Positions 1 to 64,000 of a DNA stretch of 64,000 bases are shown piece by piece. Below the pieces are notes generated by a model. That model saw nothing but the letters and a program-made list of their open reading frames with translations. It did not search any database and was not told the DNA's origin. Source of the stretch: Meghimatium bilineatum (taxonomy: Eukaryota; Mollusca; Gastropoda; Stylommatophora; Philomycidae); contig CM067306.1 of assembly GCA_034231615.1 (NCBI GenBank), positions 65,685,790 to 65,749,789 on the forward strand. Direction: 5' to 3'. A program made the translations under genes and the position numbers. Position 1 is the stretch's first letter. The number at the start of each line of letters is the position of its first letter.

Positions 1-94
1 AAACAATGGAGTTATGTTTTAACACGTGGATTTTAAACAAATAGAAAAAAGAGCTGGAAATGTGGCGGAATAAAAAGGGGGAGGGGATGTGATA

Positions 95-330
95 TTTTAA
101 TTTAAAGAAAAAAAAACAAATTAAAACATTTACTAACAATAACACACATGCATAAAATGTTAGAGGAGACAAGACCATCAAGTGCCATCTCCGTAATGAA
201 GGTTGGCTGCAACAGATCTTCAACATTATCTTTTGCCTTGGTGGTGCATCTCATGTTTCCCTTCGACTCGTATCTGTCTACCTCGTGCTCGCTATCCCTC
301 AACTCTTTCCTTCAAGTAAAGTTTGTTTAA
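95..330 (-). mobile_element. LINE 3' ORF fragment
   Basis: The minus strand encodes a remnant with CTTKAKDNVEDLLQP. It closely matches [16 protein letters not shown] read from the minus strand near 8965-9110, and the surrounding nucleotides are alignable too. This is the C-terminal tail of a non-LTR retrotransposon ORF, broken and not functional. Confidence 0.6.
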
Positions 331-837
331 TTTTTATTCTCTTTAATATTTTCTTTTCATACACAGTGATGTCAGAACCTCATTGTTTTCTTCTGTCCCC
401 ATGAAGTTGTCCCTATTCTTCCATATACCCACATCTCAAAGGCATCTATTCCTGTCTAGTTATTTAATTATTAACCATTTCCGAGCTATATGTTAATGTA
501 GAGTAGATATAGCAGTTTACCAATTTCTCAGTTTTAGTTTCTTCTTCTTCATTCATTCTCAAACTCCTGCAGATTAGCAGGATATAGTCTGGAGAATGGA
601 ATGCATTTTAGACACAATGAATTTGAAAATTATAAACATTTGGAATAAAGTTTCTCTGATAGTTATAGCACTCATTATGTGATTCATCCTTCCTCAGGAG
701 ATAAAACTCAGGAGAGAGAGTGAGGTTGACGATTAGCGCAACTCTTCCACACTATAAACCAACTTCAGCGCTAGTCATTTCTCAACCCATTTATTTACTT
801 ATCTTTACTAGTTAAATATGAAGAGAACAAAGTGTGA
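331..837. other. No gene seen; Rep-B and Rep-G fragments
   Basis: No coding signal is visible. 540-640 is a fragment of Rep-B, marked by the short palindrome CCTGCAGATTAGCAGG. 710-790 (AGAGAGTGAGGTTGAC onward) recurs at 46450-46520 and is labelled Rep-G. The rest is unrecognised AT-rich DNA. Confidence 0.4.
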
Positions 838-1225
838 ATCATAAAGCGTTTCAAAGACACGCTCAAGTCATCCTTGAAACATCTTAACATTGACGTAGGC
901 GCTTGGGAGAGCCTCGCTCAGGATAGAACAGCATGGCGTTACAGCATTAGAACGGGAGCACTAGCGGCGGAAGAATTCAGACAAGAAACTGCAAGACAGA
1001 AGCGGACACGTAGAAAAGAAAAAAACATCTCAACCTCACACAGATACCTTCTATTGTTGTCAATTCTGTAAAAGAACATTTTGTGCGCGCATGGGACGTG
1101 CTAGTCATTTAAAAACGCACTATTAACTTTATTATTTTATTATTTATTGTTATTATTATTATTATAGTTGAGTTTTTGGTCATCGTCGATCACGACGGAC
1201 GAACATCATCATCATCATGTGATTC
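838..1225 (+). mobile_element. LINE 3' end with C2H2-finger tail
   Basis: The plus strand reads FKDTLKSSLKHLNIDVGAW then ESLAQDRTAW. After a frameshift near 1055 it reads CQFCKRTFCARMGRASHLKTH and a stop. This charged ORF end closing with one C2H2 finger is typical of a LINE group common in lophotrochozoans. A TCATCATCATCAT tail at 1206-1219 looks like the element's 3' end. It is 5'-truncated and frameshifted. Related tails lie at 4150, 13680/16633, 45400 and 57120. Confidence 0.7.
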
Positions 1226-1921
1226 AGGAAGTGATTTAGAAAGTGTTAATTTGCATTGTGATACTAGCACTAATTTAGTAATTCAGATAATAGACCCTAC
1301 ATGCAGCGCACATGTTTCAAATTTGTGATACAGTAAGGTAAACATTTTCGTTTTCTGTCAATAATGGTATAATGATTCAAAACATTGATCCTGCAGATGT
1401 TTTCAGAATCTATGAATGTGTATCACATGATACTATTATACAACATATTTGTGATGAGACAAATAAATATGTTGACAAGCATATTACTGATAGGGAAAAC
1501 TTTGCGTCTGGAATAAAAAACTTTGCGTTCTGAATAAAATGGGTTATTATGATTAGGTCTATGTGATTGAAATAATGTTTCATTCTGTGAGACGAATGTA
1601 TGCAAAGGTTTTCACATCTCCATAATATAAAGAAGCATTATGCTTGTAAATTCATAAATTAGAGTATACAGTAATAATAGGCCTACACTCAACATTCTTT
1701 AATGTGAGAAAGCAGTGGGAAAATTGGTTAGAGGAAAAAATTTAACAGTTTTTAAATTTCCCCGCAGCTAAGGGGTTAAAGTATCTCTCCATATAAGTTT
1801 ATATGTTTAGTATTGCTTATTATTATTGCTTGTCAACACAATTTTACTTATTACTGATCAACAAATATAATATATATGTAAAACACAATCATCAAAATCA
1901 GGCCCTGTATCTCATATTCAA
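1226..1921. other. No gene seen
   Basis: AT-rich DNA with no recognised gene or element. It is presumably intron of the EF-Ts gene, because the exon at 1931-2146 reads leftwards into it. No second EF-Ts exon was found here. Confidence 0.4.
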
Positions 1922-1930
1922 TTAGTCTAC

Positions 1931-2146
1931 CTGATCAAAATCATTGTCGAACTTGGCCAAAGCTTTTTTGCAATTAATGAAAGGAATCCCTGTCTGTTTT
2001 CTCAGTTTACTCAACATGGTCTTGTCGACTTTCTCAGCAGCAGCTGCACTGAAACCACGAATGGACAACTGAAGAACAGACCAGAGTCCTGGCTTTGAAA
2101 AGCCTGCAAAAAATGTGTGTTTAAACAGATGTAATACATTTGCCAA
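1931..2146 (-). CDS. TSFM: Mitochondrial elongation factor Ts, N-terminal exon (partial)
   Basis: EF-Ts is the nucleotide-exchange factor for mitochondrial EF-Tu in organelle translation. The minus strand encodes an N-terminal extension rich in Ser, Ala, Arg and Phe, fitting a mitochondrial targeting peptide. It is followed by LSKLRKQTGIPFINCKKAL, the N-terminal EF-Ts helix block (KLR..TG.....CKKAL). The block ends at a clear donor (GATCAG then GTAGAC, 1931/1930) in phase 0 if the ATG at 2146 is used. The start is uncertain. A good acceptor (TTTTTTGCAG, ending at 2104) would make the exon begin at 2103 in phase 1, with the true start further upstream to the right. The remaining exons would lie left of this one and are probably outside the window. 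No frameshift is seen. Identity is fairly sure from the motif; exon limits are less so. Confidence 0.78.
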
Positions 2147-2149
2147 TTA

Positions 2150-2350
2150 AAAGACCATCTACTTCTGGCGCCCGAAACGGGAGCAAAGAATAGCAACAGT
2201 TAGATGCGAAGCATGTAGTAGGAGGCGGGATTGGTTGTCCCATCCCAGAGAGGGTCAAGTGATCCAGAAGTATGAGAACGAATGAAGAAGCAACCAATTA
2301 GCTTGGGATTTATGCTAAGTGGTTTCTTAGTGATCCTGGTTCAATTTTGA
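2150..2350 (+). repeat. Rep-D fragment
   Basis: GGGAGCAAAGAATAGCAAC and the following stretch recur in diverged form at 50060-50180 and 53070-53200. This is an interspersed repeat of unknown class, sitting directly upstream of the EF-Ts exon. Confidence 0.4.
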
Positions 2351-2552
2351 GTTCCAGCAGAAACATTTTTTAATCACCAACGGTTCCTAGGTCTACAGTC
2401 TAAGGAAATGGGTACCAGATCTTCTGGGAAAGTATATTTGTGGGCATAATGATGACTACATCATCCCTAGGTATGCCATTGGTCAATAAAAAATATGGAT
2501 CTAACACTGTATTCTCCAATATGTCTCAATGGCAGCTTTACTTTACCTAGGT

Positions 2553-2695
2553 TTCTGATAATTTCCCATATCTCCAAGTCACATATTTTCTGAGAATTTC
2601 CCAAATCTCCAAGCCACATATTGTCTGAGAATTTTCCATATCTCCAAGCCACATATTTTCTGAGAATTTCCCATATCTTCAAGCCAGATATTTTC
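2553..2695. repeat. 36-bp minisatellite, 4 units
   Basis: Four diverged tandem copies of a unit containing CCATATCTCCAAGCCACATA separated by TTTTCTGAGAATTT. The short minus-strand reading frame through it is a by-product of a unit length divisible by three. Confidence 0.75.
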
Positions 2696-2848
2696 ATGAG
2701 TAAGTATAACTGATCTGTGCCACTACAACCTGGCTATTATTGCAGTGGAACACATCTTACATACCCGATATGGATGCCTGAAAGAAGGTTGTCCATGCCC
2801 ACTAGCTTCAAAGAGAAACTATGTAGATCCGACTATTATAGAACTCAT

Positions 2849-3010
2849 ACCGCAGAAGACGGATGTGTTGGGCCACTGGCGCAAATAAAACGGCAACACA
2901 ATGCATTTCCATTCTCTGGACTACATTTAACTGGAAATCTTGTAGGACCATTGTCTTGTTACAAGAGAAATCCAGCGGGAGTTTGAGAATGAACGCTGAA
3001 GAAGAAGAAG
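2849..3010 (+). mobile_element. Rep-A copy 1
   Basis: A copy of the 170-bp Rep-A element: GAAGACGGATGTG start, internal ATTTCCATTCTCTGGAC, near-palindromic centre, and a GCTGAAGAAGAAG end. It is flanked by the direct repeat ATAGAACTCA, a likely 10-bp target duplication. The end with GAA repeats resembles a retroposon tail. Confidence 0.7.
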
Positions 3011-4149
3011 ATAGAACTCACGAGTCATATATATATTCATAGTCACGGACTAGAAATCTGAGTGATAAATGATTGCAGAAGAATGAATACTGTCTCAATG
3101 TCTGAGACTCATGTTATCTGCTATCGGAGAAGTAATGAGACCTGAATTTGATGTCCAAAGTCTGTGTTATTTTGTTGTTTAAAGTTGGAAGGTATAATAG
3201 AACTAGTACAATAAATATACATATACCAGAAAACAATATAACCAGCTCTCTTCTGAACAGTTGGCAACAATTATCCTTCACATTATATTTGGGATGGTCT
3301 TTCCCCTTTTCGTTAGTCACATGTAATAATGATCTTTGCTTCCTCATAGCTGCCAGAATTTTCTTGTGGCAAGTTCTCTCCTTCTTTGTCCAGTCTATCT
3401 GAAATTGCATTTCTGTAACTATAGATATAACAGTGGGGATTTATTTTGTCTTGAAGGTCTGTTGCATGATAATGACATTTCATGCAGTATAGATGCATAC
3501 TTGAACAGATTTTGCAAGGGTCAAGGAAAGCTGAGTAATGGCCTAATTATAATTAGGGCTTATAATATAATGTTTAAGATGAAAGAATCTATGCCTTGTT
3601 AGTTTGTTTGTTTGTTTTGCGTTCGCTCCATTGTAACCATCACGGATATCCGTGCGATTTCCTTGGTCTATCTGCTAACCCTTGGTCTGCCTAGAGCAAT
3701 GCGTTCCCTTTGCACCCCTCCTTGTTAGTCAGGTCTCAACTCCGTTGGGCCAGTCTTTCCAAGAGACTTTTATGATGACTTTGTGTTATGTAGGCCTAGT
3801 TAAGCATTCAAGCTGATGCTAGAAAAAAAAACGGTTCTATAATCACAAAGCATAGCCCCTATATTTCATTATTATAGCGGGATGTGAACGAAACAAGATT
3901 AAAAGCATTGTTTTAATTTTATTGCACGGTCTTCTAAGAAATTACGCCACTTGCAAAACGTTAGTACAACTGCAGATAGTGTTTACAATAAATCTAATGC
4001 TAATACAAGTCCCACCCCCCCCCCTCGTGGTGAGGGAAACAAACAAGTGGTGCACCTATCAGTGATATTACAAAACAATAAAAACTTTTACAGGAGAAAA
4101 ATTCTTAAAAACTGTGAACAGGAAGTAGTAGGGGGTATGCTCTAAAAAA
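3011..4149. other. No gene seen
   Basis: Unrecognised AT-rich DNA. Short open frames on both strands lack motifs, codon bias or neighbouring splice support. A C-rich run lies at 4012-4024. Confidence 0.4.
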
Positions 4150-4235
4150 AACATTTTTCAAGGACAACTTGAAGACATCTCTCTGGATTGATCCAAGCTC
4201 TTGGGAAACCACCGCTTCTGATCATTAAGCCTGGA
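4150..4235 (+). mobile_element. LINE tail fragment
   Basis: Reads FKDNLKTSLWIDPSSWETT, matching FKDTLKSSLKHLNIDVGAW at 850-910. It is a short relic of the C-terminal region of the finger-tailed LINE family. Confidence 0.55.
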
Positions 4236-5530
4236 ATGGTCAGATCAGTGCGTATATTAATTTCAAGGTTTTAAATAGATTAGAACACTGCAGGCGATTT
4301 AAAAGAGAGGAAAATTAAAGGAGAGGTAAGACTGTTCAGCATTTTCCCTTATCTCAAGAGTGAAGAACTCACTTTCTGAGCCCAATTTGAACTCTTCAGC
4401 CATCATCTGAATACTCACCAAAAAATCATACCTAACTTTACACTTTGCAATCAATGCCATGTCATCTTTGCTTGTGAAAGAGAAACACAATCATCATCAT
4501 AATAATAAAATTACTAATTAGGTCCTGGGCCCTATCTGTCTATTTAATAATCTATCAATATCTATGTTCCTTCAGCGTTGAATCGGTACATAGGTCAGAA
4601 ACCAGAGCTCTCCAGTTTGAACAGTGTCAATGTGTGTGTGTGCAACTCTTGTATTATGTTGAGTTGTTCAGTTGAGACCATTTATGATTTAGTTGCCATC
4701 TTTTATAATTACTTAATTGGTTGTTCCTCTTTTTTTCGTTTTGCCATCTGGTACCTATTTTAATCCTTGTGGTGGCAGTCTGTTTTCATTCATTCTATGT
4801 AGGCATACATATATATATTTAGGCTAACGGAAACATATTAAGCAACGCCGGCACACTAATCGGATTAGTAATCCAGAGACCAGTGGTACATTGATTTGAC
4901 AGTGGCTACAGCAGCAGCGTTTCAGTTTGTCCATTAATTAATTAATGATAACGTTCACTAATAACAGTCTCTGTTACAACAATCAAAGATAATGAATAAT
5001 ATTGTGAAGCATATTACTGTACCTCTCATTGTAGAATTATGAATAGCTCTGCTGTCAACAATGAAAGTTTTCAGAAATATACACTTGTCAAAGTCACGAT
5101 CAACTTTCTATAATCTCAAAGTAGCAGTAAATGCTAGCCATTGTTGCCAAGTAGTTTTGGCAAAAGTGATGAACACCCAAAAAAAAGCCTAATTATTCTT
5201 CAAAGCCAACTTTCAGTGTAATTTGATGTTTTAATGTGATTTGTAAAGTGATGTTTTAATGGGAATGTGTGAAGTAATATTTTAAGGTGATCTGTATAGT
5301 AATGCCTGTTGTCTCTGTTGCACCACAATACTTGTACCACAATTACATTGGGGACGTGTGATGTGCGAAGTTATTTTTTATCGCAATGTGCAAAGTGAAT
5401 TATTTAGGGGATATGTAAAGGGATTTGTAAAGTGATATTTTATTATTTTATTGTGAGGTTCATAGTATCTTTGCTACACAGTCGCGTATTACATATTAAT
5501 AGTGAATTTTGCTTCGTAAAATTTTTTTTA
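4236..5530. other. No gene seen; degenerate GTGATGTTTTAATG repeats
   Basis: No gene is recognised. 5215-5460 contains loosely repeated GTAAAGTGATGTTTTAATG-like units, a decayed minisatellite related in composition to the better array at 6141-6290. Confidence 0.4.
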
Positions 5531-5674
5531 TTCTGGTATAATATTCTGCAGAGTATTCTATCTTTCTATCTCAAGGTTCATGTTGTAAGTCCTGTTGTCT
5601 CCTTCTGGTATAATGTTCTGCAGAGTATTCTGTCTTTCTATCTCAAGGTTCATGTTGTAAGTTCTGTTGTCCCT
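5531..5674. repeat. 72-bp direct duplication
   Basis: Two near-identical tandem copies beginning TTCTGGTATAAT at 5531 and 5603. They are followed by CT- and GT-rich simple sequence at 5695-5750. Confidence 0.8.
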
Positions 5675-5749
5675 AACTCATGGGTTAAATACATCTGTCT
5701 CTCTATCTCTCTCTCTCTCTGTGTGTGTGTCTTCTTTCTCTCTCTATGT

Positions 5750-5960
5750 GATGTGTCCTTTACAGAACTTTGCCCTGAATTGTTACTTTTGTCTTCTATC
5801 AAATAATCTCCCATGGATGAAGAAGTGATACAGGCCAGTGGACATTTCACCATTGTCCTTCAGTGACGGACTCCTAGTTGGGGGGGGGGGGGATGTCAGA
5901 CTTACCATACCTACAGATGGGCCTACAAAGCTGAAGGGAGAATGATGAATGAATTTACCT
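5750..5960 (-). repeat. Rep-C fragment
   Basis: CAAATAATCTCCCATGGATG and neighbouring words match, in reverse orientation, the Rep-C copies at 9895-10440 and 16820-17370 and the fragment at 20790. It is interrupted by a poly-G run at 5880-5891. Confidence 0.5.
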
Positions 5961-6140
5961 AGAAGTATATGTTACATTCCTGGCTGGACGTGACGATCAT
6001 AAAGGTACTGCCACATTAGAATGCGTTCTTTTCCTATCTTATAGTTGTTTGTTCATCGTCCACATTTCTAAGTCATAATGTAGATGTGTAAAGTGATGTG
6101 TTAATGTAATGTATAAAATGTTGTAAAAGGGGATGTGTAA

Positions 6141-6290
6141 GGTGACGTTTTAAATACAATTTTAAGTATTGTTTACAATTGATGTGTAAAGGGAATGGGT
6201 AAGGTGACGTTTTAAATACAATTTTAAGTATTGTTTACAATTGATGTGTAAAGGGAATGTGTAAGGTGACGTTTTTAGTAAATATGCTGT
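6141..6290. repeat. 62-bp minisatellite, about 2.5 units
   Basis: The unit starts GGTGACGTTTTAAATACAAT at 6141 and 6203, with a third partial copy from 6265 starting GGTGACGTTTTT. Units are near identical, so the amplification is recent. Confidence 0.75.
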
Positions 6291-6909
6291 TAAGTATTGT
6301 TTAAATTTGATGTGTAAAGTGTCTTTGTTGCATATTAAAAATTCATTTCCATTTACAAATGTTTCCGTCTGGTATAGTATTCAAACGTGAATTCCATTTA
6401 TGGTGCCAGAGAAATCTTTGTGATGTGCAATGGCATCCTTGACATAGAGATCATCGACAAATCTAAGGTGGAAAACATCTGAGCCTTGGTAAATTTCTTG
6501 GCTACATCGTGTGAACTGTTAGTAATTTATGTACACATTTGTACGAAAAACGTTTGCAGAATTATCCTTAAGCAAGTTGTCCAAATGTTTTCTATATCTG
6601 TCCCTGTGCTTATGTTATGTCAAAGAAATACTTCTCGTGTTGACTTAGATCCACATTCCAAATGTATTAACTTCAGATTAATTTCAATTTTAGCTTCGGA
6701 ACGCAACAAGTCAGAGAGAAATAAAAGCCACGGAACACTGAAGTCGGACATGTCCTGCCGGAATGCTTAGATATCGCATGTAAACCATTCAACAATGTTT
6801 AATTAATGCTACAATAATTAATTCTACGCAATGGTCCTCTATATCTCCGACAGTCTTGGTTTGCTGGGGTTTTTTCCTTGATGTTTTGTTTTTATTTTGC
6901 TTTTCCCAT

Positions 6910-8045
6910 AGTATTAATGAATTATAATGGAGAGATGTAGAGAATACAATATAGATTTACATGCATGTTTCATTGATTACATCAAGGCTTTCGATTGTGT
7001 ACAACTTTTTGGACATTTAAATGAAAATTATGAACGACATGGGTTTTCCAAAACAATTCACTTATCTGAGAGAAATGCTGTATCAAGAACAAGAAGCAGC
7101 AGTAAAAGTAGATGGAAACACATCAGAGTAGTTTAGTGTATAGAAAGGAGTTAGACAGGGATGCATACTATGCCCGTACCTATTTAACATATATGCGGAG
7201 AACAATGAGAAATGCAAAAGAAGATATGGCACACACACATTTTCAATCTCTAACCCTCGGAGGTCAGTAGATTTCAGAAATCAGATACGCAGACGATACA
7301 GTCCTTTTAACAACTCACGAAAAAAGTTTAAGACAATTGATTCTGTCCACACACAAAACACAGCGAAGCTCAAAATCTGATCCTAAATATGAGGAAAACT
7401 AAAATTATGACAACAGATAAAGTACAATCTCAACCAAAAATAATAATTGATACTTATGAACTAGAAAAAGTATCAAATTTCGATTATTTGAATACAAACA
7501 TAAATAGTTCAGGGAGCTGCACAGTAGAAATTAGGAGAAGAATGGCAATTGCGTTTTTGAAACTTGTTCAAATGAAAAATCGATGGCAAGGTATCAGTAG
7601 CAAAGTAAAACTGTGTATGATAAGAACATGCGTATCCCATGTGGCAATATAAGGATGTGAGGCTTGAACATTAAATAAAACAGTAGCAAAGAAAGTTGCC
7701 GCCTTCGAATTGAGATGCTACAGAACAATTTTGCATATACCATGGACAGCAAAAGAAGACAAACACAGAAGTATTACAATCATTAAGCGTCGAAGAGGGC
7801 TGGCTCCTAAATAACATCATAACAAGAAAGTTGAATTTGGTCATCTAAAGATACATAACGGCATGGAAGACTAATAGCAGAAGGCATAGTAAACAGCAAC
7901 AGAGGACGAGGCTGTACAAGAGGAGGCAGGTCAACTCGCCCAGAACCGCGATGTGTTCAGTTCAGAATGTCCAGAAAGAAGAATGCGTTCTGGAAAGAAT
8001 ATGTCACACGATGATAGTGATAGTAATAGAATCTCGCTATCCCCC
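6910..8045 (+). mobile_element. Degenerate LINE reverse transcriptase
   Basis: Fragments in several frames give the order expected of a non-LTR RT. FIDYIKAFDCV (near 6975) comes first, then GVRQGCI (7145-7170), YADDTVLL (7285-7310), YLNTNINSSGSC (7485-7520) and ELRCYRTILHIPWT (7710-7750). Stops and frameshifts are frequent, so it is a dead 5'-truncated copy. The FIDY..AFD, YADD and LRIPWT motifs are family hallmarks. Confidence 0.75.
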
Positions 8046-8049
8046 ACCC

Positions 8050-8084
<35 letters not shown>
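8050..8084. repeat. (AT)n microsatellite
   Basis: A pure AT dinucleotide run. Confidence 0.9.
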
Positions 8085-8960
<876 letters not shown>

Positions 8961-9689
8961 GGCTGCAACCAATCTCCAACATCCATGTCTCTTGTTTTGG
9001 TGGTGCACTCTGCTAGACTGTAACCTGTCCATCTTGTGATGTTACTCTCCCAGTTGTATCTCTGCCTACCTCTTGCTCGCTTCCCTTTGACTTTACCCTC
9101 AAGTAAGGTCTTCAATAAGGTGTCATGCCTTTAATGTCTCCAAAATATTTTATTTGCCTGATATTTATTTCTCTTAGTAATGATTATTTGTTTAGTGTTC
9201 ATGTTTCTGAGCCATACATTAATATAGAATAGATGTAGGATTTTATAATTCTCATTTTTAACTTGCTTGTAATTTGTTTAGATGTTACTGTTTTCTTCAT
9301 TTCATTGAAGGTACTTTTAGCCATTCCTAGTCTCCGTTCAACTTCTGTCGTCATTTGTGATTATATGTCCAAGATATTGATAGTTTTCTTCTTGTTGTAG
9401 TTTATCTCTATGTTTATGTTTAGCGCCTGTTCTTCTGTATCTTTGCTGATTATCATGTTTAAAAAAAATTATTTATATCCAGCCCATATTCATTACTTGA
9501 TTTATTGACTTGGTCTATTAGTCTTTGTAGTTCATGTTCACTTTCCGCCTAAAGACCAGTGTCATCTGCATATCTCAGGTTGTTTATTATTTTCCAATTG
9601 ATCTTCAGTCCTGGCATTCCTTCTATATGTTTAAAGATATTCTCTGTGTAGATATTAAATAGGCTTTGTGATAAAACACATCATTGTCT
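8961..9689 (-). mobile_element. LINE RT C-terminal region
   Basis: The minus strand gives the LINE ORF end ([19 protein letters not shown] at 9040-9100) with [16 protein letters not shown]. Upstream, from 9115 to about 9660, are remnants of the RT connection region and of the post-RT palm (ADDTGL near 9545 in degenerate form). It is interrupted by the assembly gap. Confidence 0.65.
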
Positions 9690-9789
9690 NNNNNNNNNNN
9701 NNNNNNNNNNNNNNNNNNNNNNNNNNNNNNNNNNNNNNNNNNNNNNNNNNNNNNNNNNNNNNNNNNNNNNNNNNNNNNNNNNNNNNNNN
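9690..9789. other. Assembly gap (100 N)
   Basis: Exactly 100 undetermined bases, a conventional scaffold gap size. True length is unknown. Confidence 0.99.
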
Positions 9790-9810
9790 TGAGTTTCTTT
9801 ATTTGAACAG

Positions 9811-9812
<2 letters not shown>

Positions 9813-9874
<62 letters not shown>
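9813..9874. repeat. (AT)n microsatellite
   Basis: AT dinucleotide run beside the assembly gap, probably contributing to it. Confidence 0.9.
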
Positions 9875-9882
<8 letters not shown>

Positions 9883-9894
9883 ATATAAATGATT

Positions 9895-10440
9895 AAATGC
9901 TCCCATTAGCTGTTTGTAGGTAGTAGACACCGTATAGCCATTTTAACAAAAGCACAGGTCCTCCACAGTTGAGTACACGAGGTGATATCTGAACGTTTAT
10001 AAGGTTTGTTGTGTCAAAAAACATGGTAATGTCAGGGGAGTTATGAGTGCATGTTTAGTTTTCATTGGGAGACATTCCAGTGCAGCTGCATCCCAGGAAT
10101 GTCATGTCAGGTAGTACACACTTCTGAGACAACTCATCATTCCACTGTCAGATCTGTTGACACATCTGTGTAATGGTACACCTAGCATTCCCCGCCACCT
10201 AGAAGTGTCACAAACTTACAGAGGTGCAAAGTCCGTTGGCATGCATCTCCCTGTCGTCCATGGGGACTATGTGACAGAAGACAAAAGTAACAAATCGATA
10301 AAGACATGCCGATGCAAATTTTTAAAAGGTGACAGGCTGTCAGCCCATACCTACCTTTTCGTAGTCGAATCCTAAGACTTGAATGGGAAGGCGACAGTGA
10401 CTTTATTATTTGCACCCTGAAATAGAAGTCCAGAAAATAA
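9895..10440 (+). repeat. Rep-C copy, about 540 bp
   Basis: Alignable along most of its length with 16820-17370. Shared words include AGCTGTT at the start, CATTCCAGTGCAGC, TTCTTAGATCTGTT/CAGATCTGTT, CATGGGGA, GACAGAAGACAA, and AGGTGACAGG then CTGTCAG. No open frame is conserved between copies, so it is non-coding. Class unknown. Confidence 0.6.
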
Positions 10441-10564
10441 AGTTCTTAATATAAAGATATTCAGAAAAATGTTACACGATTTACCATTATAATTCGTAAC
10501 TTATTAGTTAATATTTTTAAATAGTATTAAAAGTAATATTTAATATTAAATAGCATTAAATTTG

Positions 10565-10800
10565 TGTAGTTTGGCCAGGTGGTGAGGCACGATTCTCTTT
10601 CAAAATGATCTTACAGGGAACAGTTGAGGGTGGAAGAAGAAGAGATGTTTAATGAAAGCATGGATTGACAATATTAAAGACTAGACAGAATTAACATTTT
10701 CCACACTTAAACATAGAACTGATAACAGAGAGGCATGGCGAAATTTTTGTGTTAATGTTTCCAGAGTTGTACCACTACTAATACGAAACATAATTCGAAA
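10565..10800 (+). mobile_element. RTE-type LINE 3' end
   Basis: Matches the end of the RT ORF at 13844-16096: FGQVVRHDSLS-like, LQGTVEGGRR-like, then NREAWR and VVPLL. It is frameshifted and carries internal stops. Confidence 0.7.
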
Positions 10801-11585
10801 AGCACTAAAATAGTGCGCCCACAGTTTTAATAAAAATGTGCAACGTTTATTGAAAAAACACCAGATTTGGTCGAAAGCAACAAAATGGCAACTATGATAT
10901 TTCGGAGAATTTATTAACCGTATATTAGGGGAAAAAAATAAGGCAATTTAAAATTAAGAAAGATAAAGGAAAACGTTTAATGGAAAAGCAAAAACTAAAA
11001 TGTTAAAAACTATGCCTAGATTTAAAATGATATATCTTACAAATTATAAATTTTCGGCAATTCTCGGTGATTACGTTATACTCAGTTTTCGGACTAGCTA
11101 CAATTCTACTTCCGGATTAGGCCCTGTGTAAACAACAACAGTTGCAGACGAAATCATCACATCTTTTTGCCAAATTGTTGACACTGCCAGGGCACAGACA
11201 GAAGTCAGGAGATTCTGTAATGGATTTTGGCATCAGAAGTCGCTTTAAATTCGGTTGCTCGAATTGAGAATGTAAGTTGTAGATGCATATTTTGAAATAA
11301 ACTTTTGATAATTGTATGATACCGGATGGCGTAGGTAGATTGACATGATGTCATTTCGCAATCATTTTTAAATTACATTTTTTAATTTTTCTGTTTGTTA
11401 AAGGTATTTAATGCTAATGTAGTATATTTGAATGAATAATTGTGTGAGACACAATAGTATGCATTTTGATTGGCAGTTTTTAATAACTAAACAACTCAGC
11501 TAATGATAATAGACTTCTTAGAAAAACCACAGTCTCAACTACAAGAACAATTGCTGTGAACTTTCAGTGCTGATCTCGGGATATA
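10801..11585. other. No gene seen
   Basis: Unrecognised DNA without array structure or coding motifs. Confidence 0.35.
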
Positions 11586-11589
11586 ACCT

Positions 11590-12860
11590 ACTTACTATCT
11601 ACCCCCTGTTTGCCTTACGGTATCAGGGGTATAAGAGTTCTCTGGAGATGGCAGGTAGGTAGGTATTTAATGAGTTTGCCTCTCTTTTGGAGAGACAAAG
11701 TCCAATTAGGCTATATTAGGACACACTACCATAAAATATTAGAGGTAACAAAGATGCCAAGTTATAATGCATTAAACTCTGGAGATGGCCTTCTTGTGTG
11801 CTGTTTATAAGTTTGTTTCCATGGCCTCTTTCATTTCCGTGATCCATATTTTACATGGTTTGCCTCTGGTTATAGCCATTATGCAATGTATCATGGCCAT
11901 CTGTGCATGCTGTCTGTCTGTAGTTTGGAGGTTTGTGGAAACCACTTGATATGTTCCAATACTGGTATTGTTTTGGTTATCTGTCTGATGTTAGCATTTC
12001 TACTGGTATTGTTTTGGTTATCTGTCTGATGTTAGCATATCTAATTCTATCTCTTAATGACACTCTGAGTATTCTTCGTAGACATGTCATTTCTGCTGTC
12101 ACATTTTTCTTTTATCTTATTCTGTCATTGTCCAGTTTTGGCACTGGTAGCATAGTAATAATAGTTTTGTATAATGCAACTTTAGTGTCTATGTTTACAT
12201 TTTTGTTCTTAAAAATATGTCATCTGTCCTAGGATCTGATATCTTTTGTTGCATCTATTTTGTATCTCTTTACTGTTTTTCCTTTCACTTGATATAATGT
12301 TTTCTAAGTAATTAAACTCCTTTACAGGTTTTAGGTGTTATCATTGGAGATAGTGATATTTATTTTTTGCTGTTGCCATTATTTCAGTCTTTTCAATATT
12401 AATCTTCATGTTTAATTTTCGACATGTTGTGTGGAGTCAGTTCATATGTTCTTGCATTTGTACTTCTGATATCGTTATTAGTACTTGGTCATCTGCAAAG
12501 ATTAGTTCATTCAATTTGTCGTTGATGTTATCTTCTTCATTGGTACTTGTTAGTTTACAGATGTGGTTGATATATGTTATAAAAAGTAGGACGGAGAATA
12601 GGACACACCCCTGGCAAACTCCTGATTTAATTTGAAATTTATTTCACACTCCTATATTTGTTCTTACGTCACATTGGCTATTAGCATAAATGCCCTTGCA
12701 TATATTGATTAAAATGTGCTGGTACTCAGTATATTGATAGTATTTACCATAGTTGTTGTCTGTCTATTGAAGGTCTTTTCTTGGTTGACAAATGTGATGT
12801 ATACTTCTTTGTTGTTTTCTGTGGCCCTTTCTGTTAGTTGTCGAAGTATATATATATATA
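11590..12860 (-). mobile_element. LINE reverse transcriptase remnant
   Basis: The minus strand starts (12860) with RQLTERATENNKEVYITFVN, the RT segment before the catalytic FxDxxKAFD motif. It continues through degraded palm motifs (the 12480-12500 region reads LIFADDQVLI-like) to a LINE 3' tail at 11820-11890. A (TA)n run (12848-12872) and a G run follow. A 34-bp tandem duplication (11962/12005) lies inside. Confidence 0.65.
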
Positions 12861-13145
12861 TATATATATATAATGACCCTGGGGGGGGGGTGGAGTGGTG
12901 ATGGCTCTCATTGCATAGCTCGCAGACCGATTCATCCAGCAGCACTTCTAGCGACTCTTTTAATCTCTGATTAAATTAACCATTTTGATAACAAGGTTTA
13001 CTAGTCACATGATTACAGTGACTTCACAAAAGCTGTGCGTACTATACTAAAGTTGGAATGGAACTGCGCATAATATTAAAAAATTGAAACAGTACTTCTT
13101 GTACTGTAGCATATTTTATAGTTAACTGTAGTGGATGTTGAATTT

Positions 13146-13262
13146 TAAGTGTGTAGCTCTGTGAAAATCATCCTGTGTGTAGCTCTGTGAAAATCATCCT
13201 GTGTATAACTGAAAATCATCCTGTGTGTAGCTCTGTGAAAATAATCCTGTATGTGATCCACG
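13146..13262. repeat. 24-bp minisatellite, about 4 units
   Basis: Tandem TGTGTAGCTCTGTGAAAATC-type units with one truncated unit, about 130 bases upstream of the receptor start codon and possibly in its promoter or 5' UTR. Confidence 0.75.
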
Positions 13263-13395
13263 TAGTAAGGTTTTAAATTTTGTGTAAATGATATATATCA
13301 GGGCGTCACATTTATAATTTTCTGAACTTTATGAATTTACAGTGAAAAGTTGACCACACTGATTGCCATCATCCATTAGTGTGAACAGCAAAGAC

Positions 13396-13447
13396 ATGAA
13401 CATTGTTTTGACATTGCTTTTAGTAATTTTGGGGATAGCAGCCTATG
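13396..13447 (+). CDS. Ig-superfamily receptor, exon 1 (signal peptide)
   Basis: The ATG at 13396 opens MNIVLTLLLVILGIAAYG, a textbook signal peptide: short polar start, 12-residue hydrophobic core and small residues before the cut. The exon ends at 13447 with the strong donor GTAAGT in phase 1, as is usual for signal exons of secreted and membrane Ig proteins. It directs the product to the secretory pathway. It joins exon 2 (19588) in phase, creating Asp at residue 18. No upstream in-frame coding is evident. No TATA box was identified with confidence, and the minisatellite at 13146-13262 lies just upstream. The exon is short, so support comes from its joining in phase to the chain of downstream exons. 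Confidence 0.75.
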
Positions 13448-13679
13448 GTAAGTCTTAGATTTAGAATATTCATGAAAATGAAAGGCGGGAATTGAGAACA
13501 CAGTAATGATGTTTTGTAAATAGTTTTGTGTATAGTTTGATGAATAGTTTTTCATTTGCTAAACTTCATTAACTATGATTAAAATGTTTATCTGTTGAAT
13601 TATAGTTTTACTGCATTTCTAAATTATTATCACAAATAATATATGTGGTTTGATAAACTATCCTACCGTAGTCTTTGAA

Positions 13680-13817
13680 TTCATGGAAGGATCTTGTACA
13701 GGACAAATCTGACTGGTGTCACAGAATCAAGAGTAGTTCAGCAGCTGCATAGAACCTCAGACATCATGCTGCACAACAAAAACATGCTAGAAGCTAGAAC
13801 AAAGGCAAGAGCTGCTT
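13680..13817 (+). mobile_element. Finger-tailed LINE 3' end, left half
   Basis: Reads WKDLVQDKSDWCHRIKSSSA and onwards to KARAA, the charged C-terminal LINE region. It breaks off at 13817, where another element is inserted, and resumes at 16633 with the finger CSECGRQFRSNTDLLSHS. Together the halves form one older LINE tail inside intron 1 of the receptor gene. Confidence 0.75.
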
Positions 13818-13843
13818 CAATCAATCAATAAACCCATAACCCT

Positions 13844-16096
13844 TCAGGGTCGTAGGGGTACCACATTGGATGCTTCAACACACAGAGTCCTCCAGCGAAT
13901 TCTATCGTCAGCGATGCGGATGAGTGTGGAAATATCTAGCCCTGTCCATTCCTTGATGTTGTCTGTCCATGTCTTTATTTGTCCTCCTCTGCTTCTTCCA
14001 CCCTCGACAGTTCCCTGCAGTATTGTTTTTGACAATGAATCGTGCCTGCATACATGTCCGAACCATGCTAGTTTTCGTCGTTTCACTATTGAAAGCAATG
14101 GCTCCTGGACACCTGCACACATCTCTACTTTATTTCTTACGTACACATTGGTCTTATGTTCCCTATAGGAAATTCGTAGAATTCTTCTGTAGCATTTATA
14201 CTCGAAAGCCTGTAATCTTCTCTCCATGTCCGCAGTGAGTGTCCAACTCTCACAACCATACAACACAACAGAAAGCACCAGCGACCTATACAGTTTGATT
14301 TTCACTCCAATACTGATGTTGCTTTTCCAAATCACAGTTAGCCTTGACAATGACGCTAAAGCCATCTCCAGCCTTATTTTTAGTTCTGCTTTGCATTTAC
14401 CATCGCTGCATATACTGGATCCGAGGTATTTAAAGGTATTCACCTCTTCAAGCTTGTGTCCATTCATCATGATATTAGTCTGGTTTTCTGTGTCTCTGCT
14501 GTTTACCAAAATTTTGCTCTTATCTGAATTGATTTCCATTCCGTACTTGCTGGTAACGTTTTCTAACTTTGATGTTAATTCTTGCAATGATTGTTCTGAC
14601 CCAGCTATAAGATCAATATCATCAGCGAATCGCAAGTTGCAAATAGGGCGACCTCCGATCGATATAGACGTGTTGTAGTCATGTAATGTCTCTTGTATGA
14701 TGTGCTCTAAGTATATGTTAAAAAGTACTGGGGACATTATGCATCCCTGTCGAACTCCCACAGTTGTTTTGAAGAACTCTCCAATTGTATTGTGTGACAA
14801 GACAGCACTATTTGCATTTTCGTACAGAGCTTCAATAATGTCTATAATTGTGGTGTCAAAATTAAATTTCCTTAGTATGTGCCACAGACCATCATGCCAA
14901 ACACGATCAAAGGCCTTTGTAAAGTCAATGAAGTTGTGGTATAAATCACGTTGGTGTTGAATATGTTTTTCGATTAGTGTTCGGATGTTAAATATTTGTT
15001 CAACGATGCTTCTGTTTGCTCTGAAGCCAGCTTGTTCTTCTGCAATTATTTCTTCCGACTTGTGTTTTATTCTGTTAAGTAGTATTTTGAGCATCACTTT
15101 ACTGGGGTGTGTTATAAGGCTAATTGTTCTGTAATTTGTACACACTTTCAAATTTCCTTTCTTGGGAATTGGTATTATTAGTGATTGTGTCCACTCAGTG
15201 GGCCATTGTTTTGTGTTCCATATATTTTGGCATATTTTGGTCATAATATTTACCACATTAATGCCCCCGTATTTCAACAATTCTGCTGGAATGTTGTCTA
15301 TACCAGGTGACTTCCCTCCTTTCAATGTTCGTATGGCCTCTTTTATTTCATCTACTAGAATTTCTGCATTTCCTATTTCTCTGTTGTATAGTTCAGAATT
15401 CTCTAATATCGTGTAGTCAGGATTACACTTGCAGTTATACAGCTCCTTGCAATACTCTGTCCATCTTTTCACTATATCTGTTGTTTCATTGAGTATCTTT
15501 CCGTGTTTGTCTTGTATTGTAGATATCGTTGGTCTATTTGGCTGTGTTATCTTTCTTAGAGTGTCGTATGCTACCTTACTGTTTCCGCGCTTAATACCTT
15601 CATTGATGGTTTCGCATTTTTCCTCTAGCCACACTTCTAGTGCTTGTTTCATTTTCCTTCTGATGTTTTTGTTTATTTTGCTATATTGCCCTGACATTTC
15701 AGGGGCCTCTTTCTTAATCTTTTTCATTTCTCTCCGTTCGTCACACAATTTTAGGATGTCATCTGTTACCCAAGGTTTATGTGTTATTCTTCTTGTCCCT
15801 AGTATTTCTGTTGCTGATTCTAATAAAGTTCCTTTCATGGTTTCTGTGAGAGAGTTAACATCTTCATTTACAAGGTTTAAAGCTGCAAATTTTCCTCCCA
15901 CTGTTGCCTCAAATATATCTGCTATTTCTGGATCTTTCAATTTTTCTAAATTAAATCTTAATCGTGTGCATTTGTTTTGCGTATGATTCTTTTTCAGCTT
16001 AATTTTGATCGTCAATAGAACCATATCATGGTCACTACCGATGTCTGCTCCTGGAAAAGTTCTTGTTTGTGCTTTGTTATATAACCATATTTCCAT
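13844..16096 (-). CDS. RTE-type retrotransposon ORF: endonuclease end plus reverse transcriptase (5'-truncated)
   Basis: A 750-codon uninterrupted frame. It starts within the APE endonuclease (SDHDMV, the last catalytic motif, about residue 22). The RT palm follows: GKSPGIDNIPAELLK (about 260-275), AGFRANRS (360), FIDFTKAFDRVW (about 390), VGVRQGCIMSPVLFNIY (about 445) and LRFADDIDLIAGS (about 490). Then come YLGSSI, the GCESWTLT and CYRRILRISY motifs, and a C-terminal domain with WFGHVCRHDS, ending VVPLRP. The product would act in target-primed reverse transcription in the nucleus. The frame is intact, suggesting a fairly recent insertion, but most of the endonuclease is separated and inverted, so this copy cannot act alone. 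The apparent ATG at 16096 lies at the rearrangement and is not the natural start. Confidence 0.88.
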   Translation of the reverse strand: MEIWLYNKAQTRTFPGADIGSDHDMVLLTIKIKLKKNHTQNKCTRLRFNLEKLKDPEIADIFEATVGGKFAALNLVNEDVNSLTETMKGTLLESATEILGTRRITHKPWVTDDILKLCDERREMKKIKKEAPEMSGQYSKINKNIRRKMKQALEVWLEEKCETINEGIKRGNSKVAYDTLRKITQPNRPTISTIQDKHGKILNETTDIVKRWTEYCKELYNCKCNPDYTILENSELYNREIGNAEILVDEIKEAIRTLKGGKSPGIDNIPAELLKYGGINVVNIMTKICQNIWNTKQWPTEWTQSLIIPIPKKGNLKVCTNYRTISLITHPSKVMLKILLNRIKHKSEEIIAEEQAGFRANRSIVEQIFNIRTLIEKHIQHQRDLYHNFIDFTKAFDRVWHDGLWHILRKFNFDTTIIDIIEALYENANSAVLSHNTIGEFFKTTVGVRQGCIMSPVLFNIYLEHIIQETLHDYNTSISIGGRPICNLRFADDIDLIAGSEQSLQELTSKLENVTSKYGMEINSDKSKILVNSRDTENQTNIMMNGHKLEEVNTFKYLGSSICSDGKCKAELKIRLEMALASLSRLTVIWKSNISIGVKIKLYRSLVLSVVLYGCESWTLTADMERRLQAFEYKCYRRILRISYREHKTNVYVRNKVEMCAGVQEPLLSIVKRRKLAWFGHVCRHDSLSKTILQGTVEGGRSRGGQIKTWTDNIKEWTGLDISTLIRIADDRIRWRTLCVEASNVVPLRP

Positions 16097-16171
16097 ATAA
16101 CCACATTAGAAGGACAGCTGGAGAGGAGATGGGCACCACTAGCTAAACCTTTTGCCCACTGAAATACTACA

Positions 16172-16623
16172 ATGGATAATCACACACAGAGAAACACCCC
16201 TATAAACAGCAGACTTATAACAATACGTGTAGCAGCTAAACCCAAAAATATCACGATAATTCAAGTTTATGCCCCAACTGCCGATTATGACGAAGAGGAA
16301 ATAGACGCATTTTACGAAACACTAGAAGACACAATAAAGGAGATCCCCAAAAAAGATCTATTAATAGTACTAGGCGATTGGAACGCAAAAGTAGGACCTG
16401 ATGCTTATGAGCAATGGGCCGGTACAGTAGGGAAATTTGGAACAGGAGAAACGAATGAACGAGGACTAAGACTATTGGATTTTGCCAATAAATTTAAATT
16501 TACTCTTGCAAATACATTATTCCCACACAAGCTTTCCAGAAGAACAACGTGGCATGCTCCAAAAGCAGACATACATAATCAAATTGATTTCATTCTTACA
16601 CCGAGAAAATTCAAGTCCAGCAG
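16172..16623 (+). pseudogene. Inverted APE-endonuclease fragment of the same RTE element
   Basis: Plus-strand frame with endonuclease motifs: NITIIQVYAPTAD (about residue 27), LIVLGDWNAKVG (about 63, the GDxN motif) and TTWHAPKADIHNQIDFIL (about 125). The N-terminal QN and E motifs are missing. It breaks off at 16623 into the target duplication. The same frame then runs by chance into the finger of the host LINE, giving a misleading fusion with CSECGRQF. Confidence 0.85.
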
Positions 16624-16805
16624 GAGCTGCTTAATGTCCCACAGACACCACACATGCTCAGAGTGCGGTAGACAATTCCGGTCAAACACAGATCTCCTTA
16701 GTCACAGTCGGGCACAAAGCATATATCATTATCTTCATCATAATCCCAGTTGAGCTGAATGCTTATTGTCGATGACTGGCGAACCTGAGGTTTGATAAGA
16801 TGATG
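16624..16805 (+). mobile_element. Finger-tailed LINE 3' end, right half
   Basis: Starts with the second GAGCTGCTT copy, then SHRHHTCSECGRQFRSNTDL and its histidine pair. It is followed by the 3' UTR word GTCGATGACTGGCGAACC, related to CGTCGATCACGACGGACGA at 1184-1202. It continues the left half at 13680-13817, with a one-base frame difference. Confidence 0.75.
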
Positions 16806-16819
16806 ATGTAGAAGTAATC

Positions 16820-17370
16820 TCTTTAGCTGTTAGCAGCATAGCTCCTGACAGTCTATAGCCTTTCTGATAAAAGAACAGGTCCCCTCAGTGAGTAACTGAG
16901 ATTGTACCTGAACTCTTATCAGGTTTGCTGTCTGAAAGCATGACTGTGCTAGGGGGAGTTTATGGGTACATGTTTAGTTCCTGGAAGGGAGGCATTCCAG
17001 TGCAGCAGGATCATCAGATCCTGTCATGATGGTAGCATACATTTCTGTGCCAATCAGTTCAATAATTCTTAGATCTGTTCTGTTTAGTTATATGCAGTGT
17101 AGCCACAACTAGCATTCCTTGTTTTCTAGGAGTCTGTTAAAATATGACAATGGTGCAATGTCCGCTTACCTGCATTTCTTCATCATCCATGGGGAGCATT
17201 TGACAGAAGACAACAGTGGGAAATTGAGACAAGATATGACAATGATTTTTTCACAGGTGACAGGTTGTCAGTCTATCCCCCAACTTTCTTTAGTTGTCTC
17301 CAACAACATGCATGGAAAGAGGACAGTGACCCTATTCTTTGCTCCCTGAACTAGAATTCCAGGCCCTGTT
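16820..17370 (+). repeat. Rep-C copy, about 550 bp
   Basis: Same repeat as 9895-10440, in the same orientation and with matching words in the same order, including CATTCCAGTGCAGC, CCATGGGGA and GACAGAAGACAA. Non-coding. Confidence 0.6.
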
Positions 17371-17504
17371 ATCACACAGGAGTATTACAAATATATACTT
17401 ACAGTCTAAGATCACAGTTACAATTTAAAATCACAAATATTTTATGAAAATACTTTGTTCATGCAGAATTACAGCTGCGTTAATTATTATTATATAGCTA
17501 CTAT

Positions 17505-17760
17505 CTCAAGTCAAGAGGCAGAAAAAAGGTGGTATGGCCACATCATTAGAATCGAACCAATACAACCATACCTTTGTGCATGCAATAGCAAAAGATAGAA
17601 CTACAAGGCATGAGGATGACCAATAACTAGATGGGTGGAGACAATCAAAGAAACCTTACAAAGACATGGGCTGATCATGGTCAATGTGACTCAAATTACC
17701 AAAGACAGATAACGGCAACTCTCCTTCCCCCCCCCCACCCCCACCCACGACACTTAACGA
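17505..17760 (+). mobile_element. LINE C-terminal fragment
   Basis: Reads KKRWYGHIIRIEP, then TRWVETIKETLQRHG and QITKDR, the W.GH..R and downstream motifs of LINE ORF ends. It carries stops. Confidence 0.6.
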
Positions 17761-18084
17761 CAAAAGTGGAAATGACAATAGGCAGGTAGAATGATTGCTG
17801 GTGATGATTACACTCAGGAAAGAGTGTTAATAATTTTCGGAACTGACGGTTGCACATGCTAAGCATCCCCACAGGTGTTCTGTCTCATTCAGCAGGTGGT
17901 GAAGGGTATATATGAGGACAGTTCCTGTAGCCTGCTAACCTTTTATCTTCCTCATTCGACCACTTAATCATCCTTCACTTCTATTTCCAAGTATCTATCT
18001 ATATTCATTTCCACTTGTGTCGTTGAGCATTGTGGGTGGATGTTTAATTTGGACCTGGACACTAACTGCGGACTTAGAAGAATT

Positions 18085-18668
18085 CAGGCATTTGAAAACA
18101 AATAAATACAGTAATTCTATCATGCTCAGATACATTTGAAAACATATAAATACAGTAATTCTATCATGCTCAGATACATTTGAAAACAAATAAATACAGT
18201 AATTCTATCATGCTCAGATACATTTTAAAACTAATAAATACAGTAATTCTGTGTCATGTGACGTATTCCTTCCAGAACATTGTCTTCCCAATGAACTCTC
18301 TGAACCTCTCTCTGTCTTGGGCGATGTTGCTTGCATTTTCTAGCGATGTATTCATGTTATCTTTAATGTCGTCAGTCCATCGTCTTCTTGGTCTGCCCCT
18401 TCTCCTCTTCCCAGGTACTCTTCCCTCCATTATTTGTCTTTCTAAACAGTTATGTCTCTTTATATGACCAAACAGGCGTAGTTTTCTTTTTGTTATTGTG
18501 CTTAGTAACCAACAATCTGGAATATTCAGTGTGTTTATAATATCTGAGTTTCTATTATTTTACAGTAATTCTATCATGCTCAGATACATTTGAAAACAAA
18601 TAATACAGTAATTCTATCATGCTCAGATACATTTGAAAACAAATAAATACAGTAATTCTATCATGCTA
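18085..18668. repeat. 44-bp minisatellite, split by a LINE fragment
   Basis: Units of TACATTTGAAAACAAATAAA plus TACAGTAATTCTATCATGCT run at 18085-18251 (four units) and resume at 18561-18668 (two to three units). The array is interrupted by a LINE fragment and lies in intron 1 of the receptor gene. Confidence 0.85.
18252..18560 (-). mobile_element. LINE 3' fragment inserted in the 44-bp array
   Basis: The minus strand carries LINE C-terminal motifs: charged RGR-type region at 18385-18430 and GHIKR-type at 18450-18480. The repeated word TACAGTAATTCT occurs at both edges and may be a target duplication, though it is also part of the array unit. Confidence 0.6.
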
Positions 18669-18673
18669 AAATG

Positions 18674-18730
18674 CATTGGTCTTATGTTCTCGGTAACAGA
18701 TACCCAATTACTGGGAACATAAGACCAATG
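18674..18730. repeat. Hairpin, 23-bp arms
   Basis: CATTGGTCTTATGTTC (18674-18689) is perfectly complementary to GAACATAAGACCAATG (18715-18730). The arms extend inward to 23 bases with two mismatches around an 11-base loop. Confidence 0.85.
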
Positions 18731-18879
18731 TGTTTGTGCACGATAGAATTAACCTGTGGCAGTCCAGATAAAATTAACGCATACTTCCTCTGACACCCTG
18801 CCATTTTTTTTACTTCGGGTTTATCTGCACGTTTTTCTTTTTGGCGTAATGTTTTTATTTATTGTGTTCATCATCATTA

Positions 18880-19025
18880 TCAGGTGCCATGCCGACTGGC
18901 GTAGGCGGTCACAGCTCTCCACAGCTCTGTCCACAGTATTATGTATCAAGGTGGTTGTTGTTTCCTTGCCGTGCCAGGCTGTCAAACTGTTTAATATTTT
19001 CTCACGTTGTCGCCTATAAAAATAT
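18880..19025 (-). mobile_element. LINE tail fragment
   Basis: In reverse orientation this matches the LINE ends at 20612-20790 and 40638-40826 (GQQ..K.LD.L..WH ... AYAS.HGT). Confidence 0.6.
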
Positions 19026-19379
19026 AAATTGTGCTTACATATTTATATCGCTGCGGAAAACTAATGAACAATTACTCTAGCACACACTCTCTGTAAAAGT
19101 ATGATGGGAAAGTAACATCTACGATTGTTGTCCATGACTACAAATGGCTACCTCAATATTGACATTGTGTTTCTACCGGTAGATGACATTTATTGACATT
19201 TATAGATTTTGGATTTTGCTTTAGATTTTACTGTATTAGTGAATCAACAAGAACCGCAGTTAATATTAACAAGTTAAGATCAACAAGTTAATATTAGTGA
19301 AACTATGTTTACTCGGGTGGGACTGACGCTGCTTGATGAGACATTCCTCAATGCCAAAGATATTCTTCAAGATACAGTA

Positions 19380-19535
19380 AAGGAGGGACCAGAAGAAGAT
19401 GATAATATCAAGAACTGAACAGGGTGTGAAGATTCCAAACTCATCAGGATGGTAGAGGATAGAGATGGTTGGAGATATTTCTTCACCAAATGTCTCAATG
19501 TGATACCCCTACGTCTCTGATGGGTTATCAAGTTT
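19380..19535 (+). mobile_element. RTE 3' end fragment
   Basis: Reads RMVEDRDGWRYFFTKCLNVI then PLRL, matching the end of the RT ORF at 13844 (ADDRIRWRTLCVEASNVVPL). It lies about 50 bases upstream of receptor exon 2. Confidence 0.65.
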
Positions 19536-19587
19536 TATTATTATTATGATTATGTATGAGATTACTCAGATATTGGGTCTGTTTCAG

Positions 19588-19810
19588 ATGAAAGTATCCG
19601 GATAATCGGACCTGACAGAGTCCAGGAGTTTCATGCTTGCGTTGGTACCAGTGCATACATTCCATGGCCTCTCAATATCATTTCAAGGACAGGCTATAGG
19701 TCAACTGTTGTGAATCTAATCTTCCAGCGGCGACACAGTGAGAAGAAGATGTTGGTGGCTACTCTTAATGGACCACGGGATTTGAAAACTGATGCCCAGT
19801 TTAGAGACAG
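19588..19810 (+). CDS. Ig-superfamily receptor, exon 2 (Ig domain 1, first part)
   Basis: Acceptor TGGGTCTGTTTCAG, then residues 18-91, starting DESIRIIGPDRVQEF. It holds strands A to C'' of a V-like Ig domain: Cys35 in the B strand (FHACVG), a conserved-type Trp close behind, and a long C-C' region (VVNLIFQRR ... MLVATLNGP). The exon ends at donor GTATGC in phase 2. The joined codon AG+A gives Arg, continuing smoothly into exon 3. The extracellular position follows from the signal peptide upstream and the membrane span downstream. No close family member is recognised. Invertebrate adhesion, immune or allorecognition receptors of this layout exist, but a specific role is not shown. Confidence 0.8.
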
Positions 19811-19857
19811 GTATGCAGTTAGTTAATATCAGTTTATAACTCTTAAAACAATAGACT

Positions 19858-19985
19858 TCATTTGAAAAGTGGTTTTTAATCATTCACATTTGAAAAGTTA
19901 CTTTTAATCATTCACATTTGAAAAGTGGTTTTTAATCATTCACATTTGAAAAGTTACTTTTAATCATTCACATTTTCACATTTGA
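19858..19985. repeat. 29-bp minisatellite, 4 units
   Basis: Alternating units CATTTGAAAAGTGGTTTTTA and CATTTGAAAAGTTACTTTTA, each followed by ATCATT. Confidence 0.85.
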
Positions 19986-20043
19986 TCTATGTGTAGTGAT
20001 CAAGCCATTTACCCTGTGTTTGTGAGATTAGAAATCAAGTTGT

Positions 20044-20530
20044 ACCATCTTGTTGGTTGCTGATCCAGCCATCCTTGGGCTCATGCCCTTTGACCCAATG
20101 CCATTAAAATGGCATTATATTGCTGGGAAGTCTGTGGATATTCTCTGGCCAGAGCCAGAGAATATCTATCATACTACCAAGAAGGTAGGTTTCAATCTAT
20201 GCACTGCTCCGAGCCACTATAGCCAAGATAGGGTTGACTGTGCTCATTCCTCACCACCAATTGACTACTGGTTATGCCGAACTTCTCTATTGCTCCAGGC
20301 ATGCAACCAAATGTTTGTCAAAAGGAATGTCACATCCTGAACCACTGTGCCTCTATGGGCCTCAACCATAGGAAAAAAACAGTGCTGTCAGTTTCCTCCT
20401 CCCCAGTACTGTGCAGTACATCTCTGACTTCCTCCCAACCACTGGATACATATATATTCAGGTAAACATAAAAAACATTTAAACAACAAAATAAAAGCAT
20501 AATTGTATATATGACGTGCCATGAAGCTGG
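20044..20530 (+). repeat. Rep-F copy 1
   Basis: Starts GTTGGTTGCTGATCCAGC and runs through GGGCTCATGCCCTTTGAC, CACTGCTCCGAGCCACTA and CATGCAACCAAATGTT to TATATGACGTGCC. Two further copies lie at 22206-23150 (+) and 29890-30440 (-). No conserved reading frame. About 480 bp. Confidence 0.75.
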
Positions 20531-20611
20531 AGAAAAGTTGGAAGATAGGATCACCTGTGAAAAATATCACCATTGTTGCATCTTGTTTCAATTTCTGACT
20601 TCTGTCTTCTA

Positions 20612-20790
20612 TATAACCACTGGAAAGATCAAAGGGAGAAGAGATAGAGGTCAACAAAGAGAAAAGTTACTAGATGGGCTTGTATCGTGGCACGGTAGAA
20701 GCTCACCAACCGAGCTTATTGACAACACAAGAGACAGAGAGTCGTGGAGAAACATGATCGCCTACGCCAGTCGTCATGGCACTTGATTTA
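20612..20790 (+). mobile_element. LINE ORF end
   Basis: Reads TGKIKGRRDRGQQREKLLDG, then LVSWHGRS and AYASRHGT followed by a stop. The same ending is at 40638-40826. Confidence 0.7.
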
Positions 20791-21065
20791 TTGTCTTCTA
20801 TATCACCATTGTTGCATCTTGTTTCAATTTCTGACTTTTGTCTTCTATCAAATAATCCCCAATGGATGGTGAAGAGATGCAGGCCAGCGGACCTTGCACC
20901 TTTGTCCTTTTGTGGTAGACAACAACTAGGTGGTGGGGAATGTGACCTCACTGTTGTAGTCAACAACTAGGTGATGGGTATTCTAGATGTGACCTCACTG
21001 TGGATAGACAACTAGGTGATGGGTATTCTAGATGTGACCTCACTGGATAGGCCAACAAATCTGAC
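20790..21065 (-). repeat. Rep-C fragment followed by a 35-bp array
   Basis: 20790-20930 matches Rep-C in reverse. 20930-21060 holds three tandem copies of CTAGGTGATGGGTATTCTAG-type units, each with GATGTGACCTCACTG. Confidence 0.6.
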
Positions 21066-21339
21066 AGAAAAATGATGAGAATTGGCCTAGAAAGACCTCC
21101 ATAAGAACACCTCCCTTTACACGTCGATGGCTTCAACAACCTTACATGAGTTACACAACTGAGATAAACTATTTTTTTTCCCCAGAAAGACTATAGGCTT
21201 TCAATAGCTAAATGCTCACAGCTATAGGAATTGCTTCATCAGCATTCATAAATAAATGGCAAAGTACTGAGTATAAATATTGCCAAGAAAGAAAATCACT
21301 ACAGCCAAAAGAAAGGATGAGTTGATAGCTACATCCTGA

Positions 21340-21830
21340 ATAAACATGCTACCAATGTTTGAATATTATGTAGATAGTTAGATTGTTTATCTGACTACCT
21401 AATGGTGATGTTAATGCAATACACAAACACAGGCTAATTGAGAACAAACACAGGCTAAGTGAGAACAAACACAGGCTAAGTGAGAACAAACACAGGCTAA
21501 TTGAGAACAAACACAGGCTAATTGAGAACAAACACAGGCTAAGTGAGAACAAACACAGGCTAAGTGAGAACAAACACAGGCTAAGTGAGAACAAACACAA
21601 GCTAAGTGAGAACAAACACAAGCTAATTGAGAACAAACACAAGCTAAGTGAGAACAAACACAAGCTAAGTGAGAACAAACACAAGCTAAGTGAGAACAAA
21701 CACAAGCTAAGTGAGAACAAACACAAGCTAAGTGAGAACAAACACAGGCAACATGCTACCAATGTTTGAATGTTATGTTGATAGTTTGATTGTTTATGTG
21801 ACTACCTAGCGATGATGTTATGTTCATCCA
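21340..21830. repeat. 21-bp minisatellite (about 15 units) inside an 80-bp duplication
   Basis: Units AACAAACACAGGCTAAGTGAG (one base type per position varies) fill 21420-21748. The flanks 21342-21420 and 21751-21830 are themselves copies, both beginning AACATGCTACCAATGTTTGA. The minus-strand frame reading SLCLFS repeats is an artefact of the 21-bp period. Confidence 0.9.
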
Positions 21831-21854
21831 TTGGATTGTATCACTTCTTGACAG

Positions 21855-21988
21855 ATTAATCATATCAAGTGAGAACTCTGGTGTTTTTCTAGACCGCATT
21901 ACCATGGATGATGCTGGTACCTACTTTGCTCAAGCTCATATTAGTACTGGTCAGGTCTGGACAAGGACCACTAATGTAACTGTCCATT
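21855..21988 (+). CDS. Ig-superfamily receptor, exon 3 (Ig domain 1, last part)
   Basis: Acceptor CACTTCTTGACAG, then residues 92-136: RLIISSENSGVFLDRITMDD, AGTYFAQAHI ... TRTTNVTVH. It contains the D-E-F strand signature of a V-like domain, D-A-G-T-Y, but the F-strand Cys position is occupied by Ala117. The G strand follows, with an N-glycosylation site (NVT). The exon ends in phase 1 at donor CATT/GTAAGT. It joins exon 2 in phase 2 and exon 4 in phase 1. The donor is unusual because its sequence is the core of a long tandem array in the next intron (23565-24165). Confidence 0.8.
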
Positions 21989-22039
21989 GTAAGTAATAGA
22001 ACAATGATGTTAACTGTCTACTGTATGTGGAGAAACTTG

Positions 22040-22195
22040 GAACAGGGTAATGATGTTTTGCTAATCACTGGAAACACACATAATTACACTCACAAATTGA
22101 CGTTTTGACCAAGAGGCCTTTATCAAGAACATTCACACAAAAAATGATGAGTAGGAATGACACTATAACGTTCAAAAGGCAGAGTTAAATATAGA
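22040..22195 (-). mobile_element. Penelope-like element terminal fragment
   Basis: GACGTTTTGACCAAGAGGCC then TTTATCAAG is the reverse of the Penelope-like 3' end seen at 41440-41470 (TTGATAAAGACCTTTTGGTT). Related copies lie at 25860-25970 and 62300-62400. Confidence 0.6.
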
Positions 22196-22205
22196 TATAA
22201 CCCAA

Positions 22206-23150
22206 AAGTGTTGGTTGGTTGCTGATCCAGGGGTCCATGGGCTCATGCCCTTTGACAAGTCCCTGAATGTCATTGCTGATGTAAGTAATTATGCCACAGC
22301 AGTTGGTACACTTACAGACATAGCTGATATAGGTCAGTGTCTTTGTGTATAGTCTCCTATAAGAGGGCCACATGTGTCTTGTGAGTGTGTAAAAAAATAA
22401 CAAGCTCTAGTTTTTTGTTTCTTATACCACACATGTTCAGTTGTAGGATGTTAAACATAGACTTTATTTTATGACAATCTTGACTGCTGGTTCTCTCTCT
22501 AAGGTTTTCTGGGTTTAATGTTTTGGTGCTTTGTAGGTGTTGTTGCTGTGTTGTGTATTGTGCATTTCAGTGTTGTTGTTTTTGATGTACTCCAATAGTT
22601 AATTTCTTGGCTAGAGCAGCTAGTTACCCATTGTCTGCCATGAACTTTGATAACCGAGGCGACATCCAAATTCATTTGTAAATATTTGTTTTATTGACAT
22701 TATGTTGCTGGGAAGTCTGTGGATTTTCAGCCCACCCTGGGCCAGAACCAGAGAATAACTATCACACCAAAAGGAAAGTAGGTTTCTACCTATGCACTGC
22801 TCCGAGCCACTACAACCAAGATAAGGTTCTTGTGTTATGCCGAAATTCTTTATTGCTTCATGCATGCAACCAAATGTTCAAGTCAAAATGATTGTCACGT
22901 CCTGAGTCACTGTGCCTCTATGATAGGCCTCAGCCATAGGAAAAATCAGTCTGTCAGTTTCCTCCTTCCCAGTGCTATGCAGTACAACTCTGGCTTCCTA
23001 CCCACCACAGAGGATGTTACATATATAAAAATAACAAAGCATAAATCACATTTCAACAACAAAATAAAAGCATGAGAAGCATAATTGTATAGATGACATG
23101 CCATGATGCTTCTATAAGAAGAGAACCTCAGTATAACAGCATGTCATCTA
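22206..23150 (+). repeat. Rep-F copy 2, with a 425-bp interruption and terminal hairpin
   Basis: 22206-22262 is the Rep-F start. Unrelated DNA follows, and Rep-F resumes about 22690 and runs to 23150. The right end is a hairpin: TAGATGACATGC (23090-23101) and GCATGTCATCTA (23139-23150), a perfect 12-bp stem. Confidence 0.7.
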
Positions 23151-23239
23151 CTAGGGTTTTCTGTTGTACAATAATGTAAAAAAATTATTTTAAAATTTCT
23201 AAGAATAAAATAGTTATTGTGCTTTCCAAACAGTAACAC

Positions 23240-23560
23240 CCATGTTTGTTGGAGTTTTTTATGTGTATTTTGCAAAAAGTCTTTACCACTTTCTCACACC
23301 TCTCTTATCACACATACAGAAAAAAACTACACATATTTGCAGTATGCAATTTTTTATTTACATTTACAAATCGTATTTTTAAATCTCAAAGAACATAATA
23401 GATTATTTTGCGTTATCCACAGATATATGTTTGGTTGTTTTTATTGGTTTAAAAAAAACCCATCTGTACCACTTTTTCACAGCTCTTGTATCAGACATAC
23501 AAAAATTGCACACATATTTGTAGTGTACAATTCTTTATTTACATGTGCAAATATTACTTA
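23240..23560. repeat. Diverged tandem duplication, about 185-bp unit
   Basis: Two related halves share ACCACTTT, ACATACA, ACACATATTTG and TTTTTATTTACAT in the same order. No coding evidence. Confidence 0.5.
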
Positions 23561-23564
23561 CTAG

Positions 23565-24165
23565 GACCACACATTTAATTGTCCACTAAGTATTAGGATC
23601 ATGAAATTTAGTTGTAAGTACTGGGACCATAAAATTAAGCTGTCTATTGTAAGTACTGGGACCATAAAATTAAGCTGTCCATTGTAAGTACTGGGACCAT
23701 AAAATTAAGCTGTCCAATGTAAGTACTGGGACCATAAAAATAAGCTGTCCATTGTAAGTACAAGGACCATAACATTAAGCTGTCCATTGTAAGTACTGGG
23801 ACCATAAAAATAAGCTGTCCATTGTAAGTACTGGGACCATAAAATTAAGCTGTCCATTGTAAGTACTGGGACCATAAAATTAAGCTGTCCATTGTAAGTA
23901 CTGGGACCATAAAATTAAGCTGTCCATTGTAAGTACTGGGACCATAAAATTAAGCTGTCCATTGTAAGTACTGGGACCATAAAATTAAGCTGTCCATTGT
24001 AAGTACTGGGACCATAAAAATAAGCTGTCCATTGTAAGTACAAGGACCATAACATTAAGCTGTCCATTGTAAATACTGGGACCATAAAATTAAGCTGTCC
24101 ATTGTAAGTACTGGGACCATAAAAATAAGCTGTCCATTGTAAGTACTGGGACCATAAAATTGAAC
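23565..24165. repeat. 35-bp minisatellite carrying splice-donor copies, about 17 units
   Basis: Unit TGTCCATTGTAAGTACTGGG plus ACCATAAAATTAAGC, in intron 3 of the receptor gene. Nearly every unit holds CCATT/GTAAGTA, identical to the donor of exon 3 (GTCCATT/GTAAGTAA at 21982-21996). The first units (23565-23615) are diverged. Confidence 0.95.
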
Positions 24166-24284
24166 TATCTGTTCTTATAATCTTCCCGATCTACTAAAAA
24201 ATGCCAAATGTCTATATGATTATTTCAGGGGTGTTGTGATATTATGTTATTACCTAATGAATAAACTGACTCTTCAATCTACAG

Positions 24285-24427
24285 TGAGGCCGATTGTGTA
24301 CAATGGACGATTAAACATCAGCAAGTCCGAAGTTGTGTACCATTCCAACAACAATAGTAATTGTGTGAATATCACTTGCGGAAATATCGAGTATGCTGGA
24401 TATCCTCCAGCCAAGTTCGTGTGGAGT
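24285..24427 (+). CDS. Ig-superfamily receptor, exon 4 (Ig domain 2, first part)
   Basis: Acceptor CTCTTCAATCTACAG, then residues 137-184: LRPIVYNGRLNISKSEVV ... NCVNITCGNI ... YPPAKFVWS. It holds the linker and B-C strands of a C2/I-like Ig domain, with Cys168 in the B strand and Trp183 in the C strand (PPAKFVW). N-glycosylation sites are at NIS, NNS and NIT. An additional Cys163 may pair with one of the extra cysteines in exon 5. Entry is phase 1 and exit is phase 0 at donor GTAAGT. The donor region is duplicated 46 bases downstream. Confidence 0.82.
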
Positions 24428-24519
24428 GTAAGTTACATTAAGTTGTCTCTGTCTATGTATACAGTGGAATTGTGTAAGTTACATCAAGTTGTCTCTGTCC
24501 ATGTATACAGTGGAATTCC
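24428..24519. repeat. 46-bp duplication of the exon 4 donor
   Basis: GTAAGTTACATTAAGTTGTC at 24428 recurs as GTAAGTTACATCAAGTTGTC at 24474. Both copies run through ATGTATACAGTGGAATT, so the unit includes the donor and the first bases of the MITE that follows. Confidence 0.9.
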
Positions 24520-24684
24520 GTTATAACAACTTGGTTTGTACTGAAGAAATTTGTATGTAATAACAGAAATTTGCTATATACAATACAAATAATATAGAAT
24601 AAATATAATTGGGGATTTGAAAAGTGTTGTTATATAAGGAAATTTGTTATAAAAGAATGTGTTATAGAGGGATACATTCCACTG
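24508..24684. mobile_element. Tc1/mariner-type MITE (Rep-E), 177 bp
   Basis: Terminal inverted repeats CAGTGGAAT (24508-24516) and ATTCCACTG (24676-24684), flanked by TA on both sides. The interior has GTTATAACAACTTGGT and TTGTTATAAAAGAATG. Non-coding. Related diverged copies lie at 54130-54500 and a piece at 25570-25630. Confidence 0.85.
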
Positions 24685-25040
24685 TAGCTATTTATTTTCA
24701 GTTCCCTGTGGAATATAGTGCTGGAACTGTTGCTCTTAAATGATATCTGTGCTGTATTGTCCTCATCAGTTGTTCCTAATTTATTCCTTTCTTCACTTCT
24801 TCTTCACATGTTCCAGGTTTAAAAATATTCATTACCCGTGGGTTACATTCCAGTGCCTGTTTGGTTCTATTGTCATGCTTCTTTCTAAGAGTGTCCTTTA
24901 TATCTCTATTGTCTACTTGTGATCTTCACTTCCAGCTGGCATAAGTTATCTCTATATAATATCCGTATTGGTCAGCCTGTTCCCTTCAGCTTGTGTATTT
25001 GTTGTGGTTTAAAAAAAAAATTAATTCATTTTTGTAGGAA

Positions 25041-25115
25041 TAAATAGCCAGGAGGTTAGAGTGTCAGTCTCATAACCATGAGGTGCAGATTCAAATCCAG
25101 CATTTTCTTTGTCGG
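25041..25115 (+). repeat. tRNA-like SINE head
   Basis: GGTTAGAGTGTCAGTCTCAT then AACCATGAGGTGCAG and GATTCAAATCC resemble the A box, a CAT anticodon loop and the B box of an elongator tRNA-Met. Stem pairing is degraded, so this is a tRNA-derived SINE relic and not a tRNA gene. Confidence 0.55.
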
Positions 25116-25214
25116 GGGCTAAATTAAAAGAAAACTCCCTGAATATGACGTGGTGACAGCAAGTACCTGTGGCCTTCATCATACAAACCACTGGCAACCT
25201 CTCTGAAACTCCCT

Positions 25215-25360
25215 AACAGGAAAATGCAGTATTGACAGATGGATATTGACCCTTTGACCCCAACATAAAATGCAGTATTGACAGATGGATATTGACCCTT
25301 TGGCCCCAACATAAAATGCAGTATTGACAGATGGATATTGACTCTTTGGCCCCAACATAA
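25215..25360. repeat. 44-bp minisatellite, 3 units
   Basis: Units CCAACATAAAATGCAGTATT plus GACAGATGGATATTGACCCT, three copies. Confidence 0.85.
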
Positions 25361-25389
25361 AAAGAGCACTTGTTCACATCATTTGTGTT

Positions 25390-25555
25390 CATTACAAATT
25401 CTTCTTCAGCGTTCATCATCAAGCTCCCACTGAATCTATCTTGTAGAAGGACAATGATCCTACTAGATTTCCAACAGGATGTAGTCCAGAGAATGGAAAT
25501 GCATTGTGTCACAATTTTATTTGCGACAATGGCCAGAGACATCCATCTTTGGCAT
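25390..25555 (-). mobile_element. Rep-A copy 2
   Basis: Reverse-oriented Rep-A (TTCTTCTTCAGCGTTCATC to CATCCATCTTTGGC). Candidate target duplication TTACAAAT / TTGCAAAT with one mismatch. Confidence 0.7.
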
Positions 25556-25564
25556 ATTATTGCA

Positions 25565-25765
25565 AATAATACAGTGGAATCCCTCTATAGCACATCCTTT
25601 TATCACAAATTTCAATATAGAGCAACAATTTTTGAAATCCATCTATCTATAAGCTGGCCCTTTTGTGCCTTGTGGCGTAAGAAGAGTTCTCTGGAGTTCC
25701 CTGTGTGCTGTTTGAAATCTATCTATCTATATACTGACCCTTTTGTGCCTTCAACAGTATATTGA
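25565..25765. repeat. Rep-E piece and a 100-bp imperfect duplication
   Basis: 25569-25630 is a reversed Rep-E fragment (ACAGTGGAATCCCTCTATAG). ATCTATCTAT followed by GACCCTTTTGTGCCTT occurs twice (25640 and 25725), the first copy with a LINE 3' word (AGAGTTCTCTGGAG). Confidence 0.5.
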
Positions 25766-25859
25766 TGGCCTTTTTGCATCTTTACAGATGACCCAGAAAG
25801 TTGGTCAATGTAAAAATTGATAATATGTACATACTGCGCAAAACTGAAATCCAACAGGT

Positions 25860-26225
25860 AGATCCAACAATAGGGTAATAAAGTTTTGCTAATAACTAGA
25901 GACACACATAATAACAGATACAAATTGACATTTTGACCAAAAGGCCTTTATCAAGACAACAATTGAAACAAAATTAAAATATATACCAGAAAATGACAGT
26001 AATAACATCGACGGTCACATTGGTATGTGTAATATAAATTGACCGAAAGAGGTGAAATGACACCGGACAAGGAAAATACAAAAATGACCACAAACATGTG
26101 ACATGAAACAAACAGAAACTATGGATCAACTTAGAGTCATACATGAGACAGTCGCTCATTAATATAAACATTACAAATAGACTAACACAACACCTCAACT
26201 TCCAGACTTTCTCACGACTGATTTT
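25860..26225 (-). mobile_element. Penelope-like element terminal region
   Basis: GGGTAATAAAGTTTTGCTAA, ATTGACATTTTGACCAAAAG and GCCTTTATCAAG match the reversed Penelope-like 3' end also seen at 22055 and 62310. Beyond that the 26000-26220 stretch is unassigned. Confidence 0.55.
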
Positions 26226-26466
26226 GTTGATTCTTGATCAGTAGAGGCAAGAATAGAATATACATAATGAGTCTAAATTTGAAGGATGCTTTTCATCCAT
26301 GTCGCTTGTCTTCTGACATCACCCTCAGGGCCTCCACAGATGATTGCTCAGGGCCCCCTCAGACAATTTAAAATTCATATTATAATAATTTATATAATAT
26401 TTTTTTTTCATTTTCAGTAGTATAATCACTGGTACTTATTATTTCCATCTTGTATCCTTCACGCAG

Positions 26467-26626
26467 GCACAGTTTAAAACTTTGTCAGTGAAGACTGCTA
26501 CAGATGATTCCACTAGTTCTGTGCACATTTGTTCTCCATTCTTTGGCCAGGTTACATGTTCTATAGCAGGATTCTCTTCAGTGTGTACCTATGATCACCT
26601 GGCAACATTAGTGCTGGATCTGCCAG
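26467..26626 (+). CDS. Ig-superfamily receptor, exon 5 (Ig domain 2, last part)
   Basis: Acceptor CCTTCACGCAG, then residues 185-237 in phase 0: AQFKTLSVKTATDDS ... HICSPFFGQVTCSIAGFSS ... LVLDLP. Cys215 in GQVTCSIAG is the F-strand cysteine that pairs with Cys168 of exon 4. Cys206 and Cys224 are extra. The donor is CCAG/GTTGGA (26626/26627), a weak match but in the phase (1) needed by exon 6, where it yields DLPAPPVNQ. If it is not spliced, the same frame stays open for 254 more codons through the 30-bp array at 26692-27330, to a stop at 27388-27390. Confidence 0.75.
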
Positions 26627-26691
26627 GTTGGACTTTAAAAAAAATGGTTTTTGTGGATAGTGCACTGAATATGTTGATTTTCTGTTGTAGG

Positions 26692-27330
26692 CAACTTGTA
26701 AATGTGGCTGTGGTATGGGTAAAGTTTGTAAATGTGGCTGTGGTATGGGTAAAGTTTGTAAATGTGGCTGTGGTATGGGTAAAGTTTGTAAATGTGGCTG
26801 TGGTATGGGTAAAGTTTGTAAATGTGGCTGTGGTATGGGTAAAGTTTGTAAATGTGGCTGTGGTATGGGTAAAGTTTGTAAATGTGGCTGTGGTACGGGT
26901 AAAGTTTGTAAATGTGGCTGTGGTACGGGTAAAGTTTGTAAATGTGGCTGTGGTACGGGTAAAGTTTGTAAATGTGGCTGTGGTATGGGTAAAGTTTGTA
27001 AATGTGGCTGTGGTATGGGTAAAGTTTGTAAATATGGCTGTGGTATGGGTAAAGTTTGTAAATATGATTCTGGTATTAATAAAATTTGTAAAAATGGCTG
27101 TAGTATGGGTGAAGTTTGTAAATGTGGCTGTAGTATGGGTAAAGTTTGTAAATGTGGCTGTGGTATGGGTAAAGTTTGTAAATGTGGCTGTGGTATGGGT
27201 AAAGTTTGTAAATGTGGCTGTGGTATGGGTAAAGTTTGTAAATGTGGCTGTGGTACGGGTAAAGTTTGTAAATGTGGCTGTGGTACGGGTAAAGTTTGTA
27301 AATGTGGTATGTGTGAAGTTTGTAAATGAG
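26692..27330. repeat. 30-bp minisatellite, about 21 units
   Basis: Unit AATGTGGCTGTGGTATGGGT plus AAAGTTTGTA, in intron 5. It is highly homogeneous apart from two decayed units at 27059-27120. Because 30 is divisible by three, frames stay open: one reads VNVAVVWVKF repeats (in frame with exon 5), another KCGCGMGKVC. Each unit includes the donor-like word GGGTAAAG. Confidence 0.95.
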
Positions 27331-27474
27331 GGCTGTGGTATGGGTAAAATTGTTAAATGTCACTGTGATGCAGGTGAAGTATGTAGGTGAATGCTTAATT
27401 TTATACGTATAAACTACTATCTGATACACGCATGCAAAAACATTCATATAGGGAACATAAGATGTTACATCATT

Positions 27475-27944
27475 AAGATGTTTTTGGTTCTTGTTACTTG
27501 TATCTGTTTGTGTACCTATAGTTTAAGATGGTTCTGGTTGTTGTGTCTGTTTGTGTACCTCTATCTTAAGATGGTTCTGTTTGTTATTACTTGTGTCTGT
27601 TTGTGTACCTCTAGCGTTCTGTTTGTTGTTACTTCTGTCTATTTGCGTACCTCTAGTTTAAAATGTTTCTGTTTGTTGTTACTTGTGTCTGTTTCTGTAC
27701 CTCTAGCTTAAGATGGTTCTAGTTGTTGTTACTTGTTTCTCTAGCTTGAGATGGTTCTGGTTGTCGTTAGTCGTGTCTGTTTCTCTACCTCTAGTTTAAT
27801 ATGGTTCTGTTTGTTGTTACTTGTGTCTGTTTGTGTACCTATAGCTTGAGATGGTTCTGGTTGTTGTTCACTCGTGTCTGTTTCTCTACCTCTAGATTAA
27901 GATGGTTCTGTTGTTATTACTTGTATCTATTTGTGTACCTCTAG
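27475..27944. repeat. About 50-bp minisatellite carrying splice-acceptor copies, 10 units
   Basis: Units of the type AAGATGGTTCTGGTTGTTGT then TACTTGTGTCTGTTTGTGTA then CCTCTAG. The last unit ends at the true acceptor of exon 6 (27944). Eight of the nine earlier units also end in a pyrimidine-rich stretch followed by CTAG or ATAG. One (about 27565) has lost the AG. Confidence 0.93.
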
Positions 27945-28119
27945 CTCCTCCAGTCAACCAAACTGTCGTACAGAAGAGCACTTCAATGCAAGATCTAATC
28001 TTGACGATTGTAATGCCAATCTTAGCCGTGCTAATCCCTTTAGCCATACTTGGTATGTGGGTTCTCAACAATATACTCAAGTCACATCCACAGAACAGAG
28101 GGCAGAACAACAGTCAGCA
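27945..28119 (+). CDS. Ig-superfamily receptor, exon 6 (stalk, transmembrane, juxtamembrane)
   Basis: Acceptor TGTGTACCTCTAG, then residues 238-295 in phase 1. There is a short stalk APPVNQTVVQKSTSMQD with an NQT glycosylation site. A hydrophobic span follows, LILTIVMPILAVLIPLAIL up to about residue 278, then a basic-polar cytoplasmic start NNILKSHPQNRGQNNSQ. A single span after a signal peptide makes this a type I membrane protein. The exon ends at CAGCA/GTAAGC in phase 2, matching exon 7. Two prolines inside the span are notable. Confidence 0.85.
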
Positions 28120-28129
28120 GTAAGCCAAG

Positions 28130-28400
28130 CCATCATCATTATTTTATCATCACTAACATCATTTCATCATCACCATCAACACCACCAATCACACAACTAC
28201 CACCACCAATCACAACTACCACCACCATCACAACTACCATTACCACAACTACCATAACTACAAGTACCATTATCGTCAACATCGCCATCACAACTACCAT
28301 CATGAACACCACATTTACTATCAACACCACCATCACAACTATCACTACACCATCACAGTCACTACCATTGCAACCACTACTACCATCATCACCACCACAG
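28130..28400. repeat. Imperfect CAT/CAC/ACC triplet tract
   Basis: Trinucleotide-rich simple sequence just inside intron 6. Open frames reading Thr, Ile or His runs are by-products. Confidence 0.85.
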
Positions 28401-28834
28401 AGAGAATTTTTTTCAGAAATTGTTAAGGATTATAGCTTGAAGCTACAGAGTTACATGCATGAGTGGTACCATTGACAGGTTGTGTGCTGCTGTGTTGAAA
28501 GGGGCAGAGTACACCTGAGGAAACCTGAGCACATTTAGGTCAATCCTCTATGATTTTAGCCTGCATTATTAACCTCAATTATAAATAATAAATATTTTTT
28601 TAAATGTATTGTTTTTCTAATATTTAGCTATTATGTTTTATTCAGAAACATTCTTCTAGTATACTATTTACGTCTGCTTTTCAGACAAGACAACAGACAA
28701 TACTCTGAACTAAATGTCATTCAATTCTGCACATTTTGATGTATAGTACATCACTGTAGATTTACAAATAAATAAAATATTGTACAAAGACAAAATGTAA
28801 CCACACTCTTAATTTTGTTGCTTAGTTCGTAAAC

Positions 28835-29145
28835 ATGTATGCAAAGAAAAACTTAAAGCAGATGAATAGTTTCACAAATTTTAAAACATTAACTTCAGAT
28901 GGTAAATGCAAGACTGAAATTATAAGCACAATAGGACAAGCAAAAGCAGCATTCCATGAGATGAAAAATATCCTATGCAACAAGTCCGTATCGATGGATA
29001 CTAGAAAACGTGTCCTCAAATGCTACATTGAACCAGTGCTATGGAAGTGAAGCATGGACAATAAATAAGATATAACAAAAATCATTGGAGGCAGCGAAAA
29101 TGTGGTTTATTCGAAGAATGTTACGCATTCCTTGGACAATTGTTT
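28835..29145 (+). mobile_element. LINE RT end fragment
   Basis: Reads TLTSDGKCKTEIISTIGQAK, then KNILCNKSV and, after a shift, KMWFIRRMLRIPWT, the LRIPW motif of LINE C-termini. It abuts the first copy of the exon 7 acceptor repeat within about 10 bases. Confidence 0.7.
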
Positions 29146-29255
29146 TCTTACGGGCCACCTCAAGCTGAAATAGATGTAGAGGAAAATATTTTCTATTCTT
29201 ACAGGCAACCTCAAGCTGAAATAGATGTTGAGGAAGATATTTTCTATTCTTACAG

Positions 29256-29533
29256 GCCACCTCAAGCTGAAATAGATGTAGAGGAAGATATTTCAGCAGA
29301 ACAAGGACAGGATCTTGATGACAGCGCAGATGAGAACATTCAAACTGAGGTCAGGGAAGAAGATTCCTACGATGAAAATAATTTCCGTGTTATGGAAGGC
29401 ATCAACCGAGATTACCGCCATGTCCGCAGCAATAATTACGGTGCAGGTGATGAAGACAACAGAATTGTCGATGATAACGGTAGTGATGAGAATGGTGGTA
29501 ATAAAGGAAATGAGCAACAGCCATTAATGGATG
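29256..29533 (+). CDS. Ig-superfamily receptor, exon 7 (acidic cytoplasmic tail; two in-frame acceptors)
   Basis: Acceptor TTTTCTATTCTTACAG at 29255, then residues 296-388 in phase 2: PPQAEIDVEEDISAEQGQ ... SYDENNFRV ... NRDYRHVRSNNYGAGD ... QQPLMD. The tail is strongly acidic and holds tyrosines, including a YRHV (YxxV) sorting-type motif. No ITIM/ITAM consensus or enzyme domain is seen. A second acceptor at 29204, exactly 51 bases upstream, has the same pyrimidine tract and keeps the frame. Its use adds 17 residues, including IFYSY. A third copy (boundary 29153/29154) has CGG in place of CAG and is dead. The exon ends at GATG/GTAAGT in phase 1. Low complexity could mean relaxed constraint. 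Confidence 0.8.
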
Positions 29534-29800
29534 GTAAGTAACATTCTTTTAGTCCATCCATCCATCCATCCATCTAATCTAATCTAATCTATCTTATTTA
29601 TCTAATCTCTTTATATGCTGTGTCCCTTGTTTGTGGTAAGTAACATTCTTTTAGTCCATCCATCCATCTAATCTAATCTAATCTATCTTATTTATCTAAT
29701 CTCTTTATATGCTGTGTCCCTTGTTTGTGCTTATTTATCTAATCTCTTTATATGCTGTGTCCCTTGTTTGTGGTAAGTAACATTCTCTTAGTCTATCTGT
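29534..29800. repeat. Exon 7 donor repeated three times, with CTAAT-type simple sequence
   Basis: GGTAAGTAACATTCTTTTAG occurs at the true donor (29533) and again at 29636. A third copy at about 29774 has one change. They are separated by (ATCC)n and (TAATC)n repeats and the word CTTTATATGCTGTGTCCCTT. Confidence 0.9.
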
Positions 29801-29889
29801 CTGTCTATCTGTTTGTCTGCATGCATGTAGTTGCATCTGTGGGTCACACTAATGACCTACTAGACATACCGCTCATGCAGCAGAAAACC

Positions 29890-30440
29890 TTAGTGGATGA
29901 CATGCCGTTATATTGAGGTTATCTTCTTTTTTAAAGCATCTTCATGGCACGTCATCTATACAATTATGCTTTTTTTGTGTTGTTGTTGAAATGTGTTACA
30001 TGTTTACCTGAATATATATGTATGCACCCTCTGTGGTTTGGAGGGAACCAGAGATGTACTGCGCAGCACTCGGGAGGAGGAAACTGACAGCACTGTTTTT
30101 TCCCATGGCTGAGACCCATCATAGAGGCACAGTGACTCAGGACGTGACAATCCTTTTGACTTGAACATTTAGTTGCATGCTTGGAGCAATGGAGAAGTTC
30201 GGCATAACCAGTAGTCAATTGGTGGCGATGAATGAGCACAGTGAACTCATCTTGGCTACAGTGGCTGGGAGCAGTGCATAGGTTGAAACCTACCTTTCTG
30301 GAGGTGTGATAGTTATTCTCTGGCTCTGTTCTGGGGTGGGCCAGAAATCCACATTCCCAGAAATATAATGCCATTTAATGGGATTAGGTCAAAGGGCATG
30401 AGCCCATGGACCGCTGGATCAGCAACCAACCAACCAACCA
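29890..30440 (-). repeat. Rep-F copy 3
   Basis: Full-length reverse-oriented Rep-F, from the hairpin end (GGATGACATGCC ... GGCACGTCATCTA) to GGATCAGCAACCAACCAACC. The minus-strand open frame through it is not conserved in other copies. Confidence 0.75.
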
Positions 30441-30449
30441 TTTGTCTGC

Positions 30450-30560
30450 CTGCCTGCATTCTTTGGAGATGGCCTTCCTGTGTGCTGTTTGTAAGCTTGT
30501 TCCTGTGGCTTCTTTGATTTCTGTGGTCTATCTTTTACAAGGTCTTAATGGAGATTTGGA
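30450..30560 (-). mobile_element. LINE 3' fragment
   Basis: GGAGATGGCCTTCCTGTGTG then CTGTTTGTAAGCTTGTTCC recurs at 48510-48560 and in part at 11775 and 25695. In reverse it reads as a LINE ORF end. Confidence 0.5.
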
Positions 30561-30599
30561 AGTCAGAGAAGTCAGGGCCCCCACTTCTAAAGCTTTTTG

Positions 30600-31330
30600 T
30601 ATCAATGAAACTGTTTAGGCAGACCAGTTTTCTATATGCTGCCTAAAATCCACAAGGAATCTAATCCAGGTAGACTTATTGTCTTTGCATGCTCTTGTCC
30701 CACTGAGCGCATCTCCAACTTCCTTGACAGAATTTTCCAGCCCTTAGCCGAACAACTGCCTTCATTCTTAAAAGACACCAAGCATGCATTGACCATTGTT
30801 TATTCTGTGCAGTTGTCTTCTGATGGTACTTATCATCTGTTCTTGCTTGATGTTTGTCTATTTTATACCCCATGCTGATGGTCTTAGGGCTTTGCAGTTC
30901 TTTCTGGACAAGCGTCCCCATCCCTCTGTATCAACTCCTACTCTAATCCACCTTGCTGAACTGATGCTTACACTCAACACTTTTGAAGGCTTCTCCTTCT
31001 TCTTCTTCAGCGTTTACTTTCAAACTCCCACTGAATCTCCTTTGTAGCAGGACCATGGTCCTACTAGATTTCCGGCAGGATATAGTCCAGAGAATGGAAA
31101 TGCATTGTGTCACCGTTTTAATTGCACCATTGGCCCGACACATCCGTCTTTGGCTGTCTTTTGAATCTGATGGATACTTTATTGATCAGATTAGTGGCGT
31201 TGCTATGGGCACCAAGATAGGACCCAGCTATGCGTGTCTTATCATGGGATATCTGGAACAGTTTGGTTGACCTATGATGGCCCTTTCCAACAAATATATT
31301 GATGATGGCACAGGTATTAAGACCTTAAGA
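30600..31330 (+). mobile_element. Penelope-like element RT fragment, interrupted by Rep-A
   Basis: Reads MLPKIHKESNPGRLIV, CSCPTERISNFLDRIFQPLA, FLDKRPHPSVSTPTL, LMLTLNTFE, then across the Rep-A insertion SDGYFIDQISGVAMGTKIGP and YIDDG. PKIHK.....GR, ISG.AMGT and the Y-D-D-type box are Penelope-like RT motifs. It has frameshifts. Confidence 0.8.
30988..31157 (-). mobile_element. Rep-A copy 3, inside the Penelope-like RT
   Basis: A 170-bp insertion flanked by CTTTTGAA (30980-30987 and 31158-31165). Removing it restores the RT frame NTFE-SDGYF, so both element boundaries are known exactly. Centre has the perfect palindrome AGGACCATGGTCCT. Confidence 0.9.
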
Positions 31331-31640
31331 TTGAAACGTTGAAACTCTCTTTTATACTGTTATTTGAATTTTTTCATACCCATACTCTATAGTCTGAGTG
31401 TCTGTGCCTTCATTGTAAAGTGAATCGACCTTGTGTTTTGAGTAATTATTATTGTCTATACAAACAGATTTACTCAATTGCTTTTAGTTTCAATTATAAA
31501 TAAATTCTGCATGTTTACCGTTAGGGAATTGTGTGTAGACTACTTGTCGCTTGTAATCAAACCCATATATCAGAAGCAATTCATAAATAATTCACTATAT
31601 TTATTTATTTAAATTTTTGTTTATTTAAACAGAAATCATA
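31331..31640. other. No gene seen
   Basis: Follows the Penelope-like fragment and may include its 3' part (GATTGAAACGTTGAAAC near 31330-31350). Otherwise unrecognised. Confidence 0.35.
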
Positions 31641-31995
31641 GGAACAATTGTGTGAGTATGTTCAAGTCATGGAAAAAGTTGGCTATATTCTGTGCTTCAA
31701 GTTAGAGAAACGATTGGATACAGCTATTGTGAGTACTTTCAAGTTAGAGATATGATTGGATACAGCCATTGTGAGTACTTTCAAGTTAGAGAAACAATTG
31801 AATACAGTCATTGTGAGTACTTTCAAGTTAGAGAAACAATTGTGAGTACTTCAGAATTATAGACAGTTGGGTACAGCCTATATGAGTACTTTATGTTAGA
31901 AAGAGAGCTTACTGTCATTCTGGGTACTGTCTAGTTATAAATACAACTTTGTACAGCCACTTATGAGTACTTTAACCTTATGCATGCTGTGTTTA
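31641..31995. repeat. About 42-bp degenerate minisatellite, about 8 units
   Basis: Units with GAGTACTTTCAAGTTAGAGA then AACAATTGGATACAGCCATT. Relics of the same motif lie at 32730-32900. Confidence 0.8.
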
Positions 31996-32725
31996 CAATT
32001 ACGTAATTTCTCTTCTGCTGCGGAATTAGTTTTTGGAAATGTTATGCAATCGTTGCTGTCTGTTTTGAAATCGCAATAACGTTTTTGTTATTACAGATAT
32101 TTAAATAATATTTGCACATATAAATAAAGATTTGAATTCTGCATATATTTTTGTAGGTTTTGTTTGTGTGTGTGTGATACGAGACATGTGGAAAAGTGAT
32201 AAAGACAGATTATGACTTATCTAAAGCTAGGCCTACCATATTTTTGATCGATCGAAAGCTGTTGAATATTATATATTTTACATAGTGAGAACCTTGTGGA
32301 ACCTCGTGGTCTGTTTTAATTAAACAAATGGAAGTACTTACTTCTCAAGATTTCCATGTTGCGTTCAGAATAAATAATGATTTCACTGAATATACGAAGA
32401 TAGAAAAGTATAATAAACTCGATTCACTGTCATGTTGCTTCGCTGCAAAGCTGATTCTTAAAGATTGCTCAGATTTCCATTTAATAATCAAACACTGTCA
32501 TCTATCGCCATTTTGAAAATAGAAATGGGAAGTTAGATAAATTCTCTTCTCAATGTTGCCAAAGCATTCTGTCAAAAAAGCTACAGATCTCGATTTTTTC
32601 GTTTGGTTTCGGGTTTAGCGAACCAGGCGGTGGATTCTGCTGTCCGAAATCAAGACATGACACAATTCCGGCGGAATGCACTGCCTGAACACAGCATGCT
32701 AAAGGTTGAAGTTTTAAAGATCGAT
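31996..32725. other. No gene seen
   Basis: Intron 7 DNA without recognised elements. A short GT microsatellite is at 32163-32176. Confidence 0.35.
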
Positions 32726-32969
32726 AGGTACAACCATTGTGAGTATTTTCAAATGATAGAAATGGTTTTCATTCTTTGTTTCAATTTACATAAACAGTTG
32801 TTTACAGTTATCATACTTTCACATGGTAGAAATAATTGGTAAACATCAATGTAAGTACATTCTAGTTATGGTTGGTTATAACCATTTGAGTACTTTCATC
32901 TTATAGAAACCACTGGTTATATTTATTTTTATGATTTATCAACTTATGGAAATAATTGGATGCAATTAT

Positions 32970-33125
32970 GTACTTTTGAGTTTATAAAAACAGTTAGTTG
33001 CAACATTTGGTTTATAAAAACAGTTGGTTGCAACATTTGGTTTATAAAAATAGTTGGTTGCAACATTTGGTTTATAAAAACAGTTGGTTGCAACATTTGG
33101 TTTATAAAAACAGTTGGTTGCAACA
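32970..33125. repeat. 30-bp minisatellite, 5 units
   Basis: Unit GGTTTATAAAAACAGTTGGT plus TGCAACATTT. Confidence 0.9.
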
Positions 33126-33199
33126 GCTGTATTTTCATGATTAAAAATAATGTGTGCAGGAGACTGCCGAAAAACTGTGTACACGTGTTGAATAAATGT

Positions 33200-34330
33200 T
33201 AGAAAACTGTGTACCATATGGTAAATAATTGTTACAAAACTGTGTACCATATGATAAATAATTGTTACAAAACTGTGTACCATATGATAAATAATTGTTA
33301 CAAAACTGTGTACCATATGGTAAATAATTGTTACAAAACTGTACCATATGGTAAATAAATGTTACAAAACTGTACCATATGGTAAATAATTGTTACAAAA
33401 CTGTACCATATGGTAAATAATTGTTACAAAACTGTACCATATGGTAAATAATTGTTACAAAACTGTACCATATGGTAAATAATTGTTACAAAACTGTACC
33501 ATATGGTAAATAAATGTTACAAAACTGTACCATATGGTAAATAATTGTTACAAAACTGTGTACCATATGATAAATAATTGTTACAAAACTGTGTACCATA
33601 TGGTAAATAATTGTTACAAAACTGTGTACCATATGGTAAATAATTGTTACAAAACTGTACCATATGGTAAATAATTGTTACAAAACTGTGTACCATATGA
33701 TAAATAATTGTTACAAAACTGTACCATATGGTAAATAAATGTTACAAAAATGTGTACCATATGGTAAATAATTGTTACAAAACTGTGTACCATATGATAA
33801 ATAATTGTTACAAAACTGTACCATATGGTAAATAATTGTTACAAAAATGTGTACCATATGGTAAATAATTGTTACAAAACTGTACCATATGGTAAATAAT
33901 TGTTACAAAACTGTACCATATGGTAAATAAATGTTACAAAACTGTACCATATGGTAAATAATTGTTACAAAACTGTGTACCATATGGTAAATAATTGTTA
34001 CAAAACTGTGTAACACGTGGTAAATAAATGTTAGAAAACTGTGTACCATATGGTAAATAATTGTTACAAAACTGTGTACCATATGGTAAATAAATGTTAC
34101 AAAACTGTGTAACACGTGGTGAATAAATGTTAGAAAACTGTGTACCATATGATAAATAATTGTTACAAAAATGTGTACCATATGGTAAATAATTGTTACA
34201 AAACTGTGTACCATATGGTAAATAATTGTTACAAAACTGTGTAACACGTGGTGAATAAATGTTAGAAAACTGTGTACCATATGGTAAATAAATGTTAGAA
34301 AACTACTCCTTATGGTAAATAAATATTATA
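33200..34330. repeat. 31/33-bp minisatellite with palindromic core, about 34 units
   Basis: Unit ACCATATGGTAAATAATTGT plus TACAAAACTGT, with or without GT (31 or 33 bp). Most units contain the perfect palindrome TACCATATGGTA. Variants have CATATGATAA or AACACGTGGT. Confidence 0.95.
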
Positions 34331-34359
34331 AAAAAATATACAAAGGATTAAATAGCAGT

Positions 34360-34595
34360 TTTATGCTGGAAAACACACAGCATATCAATGTTTCTACCAG
34401 ATATGTTTTTATCAAGATGGTGACAAACAAAAACATAATGGAACAAGAAAGTTGCATGAAGACTTTATGAAGCTTGTAATTACATGTAGTCTTTAGGCTG
34501 CTTTATTGTCAGACTATGTGCTTGTTTGTCTCTATATTGATAAAGATCTTTTTGTTGAAACATTGATCCCTTGTATTTTACAACATAAAACAGCA
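34360..34595 (+). mobile_element. Penelope-like element 3' end
   Basis: TTGATAAAGATCTTTTTGTT then GAAACATTGA matches the 3' region following the GIY-YIG ORF at 41440-41465. Confidence 0.6.
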
Positions 34596-34599
34596 ATTT

Positions 34600-34860
34600 A
34601 GCCCTTCTTCTTCTGTGTTCATTCTCAAACTTCTGCAGATTAGCTGGATGCAGTCAGGAGAACAGAATGTGTTGTACCAATGTTTACAGCTTTGCTGTGA
34701 TATCTGCGCCTTTCAGCCTGACACATTCGACTTTAAGTATAGCTTCCTGATCACTTTGACCCTATATGAGATGGAACAGCCAACTTCACCCCTTAATTTC
34801 CTTAGCCACCTCTTTGGCATAACATCTCAAAATGCCAAACTTGAAAATGAAAATGTTGCA
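34600..34860 (+). repeat. Rep-B copy
   Basis: TTCATTCTCAAACTTCTGCA, ATTAGCTGGATGCAG, and GCTGTGATATCTGCGCC are shared with 37360-37520, 60550-60680 and 63870-64000. Confidence 0.65.
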
Positions 34861-35099
34861 CAAAAATGAGAATTGCATCATAGGAAGGTAAACGTTGTTG
34901 CTATTCTTTGCTTTCCTTTGGAGCCCTGTCAACACACAGGCCCTGACAACCAGGCCCTGATAAAATGTGAGCAAGCTTCATAACCCATGTTATAGTTTTT
35001 CGTACATTTATTTACCTTATATAAACAATTGGTTACATTCATTGTGAATGCCTTCCCTGTATAGAAATATATGAATCATTTGAAATACTGTAGAAGTGA

Positions 35100-35275
35100 T
35101 ACGACGGACCCTGTAGCCTCATTGATAGCTTACCTACTATCTCCGGATTACAGTATTCCAGGTTTGAAACTACACCAAGACCCAAAACATATGAGTCAGG
35201 ATGTCTCACCTGACAGTCAACCTGCTGTAAATGGGTACTTGGCGCATTAATTGAGGACAATAAACACAGACAGAC
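35100..35275 (+). repeat. tRNA-derived SINE
   Basis: CTGTAGCCTCATTGATAGC then CCAGGTTTGAAACTAC resemble A and B boxes of a tRNA-derived promoter. The body has AATGGGTACTTGGCGCATTA. Confidence 0.5.
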
Positions 35276-35401
35276 ACTGAACTGACCACCTCACCTAATA
35301 GTTGCTGCGGATTAGTACATGAAGAGTTATCTTCATTCCCCCCCCCCCCACCAGCATGTTGCTGCCATGCTACTTACCTCTACTTTAGAAGTAATACTAA
35401 T

Positions 35402-35575
35402 CATTAGAAGGCTTCCTGCCAAAGACGGATGTGTCGGGCCATTGGTATAAATAAAACTGTGACACAACACATTTCCATTCTCTGGATAACATCCTGCTGG
35501 AAATCAAGTAGGATCATGATCCTGCTACAATGGAGGTCCAGCAGGAGTTTGAGAATGTACGCTGAAGAAGATTAG
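35402..35575 (+). mobile_element. Rep-A copy 4
   Basis: Rep-A with GCCAAAGACGGATGTGTCGG start and CGCTGAAGAAG end, flanked by ATTAGAAGG (35402-35410 region and 35572-35580). Confidence 0.8.
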
Positions 35576-36780
35576 AAGGTTTGTGAAAGTAGAATTGTTC
35601 ATTTGGAAGTCTATAAAAGCAAGATTAGTTATTTCAAAGTTTGGCATTGTAAAATTAATCATTTGAAATACTAGAATTGTGAAATTAATCATTTGAAATA
35701 CTGGAATTGTGAAATTAATTATTTCAAAGTATATTGTTATGAAATTCATAATTTCAATGCAAGTGGAAGTGAGATTAATTATTTTAGTTTGTCACAGTGA
35801 CAGTTATTGTCACAGTGACAGAAACTAATCATCTCAAAATGTAAAAACCAGATTTATAATTTGATATCCAGGAAAAAAACAAGTCTTTAATGGTCTCTTA
35901 AATTGGGATTAATCATTTCAAGGTATCCAAAACTCAGGATAATCATTTACATTTTTGTGAAACTAATCATTTCAAGATTTGTGAAGCTGATATTAATCAT
36001 GTGAAAGAGTGAGATTAATTATTTAAAAGAGAGAAATTCATTCATTTGAAAGAGTGAGAGATTAAACATTTGAAATATGTCAAAATGAGATTAACTATTT
36101 AAATTTCTGCCAGTGAGAATAGTCATTTCAAAGTCTGTCAAAGTGTGATTCATCATTTCAGTGTCTGTCAAACTGAGATTCGTTCATTCATTTTCCTTTT
36201 GCGCTGAAGTTAGTGCATAGGGCAGAGGTCAGATCTCTCCAATTCTGTTTGTTCAAAGCTATTCTGTACAGTTCTTGAATAGTACAAACTGAGATTAATC
36301 ATATAAAAATCTGCCAAACTAAGATTAATCATATAAATGCTTGATAAAGTGAGATTAATCATATCAATGTCTGTTAAACTGAGATTAATCATATCAAAGT
36401 CTGTCAAAATGAGATTAATCATTTTAATGTCTGTTAAAGTGAAAGTGAGATTAATCATATCAATGTCTATCAAAGTGAGATTAATCATATCAAATGTTTC
36501 AGAATGAGGTTATTTATTTGTAAGTGCGTCAGTAAGATTAATCATTTATGTTCCTTCATTGGGAAATTAATCATTTTATTTCAAAGTCTGCCAAAATGAG
36601 ATTAATCATTTCAATGTCTGTCAGAGTTAGAATAGTCATTACTATGTCTGCTAAAGTGAGATTCAAAGTCTGTAAAAGCTAGATTATTTATTTTAATAGT
36701 AGAAAGAGTGAGATTTTAATTATTTGAAAGTCTTGTCAAAAGTGAGATTATTTATTTCAAAATCTGTCATAATGAATATC
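35576..36780. repeat. Degenerate GAGATTAATCATTTCAAAG array, 1.2 kb
   Basis: Some 30 diverged units of about 28-36 bp sharing TGAGATTAATCAT and TCTGTCAAA. One small non-array insertion is at 36185-36285. Confidence 0.85.
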
Positions 36781-37340
36781 ATCTTGCACAGTGTGGATTA
36801 AGTAGGGGATTAAAGCTCTCTTTATGAGAGACATGCTTCTTTCAAGACACTTCAAGAATACATTCATTTATATCTGTTTCATTAACAATGTCTTAGTAAT
36901 ATGTGGACAGAAATCATGTAATATGTGGACAGAAATCACACACTTGCAGACAACTGCAAAATTACACCATGCACAGTCAATACATACTTATGTCCCTTTT
37001 TAATTGCCTATTCCTAAGTGAATGATGGTTGGTTGCATCTACACTTGCCATTCAGTGTAGGGAAGTGGGAGCCCTAGTTGTCATTCCAAGGCCAGATGTG
37101 CTGACTTGGGTGCATTTTGTCCATGTTTTTTCAAGGTTAACTTGATGTGTTCTGTCCACCGTTGTTTTAGTCTACCTTTGGCTTTATATCCGGATATTCT
37201 TTAATTCTTTTCTCTTATTGGTATTTGGTTTGAGCTCATTCTCATAAAGTGACTGGACCATTTTATGTCCCTTCAATGACTTAAATTTTGCTATTTTTCC
37301 TTTTTTTTTTAAAAACCTGTGAAACCTTTCATTATTGTTC
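36781..37340. other. No gene seen
   Basis: Intron 7 DNA. 37020-37260 has words typical of reversed LINE 3' ORFs (GTTAACTTGATGTGTTCTGT), but assignment is weak. Confidence 0.35.
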
Positions 37341-37344
37341 ATAT

Positions 37345-37530
37345 ATTCTTCTTCTTCTGTTGTCAGCAGATTCCTACAGATTAGCAGGATGCAGTGCAGA
37401 GAACAAAATTGATTGCATCATGGTTTACAACTCGGCCGTGGTAACTGCTCCTTCTATGCCTGACAGCATGGCTTCTGGGTCACATTAACCTTGTATGGGA
37501 TGGGTCGGTCAGCCCCCTCTCTCACACCTA
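37345..37530 (+). repeat. Rep-B copy
   Basis: ATTCCTACAGATTAGCAGGA then TGCAGTGCAGAGAAC, with the same downstream order as at 34600. Its relation to the candidate exon that follows is unclear. Confidence 0.55.
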
Positions 37531-37592
37531 TCCATCTCTTATGACATGTATAGAAGATCACATTGTCACTATTCTGTGCACTCCTTCTAGAG

Positions 37593-37715
37593 AGAGCCCC
37601 AGTAAAACGTGGGTGAACATGTATTGTGATGATGAGGCACTTGCTGAGATCACATTGTATACAGTTTCTGATGAGTGGGATGTTATTGAAACATTTGTTG
37701 CGGTTAAATTATATG
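37593..37715 (+). CDS. Candidate cassette exon of the Ig-superfamily receptor
   Basis: After a pyrimidine-rich acceptor (CTGTGCACTCCTTCTAGAG) a frame reads SPSKTWVNMYCDDEALAEI, then LYTVSDEWDVIETFVAVKLY, to a possible donor TATG/GTAGCT. Entry phase 1 and exit phase 1 would let it be included or skipped between exons 7 and 8 without frame change. It has an acidic, non-repetitive composition like the neighbouring tail exons. Against it, the acceptor used would be the second AG of TAGAG, the donor is weak, and a Rep-B copy lies just upstream. Function unknown. Confidence 0.25.
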
Positions 37716-37864
37716 GTAGCTGTTAGTGTGCTTGGAGACAGGATTACCTAAACCATGATCTCCATTATTTTCAATGGTCAAAAAGTTTTGATATAACCAA
37801 ATTGGACTCACGTTGAACTTGAAAGGAGCATACTCTATCATAAAGGATGAAAGCAGCATATCTC

Positions 37865-38362
37865 ATCATAAGTTGTATCAGTTGGAGTTGCATGTCTTGA
37901 CAAGCTTGTATCAGTTGGAGTTGTATGTCTTGACAAGCTTGTATCAGTTGAAGTTGCATGTCTTGACAAGCTTGTATCAGTTGAAGTTGCATGTCTTGAC
38001 AAGCTTGTATCAGTTGAAGTTGCATGTCTTGACAAGCTTGTATCAGTTGGAGTTGTATGACTTGACAAGCTTGTATCAGTTGGAGTTGCATGTCTTGACA
38101 AGCTTGTATCAGTTGAAGTTGTATGTCTTGACAAGCTTGTATCAGTTGGAGTTGTATGTCTTGACAAGCTTGTATCAGTTGGAGTTGTATGTCTTGACAA
38201 GCTTGTATCAGTTGGAGTTGCATGTCTTGACAAGCTTGTATCAGTTGGAGTTGTATGTCTTGACAAGCTTGTATCAGTTGGAGTTGTATGTCTTGACAAG
38301 CTTGTATCAGTTGGAGTTGTATGTCTTGACAAGCTTGTATCAGTTGGAGTTGCATGACTTGA
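37865..38362. repeat. 33-bp minisatellite, 15 units
   Basis: Unit AGCTTGTATCAGTTGGAGTT plus GTATGTCTTGACA with A/G and C/T variants. Both strands stay open in several frames because the period is divisible by three. Confidence 0.95.
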
Positions 38363-38619
38363 GACATTTTTTCTCATGGATAAATCTGCAGATTCATCAT
38401 CAATTTGATTGGTTTTAGGAAAAAACATGGGAAAATTACATCGCTGTACTTTTGTGTGTTGAAACTGAGCCTTTGTTCTTGTCCCTTTACAAAATATTGA
38501 GTTCTGGGCTATACTAGCAGGACAGTCCTAGCAGGACTATATATATCTCATGAGTATATGTATCTTAATTTCCTAGTTATGATTGGTAAATCATCAAGAT
38601 CCAGTCCTGTTCTCCTTCT

Positions 38620-38950
38620 TCATCTTCTACAGCATTCATTCTCAAACTCCCGCTGAATCTCTCATGTACCAGGACAATGGTTCTACTAGATTTCATTCTC
38701 AAACTCCCGCTGAATCTCTCATGTACCAGGACAATGGTCCTACTAGATTTCATTCTCAAACTCCCGCTGAATCTCTCATGTACCAGGACAATGGTCCTAC
38801 TAGATTTCATTCTCAAACTCCCGCTGGATCTCTCATGTACCAGGACAATGGTTCTACTAAATTTCCAGCAGAATATAGTCCAGAGAATGAAAATGCACAG
38901 TGTCTATATTTTATTTACATGAATGGCCCAACACATCCATCTTCGCTGGG
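38620..38950 (-). mobile_element. Rep-A copy 5 with internal 4-fold amplification
   Basis: Reverse Rep-A in which a 57-60-bp segment (TTCTCAAACTCCCGCTGAAT, then ACCAGGACAATGGTCCTACT) is repeated four times. The remaining half (CAGAATATAGTCCAGAGAAT to CATCCATCTTCG) is single. Confidence 0.8.
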
Positions 38951-39239
38951 GTTCTCATTCACACCTCCTCATTTCTTGTCCTGTCTTACCATTTAAAAAT
39001 CTTTCCCCAGCAGTGTTCACAAATGTTTGCAACCTATTTTGGCTTGACATTATGAAGATTTCTATGACTTTCTATCTGAAAAAACTAGGGAATGCCTGAA
39101 AATGAAAGATTGAGATATTCATTGATATAATATTGTGTATATTGTGTGTACTGTGAATTGTTTCTCTTCTAATGTTTCAAATTTTTATACTACTTTTCTG
39201 CCATATGTGTCTATAATTAGAAACATGTTTTTTTTAAAT

Positions 39240-39660
39240 ATATATATATACATATAGTTAGAAGTATTAGAGTTGCAATGCATATATGCTAGTGTATACA
39301 AATTGCAATGCAAGTATAGTATTAGAGTTGCAATGTATAGATAATACTACTGTATACAAATTACAATGCAAGTATTTTCCACACTTTCTGGTTCGCCTTT
39401 TTTCCGTCGCCACAGGGCTTTTTGTGTGAGTTGATGATTGATGATAGTTGAGTAATGACTAGCACTGAGAATTGTGTTTAAAGTGTGGAGGAGTTGCACC
39501 ATTCCTAGACCACGCTCTCTCTTCCTGATCCAATAGTGTTCCAGTGGCAAGATAAATCAAGATAACTGGAGATGTACCAGGATGCAGTGGATGACCAGAG
39601 TGTTAAATGTATAATGCAAGTATAGTGTTAAAAACAAATTGCAATGTATATAAAAAAAAA
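39240..39660. repeat. Decayed GCAATGTATA-type repeats and a LINE-like piece
   Basis: Loosely repeated AGAGTTGCAATG / TACAAATTGCAATGCAAGTA units. 39380-39600 is unassigned. Confidence 0.4.
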
Positions 39661-39739
39661 AACTGTCAAATACTGCATGTTTCCCTTTAGGGAGTTGCAG
39701 GGAGGGAATCCTATAAAAACAGAAGCTAAATATAAACAT

Positions 39740-40345
39740 ACATGGAGAGAAACTACAACAAGTAGAACAGTATCAATATCTTGGACACATAATCACAAAT
39801 GAAGGCAAATGTGAAACAGAAGTTAAAAGGAGAATAGGAATGGCTAAAAGTACTTTCAATGACATGAGGAAAATATTAACATCTAAACACATTACAAACA
39901 AGTTAAAAATGAGAATTATAAAATGATACATCTATTCTATATTTCTGTATAGTTCAGAAACATGGACAAAAACAACTAGAAAATAGAATTGATATCTTTG
40001 AGATGTGGATATATAGAAGAACAGGGAGAATATCATGGAAAGAGAAGAAACCATGTACATGGTTTGGACATGTATGTCAGCATGATTCCTTGTAAAAAAA
40101 AATACTGCAGGGAACTGTTGAAGGTGGAAGAAGCAGAGGAGGGCAAATAAAAGCATGGACAGACATCAAGAACTGTACAGGACATGATTTTTCCATACTA
40201 ATCTGCATTGTTGAAGATAGATATCGCTGGGGGACTCTGTATGCTCATGCATCCAATATTGTACCCCTACAACGCTGGGTCTATGTGTTGATGCATCTAA
40301 TGTGGAACCCCTACAGCCCTGACAGTTATGGGTTAATAGAATAGA
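39740..40345 (+). mobile_element. RTE-type LINE 3' region
   Basis: Frames read QYQYLGHIITNEGKCETEVK, RRIGMAKSTFNDMRKIL, then WFGHVCQHDSL, LQGTVEGGRSRGGQIKAW, DRYRWGTLYAHASNIVPLQ and TVMG, collinear with the end of the RT ORF at 13844. Stops are present. It is a dead copy ending near GGTTAATAGAATAGATAA. Confidence 0.8.
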
Positions 40346-40399
40346 TAAATAGAATCACATCACTGTTCCTCCCCCTCTAATGTTCGCTGTCATGTTTTT

Positions 40400-40830
40400 T
40401 TTAGTGTTGGGGCATAGTAAGATATATGGGTGCAGGTCTTGGACAATAAACAAACTGGAAAGTGGGAAATTAGTGACAATAGAGATGTGGTTCTACAGAA
40501 GAATGCTGAGAATACCATGGACTGCCAGAAAAACTAATGTAGAGGTGTTGAAAGAGTCAAATGCGAAATGGACCTTAATCAATAATATAAGAAAAAGATA
40601 ATCTTCTTTTTTTGGCCACTTCATGAGATAGGCAGGTTTGGAGAACTTAGCCACAACAGGCAAAATTGAAGGCAACAGAGACAGAGGGCAACAACATGAG
40701 AAAATATTAGACAGTTTGACAACCTGGCATGACAGGGAAACAACAACGATCTTGATACATAATACTGTGGCCAGAGAGCTGTGGAGAGCCATAACTGCCT
40801 ACGCCAGCCAGCATGGCACCTGGTGATGAT
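40400..40830 (+). mobile_element. LINE RT C-terminus
   Basis: Reads GCRSWTINKLESGKLVTIEM, WFYRRMLRIPWTARKTN, then TGKIEGNRDRGQQHEKILDS and AYASQHGTW. It is the most complete copy of the ending seen at 20612. Confidence 0.8.
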
Positions 40831-40871
40831 GATAGTAAGATATATTACAATAGGCCTATCAATATAAGAAA

Positions 40872-41475
40872 ATGTACCATAAATGTATCTTTTCATTTCC
40901 CAAGGCCACTTTCTCTATCGATGAGGCCTCTACATGTGAATCCCGTAATGTTATTTATGTGATCATTTGTAAACGCTGTGGCAAACAGCACATCGGGGAA
41001 ACCGGCTTAAGATTGAACGGTCGTTTTAGTAACCATCTTCATACCATCAAGCACAGAACACCTACGCCTGTGACCACACACTTCAACGGAGATGGTCATC
41101 ATGGTACTCTTGATATTCAGGTCACTGCCATCAGATCCTGCACCACAGATGATAGATCTAGGTACACTCTAGAAAATCGTCTAATTTTTTAATTGGGTAC
41201 CCTAAAGCCTTTTTTGACTCAATTCCAACCACTCTTTTGTCTAGTACTGGGTTGGTGCGGTCTTGGTCTTCATTCATTTTGTTCCATCATTTACGTTATC
41301 GTTTTGTTTGTTTCGTTTCCACATATATTTACGTTTTTCCTGTCCTTCCGGCATTTCATTTCTATATTTCCGTTGGATACATTTGTGTGTCATAATAATT
41401 TTCATTCGTCGTATTTTGATGTTTTGTGCATTTCTTGATAAAGACCTTTTGGTTGAAACATTGAATATGTTTTGT
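40872..41475 (+). mobile_element. Penelope-like element GIY-YIG endonuclease end
   Basis: A frame reads SRNVIYVIICKRCGKQHIGE, TGLRLNGRFSNHL, then HFNGDGHHGTLDIQV and TLENRLIF before a stop at 41190. VIYVIIC...C...HIGET..L..R...H is the GIY-YIG domain of Penelope-like elements, which nicks target DNA during insertion. The RT is missing. 41440-41470 (TTGATAAAGACCTTTTGGTT) is the element's 3' region. Confidence 0.85.
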
Positions 41476-43105
41476 GTATTTTAAATTGTATGTTTTCTTG
41501 TGTGCACATCATTACCCACTAGTTTTAGTTATAGTCCGTCGTGTCTGAGTGAAGCGATTATATTAACCTGTGTTTTATGTAAGTACAATAGGCCTATATG
41601 TTTATTTATTGTTAGGGCATAGTAAGATGTAATACAATAGACCTATATGTTTATTTATTGTTTGGTCAACGTATATTACAATAGGCCTATATGTTGTTCA
41701 TTTTGTAGAATACTGTTGTTTCCTCAATGGTGTAAACAGTGTAAATATATTTCATAAAATTATATTGTATATGTACTATTGAAGTTACAATGTATATGTA
41801 CTATTGAAGTTACAATGTATATGTACTATTGAAGTTGCAACGTATACCAGTAATTTACTACATAATTTGCAATATTCATGACCTAATTCAATATCAACAT
41901 AAATGTACTATTTCTTTTGCAATGTATAGGTAATTTTTGTCCATTGTCCAGTGTATGCAATATTTTTATTGCAACATACATATAAATATTTCAACTGCAA
42001 TCTTTGTGATATTTCAACTGCCATGTATATGTCATAACATATTGTTTGTAATATATTTGTAGTATTGAATAGATTGTTATTATGTATATTAGTTTGTAAC
42101 GATCACTGCCTTAACTGTCAAGTACCTTAGCAGGTACATTTCCGTCTTTACAGGCGAGTCATGTACCTTAGTAAGCACCTTTCTGTCTTTACAGACGAGT
42201 CAAGTACCTTAATTATGCATTTAACTATATTACTGTTCACTATTTTGCCTCATTGGTAAGGCCTTTAATTGGACTACAATGTTAGTCCTTATTTGGAAAG
42301 CTTTATTTTTTACCAGTTTGCTGTCTCCACATATTTAGGCCAGCAGTTCTCACACTTTTTTTTGTTGATGAACCTTTGACATGAGAGTGGTTTATGAATG
42401 GTTTAGAAAGTAGTATAGCTGACTTGTATATTTTCATGGAGACAGACCAAAAGAAAGGCATTAATAAATTATTTTAAATAAGAACCAAACATATTTTAAA
42501 TATTTAATTAAGAACTGTCATCACATTTTGGCCAGTCTCATAGTTGGCCAGTCTCATAGGTGGCCAGTCTCAGAGTTGACCAGTCTCGTAGTTGGCCAGT
42601 CTCGTAGGTGGCCAGTCTCATAGTTGGCCAGTCTCGTAGGTGGCCAGTCTCATAGTTGGCCAGTCTCTTTCAGCAGATGATGAATAGTATGTATGCTTAT
42701 CCATCCCGTCTTGTGTTCTGATTTTCATGTGCCTAATTTATCTTTTCTCTTGCCTTTCCCGTCTTGTTCCTCACTTGATCCCAAATACTTGCAGTCTCCG
42801 TAGTATTGATTTATCCAGTGAAGTAACGCTAAAGACGGATGTGTCAGGCCATTGGCGCAAAGAAAGATGAGATCTTGAAATCAATACTGCTTGACTTATC
42901 AGAGACAAATACTGCACTGGTTCTCTCTGGCAGCAATGCAATGTTCCTACTAGATTTCCAGAGAATATAAATACATTGTGTCATCATTTTATTTACTTGT
43001 CAATGACCTGGCACATTCGTCTTTGGATGTATTTTCCATTAATATAAAAAATAAAATAAACATGGGCATCTAAAAAAATACCCACCCCCACATTGCACGT
43101 AGAAA
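41476..43105. repeat. Small arrays and a Rep-A piece
   Basis: 41755-41835: four TGTATATGTACTATTGAAGT units. 42112-42200: two AGTACCTTAG...TCTTTACAG units. 42530-42665: about nine 16-bp AGTCTCATAGTTGGCC units. 42832-43030: two opposed Rep-A pieces (GACGGATGTGTCAGGCCATT, then the reverse end). The remainder is unrecognised. Confidence 0.7.
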
Positions 43106-43109
43106 CTGG

Positions 43110-43260
43110 TTAGTTCATACTCTCATTAAATGAGCACAAATTCTGTACTTTCATTAAATGAGCACACATTCTGTACTCTCATTAAATGAGCACACATTCT
43201 GTACTCTCATTAAATGAGCACACATTCTGTACTCTCATTAAATGAGCACAAATTCTGGTT
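43110..43260. repeat. 28-bp minisatellite, 5-6 units
   Basis: Unit ACTCTCATTAAATGAGCACA plus CATTCTGT. Each unit contains the palindrome CTCATTAAATGAG. Confidence 0.9.
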
Positions 43261-43479
43261 TGATTTGAACTGGTTGTCATGAATATGTTGTACTATGGTT
43301 TAAGTTGTGCTATTTAGCCTAGAATATCTGTTTTCAGCAAGCTTTTGATCGAGGCCATAATTATTTTGGTATGTTAAGAAGGACATGCCCATGTGATATA
43401 ATAGTTAAAAATTTAGTGGCAACCGGAAGGATAATGTGAGAGAAAAGACAGAGGATAACACAGAGAGAAGCTGATGTGT

Positions 43480-44700
43480 TAAATATGTCAGATATGCGAT
43501 ATAATAAAAGTTTAACTCTAATGTTAAATCTGTTGGTCAAGTGATACAAGAAAAGTTTAACTCTAATGTTAAATCTGTCAGCAATGCAATACAATAAAAG
43601 TTTAACTCTAATATTAAATCTATCGGTCATGTAATAAAAGTTGTGTACAAAATCTGACAGAAGAATAATGAGTTAGTTAGTCCAGAAGCGTGAACCTGGC
43701 AGGACATGCTAATCCTAGGATACTGTCACACTGGAATGCCTTCCTTCGGGGGCTAAACATGCAACCATAAACCCCATAACAAAACCTTTGTTCGTGACTT
43801 TACTGGTAGATTGGCTACATTTGGAAGAGGCACGCCTCTTTCAACATAGGAATAAATTACTTTTTTGGTCATATCAGAGCATCTGGTGGTCTTAGTTTCT
43901 TGTGGTATGGTTGCCATGTTGGTGCTAGAAAATTTTCAACCGGGTTTAAATGCATTTGGGAAAATTTATAGGAATCTGGATGTTGTCTCAGCTATACAAT
44001 GGAAAAAAGCAAGGTTATTGACTGTCAGGAGATACCTGCACACAGCTTAGGGTTATGTCAAGAGCTACTTGCTAATAGCTAAAGGGATTATTTTCTCACC
44101 ATCAATGACGTGACAATCATTGTTCTTCAGTAAAGTATATTTCTAAAATCTGCTGGTCATGTGACACGATAGAAGTTTAATGTTAATTCTCTAATGTTAA
44201 ATCTATTATTCATATGAAAAGTTTAAATGTTAAATGTGTCATTTATGTCATACATTGAAGTTTACATGCAAAATGTTAAATTTGTCATTTATCTGATACA
44301 TTATGTCATTAATGTGATAACAGTTAATATTTGTGGATATATAGAAGTGCCAGTAAAATGTTAAATTTTGTCATTAATGTGATAACAGTTAATATTTGTG
44401 GATATATAGAAGTGCCAGTAAAATGTTAAATTTTGTCATTTATATGACACAATGAAGTTTGAGCAAAAAATGTTAAATTTGTCATTGATGTGATATAATG
44501 AAGTTTCCCTGTAAATTGTTAAACTTAGCAGCTATCAGCTGGATAATGTTAATCTTGCCTGTAAAGTGTTAACTTTAGCAGCAATCAAGTGTTACAATAT
44601 AGTTTTACTGTAATTTGTTCAATCTATCAAACATGTGGTGCAATGAAGTGTACTAACCTAATGTTAACCCTAGCAATTAGTTAATTTGATGTATAATCTT
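43480..44700. repeat. Decayed GTTTAACTCTAATGTTAAATC array with Rep-C pieces
   Basis: 43495-43630 has three fairly clear units and 44150-44660 many diverged ATGTTAAATTTGTCATT units, including a near-exact duplication (44298/44370). 43640-43850 and 44040-44090 are Rep-C pieces. 43865-44050 is unassigned. Confidence 0.6.
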
Positions 44701-44811
44701 GTATGTTGTTTGCTCATTTTGATGTCTTATATTGATAATGTTTGTGTCATATATATATATACACACACACACTCTGTTTGCTTAAATATACAACAACGAA
44801 CCTGATTCAAG

Positions 44812-44928
44812 ATAAGGGGATAAAGAGTGGTGAAGATCCATTATTATCTGTGCCAGTGGGCATGGCACATGATGATGATGCACCCAGAAGTCAGTGGGAT
44901 AATGATGCATGGAAGTTGTTTTCAAGAA
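44812..44928 (+). CDS. Ig-superfamily receptor, exon 8 (cytoplasmic)
   Basis: After an AG at 44811, residues 389-427 read DKGIKSGEDPLLSVPVGMAH, then DDDAPRSQWDNDAWKLFSR. They end at AAGAA/GTAAGT in phase 1. Entry phase 1 matches exon 7, and the joined codon G+AT gives Asp. The composition (acidic, Trp-containing, non-repetitive) stands out from the surrounding arrays and suits a cytoplasmic tail. The acceptor is not strong because the pyrimidine tract is interrupted by purines. Intron 7 is 15.3 kb. This assignment is by phase and composition only. Confidence 0.58.
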
Positions 44929-45049
44929 GTAAGTTTATATGGGCGCTGTGATTGTGACCACATTACCTCTAGAATGTCAGTGATGCAGAAACATAATAAT
45001 TTGTTACCTACTATAGATTTTCTATATTTTGTACATAATATGCCCAGGT

Positions 45050-45232
45050 TTAATTGAATAGTCCCAGATTTAATTGAATATGCCCAGGTTTAATTGAATA
45101 TGCCCAGGTTTAATTGAATATGTCCAGGTTTAATTGAATATGCCCAGGTTTAATTGAATATGCCCAGGTTTAATTGAATATGCCCAGGTTTAATTGAATA
45201 TGCCCAGGTTTAATTGAATATGCCCAGGCAAA
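45050..45232. repeat. 20-bp minisatellite, about 9 units
   Basis: Unit ATATGCCCAGGTTTAATTGA, nearly perfect, 120 bases after exon 8. Confidence 0.95.
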
Positions 45233-45379
45233 AAATAAAGGTTGCTGAAATGTATGGACAGTCCCTTACAAAATATGTCATATCAGCAGTAATAAGAACC
45301 ACTAGATGAACATCGGATGGAAAGAAAATAGTGAATAAACCACTGTCTTTGATAGATCTTGTGTCATTAGCATTGATAC

Positions 45380-45860
45380 TATTCCGATTGCAGAGACAGA
45401 TTGATTGGACTGGTCATCTGGTACGTATGCCAGATCGTCACTTGCCAAAGATACTTCTCTGTGGTGAGTTTCAGAAGGACAAATGTTCTCAAGGAGGCCA
45501 AAAGAAGAGATGCAAGGACTCCTTAAAGAGATCACTGAAAGCATTTGAAATAGACCAAGATACATGGGAAGAACTTGCACAAAATAGATCTACATGGCAC
45601 TCTACAATCAATAGAGGTGCAGCATTTTGTGAAAAGAGGAGAAATGCTGCAGCTCAACAGTGGAGAGTAGCTAGAATGTTACAGTTAAACAAAATCTAGC
45701 TACAGTGGTGATCCCATGCCTATACTGTCCAAGTATGTTTTAGTGGCCAGAATAGGTCTCATTAGTCGTCTGCGAACACATAGCCAAGGACATAACTCTA
45801 GCAGAATTTCACAAGGGGATGTAACAAATAGTCATCATCATGTGATGGATAAACAGCACA
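45380..45860 (+). mobile_element. Finger-tailed LINE 3' end
   Basis: Reads RQIDWTGHLVRMPDRHLPKI, CKDSLKRSLKAFEIDQDTWE, ELAQNRSTWHSTINRGAAFC. After a shift it reads ARIGLISRLRTHSQGHNSSR, the distal part of the finger (L..H..TH). It ends near CATCATCATGTGATGGAT. This is the best-preserved copy of this family here. Confidence 0.8.
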
Positions 45861-45884
45861 ATGAACAAAAACAAAATGTATTAA

Positions 45885-46114
45885 CAAACAAATCACAAAA
45901 GACATTAATGAAAAGAAACAAATCACAAAAGACATTAATGAAAAGACTCTCAGGAGAGAGTCATTTTCATTGTTAAAATCAAAGGAAAAAATATGCTTGC
46001 GTCTCACCAAGATATTCTTGCCTTGGTTCAAGGTGAGATGTAATATTTAACAATGTGTTATAAATTGACAATCATCGCAATATTAATAATACAACAACTT
46101 ATATTTGTCTAATG

Positions 46115-46153
<39 letters not shown>

Positions 46154-46440
46154 GTTAGCATGTTTGTATCATTTTATATAACATTTTAAAAGTACTATTA
46201 TAAGTAATAATGTTATGAAATTGTTAATTGTCTAATTTCTATATGTCCCTTGCCTAGAACTTTTCATGCAGTATTGAAATTATGCATCAGTTAATCAGTG
46301 AGACTGAAGTAAGACAGTATAACAATATATAGTTGTTGTTCAGTTGTGATTGGTTAAACTTACAACATTGTGTTCTGCGTAAGTAACTAAGGATCAGCTG
46401 GGAATTATTCACTAAGGTAATGTTTGTGACACTGGTTTCA
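45885..46440. other. Short duplication, (AT)n run, no gene
   Basis: A 30-bp tandem duplication (AACAAATCACAAAAGACATT) lies at 45887-45946 and an AT run at 46119-46150. Otherwise unrecognised. Confidence 0.5.
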
Positions 46441-47340
46441 TATGAGGTCCAACAAGAGAGTGAGGTTGATGCTTTGCACAACTCTTCTACAAATCAAAAT
46501 CCCCAGTGCAAGTCATTTTCACATTTACACATGGCACTTTACAGTTTAAAAAAAAATGCACAGCATCTTGTGAAAAGAGGAGAAATACAGTAGTTCAACA
46601 GAGGAGAGTAGCTAGAAAGTCACGGGTAGATTAAAATACATTGTAATCCCATGCCAGGTTGACACAGATGTCACCACCGATGAGCATGGGCTTTTACTAT
46701 TAGATCACAAGGAAGAACAGTAAATGAAGTCAGTGGAGCCTTTACCGCAACAACAAGCAGTCTAACAAAAGAAATATTTGCAATAACATAGACACTTAAT
46801 TGGCTGGAATTGCATGCCTATTCCCATGCATGTATACTAATTGACTCAGTGATATGATACAGAAAGTCAAAACAGGTCATGTACATAGGGGATGGGTGGA
46901 GTCATTAGACAGAGCTAAAATGTAGGCATCACTATGAAAAATCATGCTTATCTTTGTCTCTGAACACACAGGTATGGAGGGAAACGAACGGGCTGACCAA
47001 TTAGCTAGCCCCTCACCACCATAACAGATGGCCTGTGGACTGAGTAGACATACTCATCACTCTACGTGAATCCGCACGATCAGAGGATTGTGAGATGAAT
47101 GAGCATGAGTCAATATCGAGAATACGCGAATTCGGATTGAGGATGGGCGTGGCACGTAGAGAACACCTGACAAAGATTTAAAAAAGAGCAGTGAATCAAC
47201 ATAGATCCAGAACCATGAGCCATTATACCTTGGGAGATTTACTGAAGCAGAGATCTGAGCACCTATGGACGTGTGCGAAGAGGATAATCCACAGATATAA
47301 TACCTAATCTCTATTCCAGGCCCAAACTGTCTAAAGATAT
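46440..47340 (+). mobile_element. LINE RNase H region and finger-LINE piece
   Basis: 46560-46650 repeats the RNRGAAFCEKRRNAA-type tail. 46735-47030 reads, with shifts, GAFTATTSSLTKEIFAIT, LNWLELHAYSHACILTDSV and HTGMEGNERADQLA. The TDS and H.G..GNE.AD.LA motifs identify the RNase H domain of a Jockey/I/R1-type LINE. Dead copy. Confidence 0.75.
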
Positions 47341-47369
47341 TTGTGGCCAGAATAGGGCTTATTAGCCAT

Positions 47370-47835
47370 CTGATACAGTGAATATCATGTCAGCCATACC
47401 TCTGCCTTGTAAGAAACCACATTGACTCACGGAGGAGACCTGTCTTAAGATGGGCTTGCAGTCTGTTTAACAGGACCCTAGCCAGGATCTTGCCTGCTAT
47501 AGAGAGCAGAGATATGCTTCGGTGGTTGTCGCAAGCTAGGAAATTTTCTTTTCCTGTGTATAGATATATGATGGAATCATCCTTAACGTCTTGTGGTATC
47601 CCTTGCAGTTTCCACATTGTCTGGAAGTGAAAAGTGACTCTGTGAGTCTAACAGGGCCACTGACAACAAAAACTTTGTCTGGAATAGAGTCTGGACCTGA
47701 TGCTTTTGCTGCGGACCAATTTGAAATAGCCTTCTCCATCTCGTCGAGGCAAGGGGGCTCTGATAGTGAATGGTTGAATGGTGTTTGCGTGATGCTTGAA
47801 ATCAATTTGTCGTTGATGTTGGAGCATCTATGAGC
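47370..47835 (-). mobile_element. LINE RT fragment (finger/palm)
   Basis: The minus strand reads EKAISNWSAAKASGPDSIPD, then (shifted) WKLQGIPQDVKDDSIIYLYT, and NHRSISLLSIAGKILARVLL, the KA.GPD.IP and N.R.ISLLS..GK....LLNRL motifs of non-LTR RTs. Confidence 0.8.
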
Positions 47836-47855
47836 ATGTTTAGTACGTTTTTAAA

Positions 47856-48080
47856 ATGTTCAGCCAAGCATTAGCCATCTATGAACTCACAGTCAAGGGC
47901 ATAACTCTAACTGAATTTCAAGCATTAGCCATCTATGAACTCACAGTCAAGGGCATAACTCTAACTGAATTTCAAGCATTAGCCATCTATGAACTCACAG
48001 TCAAGGGCATAACTCTAACTGAATTTCAAGCATTAGCCATCTATGAACTCACAGTCAAGGGCATAACTCTAACTGAATTT
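47856..48080 (+). repeat. 54-bp minisatellite derived from a LINE finger tail, 4 units
   Basis: Unit CAAGCATTAGCCATCTATGA, ACTCACAGTCAAGGGCATAA, CTCTAACTGAATTT. It matches the single-copy LINE sequence at 45750-45810 (GTCTCATTAGTCGTCTGCGA, ACACATAGCCAAGGACATAA). The flank 48085-48125 continues the LINE tail. Confidence 0.85.
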
Positions 48081-48125
48081 CTAAAGTGGATGCAACAAAT
48101 TGTCATCATCACTTGTGATGGATGA

Positions 48126-49000
48126 ACAAAAAAAAAATCAGGGTAATGCAGAGTCACAGATTGACCCATCATGGTTAAAAAATCTGGCTATAGTTTTAAT
48201 AGCTAGCTTACATTGTATGATCTTAGAGAAAAAGTTATGAGGTATACACAACAGTTTCTTCAAGTTTGGAGGTTGAGAATGTTACTGTAGATGACCCTCT
48301 CAGAGACAAAATTTTCTCGGACAATTGTTGTGTTTGACTCTCACACTTTGAAAGATCCAAAACTATCAATTCTGTTATTAGTGACTGATATCTATATCTG
48401 TTTTTAGCCTTCAAATTCTCGAAAGCATCAAATGCCTTAGACATACACCTTCTATCTATACGCTGTAGCCTTTGTTTGCCTTGTGTTACCAGGGGTAGAA
48501 GAGTTCTCAGGAAATGGCCTTCCTGTGTGCTGTTTGTAAGCTTGTTCCTGTGGCATCTTTGATTTCTGTGATCCATCTTTTACTATAATGACTCTTGATT
48601 AGGAATAAACATCAAAACACTGAGGACATTCCCATAAATGCTCAGCTCGTCAATCCATCAGCTATCTAAGCGTGTATAAGCTCAGTTTATCAGTCAGTTG
48701 TTGGTTATGCATTTGTTTTGATCTTTTCAAAGAGGAGGCACTTTCTTCCTTGGTCACTTCCATTTCTATCATTCATGGACACTGTGTCTTTGAGCCTCCT
48801 ACTCATCATTTTCTAGTGCATTCATAACATCGTAATTAACTCAGTTCTTATCACTGACCCATCAATTATAGCATTGCCTGCCAATACATCAGCTCTACTG
48901 TTGCCTCTGACTCCCACATCATCATGGTAATGGGTGAGCATGCAGGCTGATATCCAAGATGTCCGCATTCTTTGAGTTGGTGATTGTTAAGGGGAAAACA
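48126..49000. other. LINE 3' fragment at 48460-48590; otherwise no gene
   Basis: 48460-48590 (TAGAAGAGTTCTCAGGAAAT, GCCTTCCTGTGTGCTGTTTG) is a reversed LINE end also seen at 30460. 48130-48450 and 48600-49000 are unrecognised. Confidence 0.5.
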
Positions 49001-49250
49001 TTTTGATGTATCTTAGCGTGAGATGTGGATGCTGCAATTGATGATGTGGCCCACTAGACTGATCAACCCCTAGGGGATGACATGGACATATAGTGATATG
49101 TGGATTCCGCAATAGATGATGTGGTCCACTAGACTGAACAACCCCTAAGAGATGACATGGGCATGTTAATAAATTCTTTGATGTCACTAGTCCATCGTCT
49201 TCCTGGTCTTCCTCTTCTTCTCTCACCTGGCATTCTGCCCTCCAGAATCA
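49000..49250 (-). mobile_element. LINE fragment with 75-bp duplication
   Basis: 49180-49245 (CATCGTCTTCCTGGTCTTCC) matches the LINE piece at 18370-18430. 49015-49165 holds two copies of GGCCCACTAGACTGATCAAC-type sequence. Confidence 0.55.
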
Positions 49251-49640
49251 ACAAAAGTATACAAGACCTATATTGCTTATAATTCCTGTTAGTCCAACCA
49301 AACAAACAGTTGATTGTTCAAATTCACTGTTTCAAAATTTTTTTTAATGAAACATGGCACAGGCAAGTTGTACAGGTACAGGGAAAGTAAGTAGTGCATT
49401 TGACCAACAGCCCAAGCATATTATCAGCATTCATACCCTTTAATATTAACTGAACTAGACTGACCACCAATTTTTATCTTCCTTGATAGCTGTGATATCA
49501 ATTAATGAATTAGCAAGCACAAATGTCATGTTATATATTGTTTGATTATAATGGCAGTGAACCAGGCAGTGCTACTTATCTCACTGCTTGACTTTTGAAA
49601 ACACATTATTTTCAAACTTGCTGGCTTAAACTTGTACAGT
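49251..49640. other. No gene seen
   Basis: AT-rich DNA without recognised features. Confidence 0.35.
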
Positions 49641-49644
49641 GGTT

Positions 49645-49985
49645 AGTTGACCTGGCTCACAAACACATCCAATCTGGCTCACAAACACATCTAAACATCC
49701 AACCTGGCTCACAAACACATCCAGCCTGGCTCACAAACATATCCAGCCAGGGTTGTAAACACATTCAACCTAACTCACAAACACATCCAACCTGGCTCAC
49801 AAACACATCCAACTGGCTTACACGCACAACCAACCTGACACACAAACACATCTGGCTTCTCTCAAAAACACAGCCTGGCTCACAAACATATCTGGCCTGG
49901 CTCACAAACACATATGGCCTGGCTCACAAACACATCTGGCCTGACTGACAAAAACAACCGGCCTGTCTCACAAACACATCTCGTA
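49645..49985. repeat. 18-24-bp minisatellite, about 16 units
   Basis: Irregular units of CCTGGCTCACAAACACAT with (C)ATCCAA/ATCTGG variants. Confidence 0.85.
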
Positions 49986-50039
49986 TGCTTACTCTATGTT
50001 TGAAAGTCAATTGTCCACATTATACTGACCATATGATTA

Positions 50040-50275
50040 TTAATGGCTGCCTGTGTGTTACTAGGTCCTATAGGGGAGCAAATAATAGCAACATTGTTAC
50101 TTGCCATGCATGGCATAAGAGTCAACCAATTAGTTTTTGTGGTGGAGTTGGCTGTCTCACAGCATAGTGAAATTAACCTAGAAGCCATGCTGATGTTGGA
50201 TGTGTCAGGCCATCAGACTGTTCTCCGGTCTATATCCTGCTAATCTGCAGGAGTTTGAGAATAAACACAGAAGTA
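50040..50275 (+). repeat. Rep-D copy plus Rep-A/B-like piece
   Basis: 50070-50170 (GGGGAGCAAATAATAGCAAC ... GTGGAGTTGGCTGTC) matches 53060-53190. 50195-50260 has GTGTCAGGCCATCAG and CTGCTAATCTGCAGGAGTTT, words of Rep-A and Rep-B. Confidence 0.55.
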
Positions 50276-50369
50276 TTAGAAGTGTCTAGTAATACATAAA
50301 TAGATGAACAACTTTGTCATATACCTGATACACCGAGATTCAGTGAATGAATCACTGTAATAAGTTAAC

Positions 50370-50685
50370 TCAATCAAAACTTGTGTACATGAAAAGTTAT
50401 CTGAATCAAAACTTGTGTACATGAAAAGTTAACTGAATAAAAACTTGTGTACATGAAAAGTTAACTGAATCAAAACTTGTGTACATGAAAAGTTATCTGA
50501 ATCAAAACTTGTGTACATGAAGAGTTATCTTAATCAAAACTTGTGTACATGAAAAGTTAACTGAATCAAAACTTGTGTACATGAAAAGTTAACTGAATCA
50601 AAACTTGTGTACATGAAAAGTTAACTGAATCAAAACTTGTGTACATGAAAAGTTAACTGAATCAAAACTTATGTACATGAATGCT
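50370..50685. repeat. 32-bp minisatellite, about 10 units
   Basis: Unit AATCAAAACTTGTGTACATG plus AAAAGTTAACTG. Fairly homogeneous. Confidence 0.95.
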
Positions 50686-50730
50686 TTAATATACAAATGT
50701 CAATGATTTATTGTTATAGAAAAATCATAA

Positions 50731-50876
50731 GGCAGCAAACAGGATCTGAACCAGGTCCATTCAGATGGCACCTATTTGCTTCACAACTTGAGTCAATACG
50801 TTTTCCATATTCATATGGAGGCAAAGCGAATAGATGCCAGCTGATCAGACCTGGTTCAAATCCTGTTTGCTGGTTT
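50731..50876. repeat. Inverted repeat with B-box-like arms
   Basis: AGGCAGCAAACAGGATCTGA, ACCAGGTC near 50731-50758 pairs with GACCTGGTTCAAATCCTGTT, TGCTGG near 50847-50872 (few mismatches). The right arm contains GGTTCAAATCC, a pol III B-box match, and the left arm carries its complement. Confidence 0.75.
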
Positions 50877-50924
50877 ATATTTTACCTAATCAAAACTTAA
50901 ATGATTAATTACTTATATTAATGA

Positions 50925-51485
50925 CAATGTGTGTGATGAATTTATTATCTCTACACAACTTGTGTGATGAATTTATCTCTACACAACTTGTGTGAAGAAT
51001 TTATTATCTCTACACAACTTGTGTGAAGAATTTATTATCTCTACACAACTTGTGTGAAGAATTTATTATCTCTACACAACTTGTGTGAAGAATTTATTAT
51101 CTATATACAACTTGTGTGAAGAATTTATTATCTCTACACAACTTGTGTGATGAATTTATTATCTCTACACAACTTGTGTGATGAATTTATCTCTACACAA
51201 CTTGTGTGATGAATTTATTATCTCTACACAACTTGTGTGATGAATTTATTATCTCTACACAACTTGTGTGATGAATTTATCTCTCTACACAACTTGTGTG
51301 ATGAATTTATCTCTACACAACTTGTGTGAAGAATTTATTATCTCTACACAACTTGTGTGAAGAATTTATCTCTACACAACTTGTGTGATGAATTTATCTC
51401 TACACAACTTGTGTGAAGAATTTATTATCTCTACACAACTTGTGTGATGAATTTATTATCTCTATAACAACTTTTTGTGTGATAC
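50925..51485. repeat. About 31-bp minisatellite, about 18 units
   Basis: Units ACAACTTGTGTGAAGAATTT plus ATTATCTCTAC, some lacking ATT and some with GATG in place of GAAG. Confidence 0.95.
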
Positions 51486-51589
51486 ATTTATTACCGCCAC
51501 AAAATGTGTATTAAATTATCTAAATCAATATTGTATCATGAATTGTAAAATTTGTTAGAAATAAAATTGTATGTGATAAATTATTTATT

Positions 51590-51790
51590 AGAAAGTGAGA
51601 ACTTAAATGTTATATTTTGTTTATCTGCTAGAAGTGTGAACTTAATGTGATGTTTTTTTTAATCTGTTAGAAGTGTGAACTTAATGTGATGTTTTTCTTT
51701 TATCTGTTAGAAGTCAAAACTTAATGTGATTTTTTTGTTCATCTGCTAGAAGTGAAAACTTAATCTCATGTTTTTTATTATTATTATTAT
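51590..51790. repeat. Decayed GTGAACTTAATGTGATGTTTTT units
   Basis: Four to five diverged units with poly-T variation, followed by (ATT)n. Confidence 0.75.
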
Positions 51791-51919
51791 TATTAGAAAT
51801 CATGATTTTATGTATATTTATGTTATATATGATATAGAAACATATGATAATATATGTAAATATGTGATATATTTGTAATTATTAGAAATCACATTTATAT
51901 TGATGAATTTTTTTATTCA

Positions 51920-52572
51920 TCACACTTGAAATTTGTGTGATGAATTTTACACTTGAAATGTTGTGTGATGAATTTTACACTTGAAACTTGTGTGATGAAT
52001 TTTACACTTGAAACTTGTGTGATGAATTTTACACTTGAAACTTGTGTGATGAATTTTACACCTGAAACGTTGTGTGATCAATTTTACACTTGAAACTTGT
52101 GTGATGAATTTTACACCTGAAACTTGTGTGATGAATTTTACACTTGAAACTTGTGTGATGAATTTTACACCTGAAACGTTGTGTGATCAATTTTACACTT
52201 GAAACTTGTGTGATGAATTTTACACCTGAAAGTTGTGTGATGAATTTTACACTTGAAACTTGTGTGATGAATTTTACACTTGAAACTTGTGTGATGAATT
52301 TTACACCTGAAACTTGTGTGATGAATTTTGCACCTAAAACTTGTGTGATGAATTTTACACCTGAAACTTGTGTGATGAATTTTACACTTGAAACTTGTGT
52401 GATGAATTTTACACTTGAAACTTGTGTGATGAATTTTGCACCTAAAACTTGTGTGATGAATTTTACACCTGAAACTTGTGTGATGAATTTTACACCTGAA
52501 ACTTGTGTGATGAATTTTACACCTGAAACTTGTGTGATAAATTTTACACCTGAAACTTGTGTGATGAATTAT
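51920..52572. repeat. 27-bp minisatellite, about 24 units
   Basis: Unit ACTTGTGTGATGAATTTTAC plus ACCTGAA or ACTTGAA. It shares ACTTGTGTGATGAATTT with the 31-bp array at 50925-51485. Confidence 0.95.
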
Positions 52573-52644
52573 TCGATATTAGATAATAGAATTTTATGTG
52601 ATGGATATTTTTGTATTTATGAGAAGTCCTATGTTGTGAATGTA

Positions 52645-52830
52645 TCATTTGTCTGCTGAAGACGGATGTGGAGGGCCATTGACACAAGTAAAACGGTGAC
52701 ACAACATGTTTCCATTCTCTAGACTAACTCCCTGCTGGATATCTAGTAGGACCATTGCCTCACTACAAGAAAGATCCAGCAGGAGTTTGAGAATGTCCTG
52801 CTGCAAGAAAGATCCAGCATGAGGTGAGCT
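52645..52830 (+). mobile_element. Rep-A copy 6
   Basis: Rep-A flanked by GAATGTATCATTT (before 52653 and after 52830), a 13-base direct repeat. The 3' part has a short duplication (AGAAAGATCCAGCA twice). Confidence 0.8.
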
Positions 52831-53039
52831 GAAGTAGAATGTATCATTTTTAAGTGAATTGATGTTAATTTGTTTCATATGTTCTACAACTCAGTTCATG
52901 AGATGTCAAGGAATATTTCTGTATTGTTTACTGTATCTGTCCCCATTCTTTCTGCAAGATGGCCATCTAGTGTTTTGTTTGGTCTGAATCATCTTCCTCT
53001 GACTGAGACCCTATATTTTGATGTTCAGATTGTGAGACA

Positions 53040-53200
53040 ATGCTAGTAACTTAGACACAAGTGGCCAGTGTGCTGTAGCTCAATGGAGAGTAAAGAATAG
53101 CAAAACTGTTTTTTATCTTTCATGCACATCATAAGAGGTGACTAAGGAGGTTTAGGAGTGGAGTTGGCTGTCCAAGTAAATATAGAGACAGCACAGGTGT
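53040..53200 (+). repeat. Rep-D copy
   Basis: AAGAATAGCAAAACTG ... AGTGGAGTTGGCTGTCC, alignable with 2160-2250 and 50065-50170. Confidence 0.5.
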
Positions 53201-53279
53201 ATCAATATTCATTAGAAGTTAGAATTTCATGATTTGAATATGTAAGATTTAATATTTGTAACTCAAAGACAGAAATCTC

Positions 53280-53500
53280 TGTCAGAGAGTGACATCTCAA
53301 TTAGAGGAAGATGTTTCAGTCGGAGAAAGATGTCTCAGTCAGGGGAAGATTTCTCATTCAGTGGAAGCAATCAGAGGAAGATTTCTCAGTAGGAGGAAGA
53401 TTTCTCAGGAGGAAGATTTCTCAGTAGGAGAAAGAAGTCTCTTAGAGAAAGATTTCTCATTCAAAGTAAGAATGCTCAGTTAGAGGTAGATATGTTTTTC
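53280..53500. repeat. Irregular TCAGTAGGAGGAAGATTTC array
   Basis: About ten diverged units of 15-24 bp. An open frame on the plus strand is an artefact. Confidence 0.75.
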
Positions 53501-53639
53501 CCTCATTGAAGAGACTGAGTGAAACCACTTTACAATTTATTTTGTCCTCCTCTGTGAGAAATATTTGCTATCTTTATAATATTTTGTGTGTGGGCCAGAA
53601 GCAGACTCATATTCAAACATTATTCTGTTCTGTAGCTTT

Positions 53640-53805
53640 TTTATGAACGTTCATTCTCAGACTCCCTCTGGATCTCTCTTGTAGCGGGACCATGGTCTTA
53701 CCAGATTTCCAGCAGGATGTAATCCAAATAATGTAAATGTTTTATGTTGCTGTTTTATTTGCACCAATAGCCCAACACATCCATTTTCAGCATTTCTCTA
53801 CACTC
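53640..53805 (-). mobile_element. Rep-A copy 7
   Basis: Reverse Rep-A: GTTCATTCTCAGACTCCCTC, GGGACCATGGTCTTACC, AACACATCCATTTTCAGC. Confidence 0.75.
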
Positions 53806-53868
53806 TGTAATGACAATTCTTATGCTGTGTATATATAACCTGCTTAAGTAACATGTACCCTGCTGCAG

Positions 53869-53921
53869 AGCTTGCCGTGAAAGCTAGCAAGTCAACCAGA
53901 GATACAGCCATCCTTGTATAA
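53869..53921 (+). CDS. Proposed terminal exon 9 of the Ig-superfamily receptor
   Basis: Acceptor TACCCTGCTGCAG (ending 53868), entered in phase 1 as exon 8 requires. The joined codon A+AG gives Lys, then LAVKASKSTRDTAILV and a TAA stop at 53919-53921. This would complete a 444-residue protein ending in a hydrophobic ILV tripeptide resembling a PDZ-binding end. It is short and no AATAAA signal is obvious soon after. It is kept because acceptor, phase and a sensible end coincide. Competing 3' exons, for example at 62804, are possible. Confidence 0.35.
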
Positions 53922-54110
53922 TATTTTATGCTTTCGTGATTTCTGTAAACGGTCTTACATGTAAGTCTGTCATTTGTTCATTTCTAGGAATACATTAGAT
54001 TTGTCTTGGTTTGACTTTTTTTAACCATTGTTTTATTATCATACGCAGGATGCAGTTATCAACCATTAATTTTTTTGCATGTAGTGATTTTCCAGGAGTT
54101 GGTTATCCCA
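53922..54110. other. Possible 3' UTR; nothing else seen
   Basis: AT-rich DNA after the proposed stop codon. Confidence 0.25.
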
Positions 54111-54119
54111 TCTCATACA

Positions 54120-54510
54120 GGGTTGTTACAGGCAATGCATCGGAATCCCATTGTAACAACTTGGTCCGGACCATCAAAATATGCATGTAATAACAGAAGT
54201 TTGTTATATACAGTACAAAAAATATGGAGTATAACTGGGGACTGTGAACATTTTTGTTATATAGGAAAATGTGTTATAAAAGAATGCGCTATACAGGGAC
54301 TCCACTTTATTTATATTACTAAGTTACCATTACTTTTAAAAACTTTATTCAGACCATGAAAGTATGTATGTAATAACAGAACTTTGTTATATACAGTACA
54401 AACAATATAGAATATAATTGGGGATTGGGAAAAGTTTTGTTATATAGGAAAATTTGTTATAAAAGAATGTGCTATACAGGGACTCCACTTTATTTACATT
54501 ACTAGGTTAC
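54120..54510. repeat. Two tandem Rep-E (MITE) copies
   Basis: 54150-54320 and 54345-54500 share GTAATAACAGAA, TTTGTTATATACAGTACAAA and GCTATACAGGGACTCCACTT with each other and with the complete MITE at 24508-24684. Confidence 0.75.
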
Positions 54511-54589
54511 CATTACTTGGGTTAGAAATAATGATCTGAAATAATGAAGAGATTATTATGTTTTGGTTTTTATATAATTTGTAATGTAA

Positions 54590-55130
54590 TCACATCTTCT
54601 GTCATATAATTATGTGTTGTGTCATGTAATCATATCATGGACATTTAATCATTACATTTTGTCTTGTAATCATATCTTAGACATTTAATCATTCTATTTT
54701 TTCATGTAATATTCTTGTCAATTAATCAGTATATTTTGTCATGTAATCATATCTTCTGCCCTGCAATCACATCCAGTGTCATGTACTCATATGTTATCCA
54801 TAGTCTATAATCATATAATCATGAGTAGTCTCATTTAATCATTTATTTTGTTCATATCTTTCAAATATATAATCATAAATCGTATAGCATTCAGAAACAA
54901 TATGTCCCTCCATATTGTAATAATTTACGGTAATTACATCTTTGATCATGTAATCACATCTTGGTTTTATGTAATCACATCTTGGATCATGTAATCACAT
55001 CTTGGATCATGTAATCACATCTTTGATCATGTAATCACATCTTGGATCATGTAATCACATCTTGGTTTTATGTAATCACATCTTCTATCCTTATATTGTA
55101 ATGATGAAATCACATATTTTCCTCAATCAT
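54590..55130. repeat. ATGTAATCACATCTTGGATC array, about 20 units
   Basis: Diverged 18-24-bp units at 54590-54900 and homogeneous ones at 54930-55085. Confidence 0.85.
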
Positions 55131-55369
55131 GTAAACATATAATCACGTCATCTTATAGACATTTATCTTTTCTCTCACCTTATAAACATTTATCCTCTGT
55201 CCCTATTTTCCATACTCTTCAGTGTTTCAATCTATTTTTTTTGCATTTTAAACATCTGTCTATTGTCTTTTCTCTGCTTATGCTGTGAGTCGTCGCAGGA
55301 TTCAGGATTGAATAATGATCGGTTTTCAGGCTATTGCACGTTTGGTTGTTTGATATGCAGTCATACTGT

Positions 55370-55700
55370 GGATGTTTCAGAATGTCTATAACTCCTTAAC
55401 TTCACCTTCTTTTTTGATCTTCCTCTGTATCTTGCTGGTTCCATTTTCATCTTGTATGCTCTTTCTGCTGGCCATTAAGGGTTCATTCTCGTTAGGTGGC
55501 CGAATCATTTCAGTCTCAGTTTTTCAATATATTTGGCCACCTACATTGATCCAAGAGTTCTTGTAATCTCCTAATTTCTCACAGGATCTCTTCTTGTTCT
55601 GTTTGTTGCTTTTCTTAGACATCTCATTTCATAAGTAGTAAGCTTTATTTCTTGTTCTTTAGTTAGTGTCCATGTCTGACATTGAAAACATTGAATATTT
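55370..55700 (-). mobile_element. LINE C-terminal fragment
   Basis: In reverse, 55430-55560 reads a W.GH..R..P-type LINE motif (AAGGGTTCATTCTCGTTAGG on the plus strand) with charged tail words. Confidence 0.5.
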
Positions 55701-55794
55701 GTCACAATAATACCACTTTTGGCAATGCTGAAATGGTATAAGCTTACTTAGTTTACACAGGTAATGAGACTGCATTCAATTTCTAAAACTATTT

Positions 55795-55970
55795 TACGAA
55801 AATAGTTGAGGGTAAAGGAGAAGAGAGGTAAATGAAAATTTTGGATTGACATCATCAAGGTATAATTTTTCTACTCTTGTCTGAATGAATGAGATCAGAG
55901 GTTTTTGTAAGTATTTTTGTGTTGACGTCTCCAGTGCAACACCCTTACGGCCTGACAGGTTGTGGACCTT
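55795..55970 (+). mobile_element. RTE 3' end fragment
   Basis: ATAGTTGAGGGTAAAGGAGA (TVEGKGE-like), then GTGTTGACGTCTCCAGTGCA and ACACCCTTACGGCCTGACAG, collinear with the RTE ends at 10620 and 40110. Confidence 0.65.
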
Positions 55971-56150
55971 ATTATTATTATCATTATTATTAAAATTATT
56001 ATTATTATTAGCGTTGTCATTGTTGTTGATAGCATTGTCATCACCTATATTATTATTATTATTATTTTTGCAGGTATTATTATTATTATTGTTATTATTA
56101 TTATTACAGGCATTGTTATTATGGTTATTATTATTATTCAATATTTAAAG
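55971..56150. repeat. (ATT)n-rich tract
   Basis: Imperfect ATT/GTT trinucleotide repeats forming the tail of the RTE fragment or an independent microsatellite. Confidence 0.9.
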
Positions 56151-56811
56151 ACTTAGTGTATGGTCTCTGTCTACTCTCCCATTTCTCATTATTCTTGACT
56201 TCTAGAATTCCCATTATAACACATTTCTCTAATATAAGCCTCCATTGATCCCTCCTTGCTGTAATATTACATTGCCAATGACTGCTTAATTTGTAGAGCC
56301 GTACAAACTCAACTGTATCTATGCAATAGTACTACAAATGCCACTTCAATCACATCTAAATTTAAACCTGTTATTGTTCCCCCAAGAGCGGTGGATATTT
56401 TATATCATTCAGTACAGTTTTTATATTCATATCATTATAAGCTGGGATACATTTATTATGTTACCAGATTTGTGCACAATATTTGATGATGTCATTAACA
56501 CTAACATGTTAGCATGTAAGATTTATTTGGGTATTGTCTGCAATGTTCCCTGTAGTTTTCTTCTGGTGTGAGAAAATCTGAAGATGTCTGAGCAGTGAAT
56601 TTTTCTGCGTGAAGATGTTTACTAAAAATAACAACAACAAAAGAATGATTCACTCATTCTTAATGTGCGCAGGTGGTACATTTCATGAGTTAAAAAAAAC
56701 AACATTCTAATTAATTACCTACACAGCCGTTCACCTGTGCACAGGGAATATTGGTTGTCAGCCATGTTTTGAAATGTATTTTTCTGTGTTTCTTCTCAGT
56801 CGCCAACACAA
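56151..56811. other. No gene seen
   Basis: Unrecognised AT-rich DNA. Confidence 0.35.
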
Positions 56812-57124
56812 ATTTTTGTGTGGTTTCCATTGGGGGATAGTGAAATATATTGTGCAACAGTTTCACTTTCACTTGCATTGATAGTGTTCTGATGCATGCC
56901 CAAATTTGTTTGGCGAGTCATGTAGCACACATGCCAAATCACCATCTCCCAATACTTCTTTTGGTGAAATGTGGAATGGTATGCGCTTTTAAAGGTAAAG
57001 GTATATCCCATGGCAGCAACCTGCCATTGGAGATGAAGATAACTCTTGTGTGGACTCTTTAAAAGAGTCACAAAAAAACTCTTCAATATATTTCACTATC
57101 CCCCAATGGAAACCACACAAAAAT
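56812..57124. repeat. Perfect 41-bp inverted repeat, 231-bp spacer
   Basis: Arms 56812-56852 (ATTTTTGTGTGGTTTCCATT ...) and 57084-57124 (... AATGGAAACCACACAAAAAT) are exact complements. The spacer contains LINE sequence. Confidence 0.95.
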
Positions 57125-57480
57125 GTGCTTGTAAGATGGCCTAAAGAAGCATTACAAGGACTTGTTAAGATTTCACTGACAGCCTGTGACATAAAACATG
57201 ATACATAGGAAGATGTTGTATGAAACAGAGATACATACTGCTCTACAATTACAATACGGCGCACAACATTGTGAAGAAAGAATAGAAGCAGCAACTCAAC
57301 ATCAGAGACTAGCTAGAAAGTTAAGACCAGATCAAACACCATCGAAAGTGATCATCCCATGCCCAAACTGTGAAATTACCTTCAAACCCACCCACCATAG
57401 TGCTTATCAGCAAACTACAAACTCATAGGCAAGGACATACCACCAGGAAATGAATACTCCAGTCTATAAATGTAGAACAG
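56880..57480 (+). mobile_element. Finger-tailed LINE 3' end
   Basis: 56880-56960 reads, with shifts, WRVM-type then HVAHMPNHHLPILLL (compare GHLVRMPDRHLPKILL at 45416). 57125-57420 reads KEALQGLVKISLTACDI-like sequence, ARKLRPDQTPSKVIIPCPNC and EITFKPT, the CP.C start of the finger. Confidence 0.7.
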
Positions 57481-58107
57481 GCTCCCAGAGGTGTCTTTCA
57501 AACCTGCCAAAATAGCAAGAGGTCTGATGCAAACTGGTCACACGAAAAAACAAACTTTGGGATACACTTTTTGTGCTGATGTCGATTTTTTTTTCAAACC
57601 CACCATCCCACCTCCCCTCTGTCAACAACTGTCAAAAGCTTTTTCAGACAACCCCCCCCCCCCAATTGTTGATATAATTTATTGGCATCCCTAACGCTGT
57701 ACAACCACCTCACAAAAGACACAAGAAGTTTGTAGCAACACATTTCAAACAGACGCAGTTTATGCAAACAAAAGATTTCATATCGTATGCTATTGCATAT
57801 TGTGTTAGATTATTGATATGTTTTTGTATTGAGACATATGTTGTGTGTTATAATGTTTATATGGTGAACGTTACATTAGTTTCTGTGGAAGCAATTTGAA
57901 GTATGTTTTATTAAACAGATAGAAATACAGGTTTTGTTGTGATCAGTAGAAATACAGGTTTATGTGAGTAAAAAATACAGGTTTATGTGAGTAGAAATAC
58001 AGGTTTATGTGATTCCAAATACATGTTTATGTGTGAGTTGTAGAAATGTAGATATCTGTTTGAGTTTATGCATAACCATCTACAGATTCCTCACACGTAA
58101 TGCTGAT
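57481..58107. other. LINE 3' UTR?, small 30-bp array, no gene
   Basis: 57930-58060 has about four AGAAATACAGGTTTATGTGAG units. A C run is at 57651-57663. The remainder is unrecognised. Confidence 0.4.
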
Positions 58108-58293
58108 ATCCTCTCTGTGGAGGCCTTCTGTTGACCCAATGATAGAAGTATGGCGCGTACCCATTTTTCTTGTCACTATGAGAGTCTACATCGTTCTTTT
58201 TATTGGTGGCTGCTACGTGAACAGCCGTTCGTAACTGTGTAGTATACTGGTGTTTCTGTTGATATGTCAAATGAAGGCCTCCACAGAGAGGAT
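58108..58293. repeat. Perfect 21-bp inverted repeat, 144-bp spacer
   Basis: ATCCTCTCTGTGGAGGCCTT+C (58108-58128) is the exact complement of 58273-58293. Partial complementarity continues inward (TTCTGTTGAC / GTCAAATGAA). Foldback or MITE-like; no terminal duplication was identified. Confidence 0.9.
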
Positions 58294-58387
58294 GTTTACA
58301 TTAAACTGTGAGGGCATATATTTGTAGACTGGTGTGGTTTATGTGTTTTATGTTTGTTATTGAACTGATTGCTCGCTTGATCAAAAA

Positions 58388-58660
58388 GTGTTTAGTGGCG
58401 CATCTCAAAACACAACACGGTTAAACTATTTTTGTGGTTTGAAAGCTGATCATCCACGCTCTACTGGTGATACAATTGAATGTTTTGGTAAAGCCAGCAC
58501 AGTAACTTACCATCTTTCACCATTGCTCCTTCACCCAGTAATCAAGATGGAAATGAAAAGACGGATAATGTCTACATTTTTTATACGGACATTCTGCTGC
58601 GAGTGTCAGGCATGGTTTTTTAACAATCTCGCAGCAAAGAAAAATCATTATATGTGAAAT
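58388..58660 (+). other. Unassigned open frame with Cys-rich end
   Basis: Open plus-strand frame ending TFFIRTFCCECQAWFFNNLA, AKKNHYM. CxxC followed at 14 residues by His recalls a broken zinc finger, and this may be another LINE tail. No splice or repeat support. Function unknown. Confidence 0.25.
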
Positions 58661-58859
58661 GAAGTGTCTTAGAAAAGCGGTATTGGTTATTGAACTAGAT
58701 AAAATAAGAAATGAAGAAAAGAGTAGGTATAATATAATGTATTGAACATATTGAAAGACAGCAAGTAAGATAGTTTGATCACCGTATGAGAATGAATCTG
58801 AACCATCATCATCAGGTAACAACAGGATGCAGCAGTCATGACAGTCTTTGGAACCTTCA

Positions 58860-59060
58860 GTTAATCTTGAGCAACTTTTCCTTCTTCTGTTACTGTCATG
58901 TTCAGGTGGTCTTTGATGGTCGTCCATCTTCTTGGTTTGCTTCTTGTTAGTCTTCCTGACATCATCCCCTTCATTATGGTCTTCTCTAGGCTGTCATGGT
59001 GTTTAATATGACCAAAATATTGTACCGGCAGTTTTCTGGAAAGAACCATGCTGTTTAGCC
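58860..59060 (-). mobile_element. LINE ORF end
   Basis: The minus strand reads KLPVQYFGHIKHHDSLEKTI, then MKGMMSGRLTRSKPRRW, the F.GH...HDSLEKTI motif block of LINE C-termini. Confidence 0.75.
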
Positions 59061-59131
59061 AGTTAGTTTTATTTTACATTAATTTCTCTCAGGATATCTA
59101 CATTATTGATCTTTTTTTGTCCTTCATCAGT

Positions 59132-59308
59132 AACACAAACATATCACATCCGTATTCGTACTACAAGGACCAATAGGCCTTGGTACTATTTTTCAGTTCA
59201 ATAAAAATGTTGCCTCAATTTAACATTGTACTGTTTCTATGTTATTTATGTTTACAAGAAGACATATTGGCCCGTGTAGTACGAATACGGATGTCATATG
59301 TTTGTGTT
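59132..59308. repeat. 33-bp inverted repeat (one mismatch), 111-bp spacer
   Basis: AACACAAACATATCACATCC+GTATTCGTACTAC at 59132-59164 against 59276-59308. Confidence 0.92.
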
Positions 59309-59419
59309 ATTGAGGATAGTTCAACCTTTGTACGGGATATTCGTTGTTGTAATAGTCCTTGTCTCAACTGGTCCGATCTCAGTGACTTGAGAACACATTT
59401 TGAATGTCTTCACAGTTGA
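59250..59419 (+). other. Open frame with C2H2-like end
   Basis: Reads RMSYVCVIEDSSTFVRDIRC, then CNSPCLNWSDLSDLRTHFEC and LHS before a stop. C-x3-C-x11-H-x4-H fits a C2H2 finger. It begins inside the right arm of the inverted repeat. It may be part of a transposon or an exon; support is composition and motif only. Confidence 0.3.
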
Positions 59420-59534
59420 ATCTTTTTTTTTTGGAGATGAAGCTAGTCAAGTACAGAACAACCCACTTTTTCGAGTTGCAAGGTGATTCGGTGCCGTTAG
59501 AACGGACCTGGTTCAATTCCCATTAGTCTCAAGA

Positions 59535-59890
59535 ATTTTTAATTTATCACCAACTTTCTACTTGAATTTGTTGTTATCTGATGTATCACCAACTTTCTAC
59601 TTGAATTTGTTGTTATCTGATGTATCACCAACTTTCTACTTGAATTTGTTGTTATCTGATGTATCACCAACTTTCTACTTGAATTTGTTGTTATCTGATG
59701 TATCACCAACTTTCTACTTGAATTTGTTGTTATCTGACGGAGCCTATGTCCTTTCCACATTTTATTGACTGTATTGCGTTTTCTACGTGATTTCAGTATT
59801 GCTGGTCCATCATTGTTGTGTATTGTATGTATTTTGTTCTGTTGGTCATCAAATATTTCTGTCACAGAGTCTGCCCATCTTGTAAGTACT
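59535..59890 (-). mobile_element. LINE RT N-terminal fragment with 39-bp internal array
   Basis: The minus strand reads TEIFDDQQNKIHTIHNNDGP, AILKSRRKRNTVNKMWKGHR, a pre-RT linker. The following QITTNSSRKLVIH segment is repeated five times as a 39-bp array at 59555-59745. Confidence 0.75.
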
Positions 59891-59984
59891 TGTGTTTTAT
59901 CAAATATAATTTTTACATTAAAATAAGTTAAAAACTATGGCAAGGGTCAAACAAAGTTAAACACGATTAGAAGCTATATTTTTC

Positions 59985-60395
59985 CAGGGACAACATATGA
60001 TTGTGAGAAGTGGGCATTTATATCCGCAATGGAAAAGAAAATATCGGCACATTCGAAATGAAATGTTATAGAACTACTCTAAGAATGAGTATCATGGACA
60101 GAGAGAGATAGTCCAACAAAGATGTGCACATAAAGGCCTGAACGTAGAAGAAGATTAGCTCCTAAAAACTGTTTACAAAAAACCAACACAAGCTGTCATG
60201 TTTTGGACATGACCCCCCCAAAAAATACGCAATGGTTTAGAAAGATTAATCATGGAGGGAAAGGTTCCAGGAAAGAGAACAAGGGCCAAACCAAGACTAC
60301 ACTGAGCACAGGATATCGTAGACATTTTGAATATGAGACTGAACAGTTTGCAGAGAATTAGGAGGCGTATAAACTGGTAGAGAGGACAAAACCCT
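59985..60395 (+). mobile_element. LINE RT C-terminal fragment
   Basis: Frames read CEKWAFISAMEKKISAHSKC-like sequence, then degraded LRMSIMDRE (LRIPW position), VMFWTP-like, and NGLERLIMEGKVPGKRTRAK. Confidence 0.65.
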
Positions 60396-60544
60396 GCAAA
60401 TGAAACTTTATATATACATTTCTAACATTGATTACAGAAGATGTAGGCCTATTTTCTAATATGTGATCAGTGACCTATCTTGTTTAGAGTGCATGCTTGA
60501 AATAACCTGATTTGTTGTTATTCAATATTTCTTTATTTGATTGT

Positions 60545-60700
60545 ATATGATCTCAGACTCCTACCGTTTCGCGAAATGTAGTCCGAGGAATGGAATTTAT
60601 TGCAACACTGTCTGCATCTTCGTTGTGATATCTTCACCTTTTGGCCCAACTTCAAACTTCATGTTTGATCCACGGCCTACTTATATGTTTGTTTACCTGT
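60545..60700 (+). repeat. Rep-B copy
   Basis: TCTCAGACTCCTACCGTTTC, ATGTAGTCCGAGGAATGGA, and TTGTGATATCTTCACC match the order in the other Rep-B copies. Confidence 0.6.
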
Positions 60701-61239
60701 CCAGATACTTATATACTTTAACAATTAATAGGTGGATTTTGACACTGCCCTTCCTTCTTGCAACTTTTTAACTGTCTGGCCACACCTAACAGCCTTGTAC
60801 TACTTTCTTTTTATTTATGAAATCCATTAACACGCGCGGTCTTTCATTATTAACCAATTACTTCTTACATTGCGTAAGTAACTGTACTTCTCACATCGAT
60901 TTTCACTGTATCGTGTCGGTCATAATTTACTATCGTCGCCATTATCGGGGAATCCTAATACACTGTTAGTTTCTTGAATCGTGTCTTTCGTCAGAAATAC
61001 AGTACTGCTGGCACAGTCAGCCTTCTAAATTGAAGCATTTACTATACCACTGATTTCAATTGATAACTTAGTGTATGAATAATATGTAGGACCTACTCAC
61101 TGCATGAACATAAAATGGAGCGATTTCGTGAGACACAGTGGTTTAAGAAACACAACACACCAAGAATATGTTTTAAACATCATAATAAAACGCAACCGGA
61201 AATACCTGGGGTCACGTTTTGCGACTAGACGAGGATAGA
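60701..61239. other. No gene seen
   Basis: Unrecognised DNA, locally with more CpG (ACACGCGCGGTC at 60830). Confidence 0.35.
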
Positions 61240-61249
61240 ATAAACCAAC

Positions 61250-62270
61250 AAGCCCTCATGTGGACACCCTGAGGGTAGAGGAAAACCAAGCCCTCATGTG
61301 GACACCCTGAGGGTAGAGGAAAGCCAAGCCGTCATGTGGACACCCTGAGGGTAGAGGAAAATCAAGCCGTCATGTGGACACCCTGAGGGTAGAGGAAAGC
61401 CAAGCCGTCATGTGGACACCCTGAGGGTAGAGGAAAACCAAGCCGTCATGTGGACACCCTGAGGGTAGAGGAAAACCAAGCCGTCATGTGGACACCCTGA
61501 GGGTAGACAAGCCATCATGTGGACACCCTGAGGGTAGAGTAAAACCAAGCCGTCATGTGGACACCCTGAGGGTAGACAAGCCGTCATGTGGACACCCTGA
61601 GGGTAGACAAGCCGTCATGTGGACACCCTGAGGGTAGAGGAAAACCAAGCCTTCATGTGGACACCCTGAGTGTAGACAAGCCATCATGTGGACACCCTGA
61701 GGGTAGAGTAAAACCAAGCCGTCATGTGGACACCCTGAGGGTAGACAAGCCGTCATGTGGACACCCTGAGGGTAGACAAGCCGTCATGTGGACACCCTGA
61801 GGGTAGAGGAAAACCAAGCCTTCATGTGGACACCCTGAGGGTAGAGGAAAACCAAGCCCTCATGTGGACACCCTGAGGGTAGACAAGTCCTCATGTGGAC
61901 ACCATGAGTGTAGAGGAAAACTAAGCCCTCATGTGGACACCCTGAGGGTAGACAAGCCCTCATGTGGACACCCTATGGTAGACAAGCCTTCATGTGGACA
62001 CCCTGAGGGTAGACAAGCCCTCATGTGGACACCCTGAGGGTAGAGGAAAACCAAGCCGTCATGTGGACACCCTGAGTGTAGAGGAAAACGAGGAAGACCT
62101 AAAACAACCCTAGAAAATACCATACTTAAAGATGGAGAGATAACAGACTGCAAGACCATACAAGAACTAAAACTGCAGGCAGCAGACCGCAACACATGGA
62201 GAATCAAAGCCTCTGCCCTATGTGCCGTCTGCGGCAAGAAAGGAACAAACTCACTCACTCACTCACTGCA
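61250..62270 (+). mobile_element. LINE ORF end with expanded 38/31-bp minisatellite
   Basis: 61250-62090 holds about 24 units of CATGTGGACACCCTGAGGGT plus either AGAGGAAAACCAAGCCGT (38 bp) or AGACAAGCCGT (31 bp). One frame of the unit reads ALMWTPEGRGKP. The single-copy flank continues GKRGRPKTTLENTIL, LQAADRNTWRIKASALCAVC, with a CACT-repeat tail. The combined order WTPEGK.RGRPKTTW is a LINE C-terminal motif, so the array is an internal expansion of a LINE ORF. Confidence 0.8.
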
Positions 62271-62274
62271 CAAA

Positions 62275-62410
62275 ACTGAAATCCAACAGGTAAAGCTTGA
62301 ACCAGGGTAATGAAGTTTTGCTAATAACTGGAAAAACACATAGTCATCACACAAATCGACGTTTCTACTAAAAGACCTTAATCAAGGTTACATATACATG
62401 GAAAAAAAAC
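62275..62410 (-). mobile_element. Penelope-like element terminal fragment
   Basis: GGGTAATGAAGTTTTGCTAA and CGACGTTTCTACTAAAAGAC then CTTAATCAAGG match 22030-22130 and 25870-25960. Confidence 0.6.
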
Positions 62411-62514
62411 GACAAGCAGGAAGAACACAACTTGCGTTCACATGGCCTAGTATATTGTGGTTTTAACTTTGTGTATACTGTCAATAGCCAATGAAAATCA
62501 CTAGACAAGTCAAA

Positions 62515-62815
62515 TACGTCAGGTTAGAAGGATGATTCTCAATTTAGTACACGTGAATCATGAAACGAAACTTCGTATTATAACCAAGCGAGGGCCTCGT
62601 CAATTATACAGGCATGTAGTTTCACCGAATCATACTTTAAAAGTGACGATGTTTGAATTTTCTCATGATTTTCATTGGCTGTCGACACATAGCCTACCCA
62701 GTGACCAATATACAACAGGAAAAAAATTCAAATAGTGTCATTTCAGAAGGATGATTCGGTGAGTCCACATGACTCGTATATCAATAAGGGACTCGAACCA
62801 AGTCCTTCAGAATAA
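62515..62815. repeat. Inverted-repeat-containing element with B-box-like word
   Basis: AGAAGGATGATTC occurs at 62527 and 62746. AGTTTCACCGAATCAT (62620) and GATGATTCGGTGAGT (62751) are complementary in part. On the minus strand, 62790-62800 reads GGTTCGAGTCC, a B-box match. Class unknown. Confidence 0.45.
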
Positions 62816-62854
62816 TTTGATTTGTTTGTATGTTTGTTTGTCACTAACCCCAGG

Positions 62855-62990
62855 AATTGTAATCAGATTGCTATTACTTACTATATGGGGTGGTGTCTCT
62901 GAGCTTTCTTTAATATCCAGGACAGAAGTATTTGATAAAACCGAATATAATAATCATTATTTCGAAACTTTGAAAAAGCGGAAGATTTAA
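62855..62990 (+). CDS. Candidate 3' coding exon, gene unknown
   Basis: A good acceptor (TTTGTCACTAACCCCAG, with a CTAAC branch-like word) is followed by an open frame: IVIRLLLLTIWGGVSELSLI, SRTEVFDKTEYNNHYFETLK, KRKI and a stop at 62988-62990. The end is non-repetitive and looks coding. Entry would be phase 1, so it is an alternative to the proposed exon 9 of the receptor. It may equally belong to another gene. No homologue recognised. Confidence 0.28.
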
Positions 62991-63420
62991 TAATAGCATT
63001 TCTGTGCATGTATTCTTCAAGGCTTTTCCCAGTAATTTTTCTTGGCTTGGGGAAACTCGTATAATTGGGTAAATTGAATCAATTATGTTCGATATTTTTA
63101 TCCGCCTATAAGTAATAATTTTCTACCGTGTTGGGATCTTCCTTATATGCAATGAGGTCGTGGTAGATAGCTTCAGTTCTGATCAATACCAACTGATGCC
63201 GCTCGTTTCTGACACTGGAGAAATCCGGAAGTTGGGAAGTTGTTCTGGGAGACTAGTGCGGAACTGGTTCTGACAGACCAGGGCACGTTTGAATACGAGG
63301 CCGCTGCAAATTAGTTGCATAATACATGCACTTTTATAATTTGGTTGTAACTAATTTGTAATACGTTCAAGTCAGTAGATTTGGGGAGGGAGGGGGGGAG
63401 TGTTCAACCCTCTCCACTTT
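62991..63420. other. No gene assigned
   Basis: 63130-63320 is less AT-rich and has short open frames on both strands (for example VVVDSFSSDQYQLMPLVSDT on plus). No consistent splice structure was found. Confidence 0.3.
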
Positions 63421-63429
63421 ACGAATTCA

Positions 63430-63545
63430 TTCACCGTTCATTCTCAAACTCCCGCTGGATCTCTCTTGTAGCAGGACAATGGTTCTACTATATTTCTCAG
63501 CAGATGTAGCCCAGGTATCTCTCTTGTAGCAGGACAATGGTCATA
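63430..63545 (-). mobile_element. Rep-A copy 8 (partial, rearranged)
   Basis: GTTCATTCTCAAACTCCCGC, TGTAGCAGGACAATGG twice, then replaced by a minisatellite. Confidence 0.7.
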
Positions 63546-63790
63546 CTGTGTGAGATATACATAGGAATATGTGAGATATACATAGGGATATGTGAGATAT
63601 ACATAGGAATATGTGAGATATACATAGGCATATGTGAGATATACACACGAATATATGAGATATACATACGAATATGTGAGATATACATACAATATGTGAG
63701 ATATACATAGGAATATGTGAGATATACATACAAATATGTGAGATATACATACAAATATGTGAGATATACATACAAATATGTGAGAATGAC
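63541..63790. repeat. About 22-24-bp minisatellite, 11 units
   Basis: Units TGTGAGATATACATAGGAAT and TGTGAGATATACATACAAAT. Frames reading SHIFVCI-type repeats are artefacts. Confidence 0.95.
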
Positions 63791-63859
63791 ATTTGTTAAG
63801 GCCACCCCTGCCTTCCCAACCCCTTAATTTCACTCAAGACGTATCTACGACCGTGAATA

Positions 63860-64000
63860 CATTATTCTTCTTCTTCTGCTTTCGTTCTCAAACTCTAGCA
63901 GGTTCGCGGGATGTAGTCTGGAGAGTGGAATGCGTTGTGTATTGGTTTACAGCTTAGCTGCGATATCTGCAACTTTCGATTTGACACATATGATTTCAGC
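63860..64000 (+). repeat. Rep-B copy, running off the window
   Basis: TTCTTCTTCTGCTTTCGTTC, TCTAGCAGGTTCGCGGGATG, GCTGCGATATCTGCAAC. Extends past the window end. Confidence 0.65.

Follow-up and report, generated by a model that had tools for sequence, protein, structure and literature searches.

Tandemly duplicated units at five splice junctions of a receptor-like gene in Meghimatium bilineatum

Gene structure and paralogue

The window, by which we mean the whole stretch of 64,000 nucleotides of Meghimatium bilineatum DNA that was analysed (assembly GCA_034231615.1, contig CM067306.1, positions 65,685,790 to 65,749,789), contains a receptor-like gene on its forward strand, whose apparent product is a single-pass, Ig-like membrane protein. 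A molluscan source agrees with 50 matches to PF14830, a family of mollusc-type haemocyanin, which fall into two clusters. We placed exons 2 to 7 of this gene and their 12 splice junctions by open frames plus GT/AG signals, anchored by a paralogue on contig C8 that has six matching exons with identical acceptor phases. These exons measure 223, 134, 143, 160, 175 and 278 nt in the gene and 223, 134, 140, 160, 175 and 257 nt in the paralogue, and the two copies are 42-72% identical, depending on the exon. Since the differences between them at codon positions 1, 2 and 3 are 0.271, 0.209 and 0.540, respectively, the protein is constrained.

The first Ig-like domain is encoded by exon 2 (19588..19810, first half), which has an open frame, GT/AG signals, a paralogous exon of equal length and phase, and two repeat-free junctions, and by exon 3 (21855..21988, second half), the donor of which lies within a degenerate 34-bp dimer related to an array in intron 3. 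We take exon 4 (24285..24427), identified through the paralogue, and exon 5 (26467..26626), whose junctions are both free of repeats, to encode the first and second halves of a second Ig-like domain. Exon 6 (27945..28119), likewise identified through the paralogue, encodes the stalk, a transmembrane segment recognized by eye, and the start of the tail; exon 7 (29256..29533), whose start is the downstream of two acceptors and whose counterpart is the 257-nt exon of the paralogue, encodes an acidic cytoplasmic tail. Neither exon 1 nor the last coding exon could be located through comparison with the paralogue, leaving 12 placeable exon edges instead of the about 14 given in the initial annotation. 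The same comparison returned scattered, mostly repeat-like matches and one conserved block of non-coding appearance. A 30-bp array at 26696-27367 was rejected as a coding exon on reading its frame, because TAA occurs within a few codons from the phase 1 of exon 5 and the AG before the array.

Repeats at the splice junctions

Tandemly duplicated units contain five of the 12 junctions, namely, the donors of exons 3, 4 and 7 and the acceptors of exons 6 and 7, so that repeat mapping bears out the initial annotation on this point. The count of five hinges on the method, an ungapped diagonal scan: an earlier map based on self-BLAST missed the donors of exons 3 and 4 and gave 3/12, the reason being, we think, that BLAST drops self-matches at short offsets.

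At exon 4, a 46-bp tandem duplication of two copies (24426..24517, forward strand as are all units below) begins 2 nt within the exon and takes in the donor at 24427, the copied donor being at 24473. A degenerate array with units of about 38-51 bp (27473..27946), made up of a pyrimidine tract plus acceptor, ends at the exon-6 acceptor (27944) and includes eight upstream acceptor-like copies (27521, 27614, 27656, 27706, 27744, 27794, 27844 and 27895). Both edges of exon 7 are duplicated. A 51-bp tandem repeat of 2.9 copies (29145..29293) comprises its acceptor followed by about 38 coding nt, copy 1 having ACGG instead of ACAG and copies 2 and 3 providing in-frame acceptors at 29204 and 29255, and a duplication at 29532..29793 begins 2 nt within the exon and repeats the donor at 29533 in a 32-bp copy at +102 (donor 29635) and in a shorter one at +239 (donor 29772). 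The exonic nucleotides common to the copies number 2 at the exon-4 and exon-7 donors and 0 to 2 at exon 6, and the units reaching far into the exon are those at exon 3 (about 24 nt) and at the exon-7 acceptor (about 38 nt). GTAAGT is present in the exon-4 copy, in both exon-7 copies and in 15 of the 17 listed exon-3 units. On a weighted donor score, the real donor and its copy reach 5.9 and 5.9 at exon 3 (3.7 for the adjoining degenerate copy), 6.6 and 5.0 at exon 4, and 10.1 and 9.9 at exon 7.

The reported capture of the exon-3 donor holds as kinship, through a degenerate two-copy tandem repeat across the junction (21965..22032), but the 35-bp array of intron 3 lies 1.6 kb away and does not adjoin the exon. 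The dimer consists of about 24 exonic nt and the donor, followed by an intronic second copy, and was recognized by alignment, the second copy also by eye. The array (23586..24161) has about 16 copies, most of which read CTGTCCATT followed by GTAAGTA, that is, the end of exon 3 plus a copy of its donor. In the stretch between them (22033..23560), interspersed-repeat matches, found in a blastn comparison with other parts of the window and with retrieved loci, occupy 22033-22188, 22210-22256, 22695-23166, 23288-23406 and 23463-23560, more than half of the total, and the remainder is matchless. If the resemblance were due to chance, the array would be unrelated to the junction and four duplicated junctions would be left, which would agree with the distance of the array and with the lack of any donor copy scoring 15 within 650 bp (best, 10). 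However, a 16-mer around the donor at 21988 (-8..+7) has 12 exact copies within the array (23612-24161), and the 35-bp unit aligns to the junction over 56 columns, passing through the second, degenerate 34-bp copy directly 3' of the donor, with a score of 26 that was equalled in 0/2000 shuffles (maximum 13). This junction is the best match of the unit outside the array in the window, the next unrelated place scoring 15, and we regard a chance resemblance as extremely improbable.

Since exon lengths and phases match those in the paralogue, we took the exon-adjacent copy as the working site. Using any of 11 of the 12 alternative sites checked would lead to stops or a frameshift: a stop follows each of the eight upstream exon-6 acceptors, the frame is shifted by the donor copy of exon 4 at 24473, and both exon-7 donor copies meet TAA immediately. 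The idea that the copies provide reserve sites thus finds no backing at exons 4, 6 and 7 (donor), where the frame was checked. The sole open and in-frame case is the exon-7 acceptor pair, whose members are 51 nt apart, share the intronic end ctattcttacag, and enclose an open insert of 17 codons, and it is only here that two in-frame, open acceptors of comparable sequence were found. Accordingly, of the isoform diversity that had been proposed, the part concerning this pair is plausible, but the other checked copies lead to stops or a frameshift. In the exon-6 array, the acceptor letters were no better kept than the rest of the unit, a weak comparison, because the sites themselves defined the unit ends and the alignment terminates in gaps.

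Chance expectation and repeat load

To the initial annotation the number of captured junctions seemed more than chance, which is not upheld when local repeat density is taken into account. Rotation of the junctions inside the gene, under a local null that includes the very arrays under test, gave a mean of 4.05 with a fraction of 0.374 at five or more (observed 5/12), and shifting them over the window gave a mean of 2.75 and a fraction of 0.184. With repeats limited to a distance of at most 650 bp, 4/12 junctions are captured, compared with a mean of 3.94 (0.564) for rotation and 2.63 (0.302) for the window shift; the corresponding means for the 3/12 junctions in the self-BLAST map are 3.49 (0.706 at three or more) and 2.32 (0.423 at three or more). 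Direct repeats cover 38.2% of intronic and 4.8% of exonic bases in the gene, and 42% (5/12) of its junctions. Flanks at 20-500 nt from the junctions are covered to 43.3% (distance at most 2500 bp) or 41.8% (at most 650 bp), so the junctions match their own flanks, and an excess of capture is seen only relative to other genes.

Among 51 control junctions, 12 from the paralogue and 39 from chaperonin genes (hence one paralogue and one housekeeping family), none lies in repeats within about 650 bp, compared with 4/12 here (Fisher P = 0.0008). We used 4/12 because the comparison of 5/12 with 0/51 (P = 0.0001) mixes distance limits. For the chaperonin genes, 21 of 51 matches were used, giving 42 edges, of which three (both of L040 and the donor of L055) were dropped as there was no clear site near the match end; 31 edges passed the score limits and eight lower-scoring ones were admitted by eye, for a total of 39. 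This sharp contrast parallels repeat load, which differs about tenfold next to the junctions, flank coverage being 4.7% in the paralogue and 4.0% in the chaperonin genes versus 42-43% here. Because the controls are also without repeats beside their junctions, repeat load and capture are inseparable in this sample. Tandem-repeat coverage is 27% in the gene region, 20.6% in the window, 20.9% in the 30 kb that follow it and 13.6% in 11 randomly chosen 10-kb stretches (range 1.4-32.1%), so that the load is partly regional. Genome-wide, the donor octamer AGGTAAGT occurs in tandem pairs at 0.083 per site, versus 0.074 for the reversed octamer, a ratio of 1.12 that is a coarse proxy for donors only and carries no significance test, and that lends little support to a mutational process aimed at junctions.

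Origin of the duplicated junctions and related cases

We consider it quite likely that the duplicated junctions reflect ordinary birth and turnover of minisatellites in a gene with an unusually high repeat load. Short segments would have been tandemly duplicated through slippage or unequal exchange, some of them expanding into arrays, and since direct repeats take up about 38% of the intronic bases, some duplications take in a splice site, as often as expected of intron sequence. The exon-adjacent copy would be the working site and the remaining copies intronic decoys. At exon 3, a repeat spanning the donor probably founded the array, from which the donor was later parted by insertion of interspersed repeats. 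At exon 7, the acceptor was presumably duplicated in frame together with coding sequence, and the two near-identical acceptors may yield a tail variant of 17 residues. As the junction repeats are found in this copy only (0/12 in the paralogue), they would have arisen, or been kept, after the gene duplication.

Alternatively, the duplicated junctions could act as alternative splice sites that yield isoforms, or unproductive transcripts tuning expression. The open, in-frame exon-7 acceptor pair with its identical intronic end and the donor copies that score near the real donors of exons 3, 4 and 7 agree with this possibility. However, the stops at the eight exon-6 acceptors, the frameshift at the exon-4 copy and the TAA at the exon-7 donor copies all speak against it, as does, more weakly, the lack of better conservation of acceptor letters in the exon-6 array; moreover, similarly built amphioxus cases are said to splice normally (PMC3087553, PMC3902484). 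We regard this explanation as rather unlikely.

It seems highly improbable that a mutational process at splice junctions, such as transcription-linked breakage or copying from RNA, seeded the duplications. The units at the exon-4 and exon-7 donors and at exon 6 hold so few exonic nucleotides that they appear to start at the boundary, and the gene stands out against the control junctions. Nevertheless, the count equals the local expectation, the exon-3 and exon-7 acceptor units extend deep into the exon, and the donor-octamer pairs barely exceed their reversed control. Furthermore, a measure based on the first mismatch gives 2 nt at the exon-7 acceptor too, and hence does not by itself prove an end at the boundary, and selection against exonic repeats would likewise place ends there. 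A combined version is in our view very unlikely. In it, tandem duplications would be seeded in this lineage at junctions in certain fast-evolving receptor genes, their ends being set at the exon boundary, and the exon-7 acceptor copies would give tail-length isoforms; if it were true, genes of this kind would continually supply new splice sites and introns.

Returning to ordinary minisatellite turnover, the five duplicated junctions are best read as a further case like the amphioxus 'mirages' or the repeat in human CBS; published examples of such duplications were found in amphioxus, people, a plant and flies. In amphioxus, units of 10-72 and 150-160 bp occur at 5' and 3' boundaries, and regular splicing is suggested to be undisturbed (PMC3087553; also PMC3902484). 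As in those 'mirages', real donors or acceptors, whichever the boundary, form part of tandem units here (5/12 junctions, exon 3 being counted through its degenerate dimer, with the array 1.6 kb off), and the copies bear AG/GT splice signals. Unlike them, however, the present case concerns a mollusc rather than a cephalochordate, five junctions in one gene, several units with 0-2 exonic nt, and one array set apart from its junction, with interspersed repeats in between.

The human CBS 31-bp VNTR, c.1444_1467+7(16_21), has 16-21 copies (PMC2630376). Judging from this name, its unit should consist of 24 exonic and 7 intronic bases, with a donor in each copy, and is in this respect like the exon-3 unit, with its about 24 exonic bases plus donor. 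In contrast, the CBS repeat involves a single junction and is polymorphic in people, whereas the present gene is read from one assembly. By the title of the work of Lievers (2001), the CBS repeat is reportedly accompanied by reduced enzyme activity.

Internal tandem repeats with a unit length of about 30 bp occur in human genes of segmental duplications; some of these repeats are at exon-intron boundaries, where they may form novel introns (PMC2812944). The gene described here is similar in unit length, in the boundary position of some units and in being duplicated, but those genes are recently duplicated, whereas the identity of its paralogue is 42-72%, depending on the exon, and no new intron is apparent. 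Gain of introns has been described through tandem duplication across an intron-exon boundary in a potato RdRp gene (PMC4974935) and through duplication of coding segments that contain a proto-splice site in Drosophila (PMC2891723). The exon-7 acceptor duplication likewise crosses an intron-exon boundary, but, unlike in potato and Drosophila, no copy here shows signs of having turned into a new intron.

That a local control overturns the claim of a process aimed at junctions is a caution not to read too much into such cases where genomes are rich in repeats. Boundary-spanning tandem duplications are proposed raw material from which new introns and alternative splice sites arise, and this gene, which has five of them, and its paralogue, which has none, offer a clean pair for studying how spliceosomes ignore near-perfect decoys.

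Receptor-like gene and its paralogue

The window (C9:65685790-65749789, in a genome of 1.61 Gb and 32 contigs) harbors a receptor-like gene of the immunoglobulin type (exons 2-7, about 19588-29533, plus strand), whose product seems, as judged from its sequence, to have two immunoglobulin-like domains, each split across two exons, as well as a single transmembrane segment and an acidic tail. Pfam supports just the first domain, with matches that fall below the curated cut-offs (best Ig_2, E = 0.0008; V-set, E = 0.002), and we read the second domain and the membrane segment by eye. Searching the genome for the joined exons gave 12 matches: the six exons in the window, five in a paralogue on contig C8 and one weak stray (E = 5.36); exon 7 of the paralogue was located separately. 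The paralogue (C8:54738625-54756362, loci L022-L024) has the same exons with identical acceptor phases for exons 2-7, and the gene/paralogue lengths are 223/223, 134/134, 143/140, 160/160, 175/175 and 278/257, an agreement that settles all 12 junctions even in the absence of transcripts. The two genes differ at codon positions 1, 2 and 3 by 0.271, 0.209 and 0.540 (354 codons), thus the protein is under constraint. The arrays of introns 2, 3, 5 and 6 differ by eye between the two copies, one array in the paralogue stops about 17 nt upstream of exon 2, and no array was found across the 12 junctions of the paralogue; the arrays apparently underwent turnover after the gene duplication.

A block with 74.6% identity lies 3' of both genes (window 31972-32490; C8:54758151-54758682) and is probably a 3' untranslated region, since its similarity extends over several frames. 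Elsewhere in the window, a 753-residue open frame at 13844-16105 (minus strand), reverse transcriptase-like by eye, is probably a retrotransposon. Fifty matches to PF14830, the mollusc-type haemocyanin family, point to a mollusc as the source; they fall into two groups, at C15:48.69-49.24 Mb and at C22:44.15-44.27 Mb, which look like large clusters of haemocyanin genes.

Duplicated units at five splice junctions

The initial annotation placed five splice sites of this gene within duplicated units, an observation that is correct and careful, with 5 of the 12 junctions covered. The exon-4 donor (24427) lies in a 46-bp unit with two copies sharing 2 exonic nt, and the exon-7 donor (29533) has copies at +102 and +239, also with 2 exonic nt in common. 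The exon-6 acceptor (27944) closes a degenerate array; the eight acceptor-like copies that precede it have 0 to 2 exonic nt in common with exon 6. At the exon-7 acceptor (29204/29255), a 51-bp unit in 2.9 copies includes about 38 nt of the exon; the AG has been lost from the first copy, and the remaining two are in-frame acceptors. The 16-mer at the exon-3 donor (21988) has 12 exact copies in an array of 35-bp units that lies about 1.6 kb downstream. The 56-column alignment of this junction with the array unit, which takes in a degenerate second copy directly after the donor, scores 26; none of 2000 shuffles scored above 13, and the next best unrelated site in the window reached 15. Five stretches making up more than half of 22033-23560 match interspersed repeats elsewhere, and we infer that the array formerly adjoined exon 3 and was later separated from it by insertions.

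Other arrays lie close by. Immediately upstream of exon 3, a 21-bp array of 15.6 copies (21340-21820) is flanked, by eye, by a pair of direct repeats, each about 70 bp long, and looks like a larger duplication within which the array has grown. A 16-mer across the exon-3 acceptor (21853-21868) has exact matches in four units, and partial matches in others, of a 30-bp array lying 14 kb downstream (36292-36614), reflecting either chance or distant kinship. Another 30-bp array (26696-27367, 22.6 copies) begins about 70 nt past the exon-5 donor; one of its frames, open over 212 residues, would give a Cys-rich repeat (CKCGCGMGKV). As read by eye, the array is not in phase with exon 5 and probably does not code for protein.

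Chance expectation and repeat load

Capture of splice sites had been proposed to exceed chance, and given the repeat density we found no such excess. Bases in same-strand direct repeats (ungapped score at least 15, distance 6-2500) make up 23.6% of the window, 34.6% of the gene, 38.2% of its introns and 4.8% of its exons. Rotating the junctions inside the gene covered 4.05 on average, with at least 5 in 0.374 of rotations, and shifting the set across the window covered 2.75 (at least 5 in 0.184). This local null contains the arrays being tested and so is silent on the cause of the gene's repeat load. With distances limited to 650 bp, 4/12 junctions were covered (rotation 0.564, window shift 0.302), and with an earlier self-BLAST map, which the present one superseded, 3/12 (0.706 and 0.423).

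As control junctions we used those of chaperonin (PF00118), sited near the ends of 21 of 51 matches; three of the 42 edges were dropped as unclear, leaving 39, eight of them accepted by eye although they scored below the limits of the script. Junction-spanning repeats within about 650 bp occurred at 0/39 chaperonin and 0/12 paralogue junctions, giving Fisher P = 0.0008 for 4/12 versus 0/51, and P = 0.093 against the paralogue only. Repeats, however, cover 42-43% of the sequence 20-500 nt from the junctions of this gene versus 4.0% for chaperonin genes and 4.7% for the paralogue, and a flank rate of 4% would yield 0/39 in roughly a fifth of cases. Repeat load therefore accounts for most, if not all, of the contrast between genes, with capture tracking the load. 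Random points had a spanning repeat in 81/660 cases in 11 random 10-kb stretches, 66/300 in the window, 61/200 in the gene, 17/200 around the paralogue and 20/400 in chaperonin flanks. Tandem repeats occupy 27% of the gene region, compared with 10.8% of the paralogue region and 13.6% (1.4-32.1%) of the 11 random stretches. The load is partly regional: the window stands at 20.6%, and the 30 kb that follow it at 20.9%.

A genome-wide check, run with a donor octamer as proxy, revealed no large excess of tandem donors: AGGTAAGT occurs 57,460 times, 4,779 in tandem pairs 20-50 bp apart, and its reverse 75,933 times, 5,647 in such pairs (rates 0.083 and 0.074, ratio 1.12). GGTAAGT pairs at 15-bp spacing number 143, and those of its reverse 158. 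As pairs cluster in arrays and many of the octamers will not be genuine donors, the comparison is a rough one and carries no significance value.

Possible roles of the copies and known cases

The copies had also been suggested to provide reserve sites. All eight upstream acceptor copies of exon 6 run into stops, the copy of the exon-4 donor causes a frameshift, and those of the exon-7 donor give GGT AAG TAA; these are therefore no reserves for the same protein. The suggested isoform diversity is plausible only at the exon-7 acceptors, the sole in-frame, open pair among the copies checked (exons 4, 6 and 7), which would add 17 codons. The donor copies score near the real donors and might possibly compete with them at the RNA level.

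Similar repeats are known elsewhere. The name of the human CBS 31-bp repeat implies an exon end plus 7 intronic bases (PMC2630376), such repeats are present at boundaries in human duplicated genes (PMC2812944), an intron of a potato gene arose by a duplication across a boundary (PMC4974935), and tandem duplication is credited for some novel introns in Drosophila (PMC2891723). Junction copies are absent from the passages of PMC4039745 on worm minisatellites and of PMC12783039 on earthworm introns, and the excerpts of a paper on Conus introns do not describe junction repeats; a small open-access literature search found none in molluscs, which is no proof of absence. The most likely account is that of minisatellites in a repeat-loaded gene copy, resembling the mirages (minisatellite-like tandem duplications of intron-exon boundaries) described in amphioxus, and exon 7 offers a single plausible isoform site.
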